Part shown: piece by piece, positions 1 through 64,000 of the stretch | Layout of the letters: every line of letters begins with the position of its first letter | How positions within the stretch are numbered: the stretch's first letter is position 1 | Source of the DNA: an uncultured Bacteroidia bacterium | GTDB taxonomy: Bacteria > Bacteroidota > Bacteroidia > Bacteroidales > F082 | Length of the DNA: 64,000 bases | Direction of reading: 5' to 3' | Assembly: GCA_902770835.1 (NCBI GenBank) | Contig: CACXUM010000032.1 | Location: 1 to 64,000, forward strand | The notes under the pieces: generated by a model | Database searches by the model: none | What the model saw: only the letters and a program-made list of their open reading frames with translations | What the model was told of the DNA's origin: nothing | Position numbers and translations under genes: made by a program

Positions 1-34
1 ACAAAAAAACATTGATTATTTGAAGAAAATTTTG

Positions 35-42
35 TATTTTTG
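35..42 (+). promoter_or_regulatory. TAnnTTTG promoter
   Basis: TATTTTTG matches the Bacteroidota -7 element, and ATTG at 11-14 sits 20 bases upstream, in the place of the -33 element. It would start transcription near position 47 and drive the unit that ends at the hairpin at 380-412. Confidence 0.55.
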
Positions 43-74
43 CATCGTTTTTAAATTTAATAATTATTTTTTTT

Positions 75-379
75 ATGAAAACTAATTTCTAGACAGCCTC
101 CTTTGGAGCAAAAATCATTACGTCGATTACCGACTATCTCATCATCAGTTCAATCATTGAACGCCTCGGCCTACCATCTCCATGTCGGGTATTCATCAAT
201 TTCCTCAAGCTGCTTTTTTTCCTCTGTGACGGCAATCGTTCATAGCAAGAGAAGACGAAAGCGTGTGTAAATTTCATTCTTTCAACAGTTTGCGTTATGA
301 TGGCGGCCACGATTGGTTGCTGGTGGATCGGCTTGGTGTACATTGTGGCGTGGAACATAATTTGTTCCTTTGAATGAAT
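75..379 (+). pseudogene. decayed or non-coding transcription unit
   Basis: A promoter at 35-42 and a perfect terminator hairpin at 380-412 bracket about 300 bases without an intact gene. The first ATG (75) is followed by a stop after five codons. The same frame then stays open with plausible coding content (DYLIISSIIERLGLPSP is visible) up to a second stop near 244. This suggests a gene remnant carrying two nonsense codons. I do not recognise the family; a decayed transposase or a structured RNA are the alternatives. Confidence 0.25.
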
Positions 380-412
380 AATAAGGACGGCTGAACATCA
401 GCCGTCCTTATT
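380..412. terminator. perfect hairpin terminator, bidirectional
   Basis: AATAAGGACGGCTG (380-393) and its exact reverse complement (399-412) form a 14-bp stem with the loop AACAT. The A/T-rich stem base can act as a terminator in both directions. It closes the unit starting at 35 and lies one base beyond the stop codon of the minus-strand gene at 414. Confidence 0.8.
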
Positions 413-413
413 T

Positions 414-1469
414 CTACTCCTTCTCCAACAAAGACAGAGCTTTCATTAAAGATGGAAGCAATACTCTTTTATTCTTGTTGTTGAACGAGATGTCGCTATC
501 ATCAACCGGCTTGCCAAATTCAAAGTGTTCTCTTCGCATCTGACTCACACACGCTGAAAGAAACGCTTGTTGTGCCTGGGTTTTGTTTTTTGGCCAATTG
601 CAGGATGAAGATGACACAAGATAAATGATTTCAACCACAATTTTTTCATCCGAAGACAATTCTTCAAAAAAAGAATCAACGCATTTTACGGCTTCATTGG
701 ATGACAATAAAGGAATCCTCGGATGTGGTATCTTCTTTCTCTCATCTGCTTGTTTCAAGTTTGAAATAAAGCCTTCTATTTTTTCCTTTATAACCGCGAA
801 CATTTTCCAGAACTTGCTTTTCTCATCACGCGATCCGAAATCATACATAGTGTTCTCAATACACCCATCCACATGATTTATTGAATCACGGAATGATGCC
901 ATTTTTTCTTTAAGGGTGACGACGTCCAGTTTCAAACCTTCAACTGAAACCGATTCTTTGTTTTTGGAGCATGGATATCTCATCTTAAATGACTCTTCAT
1001 CAAATTGATGCCATTCATTTATATAATGTTCGATTGCATCTATATCACAATCACAATCTACTTTTGATATTTTCTTTTGCAAGAACGGTTTCAATTCTTT
1101 CCAACATTGATCTAATTTATGGCTAGCATGGCTCAAGTATTCTTTTCTGCCCTCATCATCTAGTGTTGCATATTTAAGGTAAAGCCACTTTAAGGTAAGT
1201 TCAACAAAATGCCGATACAGGAAACAAATGGGATAGATTATCGAATCAATGTTTTGACAAGGCTGATAGCTATCTGAATATCTGTTGTTCCTTGTATCTT
1301 CAAGCAGCTGAAATGCAGCATTGTAATAATTATCCGCATACATATAAAAAGCAAACCAATTCGTGCCATCCCAACGGAAACAGGAAAAGTCGTTATAGTC
1401 TTTTGCACTTCTTGCTTCCTCCACAGATAAATAGTGGAAAATCTCATCAGTTTTTTGAATGGTTTTCAT
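414..1469 (-). CDS. HEPN-like domain protein, unknown function
   Basis: This is a 351-residue soluble protein with no signal peptide or membrane segment. The first 190 residues are mostly helical and contain YRHFVELTLKWL, a later SHKLDQCW and an EWHQFDEESFKMRYP stretch. That layout (a helix ending in an E-LK motif, then HKL, then a D-S-x-x-x-RYP segment) is typical of HEPN-superfamily proteins in defence and toxin contexts. The C-terminal half is unrecognised. It lies 59 bases downstream of the FISUMP gene on the same strand, with no clear promoter between them, so co-transcription is possible. A bidirectional hairpin ends it. The HEPN assignment rests on pattern only. Confidence 0.6.
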   Translation of the reverse strand: MKTIQKTDEIFHYLSVEEARSAKDYNDFSCFRWDGTNWFAFYMYADNYYNAAFQLLEDTRNNRYSDSYQPCQNIDSIIYPICFLYRHFVELTLKWLYLKYATLDDEGRKEYLSHASHKLDQCWKELKPFLQKKISKVDCDCDIDAIEHYINEWHQFDEESFKMRYPCSKNKESVSVEGLKLDVVTLKEKMASFRDSINHVDGCIENTMYDFGSRDEKSKFWKMFAVIKEKIEGFISNLKQADERKKIPHPRIPLLSSNEAVKCVDSFFEELSSDEKIVVEIIYLVSSSSCNWPKNKTQAQQAFLSACVSQMRREHFEFGKPVDDSDISFNNKNKRVLLPSLMKALSLLEKE

Positions 1470-1528
1470 AGTCTCATTCCATTTCAGCGTTTATACTCAT
1501 ATCATTATTTACCCTACCATAATAATAC

Positions 1529-2929
1529 TTAATTCTGACGCGCGGAACGCACCGGACGCACAGATAGACCGGCCTCGCGGTTGCCGTAGATGCCCATGAA
1601 GCAATCGCCCGAATAGAAGCCGAGGTACCACGCGCGGCCCGGATTCTCCGTGTAGAGCGAACTCGACCAGCAGTAGCCGTACGTGCCAGCATTGCGGAAA
1701 CTCGCCCCACCGCGGTAGCCGGCCGCGGGCAGGAAGAGGCTGTTGCCGTTCGTCGCGGTGAAGAGTCTGCCGTTCACGCCGTTCTGCTGCGTCCAGGTTA
1801 CGGTCGTGTTGCTGTAGAGTTCCTCGAACTCTTCTTTGGTGGGCATACGCCAGTCGGTGCCCCAGTTGGCCGTGGCCGCGTCATCGCTTGGCTGCAAAGT
1901 TGTCAAGTTGTCGGTGAAGCCATTGTAGCCGTAGCTGGCATTGTTGCAGTACTTGGTCATCGTGTGGTCACTGCCCATGCAGTACTGGTAGGTGCTCCAT
2001 TTATAGGTGACCTTGGGCTGCGTCTCGCCCCAAGCAAAGTAGTCGCCGTAGTCCTCGGGATTGTCGGCACCCACGTTGCAGGTGGCCCAAAGCAAGCCGC
2101 TCGGCAGGCCGAGGTCGACATATTCATGAGCCACATTAGATGTAGAAACCATTATGTCTATTCCCATAGTCAAATACCCGTTATTTCTAATGGCAGGCAC
2201 AGCACCGCGAGTACCCGTAAATGCTCCATCTTCGGAATAGGCAGTACCGTCTTCGCCTGTCTCAACCGCTTCTTGCGGCAAAAGGATGGCCCATTTCTCG
2301 CCGCTGCCTGCGGGCAAGGTGATAATGCCGTTTCCTTCTTGGCTATGTGTCAAAGTGTTCTCTGCAAAACTCACGGTCACTTTGTTCTTCATTCCCGTGA
2401 TGCAAGTGGCCGCCTCAGATGCCGTGGTCACGTTGAACTTTACCAAAGCGCATTTGTTCAACAACATAGCCGTGTAGGTCGTTTCGCCTGAATCGTAGTT
2501 TTCGTTGGACGGGGCGTATTCTATCACGGGCAAATGTTCTGTCTGGTCAGAGATGACCACCGAGCAGGTCGTTGTAGTGCCTGCCGCGAGGGTTTCGGCG
2601 GGAGCGACATTGCCCAAGAAATAGAAGTGAAGCGGCTCGCCCACGATGGGGTCGGTGATGCCGCCAGTGAAATTGGTGCCGTTGTAGGCCAAGGTGCCGA
2701 TGTAATGGCCACCGCTGGCCACATAAATCACATCGCCGTGTTGGTAGGTGACCTCGCCCGTAGTTGTGTTCACATCCGCCCTTGAGCCTCCATTGCTTTT
2801 GAGGTCGAGGGTGATGGTCACGGCCTCACTGCCATTTGCAGGTGTGGGCTGTTCCTCTTTTTTGCATTGCGTCAGGGCGACCAAAACCAGCAATGCCGTC
2901 ACAATAGTTCCAAATCTTTTCATGTTCAT
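1529..2929 (-). CDS. FISUMP-domain lipoprotein, fimbrillin-like N-terminus
   Basis: A 466-residue secreted lipoprotein. The N-terminus is a short hydrophobic signal ending in a lipobox (LVALTQC), followed by a charged KKEE stretch as in exported Bacteroidota lipoproteins. Residues about 35-270 resemble the first domain of fimbrillin-like proteins (ITLDLKSNGGSRA, then alternating beta segments). The C-terminal 190 residues are a Fib_succ_major (FISUMP) domain, seen from YVDLGLPSGLLWATCNVGA to the closing LSVRPVRS. FISUMP domains occur on surface-exposed proteins of gut Bacteroidota and Fibrobacter and their exact role is unknown. The start codon overlaps the stop of the upstream 122-residue gene (ATGA), so the two are translationally coupled. 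Confidence 0.85.
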   Translation of the reverse strand: MNMKRFGTIVTALLVLVALTQCKKEEQPTPANGSEAVTITLDLKSNGGSRADVNTTTGEVTYQHGDVIYVASGGHYIGTLAYNGTNFTGGITDPIVGEPLHFYFLGNVAPAETLAAGTTTTCSVVISDQTEHLPVIEYAPSNENYDSGETTYTAMLLNKCALVKFNVTTASEAATCITGMKNKVTVSFAENTLTHSQEGNGIITLPAGSGEKWAILLPQEAVETGEDGTAYSEDGAFTGTRGAVPAIRNNGYLTMGIDIMVSTSNVAHEYVDLGLPSGLLWATCNVGADNPEDYGDYFAWGETQPKVTYKWSTYQYCMGSDHTMTKYCNNASYGYNGFTDNLTTLQPSDDAATANWGTDWRMPTKEEFEELYSNTTVTWTQQNGVNGRLFTATNGNSLFLPAAGYRGGASFRNAGTYGYCWSSSLYTENPGRAWYLGFYSGDCFMGIYGNREAGLSVRPVRSARQN

Positions 2930-3294
2930 TTTTCCTTTCTGTTTTGATTTTTCTTTGATTTTAATGCTGAATAGCCGATGCCCGCCGTAAGCAGGAAAAA
3001 CAATCCGCTTCCCAATGGGGCACCAAATGTTTGGCCCGTAATGTTGCCGTTTGTGACACCAAAACCTTGGCCTGTGAGGTCGCCGCTTGTGGCTCCGAAT
3101 CCTTGACCCGTGAAGTAGCCTCCAACCGCGCCCTCGCTCCTACCCATTAGGCCGTTGATGTTGCCATTTCCGCTGTTTGCCTCATCTGCAACACCGCGCC
3201 GAAACATACCTTCTTGAGCCGACATGCCAACGGGCAACAACGACAAAACAGCCATCGCCAACAGCACTTTAGGTTTCATCTTGAATTTCTTCAT
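2926..3294 (-). CDS. small secreted repeat protein with PLGSGL C-terminal tag
   Basis: A 122-residue protein starting at MKKFKMKPKV. The frame is open further upstream, but the signal peptide (ending about GMSAQ) fixes this start. The mature part is Gly/Asn-rich with three imperfect repeats around TGQGFG/TGQTFG. The C-terminus is PLGSGL, a hydrophobic helix (FFLLTAGIGYSAL) and a basic tail (KSKKNQNRKEK). This tripartite end resembles the C-terminal sorting signals (PEP-CTERM-like, PID-CTERM) read by exosortases or rhombosortases in other lineages. That function is inferred, since no sorting enzyme is in the window. It is translationally coupled to the downstream FISUMP lipoprotein. Confidence 0.75.
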   Translation of the reverse strand: MKKFKMKPKVLLAMAVLSLLPVGMSAQEGMFRRGVADEANSGNGNINGLMGRSEGAVGGYFTGQGFGATSGDLTGQGFGVTNGNITGQTFGAPLGSGLFFLLTAGIGYSALKSKKNQNRKEK

Positions 3295-3619
3295 CGTTTG
3301 ACCTTTATGTTTGCAGCAGACTCCCAATGCCGTATGATAATCGTCTATTACCCTGAAACATAAAGAAAAAGCGCGGGAGTCAAAACTATTGCTCATCCCG
3401 CATACTGAGGCTCTCGCATTGCCCATCGTCCGAGGATAAGCAATGCCGAAGCCCCCGCTATTCGATATACATAAAAAGGTATATACGAACAAAGGGACGT
3501 CAAGCCTTGCTTTACCAAGCGGACGATTAGAATTTGCGAGATTCAGTATGCCGCAGATAAAACGTCAGTTCAACGTCTTTCTGTTATGTTTGCTGCTTCC
3601 TTTCATGGAAACAGCGTTG

Positions 3620-3627
3620 CAAAATTA
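3620..3627 (-). promoter_or_regulatory. TAnnTTTG promoter with long leader to 3294
   Basis: On the minus strand this reads TAATTTTG. It is the only good promoter in the 420-base gap 3295-3714 and would give a leader of about 320 bases before the secreted-protein operon. The leader contains an open frame continuous with the 122-residue gene, including a stretch SRAFSLCFRVID that looks like the tail of a formylglycine-generating-enzyme-like domain, so it may hold a gene remnant. No riboswitch was recognised. Confidence 0.45.
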
Positions 3628-3714
3628 GGAATAATTTGGTTGTTACAGCCGAAAAATCATCCAAAGAAAGAAAAAAGACTGGTTTTTGCTGTATTTCAAA
3701 TGCTTTTGCCCACT

Positions 3715-5145
3715 TTAAAACAAGTCGTCCAAACTGACCACACTCTGCACTTGTCCGCTGTTTTCGTTTGGCTTCAGCCCATAGGCGGCTATCAGTGTCA
3801 AGTGGATGCTTTTTTTCTGCGGCACTTTGTCCATCAAGGTTTGCACTCGTTCCCGCAACTCAGCTCCATATTTCGCGTCAATGGAGAACGACTTACCGTA
3901 AAACTTTATTTCACAAAGGTTTATCACATTGTCGGCCCTGTCTATGAGCAAATCTATTTGATGTTTTCTCTCTCTCGATTCCACTACCCAAGAAGATTCA
4001 GTCGTACTTACGCTGGCAATCCCCAGTTTTTGTTTAATCTGGGCGATATGGGCAAAACAAAGTTCCTCAAAGGCAAAGCCACGCCATGCGTTTAGGCGCG
4101 ACGAGGCATTGTTCTTCTGCCAAAACTGAGGGTCTGGCTTGTCTTTGCCATCAAGAAATTGAAGATAGGCCATACAAAAATGGTCGGTCAGTCGATAATG
4201 TTCGGTCTTCCGGTCGCCGAATGGATAATAAGATGTGATGAAATCGCTCTCTTTCAAGCCTTTGAGGATTTCACTCGCCCCACCACCATCCTTAATGGCC
4301 GTGAGTTCAAGGATTTCTTTGCGCGTGTAGCCGCTTCGTCTTCCCGCCAGCAGACGAACAACTTTTTTGTGGTCGTCGGCATTCTTGAATAGCGAGCCAA
4401 ACAACCGGTCAAATTCATTCCTCAGTTTGGCGTTTCCATCAAACAGCACAAGATCAATGTTTTGTGCCGTACTATAGCCCTTTTCAAACAGGCTCAGGTA
4501 ATGCGGAACACCACCAAAGACCATATAGGTTTGTGCCACATCATATCGGCTCACATTCATTTCCTTGTTTCGGAAATAAGCCTCGCACTCAGCCAAAGTG
4601 AAAGGACAGAGTTTTATCTCGCGAGTCAGTCTGTTGTAAAGGCCGCCTTTGTTATTAATAAGGTTGTCTTCCATCCAAGAAGTGGCCGAACCGCAAACAA
4701 TCAGCAGAATATTGTCGCGCTTTGAAGCCCAACCGTTCCAGAAATGCTCAAAGGCAGGGATGAACCGCGACCGCGCTGTGTCCATCCACGGCAATTCGTC
4801 AATGAAAACCACTTGCCGACTTCCATCGTCTTTGGATGCAAGCAGTTTTTCCAACCACCGAAAAGCCTCAAGCCAAGATTTGGGACACGCTTGACCTTCA
4901 TATCCAAAGTCTTGCAGCGAATACAGAAACGCTTGCAATTGGTCACGGAGCAGAAATTTCTTGTCATGGTCGTAAGGTGACAATCCAGTATGCCAAAAGG
5001 CAAATCTGTCTTTGAAAACTTCCTTTATCAGATAGGTCTTGCCCACACGCCGCCGACCATAAACAGCCACAAACTCCGCATTTTCAGCGTTATACAGTCG
5101 TTCCAGTTCTTCGATTTCCTTTTTTCTTCCGATGATATTTTTCAT
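3715..5145 (-). CDS. AAA ATPase with DUF234-type nuclease-like C-terminus
   Basis: A 476-residue protein of the archaeal-ATPase/DUF234 class. The P-loop is GRRRVGKT (residues 30-37) and the Walker B is VVFIDE (about 112-117). A helical and winged-helix middle follows, then a C-terminal PD-(D/E)XK-like core (QIDLLID then CEIKF). Cellular targets of this family are unknown; they behave as stand-alone accessory genes common in gut Bacteroidota. It has its own promoter at 5169-5176. Copies of a 12-base motif surround that promoter, and an imperfect 30-base direct repeat flanks the gene (about 3651 and 5278), which suggests mobility. Full length. Confidence 0.85.
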   Translation of the reverse strand: MKNIIGRKKEIEELERLYNAENAEFVAVYGRRRVGKTYLIKEVFKDRFAFWHTGLSPYDHDKKFLLRDQLQAFLYSLQDFGYEGQACPKSWLEAFRWLEKLLASKDDGSRQVVFIDELPWMDTARSRFIPAFEHFWNGWASKRDNILLIVCGSATSWMEDNLINNKGGLYNRLTREIKLCPFTLAECEAYFRNKEMNVSRYDVAQTYMVFGGVPHYLSLFEKGYSTAQNIDLVLFDGNAKLRNEFDRLFGSLFKNADDHKKVVRLLAGRRSGYTRKEILELTAIKDGGGASEILKGLKESDFITSYYPFGDRKTEHYRLTDHFCMAYLQFLDGKDKPDPQFWQKNNASSRLNAWRGFAFEELCFAHIAQIKQKLGIASVSTTESSWVVESRERKHQIDLLIDRADNVINLCEIKFYGKSFSIDAKYGAELRERVQTLMDKVPQKKSIHLTLIAAYGLKPNENSGQVQSVVSLDDLF

Positions 5146-5155
5146 GCCATATCGA

Positions 5156-5256
5156 TTTTATTTCTCTGCAAAGGTACAAAAAATATCATTTCCAGAGAAT
5201 TAAAGCATTTTATTTCTCTAAATCCCGATTTTTTTCCAGAGTTTAGAGAAATAAAA
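5156..5256. repeat. three copies of a 12-base operator-like motif
   Basis: TTTTATTTCTCT occurs at 5156-5167 and 5208-5219 and as its exact reverse complement at 5245-5256. All copies are within 100 bases of the ATPase promoter; the first lies between the promoter and the start codon. Spacing and orientation suggest binding sites for a regulator, possibly autoregulation, but no regulator is identified. Confidence 0.6.
5169..5176 (-). promoter_or_regulatory. TAnnTTTG promoter of DUF234 ATPase
   Basis: On the minus strand this reads TACCTTTG, about 24 bases before the ATG at 5145. The first copy of the 12-base motif (5156-5167) sits at the expected transcription start, so a bound protein would block initiation. 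Confidence 0.65.
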
Positions 5257-5320
5257 TTGGTAAAAGAGCCTGCTTGACCGAAAAAATCACCCTAAGAAAG
5301 AAAAAAGCCCGATTTTTTTC

Positions 5321-5328
5321 TACCTTTG
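5321..5328 (+). promoter_or_regulatory. TAnnTTTG promoter of endonuclease/phosphatase gene
   Basis: TACCTTTG lies 30 bases before the ATG at 5359. The position of the promoter rules out earlier in-frame starts and supports the start that gives a signal peptide. Confidence 0.65.
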
Positions 5329-5358
5329 CCGCCTAAACCCATGCAAACAACTTCAACA

Positions 5359-6401
5359 ATGAATAAGCATATTCTTTTCGCACTCGTCATTTTGGCTTTT
5401 GGCCTCGGAATCAACCGCGTTTCCGCCCAAGAGCAACAAGCCTACAAGGTCGGTTTGGTCGGGTTCTATAACCTTGAGAACCTGTTCGATACCATCGACG
5501 ACCCTAACAAGAACGACGAGGAGTTCCTACCCAAAGGCGGCAACCAATGGAACACAGAGAAATACATCTCCAAACTCCATAATATGGCCTACGCCATCTC
5601 CACCATCGGTACCGACATCACGCCCGACGGTGTGGCTGTTTTAGGCTTGTGCGAAATGGAAAACCGCCATGTGCTTGAGGATTTGGTCGCCCAGCCCGAA
5701 ATCAAGAACCGCAACTACCAAATTGTACACTATGATTCTCCCGACCGCCGTGGCGTGGATGTGGGATTGATTTACAATCCGAAATACTTTAAGCTGACCA
5801 ACAGCAAATCTTACCGCACCGTTGTGCCTAACGACCCTGAATTTATCACCCGTGACCAACTTGTGGTGAGCGGCCTGTTCGACGGTGAGCCGATGCACTT
5901 CATCGTCATGCACTGGCCTTCGCGTGCCGGTGGCGAGAAACGCTCCATGCCCGGACGTATTGCCGCTGCCACGTTGTGCCGCAACATCGCCGACAGCATC
6001 ATGCGCGAGGACCAAAACGCCAAAATCATTATGATGGGCGACTACAATGACTACCCCGACAACAAGAGCATCACGAATTACCTGCGTGCCTCGGGCGACA
6101 TGAAAGACCTGCGCGACGGCGAGTTCTACAATCCCATGTACGACCTCCATAAGAAAGGCTACGGCACCAATTACTACCGCGACGCGCCAGGCGTTTTGGA
6201 CCAAATGATCCTCACCCCTGCCTTGGTGCCTACAGGTTACGACACCTATCAGTTCAAGAACGCGAAGGTTCACAACAAGGAGTTCCTGAAGCAGCACGGC
6301 GGCAAATACAACGGCTATCCCTTCCGCACCTTCGGCAGCGGCGTGTGGATGGGCGGCTACAGCGACCACTTCCCCGTGTATGTGATTTTGCTGAAAAAGG
6401 C

Positions 6402-6405
<4 letters not shown>
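5359..6405 (+). CDS. secreted endonuclease/exonuclease/phosphatase family protein
   Basis: A 348-residue protein with a signal peptide (MNKHILFALVILAFGLGI, cleavage about after RVSAQ). The DNase I-like fold shows in order: FYNLENLFD, the metal-binding Glu in LCEMEN, VMHWPS, GDYNDYPD and the closing YSDHFPV with its catalytic Asp-His pair. The substrate cannot be told from sequence; secreted members in Bacteroidota act on nucleic acids or phosphoesters in the periplasm or outside. The gene is monocistronic and ends tail-to-tail with the hexosaminidase gene, sharing TTAA at the stop codons. Confidence 0.88.
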
Positions 6406-8552
<2,147 letters not shown>

Positions 8553-8574
8553 AGGAAATAGTGTTTAATCGGGG

Positions 8575-8582
8575 CAAAGATA
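8575..8582 (-). promoter_or_regulatory. TAnnTTTG promoter of GH20 gene
   Basis: On the minus strand this reads TATCTTTG, 22 bases upstream of the ATG at 8552. Confidence 0.65.
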
Positions 8583-8651
8583 ATTCTTTTGGTCTTACCT
8601 CGTAGCAATCTCACCATTTTTCCTGATCCCATTCCCTCAAATTTATCCGAA

Positions 8652-8740
8652 ACCACATTTTTTAGTCGCACTTTTTGTATAAACACCACATTTTTTAGTC
8701 GCACTTTTTGTATAAACACCACATTTTTTAGTCGCAGTTT
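8652..8740 (+). repeat. 33-bp tandem repeat, 2.6 copies, upstream of ATPase
   Basis: Two perfect 33-base units (8652-8684, 8685-8717) and a partial third (8718 to about 8736). Each begins ACCACATTTTTTAGTCGCA and ends in TTTTTGTATAAAC. The array abuts the promoter at 8753-8760. The spacing of about three helical turns would place each unit on the same face of DNA, as expected for stacked operator sites. Confidence 0.85.
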
Positions 8741-8752
8741 GCAAAAAAGTAG

Positions 8753-8760
8753 TATCTTTG
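8753..8760 (+). promoter_or_regulatory. TAnnTTTG promoter of DUF4143 ATPase
   Basis: TATCTTTG 29 bases before the ATG at 8789, directly downstream of the 33-bp repeat array. Confidence 0.65.
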
Positions 8761-8788
8761 CCTTCGAAAACCATAGTCAACAAGTGCC

Positions 8789-10078
8789 ATGAAACGTTAT
8801 TTCATCAAGGAATTATACCAATGGAAGGCGCAAAAAAACAGGAAGCCACTCATACTGCAAGGTGCAAGGCAAGTGGGAAAGACTTGGCTGATGCTCGAAT
8901 TTGCCAAAGAAGCCTTCAAAAACCATATTTACATCAATTTTGAGAGCAACTCCCAACTCAAAAACCTGTTTGTCAAAGATTTCGATATGCAGCGCATAAT
9001 TTTCGAAATCTTCCTCGCCACAGGTACCCGCCCCGACGAGAACACCCTTCTGCTATTGGATGAGATTCAAGAAGCTCCGCGTGGAGTCACGGCATTGAAA
9101 TATTTCCATGAACAAGTGCCGCAGCAACCCGTCATAGCGGCAGGCTCTCTGTTGGGCATCGCCATGCACCAAAACGACAGTTTCCCCGTGGGCAAGGTGG
9201 ATTTTCTCACACTTTATCCGCTTTCATTCTTCGAATTCATCGAGGCCGTCGGCAAAAGCCAATTCGTGGAGGCTTTGTCAAACAAGCAATGGTCGGCGAT
9301 GGAACCTTTCGCTTCGCAGTTGGAGGATCTGCTCCGTCAATACTACTACGTGGGTGGTATGCCCGAAGCCGTGAAATGCTTCGCCGATGAACGCGACACA
9401 CAAGCCGTGCGCAACATCCAACTCAACATACTTGATGCCTACGACCGCGACTTCTCAAAACATGCGCCATTGAACGAAGTCCCCCGCCTGCGCATGATTT
9501 GGCAAAGCGTGAACGGACAGTTATCCAAAGAAAACAAGAAATTCATTTATGGTTTCCTGAAAGAGGGCGCACGGGCCAAAGACTTTGAACTGGCTTTGGA
9601 ATGGCTTCACGATGCTGGCTTGGTTTACAAGGTGCATCGGGCCAAAAAAGGGCTTATCCCGCTATCGGCCTATCAGGATTTCTCCGCTTTCAAACTTTTC
9701 ATGCTCGATGTGGGGCTGTTAGGCGCTATGGGAAACGTTCCTCCGCAATCCATCATCAATGGCAACGCTATCTTCACAGACTACAAAGGTGCCATGACCG
9801 AACAATATGTATTCCAGCAGTTGCGACTTTCGCGAAACAATGTGATTTATTATTGGTCGGCGGAAAATTCGAGAGGTGAGATTGATTTCCTTTTGCAACG
9901 CGACGACAAAATACTGCCTATCGAAGTGAAGGCCGAAGAGAACCTGCAATCGAAAAGCCTACGAGCCTTTGTGGAGAAAAACCCCGAATTACACGGCATT
10001 CGGCTCTCCATGTCCTATTATCGCGAGCAATCTTGGATGACCAATTACCCTCTCTATGCGGTGAATGTGGTGTTTTGA
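8789..10078 (+). CDS. AAA ATPase, DUF4143 family
   Basis: A 429-residue protein of the AAA_14/DUF4143 class. Walker A is GARQVGKT (25-32) and Walker B is LLLLDE (about 87-92). The conserved YYYVGGMPEAV segment starts the second half, followed by FMLDVGLLGAM and the C-terminal PD-(D/E)XK-like core (GEIDFLLQ, then IEVKAE). The family is widespread and highly multiplied in gut anaerobes and has no settled function. It is a single-gene unit with its own promoter; the upstream 33-bp repeats are unusual. A second member lies at 18783-19940 and is only distantly similar. Confidence 0.9.
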   Translation: MKRYFIKELYQWKAQKNRKPLILQGARQVGKTWLMLEFAKEAFKNHIYINFESNSQLKNLFVKDFDMQRIIFEIFLATGTRPDENTLLLLDEIQEAPRGVTALKYFHEQVPQQPVIAAGSLLGIAMHQNDSFPVGKVDFLTLYPLSFFEFIEAVGKSQFVEALSNKQWSAMEPFASQLEDLLRQYYYVGGMPEAVKCFADERDTQAVRNIQLNILDAYDRDFSKHAPLNEVPRLRMIWQSVNGQLSKENKKFIYGFLKEGARAKDFELALEWLHDAGLVYKVHRAKKGLIPLSAYQDFSAFKLFMLDVGLLGAMGNVPPQSIINGNAIFTDYKGAMTEQYVFQQLRLSRNNVIYYWSAENSRGEIDFLLQRDDKILPIEVKAEENLQSKSLRAFVEKNPELHGIRLSMSYYREQSWMTNYPLYAVNVVF

Positions 10079-10160
10079 GCATCACTGACTATCATTCAAT
10101 TGCACAGAATTGGGCTCTGAAAAAAACACACATTTTTTAATTAGGTATGCTGTTTTTCAT

Positions 10161-10168
10161 TACCTTTG
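10161..10168 (+). promoter_or_regulatory. TAnnTTTG promoter of SEC-C gene
   Basis: TACCTTTG. Its position excludes the in-frame codon at 10166 and fixes the start at 10187. An upstream CACATTTTTTA run resembles the core of the 33-bp repeat at 8652. Confidence 0.6.
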
Positions 10169-10186
10169 CATAAAAATCATCCAATC

Positions 10187-11371
10187 ATGAGAGCAAAAAC
10201 ACATAACAATTGCACCTCCTTGAAGGAAGCATTGTCAAGAATTCCCAAAAACATATTGATTACATTCTCCGAACATTTTGACGCAGCCATACCCCAATCA
10301 CTTCCGAAAGAGGAATTTGCCGAAAAGTTGAGTTCGGCCTTGCTTGCCTCAGCCCCTGAATGGCTGAAAAAACTGCCTCCATACGACATTGGAATCCTCA
10401 AGGAACTTTCCAACGTCGAGCCCGGCACAAGGCTCGTGAAACCAAGACTTTATTTCCCTTTGCCTTCCGTCATTTACAACTTCCTGCAAGTAGACGAAGA
10501 AAAATCCTTGGAAAACGAGACCATTACCTACTATCTGACCAAAGATATACACACCGCCGTTTCCTCCTGTATTTTCGATGTGTTCGACAACGACCTGATG
10601 CGTGAGTATCAACAATTGCAGCAATACGCTTACGGACTTCTGGCACTTTACGGCATCCTTCCCGTCGATCAATTCTGTGATGAAATCGAGTTTTTCCCAT
10701 TCACATCTGAGGAAACCATCAATGAACTCATCAAGATGTTGAGCTTGTCGGAATTGTTTTTTATGCATTCCAACCAGATAGACGAAAAGAAAGACGAAGT
10801 CGTGTTGGTGTCACCTTGGGTCGAGGATTCAAAAAAGGTTTGGAAAGAAATCCAAAAACGGAAGGAAATCCCTTACAAAGTATTTGAATACGAAGAAATT
10901 ATGGCAGCCGGACAACTACCCTACCCTGCCTTTACAAGCGAGTTCACGAAAGACCTGATGGACTTGCTCAATTATACTGACATCACCTTCAAGGACAAAA
11001 AAACCTTCGAACCGGCCGAACAAACACTGACCGACATTTGGTTCAGTATACAAGAAGGGAGATCACCAGTAGCAGGCATTGAAGCGATGCTTGCTGATTT
11101 CCCGTCGAAGCACAGAAAACTGACCGACGAAGTCGTCGGCCTATACTCAAACTACCAAAACTCCTTGCCCCGCTGGGACTTGAAAGGACATTCGCCCGCC
11201 GAAGCCTTCGAAATGGGCATCAATCTCCCAAAAGAGAAAGAATACAGTCCCGAATCTTTCATCGAATCAAACGACATTCCATTTGTCAATGCCAGTCCGA
11301 AAATCGGGCGCAACGAACCTTGCCCCTGCGGAAGCGGCAAGAAATACAAGAACTGCTGCGGGAGGAATTAA
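10187..11371 (+). CDS. SEC-C motif protein, unknown function
   Basis: A 394-residue cytoplasmic protein ending in a SEC-C zinc-binding motif ([17 protein letters not shown]), the type also found at the end of SecA, where it binds zinc and SecB or ribosomes. The remaining 370 residues are mostly helical and not recognised. SEC-C-tailed orphan proteins are common in Bacteroidota and Firmicutes and often of unknown role. The gene has its own promoter and ends tail-to-tail with the DUF6155 gene, sharing TTAA. Confidence 0.8.
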
Positions 11372-11883
11372 CCATACAAGGCTTCGTCATATATATCTTG
11401 CATGGTATCAGGGAATCCCCAGCCACAAGGCGAGGTAAGCCTTATGAGTTGCTTGATTCGCTTTTCGTTGGCATCCAGCAGCCCATTCTTTTTCAAGAAT
11501 TCGACAGCGCGTGCAAAGTTGTTTTCCACCGAAGTATAAAATGCTTCCCACATGTCGCCATACTCATACGAAAACTGGCAGGCTTGCTCGCAATAAAACA
11601 GCATCAAATCGGCAACGAGCTCGGGTGCTGGTTTAAGTTTCATAAAATCATTGACAGCCTTTCGGCACACGCTGAATCGCGTTTTCGGTTCACCGCGCGA
11701 AGGATAGAATTCGTTTTCAATGATTTTTTTGTATTCGTCCAATTTGCTTTTTTCGTTAGGGTTCAAATAGAACTCCAAATACTCTTTTGCCTCTTTTCGG
11801 GCATCATACAATTCCATCACCATTTCGATGATTTCATCCTTTTCTAAAGTTTTCAGCTGTTTCTTTAGTTGGGCTTTTGACAT
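11368..11883 (-). CDS. DUF6155 family protein
   Basis: A 171-residue helical cytoplasmic protein. The N-terminus ([18 protein letters not shown]), the [10 protein letters not shown] segment and the FYPSRGEPK segment match my memory of the DUF6155 family, which has no known function. A TACTTTTG promoter on the minus strand (11901-11908) lies directly after the terminator of the preceding lipoprotein gene. It overlaps the SEC-C gene by four bases at the stop codons. Confidence 0.65.
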
Positions 11884-11923
11884 GATGGATTATTTGGGTA
11901 CAAAAGTATTGATTTTTCAAATA

Positions 11924-11959
11924 CAAAAACAGCACACCCGAAATTTTCGGATGCGCTAG
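11924..11959 (-). terminator. hairpin terminator of the 11994-12746 lipoprotein gene
   Basis: Read on the minus strand, an imperfect stem (AGCGCATCCGAAA pairing with TTTCGGGTGTGCT) is followed by TTTTTG. Almost the same 35-base sequence occurs at 15503-15541 after tsf, so it belongs to a dispersed terminator family. The T-tract runs into the promoter region of the next gene. Confidence 0.7.
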
Positions 11960-11993
11960 TTTTAACTTCTTCGCCATCCATTCTATCTCTATC

Positions 11994-12746
11994 TCAAAAC
12001 TCAATATAATTCCATGTTATTCTTAACTCACCATTATCACTTTTTGTTCGTTTTAGACAAACCTCATTGCATTTGTTGCCATATCCGTCATAAGTGTGCC
12101 CTCCTTCATATGTATACCCTTCTATAGGATATCTTCTATATCCATAACCTTCTTTAGGCAAATAGATTACCCCATTTCTATTATTATAATAAACTTTCCG
12201 AAAAATCTCCTGAATCTCAGGATCCAAATTGCCATCCACTTCAGGTAGATCTCTAACTCCCGTCAACCAACCTTCTACCTCCTTCATTTCACGCTTAAAC
12301 CTATAGACATTATTACCGTATTTATCATATACAGGTTTACCATGACTATCTTGAACATAATACTGATTCTCTTCGAACAACTTTTCCGCAACACAAAGTG
12401 CCATTGTCCATTCTGCAATATACGGATTATAATCCATTTCATCATCAAACTTTACTACTTCTTCATATTGTTTTCTATCTCCATTTTCAATCTTTACACA
12501 ATTATACATAACGAACAATCCATAAAACCTATGGTATTTCTCAGTATCACGATTATTATATGCTATTTGATATGACCAATATTCATCAATGACAGCATCG
12601 TTAATCACATCATTGTTTGCAGTTTGGGGAGCATCATGCCTTTCTACGGATTGAGGGGCATCACAGGCTCCCATCACAAACACCAAAAACATAAACAGAA
12701 CTGATTTTACCACTGAATTTACTATAGCAAAATTGAATTTTTTCAT
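11994..12746 (-). CDS. putative lipoprotein, unknown function
   Basis: A 250-residue exported protein with a signal sequence and lipobox (VFVMGAC). The mature part is rich in Asp, Asn and Tyr, and includes several Tyr-Gly motifs (GYGYRRYPIEGYTYEGG), without a recognised domain. The gene is AT-richer than its neighbours, suggesting an accessory origin. A TATTTTTG promoter on the minus strand lies at 12771-12778, 25 bases before the start. Confidence 0.65.
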   Translation of the reverse strand: MKKFNFAIVNSVVKSVLFMFLVFVMGACDAPQSVERHDAPQTANNDVINDAVIDEYWSYQIAYNNRDTEKYHRFYGLFVMYNCVKIENGDRKQYEEVVKFDDEMDYNPYIAEWTMALCVAEKLFEENQYYVQDSHGKPVYDKYGNNVYRFKREMKEVEGWLTGVRDLPEVDGNLDPEIQEIFRKVYYNNRNGVIYLPKEGYGYRRYPIEGYTYEGGHTYDGYGNKCNEVCLKRTKSDNGELRITWNYIEF

Positions 12747-12835
12747 CGTACAAGTTACGTTATATTATTATGCAAAAATAGAGAATCAAGCTAAATTTCA
12801 TACATTTTTATTACATCCCATTTCAATAGGGAAAG

Positions 12836-13051
12836 CTATCCATTTTGGATAAACTCCTCAAAGAAATTATAGTCCAAAATATCGGAAATACGTTTCAACG
12901 TGTCGGTATTAATGGAGGCATTGGCATATACCTTATACAAATGGTTAGGTGTGCAAGGAATTTGTTTGGCGAGCCAAACAGTGGTTCGGCCTTGCTCTTT
13001 CAGCACAGCCTTAATCCTGTTCCCAATATGTACCTCCTTGACCTTCGACAT
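12836..13051 (-). CDS. mini-HTH (XRE-like) regulator, copy A
   Basis: A 71-residue protein starting MSKVKEVHIGNRIKAVLKEQ and containing one helix-turn-helix (TTVWLAKQIPCTPNHLYKVYA). It is 67/71 identical to copy B at 14003-14218. The frame is open upstream without an ATG shared by the two copies; the ATG at 13051 is the first start conserved in both. It probably binds DNA. It is preceded by a long structured leader (13052-13240). Promoter: TATTTTTG on the minus strand at 13303-13310. Confidence 0.75.
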   Translation of the reverse strand: MSKVKEVHIGNRIKAVLKEQGRTTVWLAKQIPCTPNHLYKVYANASINTDTLKRISDILDYNFFEEFIQNG

Positions 13052-13240
13052 AAAAAATGCGTGGAATTGTATTTCTTGCTCAAGTTCAAGGGGTTCCACG
13101 CCCTACCAATCTAACAAGCTATTCCACGCCGTAATAAATACGGCATTTCATAACTAATCCTCGATCGGTTTGTCCTCCAAAAGGAGGACGAATGGAACTT
13201 TTGAACTTGAGGACAGCTATAAACGCTATCTTATTTATAT
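13052..13240 (-). ncRNA. structured leader RNA, copy A (candidate attenuator)
   Basis: Transcribed on the minus strand ahead of mini-HTH copy A. Visible pairings are: outer stem P1, CTCAAGTTCAA plus GTTCCA (13193-13211) with TGGAAC plus TTGAACTTGAG (13079-13098); hairpin P2, GTCCTCC/GGAGGAC (13172-13189); hairpin P3, GCCGTA/TACGGC (13128-13144). TTCCACGC (13059-13066), followed by TTTTTT just before the start codon, can instead pair with GCGTGGAA inside the leader, giving a terminator-like alternative. Copy B keeps P1, P2 and P3 with different bases, so the pairing is supported by covariation. The class is not recognised. Confidence 0.65.
13111..13146 (-). CDS. 11-codon upstream reading frame, copy A
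   Basis: ATG to TAG encoding MPYLLRRGIAC, inside the structured leader and spanning hairpin P3 and the first GCGTGGAA. Copy B (14277-14312) encodes MPYLVRRGMTC. Of the five codon differences two are silent and three are conservative, and both frames end at the same TAG. It could be a leader peptide whose translation selects between the alternative stems. Translation is not proven. Confidence 0.4.
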   Translation of the reverse strand: MPYLLRRGIAC

Positions 13241-13379
13241 GTTTGGTTATGTTGTTTTTGCTTTTCTACATGTATGCAATAATTTGTTGTTGTATTCGGG
13301 TGCAAAAATATGAAATTATCTTTCTTATACATTGGGTGACATCCTCACAAGCTGAATTGTGCTTATCAGCCATCTGAAT

Positions 13380-13916
13380 TTAGCTTAATGAGGTCTGTAA
13401 TTGATTGCACTCGCGAAGATATTCTATCTCATCGGCATCAAGGCCAGCTTCACGGGCAATGTCTTCCCATTTTATGGCAAAATCGCGTGCCGTGGACTGC
13501 CAAGCTACATCGTGGGAGATTTCCTTGATTTCATCGTATGGCATCTGTCCATAGCGACGGATAGCATCGTCAAGTTCGTCGCGCTCGGTTTTGGAGAGCT
13601 TTGACAAATTGGCATCCTGCAGTGGGTTTACATACATCCATTGCTCCACCTTGAAATACTCGCCAAGACCTTCTGTATCATTCATATAGGAATCACCTCT
13701 GACAATTTTCAACATATCATAGATGCGCGACGGAACAGGCCCCGCATCCATGGCTATGTAAGTGTCACCAGTAATGGGTCTGCCCCAATTGGCAAGATGC
13801 TGCCTGTCGGCAAAATACAGGATCTTGAAAACCTTATGGAAATCCTTGCGACCTATACGATTAGCCACATAGAGCATCGCATTCAATGCTTTGGTCTTGT
13901 CAAACTCTTGTTTCAT
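13380..13916 (-). CDS. Panacea (DUF4065) domain protein
   Basis: A 178-residue protein with a Panacea/DUF4065 domain over most of its length: ALNAMLYVANRI, FHKVFKILYFADRQHL, GRPITGDTYIAMDAGPVPS. The family includes SocA and the Panacea antitoxins that neutralise diverse toxins in PanAT modules. No partner toxin is adjacent; the neighbours are the two mini-HTH genes. It has its own TATTTTTG promoter on the minus strand (13938-13945). It could be an orphan antitoxin, or its partner may be one of the small neighbours. Confidence 0.85.
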   Translation of the reverse strand: MKQEFDKTKALNAMLYVANRIGRKDFHKVFKILYFADRQHLANWGRPITGDTYIAMDAGPVPSRIYDMLKIVRGDSYMNDTEGLGEYFKVEQWMYVNPLQDANLSKLSKTERDELDDAIRRYGQMPYDEIKEISHDVAWQSTARDFAIKWEDIAREAGLDADEIEYLRECNQLQTSLS

Positions 13917-14002
13917 CGACTTTTATGAAATTTATGGCAAAAATAAGGATTATTCCACAATCCGCAATGGTATTTCCGAAAAAAAACTTCTGAAGTCGAA
14001 CT

Positions 14003-14218
14003 CTATCCATTTTGGATAAACTCTCCAAAAAAGTTGTAATCCAAAATCTCGGAAATGCGCTTCAGCAGGTCAGTATTAATTGAGGCATTGGCATACACCT
14101 TATACAAATGGTTGGGCGTGCAAGGAATCTGTTTGGCGAGCCAAACCGTGGTTCTGCCTTGCTCTTTCAGCACGGCCTTAATCCTGTTCCCAATATGTAC
14201 CTCCTTGACCTTCGACAT
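14003..14218 (-). CDS. mini-HTH (XRE-like) regulator, copy B
   Basis: A 71-residue paralogue of 12836-13051, differing at four positions near the C-terminus (for example TDLLKRISEILDY instead of TDTLKRISDILDY). The duplication covers the gene and its whole leader, about 400 bases, with the Panacea gene between the copies. The same start is chosen as in copy A. A likely DNA-binding regulator. Confidence 0.75.
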   Translation of the reverse strand: MSKVKEVHIGNRIKAVLKEQGRTTVWLAKQIPCTPNHLYKVYANASINTDLLKRISEILDYNFFGEFIQNG

Positions 14219-14403
14219 AAAAAATGCGTGGAATTTATCTCTTGCTTGAATGTCAGGGTTACCACGCCCCACTCGTCTAACAAGTCATTCCACGCCGTAC
14301 CAAGTACGGCATTTCGTAACTAATCCTTGACAGGTTGTCCTCGTAAAGAGGACGGGTGGTAATTTGAGATTCAAGGACAGCTATAAACGCTATCTTATTT
14401 ATA
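14219..14403 (-). ncRNA. structured leader RNA, copy B (candidate attenuator)
   Basis: Homologue of 13052-13240. P1: CTTGAAT (14369-14375 on the minus strand) with ATTCAAG (14245-14251), and TTACCAC (14356-14362) with GTGGTAA (14259-14265). P2: GTCCTC/GAGGAC (14337-14353). P3: GCCGTAC/GTACGGC (14294-14310). TTCCACGC (14226-14233) followed by TTTTTT precedes the start codon and can pair with GCGTGGAA (14288-14295). P1 differs strongly in sequence from copy A yet still pairs. The promoter is not clear; the 5' end of homology is the block AGATAGCGTTTATAGCTGTC. Confidence 0.65.
14277..14312 (-). CDS. 11-codon upstream reading frame, copy B
   Basis: Encodes MPYLVRRGMTC and a TAG stop inside the copy B leader, matching the copy A frame in length, position and most residues. 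Possible leader peptide; no experimental support. Confidence 0.4.
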   Translation of the reverse strand: MPYLVRRGMTC

Positions 14404-14492
14404 CTTATATTTTACTTTGCTACTATATTATATTGATATTTAACTATTTAAAGATTCTTATAATGAAAAACACAAGTCTATTTTGAATTGGG

Positions 14493-15014
14493 TCAGAAAG
14501 CTGCTGCGTGGGCGACCACCTTTTTCAAGGCAGAAATTGGGAATCCGATTTTCAGAAGCAATTCCTCCAACCGGCTGCGTTCCTTATAGGGAATGGTCAA
14601 CTCGTATGTCATCAGCTCATTAGCATCCACAGTCGGTATCGGTTCAAAAGCATAGTATGAATCCGGTTCGGGCAAGTAATCTTCGGGTAGTGACGAAGGT
14701 TGAACTAATTTTACATTATGATAGCGCAAGTCATTGTCGACATCCACCGAATAGAGAAAACCATCGTTGGGATTTGCGACGAGTTCACGCAAAGTCAGTT
14801 CTTTCCCGATATATTTCTGAAGATTGGCCAAATTGACCCGAAACACAAGCCAGCGATTGTCGGTATCGTCTCTGTCAACCCAATAGAACAGATAGTCGTC
14901 ACCTTTGCTGCTGACATAATGCGAAAGAAACGGACCGTCAAAATAGACAAGGTCGGCCATCTTCTTGAAGCCGCTGAAATCAAACTGTAAATCGAAGCCT
15001 TCTATCTGTCTCAT
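14493..15014 (-). CDS. DUF6575-like protein
   Basis: A 173-residue cytoplasmic protein. The YFDGPFLSHYVSSKGDDYLF, FYWVDRDDTDNRWLVFRV and LTLRELV segments match my memory of the DUF6575 family (a small beta-rich domain of unknown function). The second half is not recognised. Its start overlaps the stop of the upstream 145-residue gene (ATGA), so the two form a coupled bicistron, as in many toxin-antitoxin or small defence modules. The family name is given with moderate certainty. Confidence 0.6.
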   Translation of the reverse strand: MRQIEGFDLQFDFSGFKKMADLVYFDGPFLSHYVSSKGDDYLFYWVDRDDTDNRWLVFRVNLANLQKYIGKELTLRELVANPNDGFLYSVDVDNDLRYHNVKLVQPSSLPEDYLPEPDSYYAFEPIPTVDANELMTYELTIPYKERSRLEELLLKIGFPISALKKVVAHAAAF

Positions 15015-15448
15015 AATATCTTCGTTATTTTGAAAGTTTTGTTCAAATCACAATTTTCGTATTCGTAAAAGTCAAAATGACCATTGGAGCTCTCCGAGGT
15101 CTTCATTCCGTCCTCATTGGTCAAAGTCCCTTCAGCCAAGGCATCTCCTATGGAAATTACGGCATTTTTGAAGGCTTTTCGCAAATGGGCATAAAATGAT
15201 TCTGCCTGATGCTCAGTGACAAAACACGATAGCGCAAGCAAAGAAGTGTTGCTCCTTCCTTTGGCGACATCCTGAAGCATCCGTTTTGGGTGGGCTACAT
15301 ACTGAGGGATATGGTTCCGACCGTCGTTAGAGGAAAACACAAAACGACACGCTTGCATATTGTTAGGTGCATACAAAGGCGGCAACAAACAACCTTCCTT
15401 CACCAACTGATCAATCCATTTTTGATATTTGAACTTCTTCTCTTGCAC
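15011..15448 (-). CDS. uncharacterised protein, first gene of a two-gene operon
   Basis: A 145-residue soluble protein starting with GTG (a TGA lies upstream in frame, so no ATG start is available). It is not recognised. Visible traits are a Trp/Lys-rich N-terminus, a PLYAPNNMQACRF segment, and an acidic aromatic tail (GHFDFYEYENCDL). It is the upstream partner of the DUF6575-like gene, with a 4-base overlap. The promoter at 15477-15484 follows the tsf terminator directly. Confidence 0.6.
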   Translation of the reverse strand: MQEKKFKYQKWIDQLVKEGCLLPPLYAPNNMQACRFVFSSNDGRNHIPQYVAHPKRMLQDVAKGRSNTSLLALSCFVTEHQAESFYAHLRKAFKNAVISIGDALAEGTLTNEDGMKTSESSNGHFDFYEYENCDLNKTFKITKIL

Positions 15449-15476
15449 AGATTGCCAAATTCATAATTATGGACTG

Positions 15477-15484
15477 CAAAACTA
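15477..15484 (-). promoter_or_regulatory. TAnnTTTG promoter of the two-gene operon
   Basis: On the minus strand this reads TAGTTTTG, 29 bases upstream of the GTG start at 15448 and just after the tsf terminator, so the bicistron is independent of the ribosomal operon. Confidence 0.6.
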
Positions 15485-15502
15485 CAAATAATTTCCCAAT
15501 AC

Positions 15503-15541
15503 ACAAAAAAAACAGCGCACCCGAAATTTCCGGATGCGCTG
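15503..15541 (-). terminator. terminator of rplM-rpsI-rpsB-tsf operon
   Basis: On the minus strand CAGCGCATCCGG pairs with the matching arm ending GGGTGCGCTG and is followed by eight T residues. It is nearly identical to the terminator at 11924-11959. Confidence 0.85.
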
Positions 15542-15562
15542 TTTGGATGGTTTGTGAATTGA

Positions 15563-16555
15563 TTACTCGCCCAACTTGATACGCACAAAGTTCACCACAG
15601 TGGCTTCCTTGTCGGCGGCCTGGATGTATTCGGCGACGGTCTTGGGGTCGGCAACGAGGCTGACTTGGTTGAGCAGGCAGCTCTCCTTGTAGAACTTGTT
15701 CAAGCGGCCCTTGGCGATGTTCTGGATCATGCCTTCGTTGAGTTGCACCGTACCGGGCACAGTGGCCTTGATTTCGCGGGCCTGTGCGCCTTGCTCCTCG
15801 GTGATGTAACCCTTGGTGATGTTCGAGTTGATGTGGTCGTCGCTGTCCACATGGTTGGGGTTGATGCCAGCCTTGCGGAGGGCTTTCTCCACTTCCTTCT
15901 GAATCTGTTCTTCCTTGGTCTTGTCGATGGCAACGGAAAGCTCGCGATCCTTCACCTCTTGCGGGATGGAGGCTTCGCTCACCGAAAGCGGGTTCATGGC
16001 GGCGACGTGCATGCACACCTCGTGGCTCACTTCCTCAACACCAGCGAAATTCTTGTTCATTTCGACGATGGTGGCAAGGCGGTTGCCTGGGTGGTTGTAG
16101 TTGGCCACATATTCACCTTCCAAAACCTTGAAAGCGCCTAATTCGGTCTTTTCGCCCGTGACGGCACTTTGGTTGGCGACGAGGGCTTCAACGGTCTGGC
16201 CGTCAAGCTCCATAGCTTTCAGGGCTTCGATGTCCTTCACGCGGTTGGCGACGGCCTTGTCCAAAACGTCCTTCGTGAACTTCACGAAGTCGGCGTTATT
16301 GGCGACGAAGTCGGTCTCGCAGTTCACCATGATAATAGCGGCGTACTTGTGGTCTTCCGTAGCCTTCGAAAGCACGCAGCCTTCAGAAGCGGTGCGGTCG
16401 GCGCGCTTGGCGGCCTTGGCCATGCCCTTCTTGCGGAGGATGTCGATGGCGGCCTGGATGTCGCCGTCGGTCTCAACGAGGGCCTTCTTGCAGTCCATCA
16501 TGCCGGCGCCCGTCATTTGTCTCAGTTCATTGACTTGAGAAGCGGTAATATTCAT
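15563..16555 (-). CDS. tsf: elongation factor Ts
   Basis: A 330-residue EF-Ts, the nucleotide exchange factor of EF-Tu. The N-terminal UBA-like domain (VNELRQMTGAGMMDCKKAL) and the EF-Tu contact motif (CETDFVANNADF) are clear. A length of 330 is usual in Bacteroidota, longer than the E. coli protein. Last gene of the ribosomal operon, 109 bases after rpsB, ended by a strong terminator. Confidence 0.97.
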   Translation of the reverse strand: MNITASQVNELRQMTGAGMMDCKKALVETDGDIQAAIDILRKKGMAKAAKRADRTASEGCVLSKATEDHKYAAIIMVNCETDFVANNADFVKFTKDVLDKAVANRVKDIEALKAMELDGQTVEALVANQSAVTGEKTELGAFKVLEGEYVANYNHPGNRLATIVEMNKNFAGVEEVSHEVCMHVAAMNPLSVSEASIPQEVKDRELSVAIDKTKEEQIQKEVEKALRKAGINPNHVDSDDHINSNITKGYITEEQGAQAREIKATVPGTVQLNEGMIQNIAKGRLNKFYKESCLLNQVSLVADPKTVAEYIQAADKEATVVNFVRIKLGE

Positions 16556-16590
16556 TTTGTTTCTTGTTTTAAAGGTTATTATTAAATTAA

Positions 16591-16660
16591 ATATGGCCGA
16601 TGGCTAATGGCCCTTTGACAAGCTCAGGTACCTTAACCATAGGCCATAAGCCATAGGCTA
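16591..16660 (-). repeat. dispersed intergenic repeat between rpsB and tsf
   Basis: Nested TATGGCTTATGGCCTATGG-type runs beside a CCTTTGACAAGCTCAGG-like block. Both are low-complexity intergenic repeat types that I recall from Bacteroidales genomes. It lies inside the rpsB-tsf spacer and so must be transcribed. No function is inferred. Confidence 0.5.
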
Positions 16661-16664
16661 TAGT

Positions 16665-17489
16665 TTAGTTCTTGCCAACGGGACGGCGAGGACGGCGGTT
16701 GCCACGCTGACGGCGGTCATCTTTGTTTTCCTCTTCCTCGTTGTTCTCTTTCATCTCGTCAACTTCTTCCTCTTCCTCTTCTTGGATGAGGTCCTTGTTG
16801 TTCTTACGCTCGGTGATACCTTCCTCAATGGCGTCGACCATCTTGCCGACGATGAGGGCGATGCTCTTCGAAGCGTCGTCATTGGCCGGGATGGGGAAGT
16901 CGATGAGGTTGGGGTTGGTGTTGGTGTCGACGATGGCGAAGGTCGGGATGTTGAGCTTGCGGGCTTCAGCAACGGCGATGTGTTCCTTCATGATGTCGAC
17001 CACGAACAGGGCCGAAGGCAGACGGCTGAGGTCGGCGATGGAGCCGAGGTTCTTCTCAAGCTTTTCGCGCTCACGCTCGATTTGCAGTTTTTCGCGCTTC
17101 GAAAGGCTCTTGTAGGCGTCGCTGCTCATCATCTTGTCGATGTTCGTCATTTTCTTGACGGCCTTGCGGATGGTGGCGAAGTTGGTCAGCATACCGCCGG
17201 GCCAACGCTCGGTCACGTAAGGCATGTTGACTTTCTGGGCGAGTTCGGCGACCACGTCCTTGGCCTGCTTCTTGGTGGCCACGAAAAGGACGCGCTTGCC
17301 CGATTTTGCCAGTTGGCAGAGGGCGTTGGCGGCCTCGTCCATCTTGGCTTGTGTCTTATAAAGGTCTATGATGTGAATGCCATTGCGCTCCATGAAAATA
17401 TAGGGAGCCATGTTCGGATTCCATTTTCTTCTGAGGTGACCGAAATGACAACCGGCATCCAATAATTCTTCAAATGTTACTTGTGTCAT
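16665..17489 (-). CDS. rpsB: 30S ribosomal protein S2
   Basis: A 274-residue S2. The core (residues 1-225) is typical, with EELLDAGCHFGHLRRKWNP at the start and VDTNTNPNLIDFPIPANDD near the end. The C-terminus adds about 45 residues of a highly acidic stretch (EEEEEEVDE) followed by a basic Arg/Pro tail. Such charged tails occur in Bacteroidota S2 and may bind rRNA. In Bacteroidota, S2 and S1 also help mask or present the anti-Shine-Dalgarno region; no statement is possible for this protein specifically. Confidence 0.97.
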   Translation of the reverse strand: MTQVTFEELLDAGCHFGHLRRKWNPNMAPYIFMERNGIHIIDLYKTQAKMDEAANALCQLAKSGKRVLFVATKKQAKDVVAELAQKVNMPYVTERWPGGMLTNFATIRKAVKKMTNIDKMMSSDAYKSLSKREKLQIEREREKLEKNLGSIADLSRLPSALFVVDIMKEHIAVAEARKLNIPTFAIVDTNTNPNLIDFPIPANDDASKSIALIVGKMVDAIEEGITERKNNKDLIQEEEEEEVDEMKENNEEEENKDDRRQRGNRRPRRPVGKN

Positions 17490-17598
17490 GAGTTTTCTTT
17501 TTAATGTTTACATTCGCTAAATACAATCGCCGAGTAGTCTTGACATGAAGAATCTCAGCAATTTGGATACTAAACAAAATCGCTCGGCTTCTGAGGGC
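17490..17598 (-). promoter_or_regulatory. rpsI-rpsB spacer, possible S2 leader
   Basis: A 109-base spacer, much longer than the other gaps in the operon. It contains an inverted repeat CTCGGC/GCCGAG (17583-17588 and 17529-17534) separated by about 48 bases. This may be a regulatory leader for rpsB-tsf, as other bacteria regulate this pair by S2. The evidence is weak, and no TAnnTTTG promoter is visible. Confidence 0.3.
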
Positions 17599-17985
17599 TT
17601 AACGTTTGCTGAATTGGAACTTCTTACGGGCACCGGGCTGACCGGGTTTCTTACGCTCGACCATACGCGGGTCGCGGCGCATCAAACCTTTGGCCTTCAG
17701 GGTGGGACGATACTCGGGGTTGATTTCGCACAGGGCGCGGCTGATGGCGAGGCGAAGGGCCTCGGCCTGGCCGTTGATGCCGCCACCGTCGAGGTTGACC
17801 TTGATGTCATATTGGCCGAGGGTTTCGGTCAGCATCATAGGCTGTTCAACCACATAGTGGAGGATGCTCGTCGGGAAGTACTCCTTGTAGTCGCGCTTGT
17901 TCACCGTAATGTTGCCACTGCCGGCCTTCATATAGATACGGGCCACGGCGGTCTTTCTTCTACCTAAAGCGTTGATAACTTCCAT
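17599..17985 (-). CDS. rpsI: 30S ribosomal protein S9
   Basis: A 128-residue S9 with the family signatures GRRKTAVARIYMKAGSG and GGGINGQAEALRLAISRAL and the basic C-terminal tail ending FQFSKR, which reaches the P-site tRNA. Normal length. Starts two bases after the rplM stop. Confidence 0.98.
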   Translation of the reverse strand: MEVINALGRRKTAVARIYMKAGSGNITVNKRDYKEYFPTSILHYVVEQPMMLTETLGQYDIKVNLDGGGINGQAEALRLAISRALCEINPEYRPTLKAKGLMRRDPRMVERKKPGQPGARKKFQFSKR

Positions 17986-17987
17986 GA

Positions 17988-18455
17988 TTAATTCTTGTAT
18001 TGCTTATGAGTGTTGATTTTGAGTTCGATGGGCTGTTGCGCCTCATGGTTGTGGTTGGGACCTTCGTAGACGTAGAGGTTCCTGTAGATGGCATCGCCGA
18101 GTCTGTTCTTCGGGAGCATGCCGCGCACGGCGTGCTCGAGAACGAAGGTGGGCTTGCGCTTGAGGTACTCAGCAACGGTTCTTGTACGTTGGCCACCCGG
18201 ATAGCCGGTGTAGCGCATGTAGTACTTCTGTGTCATTTTGTTTCCAGTCAGGACCACTTTCTCTGCATTGATGATGATGACATTATCACCACAATCGCTG
18301 TGGGGAGTAAAGCATGCCTTCCTTTTGCCACGCAGAATCATGGCAACCTGGGAAGCCAAACGTCCCAGGATTTGTCCTTCAGCGTCGACGACATACCACT
18401 TCTTGTTGGCATTTTCCTTGTTGACGCTTACTGTCTTGTAACTTAAGTAGTTCAT
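17988..18455 (-). CDS. rplM: 50S ribosomal protein L13
   Basis: A 155-residue L13, first gene of the operon. The family blocks WYVVDAEGQILGRLASQVA, YMRYTGYPGGQ and AVRGMLPKNRLG are present. Normal length. Two upstream TAnnTTTG promoters can drive the operon. Confidence 0.98.
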   Translation of the reverse strand: MNYLSYKTVSVNKENANKKWYVVDAEGQILGRLASQVAMILRGKRKACFTPHSDCGDNVIIINAEKVVLTGNKMTQKYYMRYTGYPGGQRTRTVAEYLKRKPTFVLEHAVRGMLPKNRLGDAIYRNLYVYEGPNHNHEAQQPIELKINTHKQYKN

Positions 18456-18511
18456 TTTGTGTTTAATAATGTTTATCCAATTCTATAAGACACTACCCTC
18501 TTTTGGGCGTG

Positions 18512-18519
18512 CAAAAATA
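18512..18519 (-). promoter_or_regulatory. rplM: proximal promoter of ribosomal operon
   Basis: On the minus strand this reads TATTTTTG, 57 bases upstream of the rplM start. Confidence 0.65.
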
Positions 18520-18627
18520 CATCTTTCTCCAATTCGTTCCAACTTTTTTGTGCATTAATTCACTTTCGCCCGAAAATCAATGCGTTAGAACCAACCAGAA
18601 ACAGTTTTGGATGATTGAACGAGGCCG

Positions 18628-18635
18628 CAAAAGTA
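18628..18635 (-). promoter_or_regulatory. rplM: distal promoter of ribosomal operon
   Basis: On the minus strand this reads TACTTTTG, about 170 bases upstream of rplM. The remainder of the 18456-18782 gap shows no gene or other feature beyond the plus-strand promoter at 18751. Confidence 0.5.
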
Positions 18636-18750
18636 CGACTTTTTTGGTTATTAGTGATGGATTAATTGAATTTTTTGCACTGAGCATGGGACTGGGGGAT
18701 GGTTCTTTGCATTTTTTTCATATTTGATACTTTTGGATAAGAAAAACATC

Positions 18751-18758
18751 TATCTTTG
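18751..18758 (+). promoter_or_regulatory. TAnnTTTG promoter of second DUF4143 ATPase
   Basis: TATCTTTG with TTTG at 18731-18734. It overlaps an in-frame start at 18756 and so supports the start at 18783. Confidence 0.6.
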
Positions 18759-18782
18759 CAAATTGAAAATCGGATTTACAAA

Positions 18783-19940
18783 ATGCAAAAACTAATAAAA
18801 AGGGCATCTCAAGACATTGTAAACCAATATCTTGAAATATTTCCAGCAGTGGTCATCCTAGGGTCAAGGCAATGCGGGAAAAGCACTTTGATCAAAATGA
18901 TGGCCGACCAATTAGGCAATTTCCTTTATTTGGACTTGCAAAATCGCGACGACTGGGTCAAATTGGAAGAGCCGACGCTCTTGTTCCAAAACAACCAAGA
19001 CAGGATCATCTGCCTTGACGAGATCCAACTCCGACCTGAATTGTTCTCGGTGCTGAGAAGCGAAATAGACAGAGACCGTCGTCCTGGACGATTCATCCTT
19101 TTAGGTTCGGCCTCGCAATCTTTGGTCAAGAACTCGTCTGAAACGCTGGCGGGCCGAATTGGCATCATCGACCTTACACCTTTCCTCTTCAAAGAAGTTG
19201 AGGCTTTGGATGATTTCGACCTGAAGCGTTACTGGTGGCGCGGCGGCTATCCCGATAGTTACAATGCGGCATCGGATGAAAGCAGCAGATTATGGCGCGA
19301 GAACTTCATTAGAACATACGTGGAACGCGATATTCCGCAATTGGGCTACCAAATCACTTCCATGCAAATGTTGAGGTTGATGACCATGTTGGCCCATTCG
19401 CAAGGACAGTTACTCAATGCCTCGAAATTGGGCGAATCTTTGGGAATCACCCATCCAACTATACGCCGACACATCGACATTCTCGAACAGACTTATCTCG
19501 TCAGGACTCTGCAACCCTATTTCACCAACACAAAAAAGCGTTTGGTGAAGTCGCCAAAAGTGTATCTCCGTGATTCAGGGCTTCTTCACCAGCTGCTTTC
19601 CATCAGAAACTTCAATGAATTACTCGGCCAACCCGTGTTTGGTGCATCGTGGGAAGGTTTAGTCGTCGAAAATGTATGCGCTTCCATCCGAAACGCGACC
19701 TTCTCTTTCTACAGAACCGCAACTGGCAACGAAATCGATTTGATTGTCGAGAAGGCCAACAAAACCATCGCCATCGAGTGCAAAGCTTCCACCGCCCCCC
19801 AACTGACCGAAGGCTTTTGGAAATCATTGGACGACATCCAACCAGACGAAGCCTATGTGGTGGCGCCTGTGGCATCGTCTTACGAAATAAAAAACGGGGT
19901 GAAAGTTTGCAATTTGGGGGATTTACTACACCTCATTTAA
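18783..19940 (+). CDS. AAA ATPase, DUF4143 family (second copy)
   Basis: A 385-residue protein. Walker A is GSRQCGKS (27-34) and Walker B is IICLDEIQ. The mid-protein WWRGGYPDSY and YVERDIPQLG segments are typical of DUF4143. A winged-helix region follows (SLGITHPTIRRHIDILEQTYLV), then the C-terminal PD-(D/E)XK-like core (NEIDLIVE, then IECKAS). It has the same architecture as 8789-10078 but low sequence identity, so it is not a recent duplicate. Single-gene unit with its own promoter. Function of the family unknown. Confidence 0.9.
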   Translation: MQKLIKRASQDIVNQYLEIFPAVVILGSRQCGKSTLIKMMADQLGNFLYLDLQNRDDWVKLEEPTLLFQNNQDRIICLDEIQLRPELFSVLRSEIDRDRRPGRFILLGSASQSLVKNSSETLAGRIGIIDLTPFLFKEVEALDDFDLKRYWWRGGYPDSYNAASDESSRLWRENFIRTYVERDIPQLGYQITSMQMLRLMTMLAHSQGQLLNASKLGESLGITHPTIRRHIDILEQTYLVRTLQPYFTNTKKRLVKSPKVYLRDSGLLHQLLSIRNFNELLGQPVFGASWEGLVVENVCASIRNATFSFYRTATGNEIDLIVEKANKTIAIECKASTAPQLTEGFWKSLDDIQPDEAYVVAPVASSYEIKNGVKVCNLGDLLHLI

Positions 19941-19978
19941 ATGTAAAACACTATTTTTGCACTCAAAATCAAAAGCAA

Positions 19979-20890
19979 ATGTCCATCGAAATCAACCATA
20001 TCACCAAGCGTTACGGCGAACAACTCGCCCTCAACGACGTGACGCTCTCTATTAATAAAGGTATCGTCGGCCTGCTCGGGCCCAACGGCGCGGGCAAGTC
20101 GACGCTGATGAAAATCATCACCTGCTTCATCCCGCCCACCTCAGGCACGGTGAGCGTGGAAGGCCACGACATCATGGACGACCCGATGGCCGTCAAACGT
20201 ATCGTGGGCTACCTGCCGGAGCACAACCCACTGTATTTGGACATGTACGTCCGCGAATACCTTGAGTTCGTTGCTGGCATCCACCAATTGAAAGGCGAAG
20301 CGGCCCGCAGGCGTATCGAGGCGATGATTGAGGAAACGGGGCTCGGATTGGAGGCGCACAAGAAAATCGGTGCCCTCTCGAAAGGCTACCGCCAGCGCGT
20401 GGGCCTTGCCCAAGCCATGATGCACGACCCACAGGTGCTCATCCTGGACGAACCCACCTCCGGCCTCGACCCCAACCAACTCATCGACATCCGCAACCTC
20501 ATCAGCAACCTCGGCAAGGAAAAGACCGTGCTTCTCTCCACTCACATTATGCAGGAGGTGGAAGCCATCTGCGAAAGAGCCATCATTATTAATAAAGGTG
20601 TGGTGGTGGCAGACGACAAGATTGAGAACCTGAAACAGGAAAACTCGGCCAGCAACGTCATCATCGTGGAGTTTGAAACTGAAGTGGACGAAATTCTGTT
20701 GCGCGGCATCCCGCAAGTGGGCCGCGTGCAGCGCGTGAAGGGCAACCACTGGATTCTCGAGCCACAAAACGACACCGACATCCGCGCCAACCTGATGCGC
20801 TGGTCGGTGGAAAAAGGCTTCATCATCAAGACCTTGCAGAAGGAGGACTTGAGCATTGAGGAGGCGTTCCAGAAGCTGACGAAAGGTTGA
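19979..20890 (+). CDS. gldA: ABC transporter ATP-binding protein, GldA-like
   Basis: A 303-residue ABC ATPase. Walker A GPNGAGKS (34-41), signature LSKGYRQR (133-140) and Walker B VLILDEPT (153-160) are intact. The sequence most resembles GldA of the GldAFG ABC complex needed for gliding and envelope functions in Bacteroidota, including the C-terminal domain of about 80 residues. The GldFG permease partners are not in the window, so the assignment is by sequence character only. It starts 38 bases after the ATPase gene, without an obvious promoter. Confidence 0.8.
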   Translation: MSIEINHITKRYGEQLALNDVTLSINKGIVGLLGPNGAGKSTLMKIITCFIPPTSGTVSVEGHDIMDDPMAVKRIVGYLPEHNPLYLDMYVREYLEFVAGIHQLKGEAARRRIEAMIEETGLGLEAHKKIGALSKGYRQRVGLAQAMMHDPQVLILDEPTSGLDPNQLIDIRNLISNLGKEKTVLLSTHIMQEVEAICERAIIINKGVVVADDKIENLKQENSASNVIIVEFETEVDEILLRGIPQVGRVQRVKGNHWILEPQNDTDIRANLMRWSVEKGFIIKTLQKEDLSIEEAFQKLTKG

Positions 20891-20920
20891 CTGTTGAATC
20901 GTTGAACTGTTGAATTGTTT
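20887..20920 (+). repeat. 8-bp period repeat (GTTGAATY)n
   Basis: Successive units GTTGAATC, GTTGAACT, GTTGAATT directly follow the gldA stop. A longer relative lies at 49943-49997. A dispersed microsatellite type. Confidence 0.6.
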
Positions 20921-20964
20921 TTTTTTGCAACAAATCAACCACGGGCTTTTGCAATTACTCAACT

Positions 20965-21252
20965 GTGCTATTACAATCTGGAACTTATGATCTTGAAACC
21001 TATTACCCTTCTTCTTTAACCTTTTCTTCCTCCAGCGAGAATATTAATATTACGAAGATTGTAATCACCCACGACAGCCAAATGTGGGATATTCCGTCAG
21101 GTTGGAGTGATAGCGGTTCTAAACTTATATGGAACGGCGAACCCGCCTCGTCTGTGGCAATAACGTCGTCAGCTGATAATACGAGTACTAGTACGATTTC
21201 TATTGGTGATATTCGTAAGATTGAGTTCTACTTGGAACAAAACGATAAATGA
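20965..21252 (+). pseudogene. fragment of a secreted beta-domain protein
   Basis: About 95 codons without a credible start or signal peptide. The sequence (ITKIVITHDSQMWDIPSGW, then SKLIWNGEPASSVAITSS, then IRKIEFYLEQNDK) looks like the tail of a Ser/Thr-rich extracellular beta-sandwich domain found in Bacteroidota surface proteins. It is probably the 3' remnant of a deleted gene between gldA and the T9SS adhesin. Confidence 0.45.
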
Positions 21253-21469
21253 AATAACCCAATCTCCCGTTCTCCCGTTCTTGCGAATTTGCAATTCGGA
21301 AGCGGTGAGGAGGGAATTTTCAATTCCCACATAATTGTAGAGGTGCCACATTGTGACGTCTCTACTATTTTTGTGCATGGCGGGGTTTGTTGAATCCCCC
21401 TGCCCCCCTTTACAAAGGGGGAAGCCTGCCGGGGTTGTGCGTACCCGATGCTGGCAATGTATTCGATGC

Positions 21470-21712
21470 TGGCAGGGGTTTCATTACATTTCACCCCTGC
21501 CTAATATCCGCCGTCACTCCGTGACTGTTCGACACTGGTGTCGCTTGTGCGGGGAGTGGGTGTTGCATTGTGCAGGGACTCATGTCGCCTGTGCAGGGAC
21601 TCACGTCGCCTGCTTACTGATATGCCGTCTCTACGAGACTTTGTGTCGGCACGCACGGGGAAACCTCGTAGAGGTGACAGCACATTAGGCAGGCGGTGTA
21701 AACCCCTGCCGG
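21470..21712. repeat. palindrome-rich composite intergenic element
   Basis: This part of the geneless stretch 21253-21782 contains an inverted pair GGCAGGGGT/ACCCCTGCC (about 21472-21510), two tandem copies of a 24-base unit starting GTGCAGGGACTCA (about 21570-21620), and a 25-base block GGCAGGCGGTGTAAACCCCT (from 21688). The last block recurs in inverted orientation at 45148-45205. It has the look of nested miniature dispersed elements. No gene is visible. Confidence 0.6.
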
Positions 21713-21782
21713 AGTGAACCCCAGCCGATGAAAAATCAAGTCAAAAACCTTGTTTTTACTCAATTAGATAAAGATTTATTTG

Positions 21783-21790
21783 TAATTTTG
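21783..21790 (+). promoter_or_regulatory. TAnnTTTG promoter of T9SS adhesin
   Basis: TAATTTTG 45 bases before the ATG at 21835. Confidence 0.6.
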
Positions 21791-21834
21791 CCGCTGTTTT
21801 GAAAATCACGAAAACAAATAATAAATTAAACAAA

Positions 21835-24800
21835 ATGAACAAGTTAAGAAAAGCTTTACTCATCTTATTCGCCACGATGACGGCCGTTTTTGCGCCGTCG
21901 GCAATGAATGCACAAACTGAAGGCAACTGGATTGACCACCGCGACACCGAATGGCCTTCGGATTACTCGCAAACTTCATTTGCCATCAACACGCCTGGAC
22001 AATTGGCGCAACTCGCCTATTTGGTGAATAATGATGGCAAGTCCTTTGAGGAAAAAACCATCACGCTGAATGCCAATATCGATTTGGCTGATCACTATTG
22101 GACAGCGATTGGATTGGATGATGACAGCCATAAATTTTGGGGCACATTCAATGGCAACGGCTATTCTATAAGCAATTTAACCATTAATAAAGCAAACGGT
22201 GAAGAATACCAAGGTTTGTTTGGCTATCTGAGAAGTGCCACTGTGACAAACGTAAATCTTGTGAACTGTAACATCACTGCTTTTAGATACATTGGTGGTA
22301 TTGCTGGTGATGCTACTTTTAGCACCATCTCTAACTGTAGTGTCGGTGGTGCCATTACCAGTGTGGGATCCAGCCCTTATGTAAGTCAAGGAAATATCGG
22401 AGGTATTGTTGGAGCTGCTTCAGGTGGTCCTACTTATATAACAGGAAACACCAATACTGCATCTATCACTACGGCAAATGGATCTTCTAATGTGGGTGGC
22501 ATAGTCGGATACATGTATGCTAATAGTTTTGAGAATAACTTTAGCAATGGTAGCGTAACGGGAACTAGTGTTGGTTCCCTTGTTGGTAGTGGTTCTGCTG
22601 ATCGTATCAGTAACAACTGTTATCCTGCAGGTTTGGGCCTTCCTGGTGCAGTAACTGGCTCCGACATTGAAGGCGCTTCCGTTGGTTTCACCATCTCGGC
22701 AGGCGATGGTGTCACGCTCTCACTGCCTACGCCTGTTAAAACCTATAATAATGTAGATTATTACATGAGTGGCACAGTGGTTAACACAACAGCTTTCACC
22801 GTGCCTGATAACAATCATTTCACGGGATATACCGTCAACAGCGGCAGCATCAGCGATGCCGGTTTGATGAATGGTTCGCACATACTCACTGGGGCTACCG
22901 AAAATGTGACAATCACCGCCACGTATGCGACAGGTGAGCCTACCGATTTCAGCGAGCTGATTACCATTACGGTTGAGGATGCCACCTACAATGGCCAAGC
23001 CCATCTGCAAGAACCCGTGGTGACGATGGGCCAAACAACGCTTACCAAAAACGTGGATTACGCCGTCAGCTATGGCGGAGAATGCATCAACGCTGGCGAA
23101 TACACCTTGACCGTCACGGGCATTTGTATGTACACTGGAAGCAAAACCGCGACCTTCCATGTTTTGCCCTACAACATTAACAACGATAATGTTCAAATTA
23201 CGAATGTTGTGAACATGGGCTACGACTGGGATCCTTCGACCTATGAACCAATCTTTTATGTCTACTATACAGGCAGCGACATCACCTTTAATGCAGCGGA
23301 TGTGGAAGTTGCGATTAGGGGCGATTATGACTATACCTATTTAAATTCTAATACTGATTATACAATCTCAACAGATCCTTCACCCGTTAACGCAATTGGA
23401 GACTACACCCTCAATGTCAACGGCACAGGCAACTATACTGGTACAAAGAGCCTTTCTTTCAACGTGGTTTACTCCGCACCCTGCGACATTACGGTGACCA
23501 ACACACCCACAACAGCCACCTTGACATGGAGTGATGAAAACACCCCCATCCGTTGGGAGGTTGAATATCGGATTTCCGACCTTTCAATCCCATATAACCC
23601 AGATAACCCAAATCTATACTATCCATTCGAGATTGTTGGTATCGTGTCCTCAGACACAAGGAGCATCACGCTGACAGGCCTCATCCCAGAGAGCGAGTAC
23701 AAGGTCCGTGTCAGGGGCATCTACAACGATAGTGAAAGCCAATGGAGTTATGAAATGCCTGTTTTTGAAACTTCCACCAAGATTACTATTGGCGAGAGCG
23801 AAAGTGGCACAGCATACTTGCCCACCACGACAGATGCACAATACGCCGTGTCGCAGCAAATCTATACCGCCGCCGAGATTGGCCAAGCTGGAACTATTGC
23901 CACTATTGAATTTTTAAGTGACGTATGGGGGGACCCTATAACACGCAACGTGGATGTCTATATGGTTCACACCAACAAGACAGCATTCGAAAGCAATTCG
24001 GATTGGATAAGTGTTAGCGAAAATGACAAGGTGTTTTCAGGATCTGTCGAATTCTATTCCTGGACCACCATCATTTTATCAATACCTTTCTCATATAATA
24101 CCAGCAACGGCAACCTTGCCATCATCGTCCATGACAAGACGGGTGAAGCTGCTAACAGCACTCCATTTGGATGTTTTGATACAGAAAGCAATCAAGCCTT
24201 GTTCGTTTCTGGCAGCACTGACTATGACCTGACCTCGATGAGTGGTGTAACAGGAACTCCTGCTTCAATTAAGAACCAAATCCGTCTCCTGATGCCGGAC
24301 AAGATTATCTCGACAGATGGTGAGTGGAACGATGCTAACAAATGGACTCCTAATGGTGTTCCAACAGAAATGGACACTGTCTTTGTCAATGCCAATGTCA
24401 CCATCCCGAATGGATGTATCGCCCAAGCCTTCGTTGTATCTTTAAGAAACGGTTCGCTCACCATCAAGGACGGTGGTCAGCTCATCTGCAGCAATGCTGT
24501 GACTGCCACGGTGGAAAAGAACATTGCGAAGGCAACCCATTGGGGTGCACAACCAGAAGATGAAGCAGACCATTACACCCCCGATGGCTGGTATTTCTTC
24601 GCCTCGCCTTTCACTAATTACCACGTACCTGGTAATGTCATCAATATGTATAGCGGGGATTATGACCTATACAGGCTTAACCCGAGCACCATGATGTGGG
24701 AGAACTTCAAGAACCACGAGGCGGACTTCCAGCTCGTCAACGGCCAAGGCTACCTTTATGCCAACAGTATCGGAGTCACTTTGAGTTTCATTGGCACCAC

Positions 24801-25656
24801 CAAGCCCTACACTGCCGGCTACACAGTTGAAGCCAATAGCTGGAACCTCGTGGGCAACCCTTACACGTTCAATGCTTACGTCAACCAACCCCATTATGTG
24901 CTGAACTCAGCTGGCACTGCTGTTGTGCCAGCCGCAAGCAATAGTGCCGCCATCGCTCCTTGCACTGGTGTCCTCGTTAGTGGTAACGCCACCTTCTACA
25001 ACGCACCTCAGACACAATCCAACAACCAAGGCAACATCGAAATCGCCTTGGCACAAACCGTCGCTACCCGTGGCGGCAGCAACATGGAGACCTTAGACAA
25101 CGCCATCGTAAGCTTCAACGAAGGTAACGAGCTGAGCAAGTTCTACTTCGGCACACAGGCCGCCAACATCTACATCCCGCAAGGCACTGAAGAATACGCC
25201 ATCGCCTATAGCAATGCCCAAGGCGAAATGCCTGTCAACTTCAAGGCCAACCAAGACGGTGAGTACACCCTCAGCATCAACGCCAACGATGCAGAAATGA
25301 GCTACCTGCACCTGATTGACAACATGACAGGTGCCGACATCGACCTGCTCCAAACGCCGAGCTACACCTTCACGGCCAAGACTTCTGACTATGAATCAAG
25401 GTTCCGCTTGATGTTTGCTTCCAACGGCAACACAGACGACAACAACGACAGCTTCGCCTTCTTCAGCAATGGCAACTGGATCATCGCCAACGAAGGCCAA
25501 GCTACCTTGCAGGTCATTGACATCAACGGACGCATCCTCAGCAGCGAGAGCATCAGCGGCAGTGGCAGCAAGGCCATCGATGCAACGGCTGGCGTTTACA
25601 TGATTCGCCTCATCAACGGCAACGACGTGAAGACGCAGAAGATTGTCATAGAATAA
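21835..25656 (+). CDS. T9SS cargo protein with GLUG, MBG-like and FnIII domains
   Basis: A 1273-residue secreted protein. The start at MNKLRKALL gives a signal peptide ending near SAMNAQ. Residues about 25-270 carry repeats of the GLUG type (GLFGYL, IGGIAG, NIGGIVG, VGGIVGYM), as in peptidase-linked and adhesive surface proteins. Two domains of the MBG/YDG kind follow (ATYNGQAH and NYTGTKSLSFN), then an FnIII-like domain (PCDITVTNTPTTATLTW), a lectin-like mid-region and a repeat-poor beta region. The last 80 residues form a type A T9SS sorting domain (LQVIDINGRIL, ATAGVYMIRLIN, KIVIE). It is predicted to cross the outer membrane by T9SS and be surface-anchored or released. No T9SS machinery genes are in the window. 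Confidence 0.88.
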   Translation: MNKLRKALLILFATMTAVFAPSAMNAQTEGNWIDHRDTEWPSDYSQTSFAINTPGQLAQLAYLVNNDGKSFEEKTITLNANIDLADHYWTAIGLDDDSHKFWGTFNGNGYSISNLTINKANGEEYQGLFGYLRSATVTNVNLVNCNITAFRYIGGIAGDATFSTISNCSVGGAITSVGSSPYVSQGNIGGIVGAASGGPTYITGNTNTASITTANGSSNVGGIVGYMYANSFENNFSNGSVTGTSVGSLVGSGSADRISNNCYPAGLGLPGAVTGSDIEGASVGFTISAGDGVTLSLPTPVKTYNNVDYYMSGTVVNTTAFTVPDNNHFTGYTVNSGSISDAGLMNGSHILTGATENVTITATYATGEPTDFSELITITVEDATYNGQAHLQEPVVTMGQTTLTKNVDYAVSYGGECINAGEYTLTVTGICMYTGSKTATFHVLPYNINNDNVQITNVVNMGYDWDPSTYEPIFYVYYTGSDITFNAADVEVAIRGDYDYTYLNSNTDYTISTDPSPVNAIGDYTLNVNGTGNYTGTKSLSFNVVYSAPCDITVTNTPTTATLTWSDENTPIRWEVEYRISDLSIPYNPDNPNLYYPFEIVGIVSSDTRSITLTGLIPESEYKVRVRGIYNDSESQWSYEMPVFETSTKITIGESESGTAYLPTTTDAQYAVSQQIYTAAEIGQAGTIATIEFLSDVWGDPITRNVDVYMVHTNKTAFESNSDWISVSENDKVFSGSVEFYSWTTIILSIPFSYNTSNGNLAIIVHDKTGEAANSTPFGCFDTESNQALFVSGSTDYDLTSMSGVTGTPASIKNQIRLLMPDKIISTDGEWNDANKWTPNGVPTEMDTVFVNANVTIPNGCIAQAFVVSLRNGSLTIKDGGQLICSNAVTATVEKNIAKATHWGAQPEDEADHYTPDGWYFFASPFTNYHVPGNVINMYSGDYDLYRLNPSTMMWENFKNHEADFQLVNGQGYLYANSIGVTLSFIGTTKPYTAGYTVEANSWNLVGNPYTFNAYVNQPHYVLNSAGTAVVPAASNSAAIAPCTGVLVSGNATFYNAPQTQSNNQGNIEIALAQTVATRGGSNMETLDNAIVSFNEGNELSKFYFGTQAANIYIPQGTEEYAIAYSNAQGEMPVNFKANQDGEYTLSINANDAEMSYLHLIDNMTGADIDLLQTPSYTFTAKTSDYESRFRLMFASNGNTDDNNDSFAFFSNGNWIIANEGQATLQVIDINGRILSSESISGSGSKAIDATAGVYMIRLINGNDVKTQKIVIE

Positions 25657-25675
25657 ATCGGGTATCAATTCTGAC

Positions 25676-25717
25676 AAAATAAATCTGGGCGAGGCTTGCC
25701 TCGTTCAGATTTATTTT
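25676..25717 (+). terminator. hairpin terminator after T9SS adhesin
   Basis: AAAATAAATCTG-CGAGG pairs with CCTCG-CAGATTTATTTT around a CTTG loop and is followed by a T-rich run. The metK promoter begins three bases later. Confidence 0.88.
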
Positions 25718-25719
25718 TG

Positions 25720-25727
25720 TACTTTTG
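25720..25727 (+). promoter_or_regulatory. metK: TAnnTTTG promoter of metK
   Basis: TACTTTTG, giving a leader of about 125 bases that contains the riboswitch-like element. Confidence 0.65.
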
Positions 25728-25735
25728 CCGCCGCA

Positions 25736-25790
25736 AACGTGGAAAGATTTGATTTGATTGCAACCACAAGAAAAAATGCTAAAACAATGC
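25736..25790 (+). promoter_or_regulatory. SAM-II-like riboswitch upstream of metK
   Basis: The leader shows the SAM-II core: GTGG (25738-25742) pairing with CCAC (25763-25767), an internal GATTTGAT, the TTGCAACCAC strand, an A-rich linker, and the ATGCTAAA block (25776-25783) with a short GC segment that forms the pseudoknot. SAM-II elements sit directly upstream of SAM or methionine biosynthesis genes and act mainly on translation initiation when SAM binds. Placement before metK fits feedback control. Assigned from memory of the consensus, not by a covariance search. Confidence 0.82.
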
Positions 25791-25860
25791 TTTTTCCTTC
25801 CCTTTCAACTTCAGACTTCCCACACAAATTTATTATTAACCAACTAATAAACAATTTGTT

Positions 25861-27132
25861 ATGGGTTACTATTTCACTTCAGAATCCGTTTCCGAGGGTC
25901 ATCCCGACAAGGTATGCGACCAGATTTCGGATGCCGTCTTGGACGAGATTCTTCGTTACGACCCCACCTCGAAGGTGGCTTGCGAAACTTTAGTCACTAC
26001 TGGCCTCGTCGTCGTTGCAGGCGAAATCCGCACCAACGCATACGTTGAGATTCAGGACATTGCGCGGCGCGTCATCGACCGCATCGGCTACAACAAGTCG
26101 GAATACCAATTCGATGCGCAGTCGTGTGGCGTTTTGTCGGCTTTGCATGGCCAGTCTAACGACATTTTCCAAGGCGTAGGTCGCGAAAACCCTGAAAGCC
26201 AAGGTGCTGGCGACCAAGGCATGATGTTCGGCTTCGCCTGCAAGGAAACCGAAAACTACATGCCTTTGACCATCGGCCTCTCGCATCTGCTGCTAAAAGA
26301 ATTGGCCGCCATCCGCCGCCAAGGTCGGCAGATGAGATACCTCCGCCCTGATGCCAAGTCGCAGGTGACGGTGGAATACGGCGAAGGCTGGAAACCGCTT
26401 CGCGTCGACACCATCGTCATCAGCACACAGCACGATGAGTTTGCTGACGATGAAACCATGCAGAAGAAAATCGAAGACGATGTGCGCAACATCCTCATTC
26501 CTCGCGCGAAGAAGCAACTTCCCGCCCATCTGAGGAAACTCTTCGGCGACGACATGAAACTCTACGTGAACCCGACGGGCAAGTTCGTCATCGGCGGCCC
26601 TCACGGCGACACGGGTTTGACTGGCCGCAAAATCATCGTCGACACCTACGGCGGTCGCGGTGCCCACGGCGGCGGTGCCTTCTCGGGCAAGGACAGCTCG
26701 AAGGTAGACCGCTCGGCGGCTTACGCCGCGCGCCACATCGCCAAGAACCTTGTGGCCGCAGGCATTTGCGACCAAGCCTTGGTGCAAATTGCCTACGCCA
26801 TCGGCAAGGCAGAGCCTGTGGGCTTCTATGTGAACACCGACGGCACTTCGCATGTAAAGATGAGCGACACCGAAATCGCCATGAAAGTCAAGGAATTAGT
26901 CGATTTACGACCCTACTTTATCGTAAAACGTTTCGGCCTCACCAACCCGATTTTCGAGGAAACCGCCTCTTACGGGCATTTCGGTCGCAAGGCCGAAACC
27001 CGCAAGGTGGAAGTCTATTACGAGGACGGCGACACCTTCCGCGAAGGCGAACATATCTTCAAGAATGTGGAGTTTTTTGCTTGGGAAAAACTCGATTTGG
27101 TGGACGATCTGAAAGCGGCTTTCGGCTGCTGA
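25861..27132 (+). CDS. metK: S-adenosylmethionine synthase
   Basis: A 423-residue MetK that makes SAM from methionine and ATP. The signature [13 protein letters not shown], the hexapeptide GAGDQG and the active-site glycine loop GGGAFSGKD are all present. Somewhat longer than the E. coli enzyme (384), with extra residues around [11 protein letters not shown] and in the centre, as usual in Bacteroidota. Monocistronic, behind a SAM-II-like riboswitch. Confidence 0.97.
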
Positions 27133-27150
27133 ATCAGCCTATTGCAAACA

Positions 27151-27193
27151 AAAAATGCGCCCAAAAGCCTGAAGCCCTTGGGCGCATTTTTCA
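27151..27193. terminator. bidirectional terminator between metK and TPR lipoprotein
   Basis: AAAAATGCGCCCAA and TTGGGCGCATTTTT form a 14-bp stem around a 13-base loop, with A and T runs on both sides, so it ends transcription from both converging units. Confidence 0.9.
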
Positions 27194-27203
27194 TCAATTG
27201 TCA

Positions 27204-27740
27204 TCAATCAAAAGTTTCATCTTCTTCCATCTGGTCAATCATCATCAGCGTCATGATTTCATCGGGCGTAAGTCCCAAATAGTCAATGGATTTCTGCGCA
27301 TCGTCGACCCATTCGCTTTCAGGATATTCGTCAATGAGCCTCTGGAAGGCCACATGAGCGCGGGCAGTGTCGTTCAGATGGTCGTTATAAATGAAATTTC
27401 CCATCAGAAGCAGGCTCATCGGTGCCCAATCCGAATCAGAATAATGCTCCGTCAACTGCTTGCAAAGCTCCTCGCTTTTGTCGACATTCTTCAGCATCAC
27501 ATTGATTTCCAAGGCGTGATAGAGCCATTTCGCTGCCGTTGGGTCGTCGGGACTTTGTTCCACAAACTTGCAGTATTTTTCAGCCACTTTGGGGGCTGTT
27601 TCCAAGTTCATTGATTTGTCCTCGTTGAACAAGCCTGCCTCTGCCTTTTTCAGGTCTTCTTGGGTCAGTTTCTTCTCGCCGCAGGCCATCATGCCGAAAG
27701 CCAACAGGGCGAACATCATCATTTTCAGTGTGTTTTTCAT
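27204..27740 (-). CDS. TPR-like lipoprotein
   Basis: A 178-residue exported lipoprotein (lipobox FGMMAC, then GEKK). The mature part is helical with two TPR-like repeats (KYCKFVEQSPDDPTAAKWLY and AHVAFQRLIDEYPESEWVDD). It is the last gene of a ruvX-def-TPR operon, 11 bases after def. Its role is unknown; the ESEWVDDA ending resembles YbgF/BamD-type scaffolds. Confidence 0.8.
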   Translation of the reverse strand: MKNTLKMMMFALLAFGMMACGEKKLTQEDLKKAEAGLFNEDKSMNLETAPKVAEKYCKFVEQSPDDPTAAKWLYHALEINVMLKNVDKSEELCKQLTEHYSDSDWAPMSLLLMGNFIYNDHLNDTARAHVAFQRLIDEYPESEWVDDAQKSIDYLGLTPDEIMTLMMIDQMEEDETFD

Positions 27741-27751
27741 AATTTCAAAAT

Positions 27752-28321
27752 TTATCTGTGTTTCTTTTTGTGCGGGAAAATCATGCGGTAATCCACGTCA
27801 CACCTGCCATCCATGATGGCCTTCAACTTGCCTTGCAACAGGGTTTTGCGTAGCGGCGCGATGCGATCCACATAGACATGGCCCTGCAAATGTTCATACT
27901 CGTGCTGGATGATGCGGGCGCGGATGCCTTCAAAGACTTCCTCGTGCTCTTGGAAATTCTCGTCGAGGTATTTGATGCGGATTTTGTCGGGACGCATCAC
28001 CTCTTCATAAATGTTAGGCAGGCTGAGGCAGCCTTCCCTGAAAGGCACCTCGTCGCCGAAAGTTTCAAGGAGTTCGGCGTTGATGAAAGCCTGTTTGAAG
28101 TCTTTGGCGGCTGGATAATCGGGATAGAACGGGTTGCCGTCGACGATGAACAGTCGGATTGACTTGTTGACTTGTGGCGCGGCAAGGCCGACGCCTTCGG
28201 AATGGGCCAAGGTCTCCCACATGTCGGCCAACAGTTTGTCCAACTCGGGATAATCGGGAGTGATGGGCTGGGCGATGGCTTTCAGCGTGGGGTGGCCGTA
28301 TGCTACTATTGGTAATATCAT
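27752..28321 (-). CDS. def: peptide deformylase
   Basis: A 189-residue deformylase that removes the formyl group from nascent proteins. The three metal-site motifs are intact: GVGLAAPQV, EGCLSLP and the HEYEHLQG helix. Normal length. The start overlaps the ruvX stop (ATGA), so the genes are translationally coupled. Confidence 0.97.
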   Translation of the reverse strand: MILPIVAYGHPTLKAIAQPITPDYPELDKLLADMWETLAHSEGVGLAAPQVNKSIRLFIVDGNPFYPDYPAAKDFKQAFINAELLETFGDEVPFREGCLSLPNIYEEVMRPDKIRIKYLDENFQEHEEVFEGIRARIIQHEYEHLQGHVYVDRIAPLRKTLLQGKLKAIMDGRCDVDYRMIFPHKKKHR

Positions 28322-28761
28322 AGTTTAGGGTTTAAAGTTGAGAGTTTAGAGTTGAGGGACTCCATATACGATTGCAGGATGATGGTGGCGGCGATGGTGT
28401 CGACGAGTTCCTTGTCTTGGCGGCGCGACTTGCTCAAACCTGCGTCAATCATGGTTTGGTGTGCCATCACGGAGGTAAAACGCTCGTCGTAACGCACGAT
28501 TTTCATGTCGGGCAGCAGTTTTTTCAGGCGGTTGACGATAGGCTCGATGTATTTCGAGCAGTCGGAAGGGTTGTTTTTCATGTCCTTCGGCTCGCCGATG
28601 ACAATTCGCTCAACCTCTTCTTTCTTCACATAATCCATCACGAAATCGACGAGTTTGTGCGATTCCACCGTGGTCAGCCCATTCGCAATAATCTGCAACG
28701 GGTCTGTAACGGCAATGCCGCTGCGTTTTCTGCCCAAGTCGATAGCCATTATCCTTGCCAT
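28318..28761 (-). CDS. ruvX: RuvX/YqgF Holliday-junction resolvase-like protein
   Basis: A 147-residue RNase H-fold protein of the RuvX/YqgF family, linked to 16S rRNA 5'-end processing. The first catalytic Asp is in AIDLGRKRSG (about residue 8), with GEPKDM, YDERFTSV and the closing DTIAA motif present. The last 12 residues (LNSKLSTLNPKL) are encoded by a degenerate copy of the dispersed 7-bp repeat, so the normal C-terminus has been overwritten or extended by it. Promoter TACTTTTG on the minus strand at 28782-28789. Confidence 0.92.
   Translation of the reverse strand: MARIMAIDLGRKRSGIAVTDPLQIIANGLTTVESHKLVDFVMDYVKKEEVERIVIGEPKDMKNNPSDCSKYIEPIVNRLKKLLPDMKIVRYDERFTSVMAHQTMIDAGLSKSRRQDKELVDTIAATIILQSYMESLNSKLSTLNPKL
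28322..28357 (-). repeat. degenerate GTTGAGA repeat forming the ruvX C-terminus
   Basis: Runs of AGTTTA, GTTGAGA and GTTTAGA at the 3' end of ruvX, encoding NSKLSTLNPKL before the stop codon. Same family as 8089-8122 and 43491-43526. Confidence 0.75.
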
Positions 28762-28781
28762 TATCCTTTAGAATTGAGCCG

Positions 28782-28789
28782 CAAAAGTA
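28782..28789 (-). promoter_or_regulatory. ruvX: TAnnTTTG promoter of ruvX-def operon
   Basis: On the minus strand this reads TACTTTTG, 21 bases upstream of the ruvX start. Confidence 0.65.
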
Positions 28790-28883
28790 CACAATTTTTA
28801 GGCATCGGCAGCATGTGAAAAACAAAAAACTCTTGCTTTGAATCAAAAGTCACACATATTACAATCAGGTGAAACAGGTCTTT

Positions 28884-29717
28884 CTAAAGACGGCTTATTT
28901 CTTCCATCGTCAGCCCAGTAGTGGCAACAATTACGGCTTCATCCACACCAGCAGCCTTCAACTTGATGGCAATTTCCAAAGATTTTTTTCTTTCGCCTTC
29001 CTTCAAGCCTTCTTCTTTGCCCTCACGGAAATGTTTCACATTACTATTATTAATGTCGTTGTAGTCAAACAAGGATTTTTCGTACTGCCTGCGCTCATTG
29101 GGTTGCATCTTGTCTATCTCTGCATGACGGAAAAGCGAGGCAAACACCCTTTCTTGTAAAGCAGCAGGGCGTTCCATCAATCGAGAGAGGTTGCGCAACA
29201 CAAACAACCACTTGTCGTAAAGCGTCACCAACTCGTCTTCCTTCTTATTGAACTTGGGCAACTCTATCGTGATGAACGACAACTTGTCGTAAAACACTTC
29301 CTTGGTCGCCACGTTCATCAGTTTGGCCTCATGATGGACATCCTCGCTGCTCTTGTCGAAGATGAAGTTCAAAATGCCAATTGTGTAGACGGGATTCAAC
29401 TTGTAGTCCCAATCGCCGCGCTTGGCTTGCTCGCGAATGGGGAATGTGGAATAATACACCATTCGGTCAGCGAAATAATCTTGATCCACATTTTGCATCT
29501 CCACGATGATGTGGTCGCCCTTATCTGTTGTGCAATACACATCGTACACTACCTCGTCAAGATGTTCTGAATTTTGATAAGTAATGTCCGTGATGTTGTG
29601 CCTGCCTTCGAAAAGGGCGTTCAGGAACGAAATCAAGTATTCCTTGTTCAATTCGCTGCCGAATATGTACTTGAAGCCGAAGTCGGTATATGGGCTGATG
29701 TATCGCTGTCCGGTCAT
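28884..29717 (-). CDS. Rpn-family PD-(D/E)XK nuclease (transposase-related)
   Basis: A 277-residue protein of the Rpn / PD-(D/E)XK nuclease-transposase family. The N-terminus YISPYTDFGFKYIFG and the nuclease core (VVYDVYCTTDKGDHIIVEMQ) with its D-ExQ triad are clear. A long helical region and a Lys/Glu-rich stretch (FREGKEEGLKEGERKK) follow, typical of the family. Rpn proteins cut DNA and promote RecA-independent recombination; some, such as the RpnS forms, act in phage defence. Single-gene unit with its own promoter. Confidence 0.9.
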   Translation of the reverse strand: MTGQRYISPYTDFGFKYIFGSELNKEYLISFLNALFEGRHNITDITYQNSEHLDEVVYDVYCTTDKGDHIIVEMQNVDQDYFADRMVYYSTFPIREQAKRGDWDYKLNPVYTIGILNFIFDKSSEDVHHEAKLMNVATKEVFYDKLSFITIELPKFNKKEDELVTLYDKWLFVLRNLSRLMERPAALQERVFASLFRHAEIDKMQPNERRQYEKSLFDYNDINNSNVKHFREGKEEGLKEGERKKSLEIAIKLKAAGVDEAVIVATTGLTMEEISRL

Positions 29718-29737
29718 GGTTTGATGTTTTTACCCTG

Positions 29738-29745
29738 CAAAACTA
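29738..29745 (-). promoter_or_regulatory. TAnnTTTG promoter of Rpn gene
   Basis: On the minus strand this reads TAGTTTTG, 21 bases upstream of the start. Confidence 0.65.
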
Positions 29746-29782
29746 CATATTTTCCAGAAACCAAGCAAAAAACCAACAAAAA

Positions 29783-29803
29783 AAGAGGCTCAATGAACCT
29801 CTT
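29783..29803 (-). terminator. terminator of tRNA-His
   Basis: On the minus strand AAGAGG and CCTCTT pair around a 9-base loop and are followed by a T-run. It lies directly after the tRNA 3' end. Confidence 0.8.
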
Positions 29804-29813
29804 CTTGCTTCAG

Positions 29814-29888
29814 GGTGGGAGATGGGATTCGAACCCACGACCCTCGGAACCACAATCCGGTACTCTAACCAGCTGAGCTACACCCACC
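29814..29888 (-). tRNA. tRNA-His (GTG)
   Basis: Cloverleaf on the minus strand beginning GGTGGGTGTAGCTCAGCTGG. The anticodon loop TTGTGGT gives GTG, the T-arm is GTGGGTTCGAATCCCAT, and the acceptor ends CCCACC. The extra 5' G paired to C73 is the tRNA-His identity element. The CCA end is not encoded. Small irregularities: a T-T mismatch in the acceptor stem and C-A at the base of the anticodon stem. Promoter TATTTTTG on the minus strand at 29917-29924. Confidence 0.93.
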
Positions 29889-29916
29889 ATCTGTTCCGTT
29901 TCTCGGAAATCGGCTG

Positions 29917-29924
29917 CAAAAATA
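29917..29924 (-). promoter_or_regulatory. TAnnTTTG promoter of tRNA-His
   Basis: On the minus strand this reads TATTTTTG, 29 bases before the tRNA 5' end. Confidence 0.6.
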
Positions 29925-30007
29925 GGACTTTTTTCTTAAACAGCCATGCTTTTTCGGCAAAAATTTCAATTTTTTCTTTTTCGGCTCCATATCAGGGACG
30001 AAATCCG

Positions 30008-30015
30008 TATTTTTG
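30008..30015 (+). promoter_or_regulatory. TAnnTTTG promoter of ABC permease
   Basis: TATTTTTG 24 bases before the ATG at 30039. It rules out the upstream in-frame start at 29946. Confidence 0.6.
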
Positions 30016-30038
30016 ACGGCGCAAACAGCAGGCAAAAG

Positions 30039-31208
30039 ATGGACGAAAAAACGAAACAGAACCAATCACCTAAAGCATTGGCTTGGAAGCGTTTCCGAAG
30101 CAATCGGCTCGGAATGGTTTCGTGCGGTTTCGTGCTCATTTGGGCGATTTTGGCCTTGTTCGCCTACACCATCATCCCCGACAAGACGCCCAACGCCAAC
30201 CGGCAAATTCTTGAAATCAGCACAAAAAAACCGGGCTTCGAGGTGGATATGCTGATGATTCCGAAGGAAACACCGCCCGCAAAAACGCCTTTTTTCCAGT
30301 TTCTCTTCAATGGTCGACCCGACCACTGCATTTATTTGCCTTTCGACAGCATCCAAGTGGATGCAAGCCAAACCACGGTTTATCTCTATCAATCGGAAGC
30401 AAGTCTGAATGTTAGAACGGAAATCATTGATAACGAAGAACTTGTTGGGTTCGGCCCTTCGATAGGCTCAGGAGCCTCGGTTTTTACTTCTGCGGAGGAA
30501 GCCGACACCTATATAAGAACGCATTGCGTGAAGCACCGCAAGTTCCTCCTCGGCACCGACCAGTTTGGGCGCGATTTCCTTAGTCGTTTGGTGTTGGGCA
30601 GCCGCATCAGCCTGACGGTGGGCTTCATCGCCGTGCTGCTCAGTCTGATGATTGGCATTTTGGTGGGAAGTTTGGGCGGTTTTTTCCGTGGCAAAGTCGA
30701 TGATGCCGTCGTTTGGTTCATCAATGTGGTTTGGTCCATCCCTACCCTATTGTTGGTCATCGCCATCACTTTCGCCTTGGGCAAGGGCATCGCGCAAGTG
30801 TTCATCGCGGTCGGCCTGACGATGTGGGTGGAGGTGGCTCGTATCGTGCGCGGACAAATCCTCTCCATCCGCGAAACGACCTTTGTTGAGGCAGGCAGAG
30901 CGTTAGGTTTCAGGGATTTGCGCATCATCTTCAAGCATATTTTGCCCAACATCCTCAACCCCATCATCGTGGTTTCGGCGGCCAATTTCGCCTCGGCCAT
31001 TTTGCTCGAAGCGGGCTTGAGTTTCCTCGGTATCGGGGTGCAGCCGCCCATGCCTTCATGGGGCAGCATGATCAAGGAAAACTATGCCTTCATCATCCTC
31101 GACGCGGCTTATTTGGCCATCTTGCCGGGCATCGCCATCATGCTCCTCGTGCTGGCTTTCATGCTGATTGGAAATGCACTTCGCGAGGCTTTAGACGTGA
31201 AGAATTAA
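30039..31208 (+). CDS. OppC/DppC-type ABC transporter permease
   Basis: A 389-residue inner-membrane permease. The N-terminal OppC_N-type segment has one membrane helix (about 27-48, GMVSCGFVLIWAILALFAY). An unusually long extracytoplasmic loop of about 120 residues follows, then TDQFGRDFLSRLVLGSRISL and five C-terminal helices. The ATPase contact motif EAGRALGFRD is present. The family imports peptides or nickel, or exports in some Bacteroidota. No OppB, ATPase or binding protein lies next to it, so this is a lone subunit here. Confidence 0.88.
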   Translation: MDEKTKQNQSPKALAWKRFRSNRLGMVSCGFVLIWAILALFAYTIIPDKTPNANRQILEISTKKPGFEVDMLMIPKETPPAKTPFFQFLFNGRPDHCIYLPFDSIQVDASQTTVYLYQSEASLNVRTEIIDNEELVGFGPSIGSGASVFTSAEEADTYIRTHCVKHRKFLLGTDQFGRDFLSRLVLGSRISLTVGFIAVLLSLMIGILVGSLGGFFRGKVDDAVVWFINVVWSIPTLLLVIAITFALGKGIAQVFIAVGLTMWVEVARIVRGQILSIRETTFVEAGRALGFRDLRIIFKHILPNILNPIIVVSAANFASAILLEAGLSFLGIGVQPPMPSWGSMIKENYAFIILDAAYLAILPGIAIMLLVLAFMLIGNALREALDVKN

Positions 31209-31231
31209 TGTCAACATTCAAAAAAAAGTTG

Positions 31232-31239
31232 TATCTTTG
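31232..31239 (+). promoter_or_regulatory. TAnnTTTG promoter of tRNA-Leu, possibly also tig-clpPX
   Basis: TATCTTTG 14 bases before the tRNA 5' end. No other promoter or terminator is visible between the tRNA and tig. Confidence 0.65.
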
Positions 31240-31252
31240 CGCCCTCAAAATC

Positions 31253-31334
31253 GCGGGTGTGGCGGAATTGGTAGACGCGCCAGACTTAGGATCTGGTTTC
31301 GAGAGAAGTAAGGGTTCGAGTCCCTTCATCCGCA
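31253..31334 (+). tRNA. tRNA-Leu (TAG)
   Basis: An 82-base class II tRNA beginning GCGGGTGTGGCGGAATTGG. The anticodon stem-loop CCAGA-CTTAGGA-TCTGG gives TAG. A short variable arm (TTTCGAGAGAAGT) and T-arm AGGGTTCGAGTCCCT follow, and the acceptor closes with CATCCGC and discriminator A. The CCA end is not encoded. It reads CUA and other CUN Leu codons. Confidence 0.95.
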
Positions 31335-31362
31335 CAAAGTATATATAATCAACAAGTTAGAA

Positions 31363-32715
31363 ATGAATATCACACAAAGTACAAAAGGAGAAAACCTCAT
31401 CTCCATCAAAATCAGCGTAGAAAAAGCAGACTATCAAGAGACCGTCGAAAAGACCTTGAAACAAATGAAACAGCGTGCCAACGTGCCCGGTTTCCGTCCC
31501 GGCATGGTGCCGATGGGCATGATCAAGAAGATGTATGGCGCCGGCGCGAAAATGGAAGCCCTGAACACGGTTGTTTCCGACAGCCTCAACAAGCATATCG
31601 CCGACAACAAACTCGACCTGCTCGGCTATCCGCTCAGCGACACCGAACAGCAACAGCCCGCCGACCTCGAAAACCAAGACGACATCGACTTCTACTTTGA
31701 GGCCGCCATCCGTCCCGAAATCAACATCGACTACACGAACACGATGGTCGACTTCTACCATATCATCCCCACCGACGAGGAAGTTGACAAGGTGATTGAT
31801 GACCTCGTGGAACGCAACCCCGATACCTCGCATCCTGACAACGTTGGCGAGAACGACCGCCTCGAAATGAAGGTGCGCGAAGCCAAGGACGGCAAGGAAG
31901 TGGAAGGCGGTTTCCAAAAGGACGGACTTTATGTCCACATGGACCAAATCAAGGACGAAGAAAGCCGCAAACAATTGATTGGCAAGGAAGTAGGTTCAGA
32001 GTTCATCTTCAACTTCGCCAAGGCTCTCGGCTCTGAAGAGGCCGCCGCCAAGGTGTTGGGCGAAGGCGCACCCGCCGCTTCCGACTTCAACATCATCATC
32101 GACGACTCGCTCCATAACGAGAAGCCCGAACTGAACGAGGACTTCTTCAAGAAAATCTTCCCCAAAGAGGAAATCAAGGACCTCGATGCTTTCAAGAAGG
32201 CCGTCAAAGCCGAAATGGAGAAGCAGCACGAGGCCGAAACCGACCCGATTCTCTTCAACAAAATGATTGACGAATTGGTGGCCGCCGTGCATTTCGACCT
32301 GCCCGACGCTTTCATGAAACGCTGGATTGTGGAAAACAGCCGTGGCGAAGTGAAGGCTGAGGACGTGGAAAAGAACTACGAAAAAGACTATGCCAAGGGT
32401 CTGCGTTGGCAACTCATCGAAGACGCCATCGTGAAGGCCAATCCCGAACTCATCATCACCGACGAGGAACTGAAGCAGTTTGTGCTGAAGCAAATCTTCC
32501 CCGGCATCGACTATGCCACTTTGGAAGACGACATGAAAGCCAACTTGGACAAGATTGCCGCCAATTACCTCAAGAACGAACAGCAGGTCAGCCAACTGAA
32601 GAACCAATTGGCCGACGTGAAGATGACGCAGTTCCTGAAGGGCAAGATGAATATCAATTTTGCTGAAACCACCTCCGCCGACTTTATGAAGAAACTTGAG
32701 GAGGAACGCAAATGA
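31363..32715 (+). CDS. tig: trigger factor
   Basis: A 450-residue ribosome-associated chaperone. The N-terminal ribosome-binding domain has the loop [18 protein letters not shown] (in place of GFRxGKxP). The central FKBP-like region and the helical C-terminal arms (residues about 250-450) follow. It lies 28 bases after tRNA-Leu and overlaps clpP by four bases, forming the common tig-clpP-clpX operon. The PPIase domain lacks clear catalytic signatures, as often seen in Bacteroidota. Confidence 0.92.
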
Positions 32716-33392
32716 TCACCGAATTCCAAAAATACGCCACCAAGCACTTGGGAATGAACACCCTGAGCCTTGAGCAATACATGTCGAAAGTGCGCAGTCA
32801 GGGCTACATTTCGCCGACCGTCATCGAGGAACGCCAACTCAATGTGGCCCAGATGGACGTGTTCAGCCGCCTGATGATGGACCGCATCATTTTCCTCGGC
32901 ACCGCCATCGACGACTATGTGGCCAACGTCATACAAGCCCAGTTGCTTTTCCTTGAGTCGACCGACGCCAAGCGCGACATCAATCTCTACCTCAACTCGC
33001 CCGGCGGCAGCGTTTACGCCGGTTTGGGCATCTACGACACCATGCAGTTCATCAACCCCGATGTGGCCACCATTTGTACTGGCATGGCCGCTTCGATGGC
33101 CGCCGTGCTGATGTGTGCCGGAGCTGCCGGAAAGCGTTCAGCCCTGCCCCATGCCCGCATCATGATCCACCAGCCTATGGGCGGCGTGGAAGGTCAGGCC
33201 ACGGAGATTGAAATCACGGCACGCGAAATCCAGAAACTGAAAAAGGAACTCTACGAAATCATCGCCAAGCACTCAGGCCAAACCTACGACAAAGTCTGGG
33301 CCGACAGCGACCGCGACTATTGGATGACCGCTGAGGAAGCCAAGGCCTACGGCATGATTGACGAGGTGCTCATCAAGAACAAAAAGGCTTAA
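32712..33392 (+). CDS. clpP: ClpP protease, proteolytic subunit
   Basis: A 226-residue ClpP. The catalytic Ser128 ([10 protein letters not shown]) and His153 (RIMIHQP) are present, with the Asp in the DSDRDYWM region. The IYLNSPGGS-equivalent oxyanion segment ([10 protein letters not shown]) is intact. The N-terminus carries about 30 extra residues before the canonical start region, consistent with a propeptide. Translationally coupled to tig and followed after three bases by clpX. Confidence 0.97.
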
Positions 33393-33395
33393 GCA

Positions 33396-34625
33396 ATGGC
33401 CAAGAAATCAGACGTTTGCGCCTTTTGTGGAAGAAAGGCCAACGAGGTTCGGCTGATGATACAAGGCATTGATGCCCAAATCTGCGACAGTTGCGCTGAG
33501 CAGGCTCATACCATCGTCAAGGAACAATTTGGCAGCGGACAAAAGTTTGATTCCAAGGGCTATTCACTGAAAAAGCCCGCTGAAATCAAGGCTTTTCTCG
33601 ACCAATATGTCATCGGTCAAGACGAAGCCAAGCGCACATTGGCCGTGGCCGTCTACAACCATTACAAGCGCATCAGCCAAAAAGTGACTGCTGACGAGGT
33701 GGAAATCGAAAAGTCGAACATCATCCTTGTGGGCGAAACTGGTACAGGCAAAACCCTTTTGGCCCGCACCATCGCCAAGATGCTCAATGTGCCTTTCGCC
33801 ATCGCCGATGCCACGGTCTTGACCGAGGCAGGCTATGTGGGTGAGGACGTGGAGAACATCCTCGTCAGGCTTTTGCAAGCCGCCGACTATGATGTGCAGG
33901 CCGCTGAGCGTGGCATTGTTTTCATCGACGAAATCGACAAGATTGCCCGCAAGAGCGACAACCCCAGCATCACCCGTGACGTGAGCGGCGAAGGTGTGCA
34001 ACAGGCCATGCTGAAACTCTTGGAAGGTTCCGTGGTGAATGTGCCGCCTAAAGGTGGGCGCAAGCACCCCGAGCAGCCCATGGTAGCCATCAACACGAAA
34101 GACATCCTTTTCATCGCCGGCGGTGCCTTCGACGGCATCGAGCGACTGATAGCCGCCCGCAAGCGCACCAATGTCATCGGCTACGGTTCAGGCGGCAATG
34201 AGATCTTGGACAAGAACAACATGCTCCAGTACCTCTCCCCCGCCGACTTGAAAAAGTTCGGTTTGATTCCTGAAATCGTTGGCCGTTTGCCCATCATCAC
34301 GCACCTCAATCCTTTGGACGAGGCCGCGCTGAAGCGCATCCTCACCGAGCCGAAGAACGCTTTGGTGAAACAATTCACGAAATTGTTTGCCATGGATCAC
34401 ATCGACTTGATTATCAAAGATGAAGTGCTTGATTTCGTGGTGGAGAAAGCCATTGAGTTCAAGGTGGGTGCACGCGGACTGCGTTCCATCATGGAAGCCA
34501 TCCTGAACGATGCCATGTTTGAGATGCCCTCCGACATCAACGTCAAGGAATTGGTCGTCGACCGCGCATACGCCGAGGCCAAATTAGAAAAATCGGGGAT
34601 GCAGAAACTGCATGTGGGGGATTGA
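33396..34625 (+). CDS. clpX: ClpX unfoldase, ATP-binding subunit
   Basis: A 409-residue AAA+ unfoldase that feeds ClpP. The zinc-binding domain uses Cys8, Cys11, Cys30 and Cys33. Walker A is GETGTGKT (113-120) and Walker B is IVFIDE (about 174-179). The AYVGEDVE-type pore loop (GYVGEDVE), the [20 protein letters not shown] sensor region and the IGF-type ClpP-binding segment (replaced here by VIGYGS) are present. Normal length. Confidence 0.97.
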
Positions 34626-34693
34626 GCCAGTAAAATTTGGCACAATACTTGCTACTGTTTCATCGTTGAACAATTAAACAAGGAGAAAACACC

Positions 34694-35365
34694 ATGAAAA
34701 AAGTAGCCTTAACCGCATTGATTGTCCTGATGACCCTTTCGGGGTTCGCCCAAATGTTGGGCAAAACCAAAACCTACACCATTAGTCGGACAGCACCCAA
34801 GTCGAGCGTGGTTGATTTCAGCAATACTTCCGAACCTATCACTGGCACCGTGGTGTATGGCCGCATCGAGGAGAATGGCGACACCACCCTCATCGTCTAC
34901 CTGCCCGAGGTGGACATCGACCTGATGCAACGCTACCTGCAAATCACCGATACGCGACAAGGCCGCCGACTGGCCAGCAACGTGAAGAAAGTGTATCCCT
35001 ACGCCAAACTCGCCGGCGCGAAGATGCAGGAATATGACTCGGTTTTGGCCCATGTGACTGACAAGGCGGAACGCAACCGCCTGATGCGGCAGGCCGAGAA
35101 GGAAATCACCGACCAATATACTGCCGAATTGAAAGACCTGACCATTTCGCAAGGCCTTATCCTCATCCGCCTCATCGACCGTGAAACGGGCAACACCTCC
35201 TATCAAGTCGTCCAAGAACTGCGCGGCAAGGTGCGCGCCTTCTTCTACCAAGGCTTTGCTCGGCTTTGGGGCTACAACCTGAAGACGGAATACGACCCGC
35301 ACAACAACCCCGAGGACGACCAAATCGAAACAATTATGACCCTGCTGGAGCGCGGGGTGATTTGA
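34694..35365 (+). CDS. DUF4294 exported protein
   Basis: A 223-residue protein with a signal peptide (cleavage about after SGFAQ). The second half carries the DUF4294 family blocks: VKKVYPYAKLAGAKMQEYD, LTISQGLILIRLIDRETG and AFFYQGFARLWGYNLKTEYD. The family is confined to Bacteroidota, probably periplasmic, and of unknown function. It lies 68 bases after clpX without a strong promoter, so read-through is possible. Confidence 0.85.
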   Translation: MKKVALTALIVLMTLSGFAQMLGKTKTYTISRTAPKSSVVDFSNTSEPITGTVVYGRIEENGDTTLIVYLPEVDIDLMQRYLQITDTRQGRRLASNVKKVYPYAKLAGAKMQEYDSVLAHVTDKAERNRLMRQAEKEITDQYTAELKDLTISQGLILIRLIDRETGNTSYQVVQELRGKVRAFFYQGFARLWGYNLKTEYDPHNNPEDDQIETIMTLLERGVI

Positions 35366-35419
35366 ACCTGCGACCAGCAGGTTTTTTTTCGTATCTCGCA
35401 TGGTAAAAAGGAAAAATGC

Positions 35420-35427
35420 TAATTTTG
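35420..35427 (+). promoter_or_regulatory. TAnnTTTG promoter of AAA/PDDEXK gene
   Basis: TAATTTTG, 23 bases before the first ATG at 35450. Confidence 0.6.
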
Positions 35428-35449
35428 CAGCGTAAAAACCTGTTTCACC

Positions 35450-37033
35450 ATGCTACCCATGAGACTCTACACCGCTGGCATCGCCGATTTTGAAAGTATC
35501 AGAGAAAAAGGCCGCATTTATGTGGATAAGACAGACCTGATTTATAAACTGACTCAGGAATCGAAATTCATCTTTCTCAGTCGTCCCAGAAGGTTTGGCA
35601 AGAGCCTGCTTTGCAGCACCTTGAAATATTACTTCCAAGGCAGGAAGGACTTGTTTGAAGGTTTGGCCATCGCCGAGTTGGAGAAAGACTGGAAACAATA
35701 TCCAGTACTGCATTTCGACATGAGCCTATGTAAGAACAAGTGGGAAATGAAGCAGATTGTTGACGAATTGCATAGCCAGTTGGACATGCATGAGCGACGC
35801 TACAAATGGGAAAAGACCGAAGGCTCGCCTGGCAAACGTTTCAAGGATCTGATTCAGCAAGTACATGAGAAAACCGGTTTGAAGGCAGTAGTCATTTTGG
35901 ACGAATACGATGCCCCCCTGCTTGATTATCTCCACAAGCCAGAACAACTGACCGAGGTGCGGCGCATCATGCAGGAGTTCTATCAGGTTGTAAAAGCCTG
36001 CGATGCCGATGAGCAGTTCGTGTTCATCACGGGCATCACCAAGTTCAGCCAATTGAGCATTTTCTCCACGCTGAACAACTTGACCAACATTTCAATGGAT
36101 CCAGAATACACCGCCCTTTGCGGCATTACCAAGGATGAGATGTTGACCGTTTTCGACCCTGATATCCAACTGCTCGCCGATAGATACCATTGCTCCAAAG
36201 AGGAAATGATCGATATGCTGAAGCAACAATATGACGGGTATCATTTCGGAAAAGACTCCAAGGACATTTTCAATCCTTACAGTTTGGTGAATGCCTTCAA
36301 GATGAAAGACCTTGATTATTACTGGTTCTCCAGCGGAACGCCCACTTTCCTTTTCGAGTCGATGAAACGCTTCAACACGAATTTACTGGAACTGGAGCAA
36401 CTCAAGGTGCCGTCGACGCAATTCGATGTGCCCACCGAGGGCATGACTTCGGCCTTGCCCTTGCTCTATCAGGCGGGCTACCTCACCATCAAGGGCTATG
36501 ATTTCAACCGCGACCTCTTCACATTGGATTTCCCCAACGCTGAAGTGAAAGTTGGTTTCATGGAAAACTTCATGAGCCGCATGATGAACCTCAACCAAGA
36601 CGCTCGTGGATTTGCCGGCAATTTCTACGCATCCCTTCTTGAGCATGACATCGAAGCTGCATTGAAAGCCATGCAAGCCTATTTTGCCTCGATTCCTTAC
36701 CTCGACTTCGGCGAGAAGGATTTGGACGACATCACCAAGTATGAAGCCTACTATGAGGTGTTGACCTATGTAGTATTTTCCATCTTCAATTGCCGCACAT
36801 TTACGCAGGTGAAGGTGGCGCGTGGCCGCACGGATGTGGTGGTCTTCATGCGCGATGCGGTCTATGTGATGGAACTGAAAATGCGCGGCACGGCACAAGA
36901 GGCTCTCGAACAAATCAACGCGAAGGATTATGCGATTCCTTACCAAGCCGAGGGCAAGCCCGTTGTTAAAATTGGTATCGCTTTCTCGCAAGAAACCAAG
37001 ACGGTGTCGGATTGGATAGTGGAGAAAGAATGA
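35450..37033 (+). CDS. AAA-ATPase-like / PD-(D/E)XK nuclease protein (DUF1703 type)
   Basis: A 527-residue protein (524 if the second ATG at 35459 is used). The N-terminal AAA-ATPase_like domain has the family start GIADFESIREKGRIYVDKT and the P-loop SRPRRFGKS (44-52), with a VVILDEYDAPL Walker B. The C-terminal PD-(D/E)XK_9 domain shows GRTDVVVFM then VMELKMRG. These proteins are massively expanded in gut Bacteroidota and Firmicutes; the role is unknown, with proposals including defence. Single gene with its own promoter, converging on the sugar-transferase operon with a 7-base gap. Confidence 0.9.
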   Translation: MLPMRLYTAGIADFESIREKGRIYVDKTDLIYKLTQESKFIFLSRPRRFGKSLLCSTLKYYFQGRKDLFEGLAIAELEKDWKQYPVLHFDMSLCKNKWEMKQIVDELHSQLDMHERRYKWEKTEGSPGKRFKDLIQQVHEKTGLKAVVILDEYDAPLLDYLHKPEQLTEVRRIMQEFYQVVKACDADEQFVFITGITKFSQLSIFSTLNNLTNISMDPEYTALCGITKDEMLTVFDPDIQLLADRYHCSKEEMIDMLKQQYDGYHFGKDSKDIFNPYSLVNAFKMKDLDYYWFSSGTPTFLFESMKRFNTNLLELEQLKVPSTQFDVPTEGMTSALPLLYQAGYLTIKGYDFNRDLFTLDFPNAEVKVGFMENFMSRMMNLNQDARGFAGNFYASLLEHDIEAALKAMQAYFASIPYLDFGEKDLDDITKYEAYYEVLTYVVFSIFNCRTFTQVKVARGRTDVVVFMRDAVYVMELKMRGTAQEALEQINAKDYAIPYQAEGKPVVKIGIAFSQETKTVSDWIVEKE

Positions 37034-37040
37034 GCGTTTC

Positions 37041-38465
37041 TTATTTTCCGCGCCCTTGGATAACGATTAAAACCGTGTAAATCAAAATCTTGATGTCGAG
37101 TGCGAGGTTCACATTCTCAATATAGAGCACATCGTATTTCAGGCGTTCCACCATTTCATCCACGTTCTCGGCATAGCCGTATTTCACCTCGCCCCAGCTG
37201 GTGATGCCGGGTTTCACCTTCAGCAAAAGGCGGTAATAGGGTGCTTTCTCCATGATTTTGTCGATGAAATACTGCCGCTCAGGACGATAGCCCACTATCG
37301 ACATGTCGCCCTTCAGTACGGTCCAGAATTGCGGAATCTCGTCCAAACGCACCTTGCGCATGAACTTGCCGAACTTGGTGATGCGCGGGTCGTCGTCGCT
37401 CGAAAGCATAGGCGTGCCGCTCGATTCGGCATCCACCCTCATGCTGCGGAACTTGGCCATCTTGAATGGTCTGCCACCTTTGCCGATGCGTTCCTGCACA
37501 TAAAAGACAGGCCCTTTCGAGGTGGCCTTCACGATGATGGCGCAGGCCAAAAACACGGGCGAAAGGATAATGAGCGCGAAAACGGAGGCAACAACATCGA
37601 AAACCCGCTTGACCACCCTTTGCCATACGGGCATCAGTTCGGGCGTGACCTGCACCAAAGGCGCCTGCCAGATAGCAGACTGCTTGACGGTACCAAACAC
37701 CAAATCCTGCATGGCGGGGATGATTTTCACATTGGCTTCGGTCGAGTCGACGACAGTGAGCAGCACTTTCATTGTTTCAATCTCGGAACGCTCAATGGCG
37801 ATGATGACCTCCTCCACATTTTGCTCTTTCACGATGCGCTCGATGTCATGATACGAGCCAAGATGGGGCAAAAACTCGCCCAATTTGTATTCCTTCTTGT
37901 CGTAGACATTCAAAAAACCGATGACACGCCTTCCTGAAGGTTTCACCTCCTCTTCAATCTCCTTGAAGATGGCACATGCGTTGTCGTTGCTGCCCACGAT
38001 GAGCGTATTGAACCCTATTTTTTTGGCCCGAATCCGCGAAATCACTGTAGTGGTGATGAGGACACGAGGAATGTAAGTCAGCAAGAACTGGAAGGTAAAG
38101 AGTGCGATAATCGACTGATAATAAGACTTGTAGTTCACCACTTCATCATCAAGGATGACCACAAAGAAAAGCACCACTACGCCCAAAAGCGTGATGAAAA
38201 AAGTTTGTCCAAGCTCCTTCAGGCGCGATTTGTAATAGACTTTCTCGTAAGCCCCTGTGACGGCATGAAGGATGAGCCAACAAATGGGGATGAAAACAAC
38301 GCCAATCCAAAAACTCGGCGTGCTGAAAGAATGGGTGATGCGGTCCCAATAATTGATATAAAGGTCTTCGTGCGCCTTGCGGAAAAAATAAAACAAGGTC
38401 CACGCCAAAATGGACGCAATCCAATCGACGGCAAGATAGATGCTGGCCAGTTTCTTCTTGTTCAT
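37041..38465 (-). CDS. exopolysaccharide polyprenyl glycosylphosphotransferase
   Basis: A 474-residue membrane enzyme of the WbaP/EpsL type that loads the first sugar-phosphate onto undecaprenyl phosphate. The first 125 residues contain four membrane helices. A CoA-binding-like Rossmann region follows (about 130-260). The C-terminal catalytic domain starts at KRVFDVVASVFALIILSP and contains KAKFRSM-like KMAKFRSM, LDEIPQFWTVLKGDMS and GYRPER. No other capsule genes lie nearby apart from the downstream-coupled partners. Its start overlaps the upstream lipoprotein stop (ATGA). Confidence 0.93.
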   Translation of the reverse strand: MNKKKLASIYLAVDWIASILAWTLFYFFRKAHEDLYINYWDRITHSFSTPSFWIGVVFIPICWLILHAVTGAYEKVYYKSRLKELGQTFFITLLGVVVLFFVVILDDEVVNYKSYYQSIIALFTFQFLLTYIPRVLITTTVISRIRAKKIGFNTLIVGSNDNACAIFKEIEEEVKPSGRRVIGFLNVYDKKEYKLGEFLPHLGSYHDIERIVKEQNVEEVIIAIERSEIETMKVLLTVVDSTEANVKIIPAMQDLVFGTVKQSAIWQAPLVQVTPELMPVWQRVVKRVFDVVASVFALIILSPVFLACAIIVKATSKGPVFYVQERIGKGGRPFKMAKFRSMRVDAESSGTPMLSSDDDPRITKFGKFMRKVRLDEIPQFWTVLKGDMSIVGYRPERQYFIDKIMEKAPYYRLLLKVKPGITSWGEVKYGYAENVDEMVERLKYDVLYIENVNLALDIKILIYTVLIVIQGRGK

Positions 38466-39415
38466 AACTTGCGATAAATCAGTTTCAGATTATCGAAATA
38501 GTAGTAGCGCCTTTCGTTGATGGGGTGATAGTAATGACCATAGAGGGTATCAATAGCGGTGGTCAGGTCGGAAGTGAAATAGACCTTGAAATAGTCGGCA
38601 GTGTAGTTTTCGTTCATCGTCGGGCCGATGTTGATGTAAATCTTGTTCCAACGCTGCGGCTTGTCGTGCTGCTTGTCGGTGGGTGTCACCTTCACAAGCG
38701 GCCAAGTGGTGAGGTGGTAGTCCTTGAAATATTTCACTCCGACGAAAAACGTGTCGTTGCAGCAATAGTCCATCTCAAGCATACAATACACGCCGTTCAT
38801 GTTCCTGTAGAAATCCACGCCGTCGGCCATAGCAACGGTGAAATCGAGAGAATCGGGGGGCAGTTCCACCTTGCCCGAGAAGAATGAGTTGTTGGAATGC
38901 CAAGCCTCGTTGCCGCTAACGCGAATGATGCCTGTATCGCTGGCGGCATCAGGCAACAAGGAATTGGCGTTCTCGAAATCCTCCATCCACGCGAAAACGG
39001 TGCCTTCGTCCTGCGTGTAATACCTGAGGACCGGATTCACGTTGATGATGCTGTCCTCCACAAGGTTCATCCTTTGGCTCATGGGTCTATAGAAAGGATA
39101 CCACGGACGCGCGGCGGATATTCCGTTGCGATAGATGCCGCCGTAGATGGTCACCTTGTGCTCCCCTTTCTTCAGGATGGGGAAAGTGGCAGGCAGTTCG
39201 AAGCAACCAACGTTTTGGTCGTCGACATACACCCAAGCGTCGGTGATTTTGTGCGTCGGAGCCCCATACAGCGAATAGTCCATGTTGGGATCGAGAGAGA
39301 TGGAATCGATGTGGATATAGGACGGTACCTTTTGCTGGCCTTCAAACTTGGCGCACGAGGCAAGCCCTATGAGCACTATGCCCAGCATAATGAAAAGGAT
39401 GGATTTTCTTGTCAT
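38462..39415 (-). CDS. putative lipoprotein coupled to sugar transferase
   Basis: A 317-residue exported lipoprotein (lipobox LIGLASC). The region after it (YIHIDSISLD, KITDAWVYVDDQNVGCFELP, KKGEHKVTIYGGIYRNGIS, YPFYRPM) is a pattern I associate with a conserved Bacteroidota envelope lipoprotein found beside sugar-transferase genes. Function unknown. The 4-base overlap with the transferase gene suggests a joint role in surface polysaccharide assembly. Confidence 0.75.
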   Translation of the reverse strand: MTRKSILFIMLGIVLIGLASCAKFEGQQKVPSYIHIDSISLDPNMDYSLYGAPTHKITDAWVYVDDQNVGCFELPATFPILKKGEHKVTIYGGIYRNGISAARPWYPFYRPMSQRMNLVEDSIINVNPVLRYYTQDEGTVFAWMEDFENANSLLPDAASDTGIIRVSGNEAWHSNNSFFSGKVELPPDSLDFTVAMADGVDFYRNMNGVYCMLEMDYCCNDTFFVGVKYFKDYHLTTWPLVKVTPTDKQHDKPQRWNKIYINIGPTMNENYTADYFKVYFTSDLTTAIDTLYGHYYHPINERRYYYFDNLKLIYRKL

Positions 39416-39472
39416 GACAATGATTTTGATTAGGTAACGGCGAAGAGGGATGATTATTGTAAATGTCAGGGT

Positions 39473-40459
39473 TTATTTCTTCACTTTGGAGATGGATTCG
39501 TTGACGGAATCGAGGATGCGATAGGCCAATTTCAGCACATTGATGCCGTCGTCGATGGTGACGGCGGGCGTGGTGTTGTGGACGATGGCATCGTAGAAAC
39601 TTTCCAATTCTGTCTGTATGGCGTTAATCGGGTGGATTTCAGGCATTTCGAATGTGATTTGCTTTTCGCTGCCATCGGCGAGGGTGATGGTGGTCGAAAG
39701 CGGGTTGGATTCGTCCACTTCGTCATGGATGCGGAAAATTTCAGCCTTCTTATCGAGGAAGTCGACGGTGATGTAAGCTCCCTGCTGGAAGATGCGCGTT
39801 TTGCGCATGTTCTTCATCGACAGGCGCGAAGCCGTGAGATTGGCCACCGCACCATTCTCAAACTCAATGCGCACATTGGTAATATCTGGTGTCGGGCTGA
39901 CGATGCTGACACCGCTCGCGCTGATATGGCTGACCGGTGATTTCACGATGGTGAGCAGAATGTCCAAGTCGTGTACCATAAGGTCAAGAACCACAGGCAC
40001 ATCCGTTCCACGCGGATTGAACAAGGCCAAGCGATGCGCCTCGATGAAAAGCGGTTCGCCGATGAACGGTTCCGCTGCAATGAAGGCAGGATTGAAACGC
40101 TCCACATGGCCCACTTGCACCTTCACGCCCGCTTCGTCGGCCAGTTTTTTCAAGGCGTTGGCCTCTTCGGGCGTGGCCACGATGGGCTTCTCAATGAAGA
40201 CATGCTTGTGTTTCCGCAAGGCCTTCGAAGCGCACTCGAAATGACGGATGGTTGGAGTCACAATGTCGACCACATCCACCGCATCTATCAGTGCGTCAAC
40301 GGAATCGAAACGCTTCACATTCAATTCTTCCTCCACCTGTTGCGCCGTTTCCTCGGCAGGGTCGAAAAACCCGACCAAGTCGTATCTCTCTATATGTTTG
40401 ATGCAGTTCAAGTGGATTTTCCCCAAATGACCTGCGCCTAAGACTCCTATTTTCAGCAT
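39473..40459 (-). CDS. Gfo/Idh/MocA family oxidoreductase
   Basis: A 328-residue NAD(P)-dependent dehydrogenase. The start at MLKIGVLGAGHLGKIH puts the GxGxxG Rossmann loop at residues 8-13; upstream in-frame codons precede the promoter and are excluded. The catalytic EKP motif (HVFIEKPIV) and the substrate-domain HDLDILL motif (Asp/His) are present. Substrate unknown; UDP-sugar members work in surface polysaccharide synthesis, which fits the downstream sugar-transferase operon. Confidence 0.9.
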   Translation of the reverse strand: MLKIGVLGAGHLGKIHLNCIKHIERYDLVGFFDPAEETAQQVEEELNVKRFDSVDALIDAVDVVDIVTPTIRHFECASKALRKHKHVFIEKPIVATPEEANALKKLADEAGVKVQVGHVERFNPAFIAAEPFIGEPLFIEAHRLALFNPRGTDVPVVLDLMVHDLDILLTIVKSPVSHISASGVSIVSPTPDITNVRIEFENGAVANLTASRLSMKNMRKTRIFQQGAYITVDFLDKKAEIFRIHDEVDESNPLSTTITLADGSEKQITFEMPEIHPINAIQTELESFYDAIVHNTTPAVTIDDGINVLKLAYRILDSVNESISKVKK

Positions 40460-40491
40460 TTTACAATATAATACAATATCAAAATAAAGGG

Positions 40492-40499
40492 CAAAAATA
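40492..40499 (-). promoter_or_regulatory. TAnnTTTG promoter of oxidoreductase
   Basis: On the minus strand this reads TATTTTTG, 33 bases before the start at 40459. It is divergent from the small-RNA promoter at 40541. Confidence 0.6.
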
Positions 40500-40540
40500 T
40501 GAATTTTATTCGTTCTGCTTTCCATCTTCAAAAAATTATG

Positions 40541-40548
40541 TATCTTTG
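40541..40548 (+). promoter_or_regulatory. TAnnTTTG promoter of small RNA / abi unit
   Basis: TATCTTTG, with the hairpin RNA starting a few bases downstream. No further promoter is seen between here and the abi start at 40648. Confidence 0.7.
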
Positions 40549-40551
40549 CAG

Positions 40552-40633
40552 CGATCAAAGTGCCATTATGCACAGGCTGCATAGTTGCACTATAATAAGG
40601 ATCTCAGGGGGAACTTTTTCGGTTCCCCCTTTT
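40552..40633 (+). ncRNA. small structured RNA upstream of abi gene
   Basis: A short RNA bounded by the promoter and a terminator. The first element is a 14-position stem, AGTGCCATTATGCA (40559-40572) with TGCATAGTTGCACT (40578-40591), containing a single C-T mismatch and one G-U pair around the loop CAGGC. The second is a 9-bp terminator stem AGGGGGAAC/GTTCCCCCT (40606-40630) followed by TTTT. Small RNAs upstream of AbiF-type genes have been described (the abiF RNA motif, from memory). The role as an RNA antitoxin is inferred from the layout. Confidence 0.7.
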
Positions 40634-40647
40634 AATTGAAATCACAA

Positions 40648-41520
40648 ATGAAACTTGCCACCAACATAGACGAACAAATCCAAAAACTCAAGCAAAGAGG
40701 AATGATTATCGAAGACGAAGCCAAAGCAAGGGAAATCTTGCTTGACATCGGCTACTATAGATTGGGCTTTTATTGGTTTCCTTTGGAAAAGACCTATCCA
40801 AACAAGCAAAACCGCAATCACGAGTTTGTTGAAGGCGCGTCTTTTCTTTGGGCTACCAACCTATATTATACCGATTGCCGAATCAGAAACCTACTCATTC
40901 CCTATCTATCACGAATAGAGGTTAATTTGCGAACATTTGTCATATATACGGTGTCAAACCATTATAAGCAAAACCCGACTTGGTTCGCCGATCGTAATGT
41001 GATGAAATCCGAATTCATAGCTTCTTTTCCAACTGCCTATGACAAGATTCGCAAAAACGAAGCCATCAAAAGACATCATGAAAAGTATCAAAACGACATT
41101 TATGCGCCGGCATGGAAAACGCTTGAATACATGACATTCGGTGACCTGCTGGTATTATTGAAAAACATGAAGAGTCAATCCCTTTTGGTCCAAATTGCAG
41201 AGCGTTATGGATTACGAAACATTGACGTGTTTTACAGTTACATGGACACCATCAGAATTGTACGAAACCTATGTGCGCACGGACACAACATATACGATTT
41301 GAGACTGCAAAAAAGTATCAAAGGCGGTCCTTTAGGGAAACAAATGAAAACGGAAATGCACCACAACTTATGCGGAGTTTTGCTTGTTGTGTTTTATCTG
41401 CTACAGCATGTTTCCAACAATCGCCTCAGCGAATTGAAGCAGCAACTTGCTTTGGAGCTTGGGCATACTGAAACGTCTGAATTGGGTGAAACGATTGGTT
41501 ATATCAAGGAAGTTTTGTAG
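40648..41520 (+). CDS. Abi family protein (AbiD/AbiF, HEPN ribonuclease)
   Basis: A 290-residue Abi_2 family protein. Family marks are LLDIGYYRLGFYWFPLE near the start, LLIPYLSRIEVNLRTFVIY, the WKTLEYMTFGDLLVLL block and the HEPN motif RNLCAH (Arg206, His211). Such proteins are RNA-cutting toxins in abortive infection. The ATG at 40648 is chosen over an upstream in-frame TTG. Expression requires read-through of the terminator at 40606-40633, as in type III toxin-antitoxin operons where the RNA antitoxin precedes the toxin gene. The neighbours are housekeeping genes on both sides. Confidence 0.88.
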   Translation: MKLATNIDEQIQKLKQRGMIIEDEAKAREILLDIGYYRLGFYWFPLEKTYPNKQNRNHEFVEGASFLWATNLYYTDCRIRNLLIPYLSRIEVNLRTFVIYTVSNHYKQNPTWFADRNVMKSEFIASFPTAYDKIRKNEAIKRHHEKYQNDIYAPAWKTLEYMTFGDLLVLLKNMKSQSLLVQIAERYGLRNIDVFYSYMDTIRIVRNLCAHGHNIYDLRLQKSIKGGPLGKQMKTEMHHNLCGVLLVVFYLLQHVSNNRLSELKQQLALELGHTETSELGETIGYIKEVL

Positions 41521-41550
41521 TCTTCAAGAAACAAAAGTATCCCAAAACAA

Positions 41551-42216
41551 ATGAACACCATCATAGAAGACAATTACCGTCACAAAGGCCTGCGCAAGCA
41601 AATGGTCGACCAATTGCGCACCAAGGGCATCACCGATGAGGCTGTGTTGTCGGCCATCAACGAAGTGCCGCGCCACATCTTCCTCGACTCGTCTTTTGTG
41701 GAATTGGCCTATCAAGACATGGCCTTTCCCATCGGCTCAGGGCAAACCATCTCCCAGCCTTTCACTGTAGCCTTCCAAACCCAACTGCTGCAAGTCGATA
41801 AAGGCATGAAAGTGCTTGAAATCGGCACAGGCTCAGGCTATCAGGCCTGCGTTTTGGCCGCGATGGGCGCCAAGGTGTTTAGCATCGAGCGGCAGCGCAA
41901 CCTCTATTTCAAAACCAAGGAAATCGTGGAGCAACTGCCCTTCCGCGTGAAGACCTTCCTCGGCGACGGTTTCGAGGGCTTGCCCACCTATGCGCCTTTC
42001 GACCGTATCATTATCACGGCAGGCGCACCGCGCATCCCCGATGCGCTCCTCCAACAAATGAAAATCGACGGCATCATGGTCATCCCCATGGACAATGCCG
42101 AAGGCGAAGGGCAAACCATGCTGAGAATCACCAAATTGGAGGATGGTTCGCTGAAAAAAGAATCCTTCGGCGATTTCAAATTTGTGCCGATGCTGAAGGA
42201 GATAGGGAATGACTAA
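41551..42216 (+). CDS. pcm: protein-L-isoaspartate O-methyltransferase
   Basis: A 221-residue PCMT that methylates damaged L-isoaspartyl residues with SAM, starting repair of aged proteins. Motifs: VPRHIFLDSSFVELAYQD near the start, SQPFTVA, the SAM-binding loop VLEIGTGSGYQ, and IIITAGAPRIP. Normal length. It starts 30 bases after the abi gene. Confidence 0.95.
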   Translation: MNTIIEDNYRHKGLRKQMVDQLRTKGITDEAVLSAINEVPRHIFLDSSFVELAYQDMAFPIGSGQTISQPFTVAFQTQLLQVDKGMKVLEIGTGSGYQACVLAAMGAKVFSIERQRNLYFKTKEIVEQLPFRVKTFLGDGFEGLPTYAPFDRIIITAGAPRIPDALLQQMKIDGIMVIPMDNAEGEGQTMLRITKLEDGSLKKESFGDFKFVPMLKEIGND

Positions 42217-42240
42217 AAAAGGGAGGCAAACATCCCTTTT
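42217..42240. terminator. bidirectional terminator between pcm and DUF853 gene
   Basis: AAAAGGGA and TCCCTTTT pair around an 8-base loop. It sits between two convergent stop codons (42216 and 42242). Confidence 0.8.
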
Positions 42241-42241
42241 G

Positions 42242-43810
42242 TCATTTCTTCTTAAATATACTTCCCAAAATCGAGCGCACTATCGAATTGCCAAGATTCC
42301 GGCCTATGGTCGTAGCGGTCGTGTTGAGCGTCTTTTCCAATGCTTTCGCGCCCGCCGATTTCTTTTTCCTTGTTGTGGTTGTCGATCTTGAATAGGTGCT
42401 TCTTGCGCGTTCTTTCTCCTTGGCTTCTTTGGCCTTGCGCTTTTCTTCCTCCTCGGCCTCTTTCTGGAGACGTTTTTCCTCCTGTTTTTGTTGCGCGACG
42501 AGGACTTCATAGGCGCTTTCGCGGTCGAAGCTCTTGTCATACACGCCGTAGATGCGCGATTTGCGAATCAGGTCGCGGCGCTGGTCGTCGGTGATGGCCC
42601 CGATTTGGCTCAATGGGAATAGGATTTTGGCGCGTTCCACGATGCTGGGCGCACCTTTTTCATCCAAGAAGGAAACCAAAGCCTCGCCCGTGCCGAGTTC
42701 GAGGATAGCCGTTTCGGTGTTGAAGTTGGGATTGGAGCGGAAAGTCTGCGCGGCAGCCTTCACGGCTTTTTGTTCCTTGGGAGTGTAGGCGCGAAGTCCG
42801 TGCAAAACGCGATTGCCAAGCTGACCGGCAATGGCATCAGGGATGTCGTCGGGGCTTTGGGTGATGAAATACACACCCACTCCCTTCGAGCGCACCAAAC
42901 GGATGACCTGCTCAATCTTGTCGACCAATGCCTTCGAGGTGTCCTTGAAGAGCATGTGGGCCTCGTCGAAGAAGAAAATGAGCTTGGGCAGCGGCAGGTC
43001 GCCGACCTCGGGCAGTTGGGTGTAGAGTTCGCTCAACAGCCAAAGCAGGAAAGTGGAATAGAGCTTGGGATTGAGCATCAATTTGTCGGCAGCCAAAACG
43101 TTCATCACGCCACGCCCGCCCTCGGTTTGTAGGAAGTCGAACACATTGAACGAAGGCTCGCCAAAGAACAAGTCGCCGCCCTCGGCTTCCAAAGCCAACA
43201 ATGCACGTTGGATGGCCCCGACGCTTACTGAAGAAACGGTGCCGTAGGTGGTAGTGAACTCCTTGGCATTCTTGGCCACATAGTCGAGCATGAGGCGCAA
43301 GTCCTTCATGTCGATAAGAAGCAAACCTCGGTCGTCGGCGATTTTGAAGACGATGTTGAGGATACCCGTTTGGGTTTCGTTGAGGCCGAGAAGTCGGGCC
43401 AAGAGTTGCGGTCCCATGTCGGAGATGGTGGCGCGGAGCGGATGGCCTTGTTCGCCAAACACATCGAAGAAGCGCGTGGGGCAACCGCTAAAGAGTTGAG
43501 AGTTGAAAGTTGAGAGTTGAGAGTTGTCGCCTTCGGCGTTTTCAACTGGGAAGAACTCTGGAAGGCGTTTCTCGATGAAACCGCTCATCTTTCCGGCTTG
43601 GCTGATGCCTGAGAGGTCGCCTTTCATGTCGGCCATGAAGCAAGGCACGCCCGCCTGACTGAAAGATTCGGCAAGCACTTGTAGGGTAACGGTTTTGCCC
43701 GTGCCGGTGGCACCGGCAATCAAGCCGTGGCGGTTGGCCATTTTGCCCGTCATAAAAATGGGTCCGTTGTCGCAATGCGCGATGTAGAGTTGTTTGTTTT
43801 CAGTGTACAT
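42242..43810 (-). CDS. HerA-like DUF853 ATPase
   Basis: A 522-residue protein of the DUF853/YjgR family of HerA-FtsK superfamily ATPases. Walker A is GATGTGKT (about 33-40), with [11 protein letters not shown] close by and a FFDEAHMLF Walker B near the centre. The C-terminal 120 residues are Lys/Glu/Arg-rich with a coiled-coil character, ending [20 protein letters not shown]. An in-frame copy of the 7-bp repeat encodes [11 protein letters not shown] near residue 96. It lies 15 bases after the ParE-type toxin gene, so it may share that promoter. Confidence 0.9.
43491..43526 (-). repeat. in-frame GTTGAGA repeat inside DUF853 gene
   Basis: Near-perfect 7-bp units encoding [11 protein letters not shown], an insertion relative to the expected uninterrupted core of the family. 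Third member of the repeat family in this window (see 8089 and 28322). Confidence 0.85.
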
Positions 43811-43825
43811 ATTGTTGATTTTATA

Positions 43826-44149
43826 TTAATTTGCTCTATCCTTTAGAATTTCTTCTATCTTGGAAATGTCCCTGCGATTATTCCAAATTATCAAAATCAA
43901 GACATCCTTTTCCCTGACTGTGTACAAAATGCGGTTAAACCTTGAATGAAGCGTGTATATGGCATGGTTTTCGAAAGTCAAACTATCATCTTTTGTACCC
44001 AAAAACGGGAAAGTCGCCAACAGGTTCACAGTCCCTTTTATCTCAGAAAGTCCCTTTTTGGCAACAGCTTTTCCAAACGACCTTTTTAAATAATTCACTA
44101 TATCAAGCAAATCATCCTTTGTGGAGATATGCCATACAATCTTTCTCAT
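43826..44149 (-). CDS. RelE/ParE-family toxin
   Basis: A 107-residue protein with the RelE/ParE fold pattern: WHISTKDDLLDIVNYLKRSF at the start, a central FPFLGTKDDS and the C-terminal RILYTVREKDVLILIIWNNRRD strand pair with conserved Arg. ParE members poison gyrase and RelE members cut mRNA; the sequence does not decide between them. The start overlaps the antitoxin stop (ATGA), giving the usual antitoxin-toxin order. Confidence 0.88.
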   Translation of the reverse strand: MRKIVWHISTKDDLLDIVNYLKRSFGKAVAKKGLSEIKGTVNLLATFPFLGTKDDSLTFENHAIYTLHSRFNRILYTVREKDVLILIIWNNRRDISKIEEILKDRAN

Positions 44150-44400
44150 ATCAACAGCATTTCCGCTTCGGCAAACACTTCATCGTTGTCAATCAAGACA
44201 GCCTTCCCCTCGTCTACCTCCCTTAGCCGTTTTGCCAAAAGCATCTTGACTTCTTCTTCCGTGTAACAACATGGAATTTCCTCTGTCCTCGGCTTTATCA
44301 TATACATGGCAAAACGCTGAAGAATACTTTTCAATTCCTCTTGCGAATAAGTCCCGCAATTGGGCAAACTGATATTTATGCTAACATTTTCCATTTTCAT
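44146..44400 (-). CDS. antitoxin of ParE-type pair
   Basis: An 84-residue acidic protein (82 from the second Met). The N-terminus MENVSINISLPN is strand-rich, and a helical tail carries EEVKMLLAKRLREVDEG and an acidic end (DNDEVFAEAEMLLI). It is located directly before the toxin gene with a 4-base overlap, as for type II antitoxins. No named antitoxin family is recognised with certainty. Promoter TATCTTTG on the minus strand at 44414-44421. Confidence 0.82.
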   Translation of the reverse strand: MKMENVSINISLPNCGTYSQEELKSILQRFAMYMIKPRTEEIPCCYTEEEVKMLLAKRLREVDEGKAVLIDNDEVFAEAEMLLI

Positions 44401-44413
44401 CCATTTTAGGATG

Positions 44414-44421
44414 CAAAGATA
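44414..44421 (-). promoter_or_regulatory. TAnnTTTG promoter of ParE-type module
   Basis: On the minus strand this reads TATCTTTG, 14 bases before the antitoxin start, giving a near-leaderless transcript. Confidence 0.65.
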
Positions 44422-44442
44422 ACAACACTTTTTGAATCCACA

Positions 44443-45132
44443 TCATTTTGAGGGATTAATTCCGAATCGAATATATTTGATGGTCAGGCCTTGGTCGAGC
44501 CACATCTGTTCGTAGAAGGTGCGGATGGTCTTCACTTCGAGGTTGTCGTCATTCGCGTAAAGATCATCGGTGGCATAGAGCAGTGGAAGACCTTGTTTTT
44601 CAACTACATCATGCAGTGTAAACTCGTACATTATGGGACTATCCGTCTTGAGGTTAAGGATGCCGTCGGGACGGACAATTTTGCGGTACCGCTCCAAAAA
44701 CTCAGGCGAAGTGAGACGGTGCCGCGCATTGCGCACGCCCTCGCCCGGATGCGGGTCGGGGAAAGTGACCCAGATTTCGGAAACCTCGTCCTTGGCGAAA
44801 AAATGTTCAATCTGGTCGATACGGGCGCGAAGGAACGCCACATTTTTCATGCCTTCCTCGTTGCTCTGCTTCAGGCCTCGCCAAATCCTTGCTCCTTTGA
44901 TGTCCACACCTATATAATTAATGTCGCGATGGGCACGAGCCAAGCCCACCGTGTATTCGCCCTTGCCGCAGCCCAATTCGAGCACAATGGGGTTGTCGTT
45001 GTGGAAAAACTCTTCGTGCCACTTGCCTTGCAGCGGAAAACCTTCTTCCATAATACGCTCATAACTGTATTCGAACAGGTTAGGGAAGGTCTTGTTCTCG
45101 GCGAAACGCTCTAATTTGTTCTTTTTTGACAT
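44443..45132 (-). CDS. trmB: tRNA (guanine-N7-)-methyltransferase
   Basis: A 229-residue TrmB, which methylates G46 in the variable loop of tRNAs with SAM. Motifs: VLELGCGKGEYTVGLA (SAM loop), NYIGVDIKGARIW, WVTFPDPHPGEG (in place of the usual FPDPWPKKRHHKRR) and RHRLTSPEFL. Normal length. Last gene of the probable dNK-kdsB-HU/SPOR-trmB run, separated from its neighbour by a repeat-filled gap. Confidence 0.93.
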   Translation of the reverse strand: MSKKNKLERFAENKTFPNLFEYSYERIMEEGFPLQGKWHEEFFHNDNPIVLELGCGKGEYTVGLARAHRDINYIGVDIKGARIWRGLKQSNEEGMKNVAFLRARIDQIEHFFAKDEVSEIWVTFPDPHPGEGVRNARHRLTSPEFLERYRKIVRPDGILNLKTDSPIMYEFTLHDVVEKQGLPLLYATDDLYANDDNLEVKTIRTFYEQMWLDQGLTIKYIRFGINPSK

Positions 45133-45147
45133 ATTTTTTCGGTTTTA

Positions 45148-45205
45148 CCGGCAGGAGTTTACACCACCGCGCCGTTTTTATCGGCAGGGGTTTACACCAC
45201 CTGCC
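45148..45205. repeat. two copies of GGCAGG-GTTTACACCACC palindromic element
   Basis: Two head-to-tail copies of CGGCAGG(A/G)GTTTACACCACC (45148-45170 and 45182-45205). The second closes with CCTGCC as an imperfect palindrome, followed by a CCCCTACGGGG hairpin. The same block occurs inverted at 21688-21712. It lies in the gap between trmB and the HU/SPOR gene. Confidence 0.65.
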
Positions 45206-45228
45206 TAAATTCTGTCGCCCCTACGGGG

Positions 45229-46143
45229 CTATTTCAAAATCCAGCCTTTGCCTTTGCCCGATTCGCGGATTTCGCGAAGGGCGGCATAGGCTTCCTCTTC
45301 GGTATGGTAGCGGTCGTAGGCCACGAACCAACGCTCGCCATGCTTTTCCTTGAAGGCATTCGGGAAACCCTTGCCTTTCAGCGAATTGACCATACGCTCC
45401 GCAAACTCCTCCTGATCATAGCATCCTGCAATAATGCGGATGGTGTCTTTGCTCGGCTTCTCAATGGGAATCTTGCTCAACTCTTCCTTAATGATGCGAT
45501 CCACCATCTCAGTAATCTTTTCCTCGGTCATCTGCAAATCCTCTGTTGGCGTGCGCCTTTCCATTTCCTCCTCGGTCAATTGCCTTTCGTTCCCTTCTTT
45601 CGAATAGTACACCTTGAAATAGAACAAAACGCTTATTATCAACAACATGGCAAAGGTGAAAATCCACGCCCCCTTAGTAACTTTCACTGGTTCTTCCTCG
45701 GTTTCTTCTTCGACTTCTTCACTAACAATGGGTTTCATCTCGAAACCGCTCAAGCCAAAAGCATCGGGGTTGTAATTGGCGGTTTCGTCAGGCTCAAAAA
45801 CAATTTGATTATCAGAATTATACGATAAAGTACCAATACGGGCCAACTCAACCTTCTCGCCGTTTTTTAACTGATTGAACACCTCGGTCACAAATAGTAT
45901 CAACTGATGCCTCGATTCGTCCAAACTGCAACCACTTTTCTCCGCAATATAATTGATTATCAAATCATTATCTTCACGGTGATTCGGATCAAATCCAACC
46001 TCGCACGAAGGCGGCGCAAAACGGTTCGTTTCCTCATCCACCTTTGCCGAAACCTCTTGCCGCACGAAGGCACCCAAGCCGGGCACCACAACGGTATCGC
46101 GGACAAACAAAAGTTCCGATATGGCTTCAACAATCGAAATCAT
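45229..46143 (-). CDS. HU-like (CCDC81-type) and SPOR domain membrane protein
   Basis: A 304-residue protein. Residues 1-130 form the HU-CCDC81-type tandem domains of Bacteroidota (ISELLFVRDTVVVPGLGAF and VELARIGTLSY). A single membrane helix lies at about 159-177, and a C-terminal SPOR-like domain at about 225-304 (DTIRIIAGCYDQEEFAERMV) faces the periplasm. SPOR domains bind denuded peptidoglycan at division sites, so it may link nucleoid-side HU folds to septal wall. One base separates it from kdsB. Confidence 0.85.
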   Translation of the reverse strand: MISIVEAISELLFVRDTVVVPGLGAFVRQEVSAKVDEETNRFAPPSCEVGFDPNHREDNDLIINYIAEKSGCSLDESRHQLILFVTEVFNQLKNGEKVELARIGTLSYNSDNQIVFEPDETANYNPDAFGLSGFEMKPIVSEEVEEETEEEPVKVTKGAWIFTFAMLLIISVLFYFKVYYSKEGNERQLTEEEMERRTPTEDLQMTEEKITEMVDRIIKEELSKIPIEKPSKDTIRIIAGCYDQEEFAERMVNSLKGKGFPNAFKEKHGERWFVAYDRYHTEEEAYAALREIRESGKGKGWILK

Positions 46144-46144
46144 A

Positions 46145-46903
46145 TTAGTCTATCAGTTGATTCTGAGCAAATTGCAATGCTTTTTCAAGATCTTCTTGCG
46201 TGTCGATAGAAAGGCTTTCCTTTTGCGTGATGCCCATACGGATACGCAAGCCGTTTTCCAACCAACGCAATTGTTCCAACGACTCAGCCATTTCCAGCTT
46301 AGAAGGTTGCATTTCAGCGATTTGGCACAAAGTTTCGGTCTTGTAGGCATAAAGGCCGATATGCTTATAGAATTCGCCCTTTTGGAGCCATTTGCCATGA
46401 TCCAAATTCCGCATAAAAGGTATGGGATTTCTGCTGAAATACAATGCGTTATCATCCTTGTCCATCACCACCTTCACCACATTGGGGCTGAATAGCTCAT
46501 CCTCGTCCTCAATGCGTTTGGCCAAAGACGCTATTTGCGTATCATCACAGCCAATCAAATCAATGACTTGGTTGATTTGGGCAGGGTCGATGAAAGGTTC
46601 GTCACCTTGTATATTTACCACCGCATCATATTGGTCTTCAACCATATACAATGCTTCACGGCAACGGTCAGTGCCGCTGCGATGGTTGGGGTCGGTCATC
46701 ACATATTGGCCACCGAACTTCAACACTTCGTCGGCGATACGAATGTCGTCGGTGGCTACCACGACAGCATCCAATTTCGATTTCCAAGCCTGTTCCCAAA
46801 CACGTTGGATCATCGTCTTGCCCTTAATCATTTGTAAAGGCTTGCTTGGGAAACGAGTCGAGGCATAACGAGATGGTATGATTCCTATAACTTTCATTTT
46901 CAA
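46145..46903 (-). CDS. kdsB: 3-deoxy-manno-octulosonate cytidylyltransferase
   Basis: A 252-residue KdsB that activates Kdo with CTP for lipopolysaccharide core synthesis. Motifs: IPSRYASTRFPSKPL (nucleotide-binding start), VVATDD, MTDPNHRSGTDRC and VVNIQGDEPFI. Normal length. In an operon with the upstream deoxynucleoside kinase and the downstream HU/SPOR gene. Confidence 0.96.
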   Translation of the reverse strand: MKMKVIGIIPSRYASTRFPSKPLQMIKGKTMIQRVWEQAWKSKLDAVVVATDDIRIADEVLKFGGQYVMTDPNHRSGTDRCREALYMVEDQYDAVVNIQGDEPFIDPAQINQVIDLIGCDDTQIASLAKRIEDEDELFSPNVVKVVMDKDDNALYFSRNPIPFMRNLDHGKWLQKGEFYKHIGLYAYKTETLCQIAEMQPSKLEMAESLEQLRWLENGLRIRMGITQKESLSIDTQEDLEKALQFAQNQLID

Positions 46904-46949
46904 TTATTTATTTATAAAAAATTAGAGAGAAAACCGTATGTCTTTTCTA

Positions 46950-47561
46950 TTAGAACAATCCGTTGAGTGAGGCCTCGATTCTGTCGACCACCGTACTCAA
47001 GTCCTCGGGGTTCTCGAGTTCGATGTTGTCAGTGTCGATGATGAGCAGTTTGCCGTCGTTGTATTCACTGATCCACTTCTCGTAACGCTCGTTCAGGTTG
47101 GTCAGGTAACTGATGCTGATCGACTGCTCGAACTCGCGGTTGCGCTTGGCGATGTGCCGAATCAACGTCGGCACCGAGGCGCGGAGGTAAATCAACAAGT
47201 CGGGCGGTTGCAAGAATTTCGTCATCAGTTCGAACAGCGACTGGTAGTTCTCGAAATCACGTGTTTCCATCAGCCCCATCGAATAGAGGTTGGCCGCAAA
47301 AATGTGCGCATCCTCGTAGATGGTGCGGTCTTGGATGACGTCCTTGCCGCTGTTGCGTATGTCCATGACCTGACGGAAGCGGCTGTTGAGGAAGAAAATC
47401 TGGATGTTGAACGACCAGCGTTGCATATCCTCATAGAAACTGTCGAGGTAAGGGTTGTGTTCAACTTCCTCATAATGAGGTTCCCAGTTGAAATGCTTGG
47501 CGAGAAGACCCGTGAGGGTCGTCTTGCCCGAGCCTATGTTGCCTGCTACTGCGATGTGCAT
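46950..47561 (-). CDS. deoxynucleoside kinase
   Basis: A 203-residue deoxynucleoside kinase for nucleotide salvage. The P-loop is AGNIGSGKTTL (residues 6-16). The substrate-binding EEVEHNPYLDSFYEDM and the ERTIYEDA-like DRTIYEDAHIFA (D-R-T-I-Y-E) motif are intact. The lid Arg-rich loop RHIAKRNREFE follows. Substrate preference (dA, dG or dC) cannot be told. Confidence 0.92.
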   Translation of the reverse strand: MHIAVAGNIGSGKTTLTGLLAKHFNWEPHYEEVEHNPYLDSFYEDMQRWSFNIQIFFLNSRFRQVMDIRNSGKDVIQDRTIYEDAHIFAANLYSMGLMETRDFENYQSLFELMTKFLQPPDLLIYLRASVPTLIRHIAKRNREFEQSISISYLTNLNERYEKWISEYNDGKLLIIDTDNIELENPEDLSTVVDRIEASLNGLF

Positions 47562-47665
47562 AATACTTCAATTTTAGTTTTCCGAAAGAAGTGGCTAAAA
47601 TAAGGAAAAGTCGGCAAAAGCGGCCTCTTTTTTTGAAGAAAAATAACAATTTGCTGAATATCAAC

Positions 47666-48745
47666 TCACTTCGGCGCTTTCTTCAGCAAATAAAGCCCCA
47701 GCAAGCAGAAGATGATGTTGGGAATCCAAGCGGCGAGGGCGGGCGAAAGGCTACCCGAAATGGCGAACGACTTGGAAACCTGCATGAAAAGGATGTAGGA
47801 AAAAGCGATGGTGATGCCAATACCAAGGTGCATCCCCGTGCCGCCCCTCACCTTTCGACTCGACAAGGCCGCCCCGATGAGCGACAGGATGATGACCGCC
47901 GCCGGTGCCGACATGCGCTGGTGCATCTCCACCTGATAGGCTTTCACACCCTCCGAGCCTTTGGCTTTCATGCTCAGGATGTGGTCGCGCAACTCAAAAT
48001 AATTCATTTCCTCGAAGTCTTCCTTCATCATGTAGAGGTCGGTGGGATACAGATTGAGCAAGGTGTCCAAGTTCCTGCCTTTCAGGAGGCTCTCCTCTGC
48101 CCCATCGAGGGTGCGCACAGCGTAAGGGTCGATGCGCCAACTGTTCAAGGCCACCGTATCATGGTAGAGAACATCAGCCAGCACCTTGTATCTTAATGCG
48201 TTGCCGTCATATTTCTCCCATGAGAACTTGTAGCCGTATTGCTTCATAATGTTGAAACTTTCCACATACACAAACTCGTCCTTCCCTATTTGCACATGCA
48301 CATTGCGACCCGCGCTTTGGCTCAACTTCTCCATATACTCGTCCTTGAACTTCCGCCGCACCTCGTTGGTCTTGGGAATCAAGAAGTTGCCGAAATACAA
48401 CGACATCAAGGCAATGCTCACCGCCGCCATCAGGTAAGGATAGAGGAACCGCCTGAAACTGATGCCGCTGCTCAAAATGGCGATGATTTCGGTGCGGGCT
48501 GCCATCTTGGAGGTGAAAAACACCACGGCGATGAAAGCAAAAAGATGGATGAAGAGATTAATATAATAAGGTATGGACATGACATAATAATCCACCAGCA
48601 CCCGTTGCCACGGCGCGTTGTGCTTCAGGAAACTGTCGATGTTTTCCGAGAGGTCGAAGATGATGACCACCAGAATCAGCATGGAGATGGCAAAGAAGAA
48701 AGTGCCGAGGTACTTCTTGAAGATATATGCGTCTATTTTTCTCAT
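47666..48745 (-). CDS. LptF/LptG family permease
   Basis: A 359-residue inner-membrane protein with about six helices and a large periplasmic beta domain in the middle (about 110-275). It is of the YjgP/YjgQ (LptF/LptG) family that moves lipopolysaccharide out of the inner membrane. The start YIFKKYLGTFFFAISMLIL and EIIAILSSGISFRRFLYP are typical. The sequence alone does not separate LptF from LptG. The start is one base after the tgt stop, so it is in an operon with tgt. Confidence 0.9.
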   Translation of the reverse strand: MRKIDAYIFKKYLGTFFFAISMLILVVIIFDLSENIDSFLKHNAPWQRVLVDYYVMSIPYYINLFIHLFAFIAVVFFTSKMAARTEIIAILSSGISFRRFLYPYLMAAVSIALMSLYFGNFLIPKTNEVRRKFKDEYMEKLSQSAGRNVHVQIGKDEFVYVESFNIMKQYGYKFSWEKYDGNALRYKVLADVLYHDTVALNSWRIDPYAVRTLDGAEESLLKGRNLDTLLNLYPTDLYMMKEDFEEMNYFELRDHILSMKAKGSEGVKAYQVEMHQRMSAPAAVIILSLIGAALSSRKVRGGTGMHLGIGITIAFSYILFMQVSKSFAISGSLSPALAAWIPNIIFCLLGLYLLKKAPK

Positions 48746-49876
48746 TTACAGTCTTCTGGTCACTTTTTGGAGCATTTCGTCACGCCAAAGGGCAAAGTCG
48801 CCGCCAATGATGTGCTTGCGCGCCTCGCGCACTAACCAAAGGTAGAAGCCGATGTTGTGCAAACTCGCAATCATCGGGCCGAGGATTTCGCCCGCAACGA
48901 ACAAATGACGCAGATAGGCCCTCGAATATTGTGCATCCACGAAAGTTTCGCCATTCGGGTCGACGGGAGAAAAGTCGAACTTCCACTTTTCGTTTTTGAG
49001 GTTGATGATGCCTTCGGAGGTGAAAATCATGCCGTTGCGCCCATTGCGCGTAGGCATGACGCAGTCGAACATGTCCACCCCGCGCGAGATGCCTTCGAGG
49101 ATGTTGGCCGGTGTGCCCACACCCATCAGATAGCGAGGCTTGTCCTTGGGCAAAATAGTATTCACCAACTCAATCATCTCGTACATTTTTTCGGTAGGCT
49201 CGCCCACCGCCAAACCGCCGATGGCATTGCCGGCGGCGTTTTTTGATGCGATAAACTCAGCCGACTGCTCGCGCAAATCGCGGTAGACGCAACCTTGCAC
49301 GATGGGGAACAACGCCTGCTCGTAGCCGTATTTCGGTTCCGTCGAATTGAAACGGTCGCAGCAGCGGTCGAGCCAGCGGTGGGTGCGCTCCATGCTCTGC
49401 TTGGCGTATTGGTAATCAGCCGTGCCGGGCGTACATTCGTCGAAAGCCATCATAATGTCGGCCCCGATGCTCCGCTGGATGTCCATCACGTTTTCAGGCG
49501 TGAACAAATGCCTTGAGCCGTCGATGTGCGACTGGAAAGTGACGCCTTCTTCCTTCATCTTGCGGATGCCCGTCAGCGAAAACACCTGAAAACCACCGCT
49601 ATCCGTAAGTATTGGTCTGTCCCAGCCGTTGAACTTGTGCAGTCCGCCAACGGCCTCAAGCACCTCCAAGCCCGGGCGCAGATACAGATGATAGGTGTTG
49701 CCCAAAATGATTTGTGCCTTGACCTCGTCGCGCACGTCGCGGATATGGCAAGCCTTCACCGTGCCCGCCGTGCCGACAGGCATGAAGATAGGCGTTTCAA
49801 TCGGGCCGTGGCCAGTGTGCAAGATACCCGCACGGGCGTTGCTTTTCAAATCGTTAGAAACAATGTCGAAATTCAT
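48746..49876 (-). CDS. tgt: queuine tRNA-ribosyltransferase
   Basis: A 376-residue Tgt that swaps guanine-34 for preQ1 or queuine in GUN-anticodon tRNAs. The start at MNFDIVSNDLK is favoured by the promoter at 49892. The active-site Asp region ILTDSGGFQVFS and the nucleophile region FDCVMPTRNGRNG are present. Oddity: the C-terminal zinc site of most bacterial Tgt (CxCxxC...H) is missing; the region reads DPNGETFVDAQYSRAYL with no Cys. I recall the same loss in other Bacteroidota Tgt proteins. Confidence 0.95.
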   Translation of the reverse strand: MNFDIVSNDLKSNARAGILHTGHGPIETPIFMPVGTAGTVKACHIRDVRDEVKAQIILGNTYHLYLRPGLEVLEAVGGLHKFNGWDRPILTDSGGFQVFSLTGIRKMKEEGVTFQSHIDGSRHLFTPENVMDIQRSIGADIMMAFDECTPGTADYQYAKQSMERTHRWLDRCCDRFNSTEPKYGYEQALFPIVQGCVYRDLREQSAEFIASKNAAGNAIGGLAVGEPTEKMYEMIELVNTILPKDKPRYLMGVGTPANILEGISRGVDMFDCVMPTRNGRNGMIFTSEGIINLKNEKWKFDFSPVDPNGETFVDAQYSRAYLRHLFVAGEILGPMIASLHNIGFYLWLVREARKHIIGGDFALWRDEMLQKVTRRL

Positions 49877-49891
49877 CGCTTTATTTTTGTG

Positions 49892-49899
49892 CAAAAGTA
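49892..49899 (-). promoter_or_regulatory. tgt: TAnnTTTG promoter of tgt operon
   Basis: On the minus strand this reads TACTTTTG, 16 bases before the tgt start. Confidence 0.65.
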
Positions 49900-49942
49900 G
49901 TGAAATCTTTGATTCGATGAGGTCAAATCTTTGATTCAACTT

Positions 49943-49997
49943 GGTCAATTGTTGAATTGTTGTGTCGCTGAATTGTTGAATTGATGAATCGTTGAAG
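49943..49997 (+). repeat. 8-bp period repeat (GTTGAATT)n, degenerate
   Basis: Units of GTTGAATT/GATGAATC/GTTGAA spread over 55 bases in the divergent gap between tgt and the glycosyltransferase. Related to 20887-20920. Confidence 0.65.
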
Positions 49998-50060
49998 AAA
50001 AAATATTGGATTGGGCAGAAGAAATCTTGAAATTTGAAACCTTGAAATCAACTTAATTAG

Positions 50061-50068
50061 TATTTTTG
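50061..50068 (+). promoter_or_regulatory. TAnnTTTG promoter of glycosyltransferase
   Basis: TATTTTTG 23 bases before the GTG start at 50091. Confidence 0.6.
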
Positions 50069-50090
50069 CAATCCTTAAAAATGTATTGTT

Positions 50091-51210
50091 GTGCAAATCA
50101 ATTTCAACTATAACAGCCTTAGTTTCATTATTTTAATCGTATTTGGCATCAGCCTTGCCATCCAGTTGTTCTACCATTGGGGGGTATTCTCGAAAGTGGC
50201 CTTCTACAAAAGGAACATCCGCCCGAAACTCGATGAGGAACTGGAGCCTGTTTCGGTGGTGATTTGCGCCCGCGATGCCTACGAGTACCTCATCGACCTG
50301 ATTCCCGCATTGCTCAAGCAGGACTATCCCGACTTCGAAATCGTTGTGGTGAACGACTGCTCCGACGACGACACCGAGGAATACCTGAAAAACCTTGAAC
50401 GCTTGGAGCCAAGAATCAAGCCCGTGCAACTGAAGCAACACCTCAACTTCTTCAACGGCAAGAAGTTCCCCCTCTCGATGGGCATCAAGTCCGCCAAAAA
50501 CGACATCATCGTCCTCACCGACTTCAACTGTATGCCTGCCAACGACAAATGGCTGCGTAGCGTGGTGAACTGCTACAGCCAAAACACCGAAATAGTCATT
50601 CATGCGCTTCGATTCGCTCCAAAACGGCCTGCTTTACCTTTCGGCAGCCCTCCACCGCCATCCCTACATGGGTGTCGGAAACAACCTTTCGTATCGTAAG
50701 GAGTTGTTTTACAGGAATAAAGGATTCATTTCACACTACAACACCTCTGTTGGCGACGACGACCTCTTCGTCAGCCAGGTGGCCACCAAAAAGAACACCG
50801 AAGTATTGATTGATGCCGAAAACGCCATCCACACAACGCCCACCAGCAGTTTCAAACTTTGGATGCGGCAAAAGGGCAGCCGCTATTCTACCGTGTCGAA
50901 ATACAACCCAAAAGCCAGATTCTCGCTGAGTTTGTTCTACGCCTCCCAATTGCTGTTCTATGTTTCGTTCATCGCCCTGCTTTGCATGAAACCCGCTTTC
51001 AGCATCGGCGACAGAACAGTTTTCTTTATCCCGATTTTGGTGTTTTTCTTCCTCTTACGCTCTGGTTCCCAATTCATTATCTACCACAATGCCGCCAAGC
51101 ATTTGGGCGAGAATGGTCTGCTTCCTGGCCTGATGGCCTACGATTTCCTGTTTGCCTTCCTCACGCCCTTCCAGCGGCTGATGGGACGGATGAGCAAGGG
51201 GGCGCAATGA
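50091..51210 (+). pseudogene. family 2 glycosyltransferase, frameshifted by a small deletion
   Basis: Two reading frames together make one membrane glycosyltransferase. Frame 1 (50091-50699, GTG start) holds a membrane helix and the GT2 domain (PVSVVICARDAYEYL, DFEIVVVNDCSDDDT) up to NTEIVI. Frame 2 (coding from about 50600 to 51210) continues with RFDSLQNGLLYLSAA, PYMGVGNNLSYRKELF, GDDDLFV and two C-terminal helices. At the junction about 13-16 residues usual in homologues are missing and the frame changes, so an out-of-frame deletion of roughly 45 bases is inferred. The downstream part has an ATG at 50602 and could be re-initiated. Assembly error is a further possibility. Confidence 0.75.
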
Positions 51211-51278
51211 CACCTAATAAAATAGTTGATATACTATTTCGCCACAATTCGCGTTAGCAAGATAATAAAATTCAAATC

Positions 51279-52793
51279 ATGTCACTGTTACTCTTCATTT
51301 TAATCGTTCCGGCGCTCTTCACCATCCCAATTGCATTCTGCTGGAAGCAGTTCGAGAAGGCCGGACAAAAGGGCTACTACAGCCTCATCCCCTATTTCAA
51401 CATCTATATTATGCTGAAAATCATCGGCAAAGAGAAGAAATTCTGGTGGTGGTTCTTCATCGTCTTCCCTTACATCAACGTCTTCATGCTGTTGCTCATG
51501 CTCGTCGAGTTGGGCAAGTGCTTTGGGCGATTCAAGGTTTGGGAGGAAGGCATGGCGGCCATTTTGCCTTTCGTTTTCTTTCCCGTCGTCGCCAAAAACG
51601 ATGCTTACCAAGACCCCGCCACGGCCACGAGACCCAAGAAATCTACCGCCCGCGAGTGGTTCGATGCCATCGTTTTTGCCGTGGTGGCCGCATTAATAAT
51701 AAGGACTTACGTCTTCGAGGCCTTCACCATCCCCACTTCGAGTATGGAGAAGTCGCTTTGCGTTGGCGATTATCTGATTGTCAGCAAGATACATTATGGC
51801 CCGAAACGACCCAACACGCCGCTTTCGTTCCCCTTTGTACACAACACCTTGCCGGGAAGCAAGACCGCGAAATCCTATTTGGAATGGATTAAGTTGCCGT
51901 ATCACCGCTATCCGGGCGTTACGACGATGAAACGTTACGACCCCATCGTGTTCAACTATCCCGCCGGCGACACGGTTTGCGACATCTTCCAAAGCAGCGT
52001 CAACTATTATGACCTCGTGCGTGAATATGGCCGCAAGAAGGTTTGGAACGACCACGCCAACTTCGGCAATGTCATCAGTCACCCCGTGGATAAGCGCGAA
52101 AACTATGTGAAACGCCTCATCGGTATGCCGGGCGACACCTTGAAAATCGTTGACGGCGTGGTGTTTATCAACGGCGAGAAGGCCTACGAGCCTGAAAACA
52201 TGCAACATAACTACACTGTGGTGACCACTTCGGGCGGCATCAACAAGCAGACATTGGACAAGTACGACATCACAGAGGGCTACCGCACCGCCGACCCGAA
52301 CATTTTCGTCCTCAACATCAGCGCAAAAGTGGCCGACGAACTCATTAAACTGCCTTTCGTCACCTCCGTGATGCGCAACATCCAAGCCCCGGGCGAGGGC
52401 ACTTCGACCAGCCTCTTCCCCAACCGCCCCGACCTCTATCCGTGGAATGTCGATAACTTCGGGCCGCTCTTCATCCCAAAGAAGGGCGTTACCGTTCCGC
52501 TGAATATCAACACTTTGCCGCTTTACGAGCGCATCATCCACGCCTACGAACTCCACGACCTGAAGGTGCAGGGCAACCAAATCTACATCGACGGGCAGCC
52601 CGCCGACAGTTACACCTTCGAGATGGACTACTACTGGATGATGGGCGACAACCGCCACAACTCCGCCGACTCGCGCTATTGGGGCTTTGTGCCTGAAAAC
52701 CACATCGTTGGCAAGCCCATTCTCGTTTGGCTCTCCTTAGACAAGGAGAACGGCGGGATACGCTGGAAGCGGATGTTTAGGATTCCGAAGTGA
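51279..52793 (+). CDS. lepB: signal peptidase I with N-terminal membrane domain
   Basis: A 504-residue signal peptidase I, about twice the minimal length. Residues 1-120 form a DUF5684-like membrane domain with three helices (AGQKGYYSLIPYFNIYIMLK, FWWWFFIVFPYINVFML). The peptidase starts with a further helix (AIVFAVVAALIIRTYV), then catalytic Ser155 (PTSSMEKSL) and Lys278 (YVKRLIGMPGD). A large insertion of about 140 residues separates these from the MGDNRHNSADSRYWG box. It cleaves signal peptides on the periplasmic side. Confidence 0.95.
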   Translation: MSLLLFILIVPALFTIPIAFCWKQFEKAGQKGYYSLIPYFNIYIMLKIIGKEKKFWWWFFIVFPYINVFMLLLMLVELGKCFGRFKVWEEGMAAILPFVFFPVVAKNDAYQDPATATRPKKSTAREWFDAIVFAVVAALIIRTYVFEAFTIPTSSMEKSLCVGDYLIVSKIHYGPKRPNTPLSFPFVHNTLPGSKTAKSYLEWIKLPYHRYPGVTTMKRYDPIVFNYPAGDTVCDIFQSSVNYYDLVREYGRKKVWNDHANFGNVISHPVDKRENYVKRLIGMPGDTLKIVDGVVFINGEKAYEPENMQHNYTVVTTSGGINKQTLDKYDITEGYRTADPNIFVLNISAKVADELIKLPFVTSVMRNIQAPGEGTSTSLFPNRPDLYPWNVDNFGPLFIPKKGVTVPLNINTLPLYERIIHAYELHDLKVQGNQIYIDGQPADSYTFEMDYYWMMGDNRHNSADSRYWGFVPENHIVGKPILVWLSLDKENGGIRWKRMFRIPK

Positions 52794-52852
52794 TGTTTCG
52801 TTACAGTTTTTGTAAGATTCAGATTTGTTTTTAACCTTAAATTTGAACAAAA

Positions 52853-53539
52853 ATGAAAAAGTTAATCACAGCCGTGGTCCTTGTTGCCACAATGTTCGTT
52901 GCAGGAAAAGTGCAGGCACAGTTTAGCGTCAATTTTGGCCTATCACACAACTTTATCACAGAGAGAATCTCTTCAGGAGGCAGCCCGACAGGAGATGGCC
53001 CTTCCATTAGCATCAATTCATTACATTCAGCAGGTTACAATGGCCTTTCGTTAGGGGCAAACTACAATTTCCGACTTTCCGAAGAATTTGGCATCTCAGT
53101 GGGCGGACAATTCAGATGGGATCATCTTCACCTCTCCAAATCCATTTTGGGGCCTATGCCACACAGGTATATCTCCAATGTCTATTATGTTGATGTCCCC
53201 GTGATGCTGAATTACAGTTGCAAAATCAGCGACAATTGGAAAGTCGGTCCCTTCATCGGCCCGATGCTGACTTACGGCCTCGGCGGCACCATCAAAATCT
53301 GCAGCATTTACCACAGCAACGTCGAAGTCCATCCTTGGTACGGCGAATACGGCGATTCCCATTTCAGCAAGCACGACTACAAACACCTTGACTTTTCGGC
53401 AGTTGCAGGTGTGGCTTTCAGTTACAAACGCCTCAATCTTTATGGCAGTTACCGCTATGGCCTGCTCGACATAGACAAAGACGCAGTGGCCAAAACCCAC
53501 ACTTCGGGCATTTCCCTTGGAGTGGGATTTAGTTTTTGA
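52853..53539 (+). CDS. outer-membrane beta-barrel protein (PorT-like)
   Basis: A 228-residue exported protein with a signal peptide (cleavage after VQAQ). The mature part consists of amphipathic strands ending in aromatic residues (GLSLGANYNFRLSEEFGISV, KRLNLYGSYRYGLLDID) and closes with a Phe-terminated strand (SLGVGFSF). That is the pattern of the OMP_b-brl/PorT-like family of small barrels in Bacteroidota. No function is assigned. Confidence 0.85.
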   Translation: MKKLITAVVLVATMFVAGKVQAQFSVNFGLSHNFITERISSGGSPTGDGPSISINSLHSAGYNGLSLGANYNFRLSEEFGISVGGQFRWDHLHLSKSILGPMPHRYISNVYYVDVPVMLNYSCKISDNWKVGPFIGPMLTYGLGGTIKICSIYHSNVEVHPWYGEYGDSHFSKHDYKHLDFSAVAGVAFSYKRLNLYGSYRYGLLDIDKDAVAKTHTSGISLGVGFSF

Positions 53540-53611
53540 GGCTCTTGGTTCGGCCTGATTTGCAATCCGCTTTAAGTCAATTCACAACCAGATTACGAAC
53601 CTGAATTAAAT

Positions 53612-53646
53612 CAAAACAATCTTACGAAATTTGTAAGATTGTTTTG
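53612..53646 (+). terminator. strong hairpin upstream of higBA
   Basis: CAAAACAATCTTAC pairs perfectly with GTAAGATTGTTTTG around GAAATTT and is followed by a T-rich run. It may end the barrel-protein transcript, and it overlaps the -33 region of the higB promoter, so it may also isolate the toxin module. Confidence 0.85.
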
Positions 53647-53665
53647 GTTTTTGGAAGAATTGTAG

Positions 53666-53673
53666 TATTTTTG
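53666..53673 (+). promoter_or_regulatory. higB: TAnnTTTG promoter of higBA
   Basis: TATTTTTG 22 bases before the higB ATG at 53695. Confidence 0.65.
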
Positions 53674-53694
53674 CAGCGTAAAATCCAGAATTGC

Positions 53695-53991
53695 ATGAGA
53701 GTTATTGCCAAAAAGAAACTGGTTGAGTATTACACCAGACACCCACAAGCCAAAACTGCCCTTGATGACTGGTTTGAAAAAACCGAAAAGGCAGAGTGGC
53801 ATAGTTTTGCTGACATCAAGAAAACATTCAATAGTGTTGATTACGTTGGCAATCAGCATTATGTTTTCAATATCAAAGGCAACGACTTCCGTTTAGTCGT
53901 AGTGATTAAGTTCACACCACAGAATGTATTCATCCGTTTTATCGGCACTCATGCGGAATATGACAGAATCGAACACATTGAAAACATTTGA
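53695..53991 (+). CDS. higB: HigB-type mRNA interferase toxin
   Basis: A 98-residue HigB toxin, fixed to this ATG by the promoter. Family motifs: RVIAKKKLVEYYTRHPQAK, DWFEKTEKAEWHSFADIKKTF, and the C-terminal VVIKFTPQNVFIRFIGTHAEYDRI strand-helix. HigB cuts mRNA on ribosomes. Toxin-before-antitoxin order with a 3-base gap to higA is typical of HigBA. Confidence 0.92.
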   Translation: MRVIAKKKLVEYYTRHPQAKTALDDWFEKTEKAEWHSFADIKKTFNSVDYVGNQHYVFNIKGNDFRLVVVIKFTPQNVFIRFIGTHAEYDRIEHIENI

Positions 53992-53994
53992 GTT

Positions 53995-54363
53995 ATGGCA
54001 CATATTAAGACAGAAAAGGAATACGAAGCGGCCATGGCCCGCATTGATGAATTGCTTCCTCTCACTTGGCAAGACGGAACACCAGAAGATTCGCCCGAAA
54101 ACATCGAGTTGAACCTATTGTCTGAACTTGTTGCGGAATACGAAGACATCCATTATCCCATCGGCAAACCCTCGCTCATCGATGTAATCAAACTCCGTAT
54201 GTACGAAATGGGGCTTACACAACAAGCCGTTGCCACATTGCTTGGCATCAGCGCACCGAGAATGAGTGAAATTATGCACGGCAAGATCGAACCTTCCCTT
54301 TCGCTCGCCCGAAACATCAGCCAAAAACTGAATATTGACGCAGGGATAGTTTTGGGTGTTTGA
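53995..54363 (+). CDS. higA: HigA-type antitoxin, XRE family
   Basis: A 122-residue antitoxin. The N-terminal helical part (ELLPLTWQDGTPEDSPENIEL, LVAEYEDIHYPIG) is typical of the HigA/DUF-type group. The C-terminal XRE helix-turn-helix (LTQQAVATLLGISAPRMSEI) should bind its own promoter together with HigB. Confidence 0.92.
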   Translation: MAHIKTEKEYEAAMARIDELLPLTWQDGTPEDSPENIELNLLSELVAEYEDIHYPIGKPSLIDVIKLRMYEMGLTQQAVATLLGISAPRMSEIMHGKIEPSLSLARNISQKLNIDAGIVLGV

Positions 54364-54411
54364 TGGTTGATTTTCCTCAAAAATCCACTTCCGCAAACCA
54401 ACAATTTTGCG

Positions 54412-54419
54412 TATTTTTG
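54412..54419 (+). promoter_or_regulatory. ftsK: TAnnTTTG promoter of ftsK
   Basis: TATTTTTG 23 bases before the ftsK start at 54443. Confidence 0.65.
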
Positions 54420-54442
54420 CACCCCATTAACGAAGATCGAAA

Positions 54443-57160
54443 ATGACTGCCGGAAACAAACGCAAAGAGAACACATTCAGGACGAAAGGCTTGCCCGAGG
54501 CTGAGCCTTTTGAGGAACAACTGATTGATACAGAGGAGAATATAAAAGAGGAGAAACCCAAAAAGGAAAGCCCGAAAAAGAGTGAGAAATCGACCAAAAG
54601 CAAGGCACCCAAACCTCAGAAAACCAAAGAGAAGCAAGAATCGGATGGCCGCGTGAGGAAAATCATCGGCATCCTGTTCATCTGCCTTGCTGTGTTTCTC
54701 GGTCTCGCCCTGATTTCTTACTTGGTCAACTTTTTCAGCGGGCACCATCAAGAGTACGGCTACCAGATTTTCAGCAAGAAAATCGAAATCGAGAGCCGCA
54801 CAGGTAGTTTGGGCGTTTTCTTGGCGCAAACGCTCCTCAAGGAGTCGTTTGGCATCGGGTCGTTTTTCTTCGTTTACCTCTTGACACTCATTGGCTTACG
54901 CCTCACCGACACCGCCAAAATCAAGATGTGGAACGTGTGGAAATATGCCCTTTTGTGCTTGGTTTGGCTGCCGCTGTTTTTCGCCTATATTGCCGGCTAT
55001 GCCCCAAAATGCGCCATCTTCGGCGGGGCTGTGGGCCTGTGGCTCAACACTTTGCTGACCAATTATGTGGGCAAGGCGGGCGTTATCATCATCCTTGCGT
55101 TCCTGTTTTTGGTCTTCGCGGTCTATCAATTCAATCTCACACTCAACTATTTCAAGGACTTGCGCGAAAAACGCGAAGAGGAACGTCGCCATCAAGCGGC
55201 CATTCTTGCGGAACAACGCATCAAGGAAGAATTTGAAAACCAACAAAATAACGAAACCAACAAAGGCGAGGACATCGTCCCCGATTTCATCGATGACGAG
55301 GAAGAAGAAAGTTCTTTGCCACCCGTCACCGCTTTCACCAAAGACCCGACTTTTGAAATTGTAAATCCTGACACTGAGCAACATAGCCACAAGGAAAACA
55401 TCCTCGTTTATCCCAAAGAGGAACAAAACCAAAGTGACAATGTAGATAATTCCGTCATTCAAAACCCGACATTCACCGTGGAAGACATTGTTGAGCCTAT
55501 CAACGACACAAAAACCACGGAGGCCGTTCCTCAAAAGCCTGAAAACGAAGCAGAAAAGGTGGAGTTGGAAATCGAGAAAACACCGACCGAGGAAACTGTG
55601 GAAAAAGGCAAAAACATGGAACACCATACCATCGACACGCCTTTCGACCCGCGCTACGAACTCCGCGACTTCAAGTTCCCGACCCTCGACATGCTGAACG
55701 ACTACGGCGGAAAGAAGTCGGAAATCAACAACGAGGAATTGGAGGCCAACAAGAACAAGATTGTGGAAACCTTGGGCAAATTCGGCATCGGCATCGACAA
55801 AATCAAGGCGACCATCGGCCCGACAGTCACGCTGTATGAAATCGTCCCTGCCGCCGGCATTAGAATCTCGAAAATCAAGAACTTGGAGGACGATATTGCG
55901 CTGAGTTTGGCCGCTTTGGGCATCCGTATCATCGCCCCGATTCCGGGCAAGGGCACCATCGGCATCGAAGTGCCGAACAGCAAGCCCGAAACCGTTTCGA
56001 TGCGCAGCGTTTTGGCTTCCGAAAAGTTCCAAAAATCGAAATACGCACTGCCTTGCGCCATTGGCAAAACCATTTCCAACGAAACATACGTATTCGACTT
56101 GGCCAAAATGCCTCATATTCTTATGGCAGGTGCCACAGGTCAAGGTAAATCGGTGGGACTCAATGCGATAGTAGCTTCACTGCTCTACTGCAAGCACCCC
56201 TCGGAACTGAAATTCGTCATGGTCGACCCGAAAAAGGTGGAATTGACCCTTTACAACCGCATTGAACGCCATTATTTGGCTAAACTCCCTGATTCAGAGG
56301 ACGCTATCATTACCGACGTAAAGAAAGTGGTGCGCACGCTCAACTCGCTCTGCATTGAGATGGATCAACGCTACGACCTCCTGAAAGCCGCCGAGTGCCG
56401 CAACATCATCGAGTACAACGAGAAATTCAAGGCACGCAAGTTGCTGCCCACCGAAGGCCATCGCTATCTGCCTTATATTGTGTTGGTTGTGGACGAATTT
56501 GCCGACCTTATCATGACCGCTGGCCGCGAAGTGGAGTCGCCCATCGCGCGTTTGGCGCAGTTGGCGCGTGCCATTGGCATCCACCTGATTATCGCTACGC
56601 AAAGGCCGTCCGTCAACATCATCACGGGCAGCATCAAGGCCAACTTCCCGGCGCGAATCGCTTTCCGCGTCATTTCCCAAGTCGACTCGAAAACCATCCT
56701 CGACCAAAGCGGCGCCAACCAACTCATCGGTCGCGGCGACATGCTGCTCTCCACGGGCAACGATTTGGTTCGTCTGCAATGCGCCTTCATCGACACGCCC
56801 GAAGTGGAAACCGTCACCGAATTTATTGGAAACCAACGCGGCTTCGCGGAGCCGTTCCTCCTGCCTGAAGTGCCCGACGAAGATGGTGAAGGTGTTGACA
56901 TTGAGGACGATGGCGAGCGCGACAGCCTCTTTGAGGAAGCCGCCCGAATCGTGGTGCAAACCCAGCAAGGCTCCACCTCGATGATTCAGCGCAAACTGAA
57001 GCTCGGCTACAACCGCGCTGGCCGCATCATCGACCAATTGGAGGCCGCCGGCATCGTCGGGGCGTTCTCGGGAAGCAAGTCGCGCGAGGTGAAAGTGAAG
57101 GACGAATTCGCTTTGGAACAGATTTTGAGGGACATTTACAACAAAGACAACGGAATTTAA
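54443..57160 (+). CDS. ftsK: FtsK/SpoIIIE-type DNA translocase
   Basis: A 905-residue septal DNA pump. The N-terminus is a charged Lys/Glu/Ser-rich tail of 70 residues, then four to five membrane helices (about 73-235), an acidic linker (about 250-410), the alpha/beta motor and the winged-helix gamma domain at the C-terminus (LKLGYNRAGRIIDQLEAAGI). Walker A is GATGQGKS (about 563-570) and Walker B is YIVLVVDEFAD. The gamma domain recognises KOPS-like sites. It leads an envelope/division gene run with lolA directly downstream. Confidence 0.96.
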   Translation: MTAGNKRKENTFRTKGLPEAEPFEEQLIDTEENIKEEKPKKESPKKSEKSTKSKAPKPQKTKEKQESDGRVRKIIGILFICLAVFLGLALISYLVNFFSGHHQEYGYQIFSKKIEIESRTGSLGVFLAQTLLKESFGIGSFFFVYLLTLIGLRLTDTAKIKMWNVWKYALLCLVWLPLFFAYIAGYAPKCAIFGGAVGLWLNTLLTNYVGKAGVIIILAFLFLVFAVYQFNLTLNYFKDLREKREEERRHQAAILAEQRIKEEFENQQNNETNKGEDIVPDFIDDEEEESSLPPVTAFTKDPTFEIVNPDTEQHSHKENILVYPKEEQNQSDNVDNSVIQNPTFTVEDIVEPINDTKTTEAVPQKPENEAEKVELEIEKTPTEETVEKGKNMEHHTIDTPFDPRYELRDFKFPTLDMLNDYGGKKSEINNEELEANKNKIVETLGKFGIGIDKIKATIGPTVTLYEIVPAAGIRISKIKNLEDDIALSLAALGIRIIAPIPGKGTIGIEVPNSKPETVSMRSVLASEKFQKSKYALPCAIGKTISNETYVFDLAKMPHILMAGATGQGKSVGLNAIVASLLYCKHPSELKFVMVDPKKVELTLYNRIERHYLAKLPDSEDAIITDVKKVVRTLNSLCIEMDQRYDLLKAAECRNIIEYNEKFKARKLLPTEGHRYLPYIVLVVDEFADLIMTAGREVESPIARLAQLARAIGIHLIIATQRPSVNIITGSIKANFPARIAFRVISQVDSKTILDQSGANQLIGRGDMLLSTGNDLVRLQCAFIDTPEVETVTEFIGNQRGFAEPFLLPEVPDEDGEGVDIEDDGERDSLFEEAARIVVQTQQGSTSMIQRKLKLGYNRAGRIIDQLEAAGIVGAFSGSKSREVKVKDEFALEQILRDIYNKDNGI

Positions 57161-57162
57161 AA

Positions 57163-57789
57163 ATGAACAAGAAAAACATCATCGCCTGCATCGCTTTTTT
57201 ATTTGCAGCACAGGCAGTTAGCGCACAAAACAATGCTGAGACTTTCATTCGTCTCTTAATCAACCAACTGAAAAGCCACAAGAATGTGGAAATGGCTTTC
57301 AACTATCAAATCAGTCCCGATGAAAAAACCGTGATTGAGGGACAAAAAGGCCACGCATGGCTGCAAGGCGAAGCCTACAAGGTGGAACTTGCCGACCAAC
57401 ACACCATTAGCGACGGCAAGACCATCTGGACCTATCTCATTGGAGATGAAGAAGTAATGATTAGCAATGCCACCGATGGCGTCGACAACACGCCCTTGAA
57501 ACTCCTCACCTCTTTGGACGAGAGTTATGTGGCCACGCTCAGCGGCATGGATCCGCAAAGCGGCACTGCAACGGTTGAACTGGCCAATCCCAAAGGCCAA
57601 TACAAGCGCGTCACCCTGAAAATCAACATGAAAAAGACCGAACTCAAGAGCGCGGACATCTATATGGAAGACGGTAGCAAGACCGTGATAACCATCGAAG
57701 AGATGAAATTCGACCAAGAATTGGGCGACAAATTCTTCACTTTCGACACGAAGAAACACCCCAAAGTGGATGTGATTGACATGCGGTAA
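57163..57789 (+). CDS. lolA: LolA-like outer-membrane lipoprotein carrier
   Basis: A 208-residue periplasmic protein with a signal peptide (cleavage about after AVSAQ). The fold pattern of LolA is visible: a helix with FIRLLINQLKSHKNVEMAFNYQ, strands KGHAWLQGEAYKVELADQ and TIWTYLIGDEEVMISN, and a closing EMKFDQELGDKFFTFDTKKHP. It should ferry lipoproteins across the periplasm. Only two bases after ftsK, a neighbourhood common in Bacteroidota. Confidence 0.88.
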   Translation: MNKKNIIACIAFLFAAQAVSAQNNAETFIRLLINQLKSHKNVEMAFNYQISPDEKTVIEGQKGHAWLQGEAYKVELADQHTISDGKTIWTYLIGDEEVMISNATDGVDNTPLKLLTSLDESYVATLSGMDPQSGTATVELANPKGQYKRVTLKINMKKTELKSADIYMEDGSKTVITIEEMKFDQELGDKFFTFDTKKHPKVDVIDMR

Positions 57790-57839
57790 AGCAATAATAC
57801 CTCAACTTATCAGTTAATAATACACAAAACATCAAGAAT

Positions 57840-58535
57840 ATGAATCTTCTAATATTGCTTCAAGACACAATAGTGTCCAACATTAACAATGCTGCAAATG
57901 GTACAAACATGGTAGACGAATTGTCATATTGGAAGCTTGCCCAAAGCGGTGGCTGGATTATGATAATTTTAGCCATACTTTCCATCATCGCAGTTTATCT
58001 TTTCATTGAACGCTACATGGCTGTTTCTCGTGCCACGAAATATGACGCCAGCTTCATGGACCGCATCCGCGAATACATGAAAGACGGCAAACTCGACTCT
58101 GCAAAAGCCTTATGCAGAGGCAATTCCACCCCAATTTCACGCATGATTGAGAAAGGCATTTCGCGTATCGGCCGTCCCTTGGGCGACATCAACTCGGCAA
58201 TTGAGAATGAGGGCAACATCGAAGTGGCCCAGCTAGAACGGGGTGTCAACATCCTCGCCATGATTGCCAGTGCCGCACCCATGATTGGCTTTTTGGGGAC
58301 TGTATTGGGCATGATTCAAGCTTTCTATGATATATCAAAAGCTGGCAACAATCTTGATATCACCACACTCTCAAACGGCATCTACACTGCTATGGTGACC
58401 ACCGTCGGCGGTCTGATTGTCGGCATTTTCGCCTATTTCTTCCACGCCATCATCTCAACGAAAATCCAAAAAGTGGTCAACTTGCTCGAAGCCAAGGCGA
58501 CCGAATTTATGGATGTTTTGAACGAACCCGCTTAA
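57840..58535 (+). CDS. exbB: MotA/TolQ/ExbB proton channel protein
   Basis: A 231-residue inner-membrane protein with three helices (about 40-58, 140-165, 178-205). The conserved block PMIGFLGTVLGMIQAF and the third-helix Thr/Gly pattern are intact. It forms the proton-driven motor with the downstream ExbD protein. Without a more specific sign it may be ExbB or TolQ; the TonB-like third gene supports ExbB. Confidence 0.92.
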   Translation: MNLLILLQDTIVSNINNAANGTNMVDELSYWKLAQSGGWIMIILAILSIIAVYLFIERYMAVSRATKYDASFMDRIREYMKDGKLDSAKALCRGNSTPISRMIEKGISRIGRPLGDINSAIENEGNIEVAQLERGVNILAMIASAAPMIGFLGTVLGMIQAFYDISKAGNNLDITTLSNGIYTAMVTTVGGLIVGIFAYFFHAIISTKIQKVVNLLEAKATEFMDVLNEPA

Positions 58536-58547
58536 AACCAGCGTATT

Positions 58548-58961
58548 ATGGCCATCAAATCAAGAAATAAGGTCGAACCCACGTTTAACTCCTCGTCCAT
58601 GTCGGACTTGGTGTTTCTGCTGCTGATTTTCTTCATGCTGACTTCGACCTTGGTCGCACCTAACGCCATCAAACTGATGTTGCCTTCGAGCAACAGCAAA
58701 ACCATGGCTAAGCAAACCGTCACGGTCTACGTCAACGAACAATTCCAGTATTTCGTGGACGAAACGCCCGCTGACGAAACCCAACTCACCGACCTCATCA
58801 ACAACAAGATAGGCAACGACAGCCAAGCCACGGTGGTATTGCGCTCAGACAAGAGCGTTCCCGTGCAATATGTTGTGAATGTGATTGATGCCGTCAACGA
58901 CATCAACAACGCCACTGGCAACAGCCACAAGGTGATTTTGGCCACCGCACCGAAGAAATAG
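58548..58961 (+). CDS. exbD: ExbD/TolR biopolymer transport protein
   Basis: A 137-residue protein with one N-terminal membrane helix and the proton-carrying Asp in NSSSMSDLVFLLLIFFMLTS. The periplasmic domain is compact (VTVYVNEQFQYFVDETPADE). It lies 12 bases after exbB. Confidence 0.92.
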   Translation: MAIKSRNKVEPTFNSSSMSDLVFLLLIFFMLTSTLVAPNAIKLMLPSSNSKTMAKQTVTVYVNEQFQYFVDETPADETQLTDLINNKIGNDSQATVVLRSDKSVPVQYVVNVIDAVNDINNATGNSHKVILATAPKK

Positions 58962-58969
58962 GAGGCATT

Positions 58970-59728
58970 ATGAACAGCAACGAAAAGAAAGACAAGGGCA
59001 TAGCCGCAGCGGGTACCATCGTGGTACACGCTTTGGCCTTGCTCATCTTGTTTCTGATGGCCTTCAGGACGCCTTTGCCGCTACCGGGCGAAGAAGGCGT
59101 GGAGGTCGACTTGGGCATGATGAACCAAGGCATGGGCAACATCCAGCCCGAGAAACCCGCCATTCCGCAAGCCGCCCAACCTCAGCAACAACCGAACAAA
59201 AGCAAGGAAGACATCGTGACGCAAAACGACGATGAAGCTCCCTCGCTTGAAAAGCCCAAAAACACCAAACCGAAGCAGGAAAAACCTGCCGAAGAGCCCA
59301 AGCCCACCGTCAACCAAAGGGCTTTGTTCAAGGGCAGCGACACTCCGCAACCAGGTGGTTCAGAAGGTATTACGGGTCAGCCCGGCGACCAAGGTAATCC
59401 GAATGGTTTGGCGGGTATCAAGAAATATGACGGTCAAGGCGGAAAAGGCAACGGAACGGGCTACGACCTCGGCGGTCGCGGCGCGAAATCGTTGCACCGC
59501 CCCAACGACGACTTCCCCGAAGAAGGCATCGTCGTTGTCGATATTTGGGTGAACCGCGAAGGCAAGGTAACCAGAGCGGAAGTTGCCACCAAAGGCACCA
59601 CTGTCATCAACCAATCCATGCGCGAGAAGGCCAAACAGGCCGCCTTGCGCTCCGCCTTCGCCTCCGACCCCAACGCGCCCGAGGAACAACACGGCACCAT
59701 CACCTATACTTTTGTCATCAACAAATGA
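58970..59728 (+). CDS. tonB: TonB-like energy transducer
   Basis: A 252-residue protein with a short cytoplasmic end, one membrane helix (AAAGTIVVHALALLILFLMA), a long Pro/Gln/Lys-rich linker and a C-terminal TonB-like domain (EGIVVVDIWVNREGKVTRAEVATKGTT) that should touch outer-membrane receptors. The linker includes an unusual Gly/Asn/Gln-rich middle (GQPGDQGNPNGLAGIKKYDG). Part of the ExbB-ExbD-TonB motor. Confidence 0.88.
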   Translation: MNSNEKKDKGIAAAGTIVVHALALLILFLMAFRTPLPLPGEEGVEVDLGMMNQGMGNIQPEKPAIPQAAQPQQQPNKSKEDIVTQNDDEAPSLEKPKNTKPKQEKPAEEPKPTVNQRALFKGSDTPQPGGSEGITGQPGDQGNPNGLAGIKKYDGQGGKGNGTGYDLGGRGAKSLHRPNDDFPEEGIVVVDIWVNREGKVTRAEVATKGTTVINQSMREKAKQAALRSAFASDPNAPEEQHGTITYTFVINK

Positions 59729-61017
59729 TTATGACTTATCAAGAAACCCTCGAATGGATGTTCAACAAACTCCCAATGTATCAACGCATTGGAGCCGCCG
59801 CTTACAAGGCTGACCTCAACAATACCATCCAACTTTTAGACCTTTTGGACAACCCGCACAACAGTTTCAAGTCGGTGCATGTGGCCGGCACCAACGGCAA
59901 AGGCTCCGTTTCGCACACCTTGGCCTCCGTTTTTCAGGAAGCGGGCTACAAAACAGGCCTTTACACCTCACCCCACCTGCGCGACTTCCGCGAGCGCATC
60001 CGCATCAACGGGGAGATGATTCCAGAAGAAAACGTGGTGCAATTCATTGACACTTACAAGGATAAGTTTGAGGCGATGGAACTTTCCTTCTTTGAGATGA
60101 CCGTGGGCATGGCCTTCAATTATTTCCGAAACGAGAAAGTCGACATTGCCATCGTTGAGGTGGGCATGGGTGGCAGGTTGGACTCCACCAACCTCATCAC
60201 GCCTGAGTTGAGCATCATCACGAACATCGACTTCGACCATACCAAATTCTTGGGCGACACGCGGGCGAAAATCGCTTACGAAAAGGCCGGCATCATCAAG
60301 CCCGGCATCCCTGTGGTGATTGGCGAAACCCATCCCGAAACCGAGCAGGTTTTCATCGACAAGGCCAAGGAATGTGGCAGCCCGATTTACTTCGCCGACC
60401 AAATCTTTGACTGCGACAAAATATATTTCGAGTCATTCACCGAGCAAAAGTTTGACGTTTGGAAAAACAGCGAACTATACATGGAAGCCCTCGAAATCCC
60501 GCTGATGGGCAACTACCAGCAGAAGAACCTCACCACAGTAATGTGCGCCATTGACCTGCTCCGCGACAAGTTCAACCTCTCGGACGACGACATTCGCGAC
60601 GGCATCGGAAAAGTCATCAGAAACACCCACTTGATGGGCCGTTGGCAAATCCTCTGCAAAGACCCGCTCACCATTGCCGACACAGGCCACAATGTGGCGG
60701 GCATCACAGAAGTGGTGCGCCAATTGGCTGAAATGCACTATGGTAAGTTGCATTTCGTACTCGGCATGGTGAATGACAAGGACATCGACAGCGTTTTGCA
60801 ACTCCTTCCTCGTGGCGCCGAATACTATTTCTGCAAAGCCGACATCCCACGCGGTTTGGATGCCCACATTTTGGCCGAAAAAGCCTTCGACATGGGCCTT
60901 CGCGGACAAGTGTTCGAGTCGGTGAGCCATGCCTACCGTTCCGCCGTCAACAATGCCCATTTTGGAGATGTGGTCTTCATCGGCGGAAGCAATTTCACCG
61001 TGGCCGAGGTCGTGTAA
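59725..61017 (+). CDS. folC: bifunctional folylpolyglutamate/dihydrofolate synthase
   Basis: A 430-residue FolC that adds glutamate to folates. The ATP-binding P-loop is VAGTNGKGSVSHTLASV (about 53-69), followed by GLYTSPHLRDFRERI, FEMTVGMAF, EVGMGGRLDSTN and FDHTKFLG. The ATG at 59725 overlaps the tonB stop codon (ATGA); a second ATG at 59731 is equally possible. Normal length. Confidence 0.95.
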   Translation: MIMTYQETLEWMFNKLPMYQRIGAAAYKADLNNTIQLLDLLDNPHNSFKSVHVAGTNGKGSVSHTLASVFQEAGYKTGLYTSPHLRDFRERIRINGEMIPEENVVQFIDTYKDKFEAMELSFFEMTVGMAFNYFRNEKVDIAIVEVGMGGRLDSTNLITPELSIITNIDFDHTKFLGDTRAKIAYEKAGIIKPGIPVVIGETHPETEQVFIDKAKECGSPIYFADQIFDCDKIYFESFTEQKFDVWKNSELYMEALEIPLMGNYQQKNLTTVMCAIDLLRDKFNLSDDDIRDGIGKVIRNTHLMGRWQILCKDPLTIADTGHNVAGITEVVRQLAEMHYGKLHFVLGMVNDKDIDSVLQLLPRGAEYYFCKADIPRGLDAHILAEKAFDMGLRGQVFESVSHAYRSAVNNAHFGDVVFIGGSNFTVAEVV

Positions 61018-61029
61018 AGGATAATTTCT

Positions 61030-61037
61030 TACCTTTG
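61030..61037 (+). promoter_or_regulatory. tamL: TAnnTTTG promoter of tamL
   Basis: TACCTTTG 19 bases before the ATG at 61057. Confidence 0.6.
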
Positions 61038-61056
61038 CAGCCTATCCGTATTCCTC

Positions 61057-63369
61057 ATGTCAGGCAAAAGGTTCCATATTGTCATTGCTTTTTTGGTGGC
61101 CGTCTTGATGTCGTCGTGCTCCATCCGGCGTTTCGTGCCCGAAGGGAAATACCTCGTCAAAAGCAACAAGGTCGTCATTGAGGAAAAACGCACCAAACTC
61201 AGCAAGTCGGACATTTCGAAATATATCTCCCAGAAGCCCTACAAAAGCACCCTCCAAACCAATCTCCCCACATGGTACTTCTACCAACACGCGCGTCATC
61301 CAAAAAGCGTGTTTTGGAAATGGATGGACAAGACTTTCGGCAACGAGCCTATCTATTACGACAAGATTGAGGCCGACAACTCAGCCGTGCAGATGATGCG
61401 CTACCTCGACAATGTAGGCTATTTCCATTCCAAGGTGACACATTCCGTTGACTTCAAGAAGAGGGAAAAAATGGCCAAAGTCACCTATCACGTCTACCCT
61501 GCCCGCCCCTACTACGTCAAGAAAATCAACTACATCATCAAAGACAGCCTCATACGTTCCTACATTATGCGCGACAGCGCGGCGTTTCCCCTGAAGGAAG
61601 GCGACATCTATAACGCCTACTCGCTTGACGAAGAGCGCGAACTCATCACCGATCGGATGAAAAACTCAGGCTACTACTTCTTCAACCGCGACCTCATCTA
61701 CTACGAGGTGGACAGCAACTTCATGGACCACACCATGGAAATCACCATGCACCTGAAAAAGAGCGACTTGGCCTACAAGAAATACCGCATCCGCGACATC
61801 AGCGTCTACCCCAACTACTCCATCTTTCGCATGAACGACAAGCCCACCGACTCGGCCACGCTCACCTTGGAATTTGGCCGGAGAAGGAAAATCACCAATA
61901 TCGTTGACTTCTTCTATTTCGGGAAACCACAGGTGAAACCTCAGACTTTCTCGCGCTCCATCCACATTGCCGAGGGGCTGCCTTACAATCTGAGGAGCGT
62001 CACCAGCACCTACAAATCGCTTGGCAACTTCAGGCTTTTCAGCAATGTAGGCATCCAGTTCGACACCGTTCCCAACGACACCACCAACCTCCTCGACTGC
62101 CGTATCACCATGCAACAGAACGACATCCATTCGTTCACAGTGCAGGGCGAAGGCACCAACTCCGACGGCGACCTCGGCATCAAAGGCAGTTTTTCCTACT
62201 CCAACAAGAACATTTTCCGCGGAGCCGAGGTTTTCCAACTCAGCCTCAAGGGAGGCTTGGAAGCCCAAAAACTACTCGGAGAGGAAGAAAACGAAAGTGG
62301 AAAGAAAGTGTTCAACACGAAGGAGTTGGGCATAACGGCGAGCGTCTTGTTCCCGAAATTCCTCAGTCCATATGCCATCAACGACCTTGCGAGAGACTAC
62401 CAGCCCACCACCTCCGTCTCCTTGGGATTCAACGCGCAAGTGAGGTATTACTACTCACGTTACACATCGACGGCCATGTTCACTTACGACTGGAAAAACA
62501 GCAACCGTATGGTTCATGCCTTCTCGCCCATCTACTTCAACAGAGTGAAAATCAGCGACATCAACCCGACTTTCCAAGCCTATCTCGATGCCGAAACCAG
62601 CCAGAGGAAGAAAGAACAATACAACAGCCACATGCTTCTCGGTTTGCGTTATTCGATGACTTACAGCAGCCAACGGTTCAACAAAGAGGGCAGTTTCATC
62701 TACCTCCGCACCGACTTTGAATCGAGCGGCAACCTGATTTCGCTTTTCAACCACACGAAACTCGTCACCGAAACCGAAGACGGCCATTACGAATTTCTGA
62801 ACATCCGCTATGCGCAATATATGAGAGGCTGTTTCGACTTCCGCCAGCACTTGGACCTCGGCAACAAGTCGTGGCTCGTGTTCCGCGAGTTTGTCGGCCT
62901 TGGCATCCCCTATGGTAACTCAAAAGACCTACCCTTCGAGCGCAGTTTCTACGGCGGCGGCTCCAACGGCTTGCGCGGCTGGCTCTATCGCACCGTTGGA
63001 CCTGGAGGCTATGTACCTGACAATGAGAACTATGAGCGCATTGGCGACATGCAATTAGAAATGAACGCAGAATACCGATTCCCCCTCTACAACATCATCA
63101 ACGGCGCCCTTTTCGTCGATGTGGGCAACGTGTGGACCTATTACGCCAACGAATCCATGCCCAACGCCGAGTTCAATTTCAGCACTTTCTACAAGCAGTT
63201 GGCCCTCGACGCGGGCTTCGGCCTCAGAATCGATGCCTCGTTCCTCATCATCCGCCTTGATTTCGCCTACGCCATGCGCAACCCCTACGCCGACGAAAAC
63301 GGCAACCATTGGCGTTTCAACCAGTTTGGCAACTTGAGGATGCAGATGGGCATCGGCTACCCCTTCTAA
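61057..63369 (+). CDS. tamL: TamL-like BamA-superfamily outer-membrane lipoprotein
   Basis: A 770-residue outer-membrane protein. The N-terminus has a lipobox (AVLMSSCS), so the protein is a lipoprotein, the mark of TamL (the Bacteroidota relative of TamA). POTRA-like repeats fill about residues 30-370 (RRFVPEGKYLVKSNKVVI at the start, PARPYYVKKINYII in the second). A C-terminal 16-strand barrel closes with LRMQMGIGYPF. The GRTVGPGG-type turn RTVGPGGYVPDN and the FYGGGSNGLRGW motif match the Omp85 signature. With TamB it would help assemble surface lipoproteins or membrane proteins; tamB is not in the window. Confidence 0.9.
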   Translation: MSGKRFHIVIAFLVAVLMSSCSIRRFVPEGKYLVKSNKVVIEEKRTKLSKSDISKYISQKPYKSTLQTNLPTWYFYQHARHPKSVFWKWMDKTFGNEPIYYDKIEADNSAVQMMRYLDNVGYFHSKVTHSVDFKKREKMAKVTYHVYPARPYYVKKINYIIKDSLIRSYIMRDSAAFPLKEGDIYNAYSLDEERELITDRMKNSGYYFFNRDLIYYEVDSNFMDHTMEITMHLKKSDLAYKKYRIRDISVYPNYSIFRMNDKPTDSATLTLEFGRRRKITNIVDFFYFGKPQVKPQTFSRSIHIAEGLPYNLRSVTSTYKSLGNFRLFSNVGIQFDTVPNDTTNLLDCRITMQQNDIHSFTVQGEGTNSDGDLGIKGSFSYSNKNIFRGAEVFQLSLKGGLEAQKLLGEEENESGKKVFNTKELGITASVLFPKFLSPYAINDLARDYQPTTSVSLGFNAQVRYYYSRYTSTAMFTYDWKNSNRMVHAFSPIYFNRVKISDINPTFQAYLDAETSQRKKEQYNSHMLLGLRYSMTYSSQRFNKEGSFIYLRTDFESSGNLISLFNHTKLVTETEDGHYEFLNIRYAQYMRGCFDFRQHLDLGNKSWLVFREFVGLGIPYGNSKDLPFERSFYGGGSNGLRGWLYRTVGPGGYVPDNENYERIGDMQLEMNAEYRFPLYNIINGALFVDVGNVWTYYANESMPNAEFNFSTFYKQLALDAGFGLRIDASFLIIRLDFAYAMRNPYADENGNHWRFNQFGNLRMQMGIGYPF

Positions 63370-63381
63370 TCCATTTCGGCG

Positions 63382-64000
63382 ATGGGCAGACAAGAGTTAT
63401 TCAACCGCCTCACACAATCCTTCGGGTTTGAACCTACTGAAGGTCAATCGATTGTATTGTATCATTTGGCCGCTTTCCTACTCTCGCAAAAGGAAAATCC
63501 GACCTATGTTTTGAGAGGCTACGCCGGAACGGGAAAAACCTCGTTGGTGAAAACCTTGGTGAAAACCCTGCCCTCAATCGGGATGAGATATGTGCTGATG
63601 GCACCCACGGGACGCGCCGCCAAGGTGCTCAGCAACTACACGGGACAGAACGCGAGCACCATCCACAGAAGGATTTACCAAGCCAAGACCTTCCCCGACG
63701 GCAGTATCCGCATCGCGAGAGCCGAAAACAAGTTCAAGAATACGCTTTTCATCGTCGACGAGGCCTCTATGATTGGCGAACAAAAGGAATTTGGCGGCAC
63801 AAGCCTGCTCGACGACTTGCTCAGTTTTGTTTTCAGTGGCGAAAACTGCCGCTTGCTGCTCATTGGCGACACGGCACAACTGCCGCCCGTGGAGAGTTCG
63901 GAAAGCCCCGCACTCAATTGCGAATACCTGAAATCCGAGTTTCCCATCACCGCAGCCACCTACGAACTGACCGAAGTGAAACGTCAGGCCTTGGCATCGG
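63382..64000 (+). CDS. RecD-like DNA helicase, 5' part only
   Basis: The first 206 residues of an AAA/RecD-type helicase, cut off by the window end. The Walker A is GYAGTGKTSLV (about 49-59), with APTGRAAKVLS next, a Walker B VDEASMI and the LLLIGDTAQLPPVESS motif. The ATG at 63382 starts 12 bases after tamL. Related proteins act in recombination and repair (exodeoxyribonuclease V alpha, RecD2); the missing part would decide. Confidence 0.9.
   Translation, partial: MGRQELFNRLTQSFGFEPTEGQSIVLYHLAAFLLSQKENPTYVLRGYAGTGKTSLVKTLVKTLPSIGMRYVLMAPTGRAAKVLSNYTGQNASTIHRRIYQAKTFPDGSIRIARAENKFKNTLFIVDEASMIGEQKEFGGTSLLDDLLSFVFSGENCRLLLIGDTAQLPPVESSESPALNCEYLKSEFPITAATYELTEVKRQALAS

Follow-up and report, generated by a model that had tools for sequence, protein, structure and literature searches.

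A structured leader RNA class scattered across Bacteroidota, with a candidate antiterminator and terminator, in front of small HTH genes and other genes

Introduction

In the stretch of DNA analysed here (64,000 nt, the window), two small HTH genes lie behind homologous leader sequences, which raises the question of what these leaders are and whether they belong to the HTH protein or to a wider set of genes. A sequence-only reading of the locus had taken them for a conserved RNA structure of no known class, acting either as a cis-regulatory RNA or as an RNA partner of the HTH protein.

Results

Leader RNAs in the window

The two segments (13052-13240 and 14219-14403) proved homologous, as had been proposed, and both lead into 71-aa HTH genes that are 96% identical. 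The unit of leader and HTH gene is duplicated, a SocA/Panacea gene sits between the copies, and the window holds a third leader copy. Leaders and HTH genes are on the minus strand, which the sequence-only reading did not state; the local hairpins that it described (P2 and its P3) are palindromic and look alike on both strands.

1529-2929: lipoprotein with a Lcl_C/FISUMP-type domain, behind the secreted-like gene of copy C
2926..3294, minus strand: small secreted-like protein, downstream of copy C
3362..3590, minus strand: copy C, a third leader RNA whose P4 region is longer, preceding a small secreted protein and a lipoprotein
11994..12746, minus strand: putative lipoprotein downstream of HTH-A, no Pfam match
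12836..13051, minus strand: HTH-A, 71 aa, HTH_26 (Cro/C1 type), 22.1 bits at a cut-off of 22
13050..13241, minus strand: leader RNA copy A, matching positions 1-184 of model R2, fold z -7.4
13380..13916, minus strand: SocA/Panacea-domain gene downstream of HTH-B (Pfam PF13274, E 1.8e-23)
14003..14218, minus strand: HTH-B, 71 aa, 96% identical to HTH-A
14217..14406, minus strand: leader RNA copy B, R2 model positions 1-184, fold z -4.1

Copy A folded at -70.8 kcal/mol (z -7.4) and copy B at -57.6 kcal/mol (z -4.1), each better than 200 of 200 dinucleotide shuffles.

The HTH genes of the window lie in a variable-gene spot adjoining tsf/rpsB (11368-15448, and loci L035-L045), where toxin-antitoxin-like, HTH and lipoprotein genes vary by genome and the RNA-HTH unit is interspersed repeatedly in some. 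Gene pairs resembling the secreted-like protein and lipoprotein behind copy C also carry the RNA elsewhere in the same genome (L135-L138, L142).

Helices of the window subtype

The helices of copy A are as follows.

13212..13230, minus strand: HP0, the 5' hairpin GATAGC..GCTGTC
13203..13211, minus strand: P1a 5' arm, overlapping at its start with strand x, which alternatively pairs with x' (13159-13163)
13172..13189, minus strand: P2 hairpin GTCCTCC..GGAGGAC, in the window subtype, with both sides changed in 5 of its 7 pairs across 15 leaders
13127..13145, minus strand: P4 hairpin ATGCCGTA..TACGGCGT, candidate antiterminator, 98.7% paired class-wide
13121..13129, minus strand: P5 5' arm GCGTGGAAT, its first bases common to P4
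13106..13111, minus strand: P3 3' arm, pairing with 13163-13168
13079..13087, minus strand: P1a 3' arm
13059..13067, minus strand: P5 3' arm ATTCCACGC, candidate terminator stem, pairing with 13121-13129
13052..13057, minus strand: U-run, directly before the HTH start codon

P2 has the form first described (GTCCTCC/GGAGGAC in copy A, GTCCTC/GAGGAC in copy B), as does the hairpin GCCGTA/TACGGC, then called P3 and here P4, and the outer stem was recovered by folding each copy. The earlier reading overlooked the helix between the two outer arms (P3 in the present naming), the alternative pairings of the same strands, and the 9-bp stem of GCGTGGAAT with ATTCCACGC that is followed by a U-run immediately before the HTH start codon.

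Covariation was measured in an alignment, made by sequence alone, of 15 leaders of the window subtype, copies A and B included (A2), with column shuffles and slid helices as controls. HP0, P1a, P2, P3 and P4 had 96.4% of cells paired, compared with 32-46% for slid helices, and 16 pairs were changed on both sides, a number reached by none of 500 shuffles. P5 (nine pairs) was nearly invariant, with 99.3% of cells paired. Helices x:x', y:y' and P5 barely vary in this subtype (37 of 500 shuffles reached the single observed change) and therefore carry little covariation. One case of a triple change was seen in copy A, where T47C, A102G and A186G (A2 columns) leave strand x pairable with both partners. 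By eye, the window subtype has a weak P7 or none, and P6 (GGG..CCC) and P1b are kept.

Distribution of the class

Two models were built. R1 came from an alignment of 20 more diverged leaders (A3) and, being trained on HTH-linked leaders, favours such leaders in its searches; R2 is a covariance model of 70 R1 matches, none of them of the window subtype. The window leaders were found weakly by R1 (copy A, 21.0 bits, E 0.037; copy B, 18.7 bits, E 0.12). With R2, copy A scored 44.3 bits (E 1.2e-5 in 160 kb, 2.4e-4 genome-wide), copy B 35.9 bits (E 4e-4 in 160 kb, 0.0085 genome-wide) and copy C 43.4 bits (E 1.8e-5; 3.7e-4 genome-wide), and copies A and B matched full length a model that contained no member of their subtype. 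Judged by these model matches, the window leaders are a divergent subtype of a structured RNA class scattered across Bacteroidota.

Among related genomes R1 matched 103 of 149, at best with E 1.7e-38, and across the phylum it matched 26 of 296. It also matched all 16 genomes of other families, which had been picked for having matches; these had up to 24 matches, with at least two opposite-strand duplicates. R2 matched 42 of the 296 phylum genomes, from 26 of 140 genera. In the genus every one of the 40 genomes had R2 matches, from 1 to 25 each and ten or more in 20 genomes; such numbers may include the opposite strand of the same copy (as seen for genome G105). The genome of the window itself had 22 R2 matches at E<=1 and 15 at E<=1e-3.

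Among named carriers were plasmids of Chryseobacterium shandongense (Flavobacteriia) and Rhizosphaericola mali (Chitinophagia). A core sequence of 16 bases from the RNA occurred in 19 IMG/VR contigs, and R2 confirmed four of these (L314, with two leaders in tandem, L315, L319 and L313). The confirmed contigs are probably integrative elements, with tyrosine-integrase-like, MobC-like or transposase-like proteins nearby by eye. Two further core patterns gave nothing in viral contigs, and neither did BLASTN of two leaders against phages.

The expectation that the RNA belongs to no known class agreed with Rfam 15 (4227 models), which at the gathering score had no match on any RNA copy of the window and 40 loci. 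A permissive search of the window (E<=5) returned only one unrelated chance-level match on the other strand, and one of eight loci returned none on the RNA, with matches elsewhere in L109 and L174. The window also carries a SAM-II riboswitch (RF01726; 25733-25792, plus strand, 64 bits).

Among papers screened by the start of their abstracts, we recognised none that describes this leader RNA. The accessible part of PMC8040213 lists two candidates from Bacteroidetes, HMP2_1881 (radical SAM genes nearby) and HMP2_1032 (TonB nearby); these, known here by their description and not by their sequence, could be fragments of the class, pieces of which may lie among the thousands of motifs in that paper. 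The accessible part of PMC11109978 contains no mention of Bacteroid-, Flavobacter-, SusC or Chryseobacterium. Both the class and its plan of two self-complementary hairpins appear to be new; its kind, a cis-acting leader with a terminator, is already known.

Architecture and covariation across the class

The leaders are about 190 nt long, with a class range of about 165-230 nt. From 5' to 3' the order is HP0, x, P1a, P7, P3, x', P4, y, P3', P6, P1a', y', the P5 3' arm and a U-run. P7 is the hairpin GAAAA-CUGGUAA-UUUUC, P4 is GCUCACGC/GCGUGGGC, y and y' are ACUUAU and GAUAAG, P6 is GGUA-UACCAG-UACC, and the P5 3' arm is CCCACGC before the U-run. The 5' half (x, P1a, P7, P3, x') is complementary to the 3' half (y, P3', P6, P1a', y'), and the complementarity of the P7 loop to the P6 loop (P1b) is kept in many different sequences. 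An AAAAGCG (5') to CGCUUUU (3') pairing, seen in the folds of some other families, was rejected as a class-wide element.

Both ways of pairing the halves left a record of compensating change. In a phylum-wide alignment of 70 leaders (A6), the fold in which the halves pair with each other had 95.6% of cells paired and 591 cells changed on both sides, compared with 154 in shuffles, in an alignment that had been fitted to these inter-half helices. The fold with separate halves, whose helices other than HP0 were not imposed by the model, had 87.7% paired and 181 cells changed on both sides, compared with 72.5 in shuffles, and at most 53.4% paired when slid. The alignments made with MAFFT and not fitted to a structure (A2, A3) agreed: in A3, 90.7% of cells were paired, with 115 both-side changes and 38 in shuffles, and for x:x', y:y' and P5 together 91.1% were paired, with 22 changes and 5.4 in shuffles. 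A further MAFFT alignment, of 36 diverse leaders (A5), looked poor in P3 and P4 and did not enter the counts.

Tested helix by helix in 69 rows, only the x':y extension of P4 was weak (79.0% paired, 76.3% shuffled); every other helix exceeded all 300 of its 300 shuffles. The closing pairs of P7 and P6 swap between A-U and U-A, which also fits an extension of P1b; the P7 and P6 hairpins and the inter-half duplex may be alternatives. G-U cells outnumbered A-C cells by 336 to 49, so the element acts as RNA on the sense strand. Fourteen positions are conserved at >=95%, all of them in helices of one of the two folds, and A83, G203, C219, U182, U183 and U185, conserved at 99-100%, lie in or beside the P1a/P7/P3/P6 core. 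With 20 shuffles per leader, 103 of 104 had a fold z below -3; because of the relatedness of many leaders, shuffle counts are not probabilities. The conserved RNA structure that the sequence-only reading had seen in two copies thus extends across the phylum, with homologues changed on both sides of their helices.

Position between promoter and gene

13303..13310, minus strand: TAnnTTTG Bacteroidota promoter-like element (TATTTTTG), 69 nt upstream of where the RNA of copy A starts

Copy B had no TAnnTTTG within 110 nt. Across 104 leaders, 72 had this element in the 80 nt upstream of the RNA (about 5 expected) and none had it in the 80 nt downstream (2.7 expected); in a second set the counts for 80-nt flanks were 61 of 80 upstream and 3 of 80 downstream. 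This second set comprised 80 leaders of about 150 listed and excluded the 44 strongest (by the earlier, HTH-rich sets), a few others and the tail; its HTH share (5) therefore cannot stand for the genus.

The next gene was codirectional in 70 of 75 cases in the first set (upstream neighbour, 57 of 74) and in 67 of 78 in the second (upstream, 42 of 77; Fisher p 2e-5), where the distance from RNA to gene was mostly within 100 nt. The 3' end is T-rich, with a mean of 7.8 T in 12 nt, and in 37 of 104 leaders the longest terminal T-run is <=4. In several leaders from other taxonomic classes, 224-375 nt separate the RNA from a SusC-like gene; in L145, L146, L148-L151, L166, L168 and L169 the distance is 224-373 nt, and a further hairpin-like repeat is seen by eye just before that gene. 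The cis-regulatory half of the first interpretation gains from this 5'-UTR-like position between a promoter and a codirectional gene.

ATG-NNN-stop mini-ORFs occurred within about 70 nt upstream of the RNA start in 19 of 75 leaders (6.3 expected), and in a further set in 13 of 80 (6.0 expected). In other orders and classes there was one in 29 (3.0 expected), and the mini-ORF was not kept as a class-wide attenuation peptide since it is not enriched there.

Genes behind the leaders

HTH relatives occurred in 92 of 149 related genomes. At 40 HTH loci from named GTDB contigs, mostly Bacteroidales MAGs of ruminant guts, many upstream regions showed the leader with its sequence strongly altered, and leader and HTH gene were duplicated together also in L006/L038 and L011/L040. 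Four HTHs that are 81-85% identical to that of the window (L012-L015 / L041-L043, L045) lack a leader, and R2 found nothing there. By eye, the leaderless L012-L015 have a TAnnTTTG-type promoter, and the HTH of L015 directly follows tsf. Genes of the window HTH family were directly preceded, by coordinates, by 4 of the 22 R2 matches in the own genome (E<=1), and, by eye, by a single one (L079) of 30 leaders taken from 16 genomes in other families. Of 29 leaders from other orders and classes, 23 could be judged by eye on a downstream protein, and no gene of this HTH family followed any of them.

The other downstream genes were diverse, and those scanned had no pathway in common. A TonB receptor follows the RNA at L145, and others resemble it by eye. 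There were regulators (a sigma factor, a LytTR regulator, a histidine kinase), T9SS-sorted proteins, leucine-rich-repeat proteins and C10 peptidases. In L202 (1783-3230) the RNA precedes a Cys/Gly-rich leader-bearing peptide and a radical SAM enzyme, an RiPP-like arrangement; similar peptides come after the HTH in L047, L064 and L079. By a crude signal-peptide rule, secreted targets were enriched in one of two sets only: the first, which is rich in HTH genes, showed no clear difference between downstream proteins (26 of 70) and upstream ones (19 of 62), and the second had 37 of 67 downstream and 14 of 77 upstream (p 4e-6).

Defence genes recur behind the leaders, without a clean background. 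In the own genome they include Zorya ZorA (E 3e-170), a type III methylase, an EcoRI-type methylase and a type IIG enzyme, and in other genomes type I and IIG enzymes; the 10 proteins first scanned had been picked for a defence-like look. PADLOC at E<=1e-20, applied to 67 unpicked downstream proteins, found PLD-Snf2 helicases (4), type IIG enzymes (2) and other methylases; 3-4 members of the upstream control also matched candidate models and distinct members were left uncounted, so we claim no enrichment in defence genes.

Discussion

A candidate switch between two folds

These structured 5' leaders probably switch between an antiterminator and a terminator fold and so gate transcription into the gene behind them. 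The RNA starts within about 80 nt of the promoter element, and its 3' end, in front of the gene, is a stem followed by a T-rich tail. In one predicted fold the halves would pair with each other (P1a, P1b, P3), and hairpin P4 would hold GCGUGGGC. In the other the halves would separate into x:x' capped by P7, and P5 with y:y' capped by P6; GCGUGGGC would then pair with CCCACGC-UUUU, and transcription would terminate. We infer the termination, the exchange between the folds and a signal choosing between them, which might be a ligand, a protein, the ribosome or an antisense RNA. In the window, the RNA would decide whether RNA polymerase enters HTH-A, HTH-B and the secreted protein at 2926-3294.

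P4 and P5 both covary class-wide while sharing the central strand, and because GCGUGGGC is common to both, the simplest reading is an antiterminator against a terminator, with x:x' and y:y' on the terminator side. Several results speak against this reading. Where this strand departs from the consensus, P4 was paired in 75 of 75 cells and P5, not imposed in that alignment, in 34 of 75. In a nested energy model, the forced terminator fold was weaker than the best fold in seven of seven RNAs, although the gap, 14.6 kcal/mol in copy A, was only 0.1 in copy B. A standard scan for short-loop terminators found none in the window leaders, because P5 closes a large loop. The short terminal T-runs of 37 of 104 leaders, the weak x':y extension of P4, the scant covariation of x:x', y:y' and P5 in the window subtype, the lack of a TAnnTTTG near copy B and the wide gaps before some SusC-like genes count on the same side.

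Alternative explanations

A special case of the switching leader is a strict riboswitch, in which a small molecule would bind the P1a/P7/P3/P6 core and set the choice between P4 and P5. The strictly conserved positions in or beside that core and the many copies of a single architecture per genome suit it. The P1b loop pairing, however, varies as complementary pairs, and the diversity of the downstream genes, without a common pathway among those scanned, argues against a narrow metabolic ligand. We regard the strict form as possible and rather doubtful.

It is unlikely that the RNA is a free-standing trans-acting sRNA with its own promoter and terminator, whose downstream genes are reached by read-through only. 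Such an RNA would have the promoter element and T-rich end seen here and could lie 224-375 nt from a gene, as some leaders do, and multicopy sRNAs of the FopS type exist in Bacteroides according to the accessible part of PMC11697453. Against it stand the codirectional gene next door (67/78, compared with 42/77 on the other side), mostly within 100 nt, and the rarity of promoter elements within the 80 nt that follow the RNA (0/104 and 3/80). The class also has no conserved single-stranded seed, since all 14 positions conserved at >=95% are helical in one or the other of the two folds.

An element acting as DNA, such as a folded recombination site or the end of a mobile cassette, seems very improbable to us. 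The leaders are nearly palindromic, give weak model matches on the opposite strand, occur on plasmids and a few integrase-bearing contigs, and flank variable genes beside tsf in the window; yet the excess of G-U over A-C cells marks RNA on one strand, the leaders are oriented towards a gene, and the copies within a genome are, by eye, highly diverged.

That the leader is an RNA partner or RNA antitoxin of the HTH protein, as the sequence-only reading had offered as one of its two options, is the least credible account: the two are adjacent and co-duplicated, and in the genus most of the strongest matches of R1, a model trained on HTH leaders, are themselves HTH leaders, but the HTH is just one among many downstream genes (4/22, 1/30 and 0/23 leaders), close HTHs exist without the RNA, a repeat search reported no array inside the leader and the gene is not an endoribonuclease.

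Comparison with known systems

The preferred reading, a leader that switches between antiterminator and terminator folds, has partial precedents. Trp-type transcription attenuators follow a 1:2 / 2:3 / 3:4 pairing logic; the leaders resemble them in their predicted plan, in which consecutive strands could pair in either of two exclusive ways and the final pairing would be a stem before a U-run, and differ in lacking a class-wide leader peptide and in having large extra inter-half helices. With terminator-coupled riboswitches they share the 5' UTR-like position, the conserved fold and a P4 predicted to compete with a terminator-like P5, whereas they have no known ligand, variable loop sequences and scanned genes that share no pathway. 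In CopA-CopT, the antisense pair of plasmid R1, hairpins with complementary loops can open into inter-hairpin helices. The class likewise has a pair of hairpins whose loops are complementary and which may open to form inter-hairpin helices, but here both are in one transcript and the second would be the terminator. In the type III toxin-antitoxin ToxI, a tandem repeat RNA precedes an endoribonuclease gene; a repeat search reported no array within the leader, and the gene it adjoins is an HTH gene.

HTH-XRE, a structured RNA motif, overlaps the class in taxa or gene context, as do Flavo-1, Bacteroidales-1 and the like. The accessible parts of PMC2864571 and PMC9723704 name Flavo-1, Bacteroidales-1 and other Bacteroidota motifs; the class differs from these in that no Rfam family matches any RNA copy, a comparison outside which Bacteroides-2, listed there without an Rfam number, falls. 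The FopS sRNAs of Bacteroides thetaiotaomicron, as far as the accessible part of PMC11697453 describes them, have a single-stranded 5' seed and one hairpin. They are, like the class, multicopy RNAs in Bacteroidales with a terminator hairpin, which in the class is a candidate one, whereas the class is a 190-nt folded leader and does not show the FopS plan of a single-stranded seed plus one terminator hairpin.

Significance for the Bacteroidota

The RNA class spans orders and classes of a much-studied gut, rumen and environmental phylum and is seemingly absent from Rfam. The predicted exchange is directly testable in culturable Flavobacteriia, for example Chryseobacterium. As a tentative extension, which we entertain without leaning towards it, the leaders may define a phylum-wide regulon in which a kissing-hairpin, intramolecular sense/antisense pair with a four-strand exchange would gate surface, secreted and anti-phage genes through one shared signal. 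If the leaders are regulatory, one RNA-controlled regulon would join genes thought unrelated: those for SusC-like receptors, T9SS-sorted proteins, lipoproteins, RiPP-like precursors, restriction-modification, Zorya and small HTHs.
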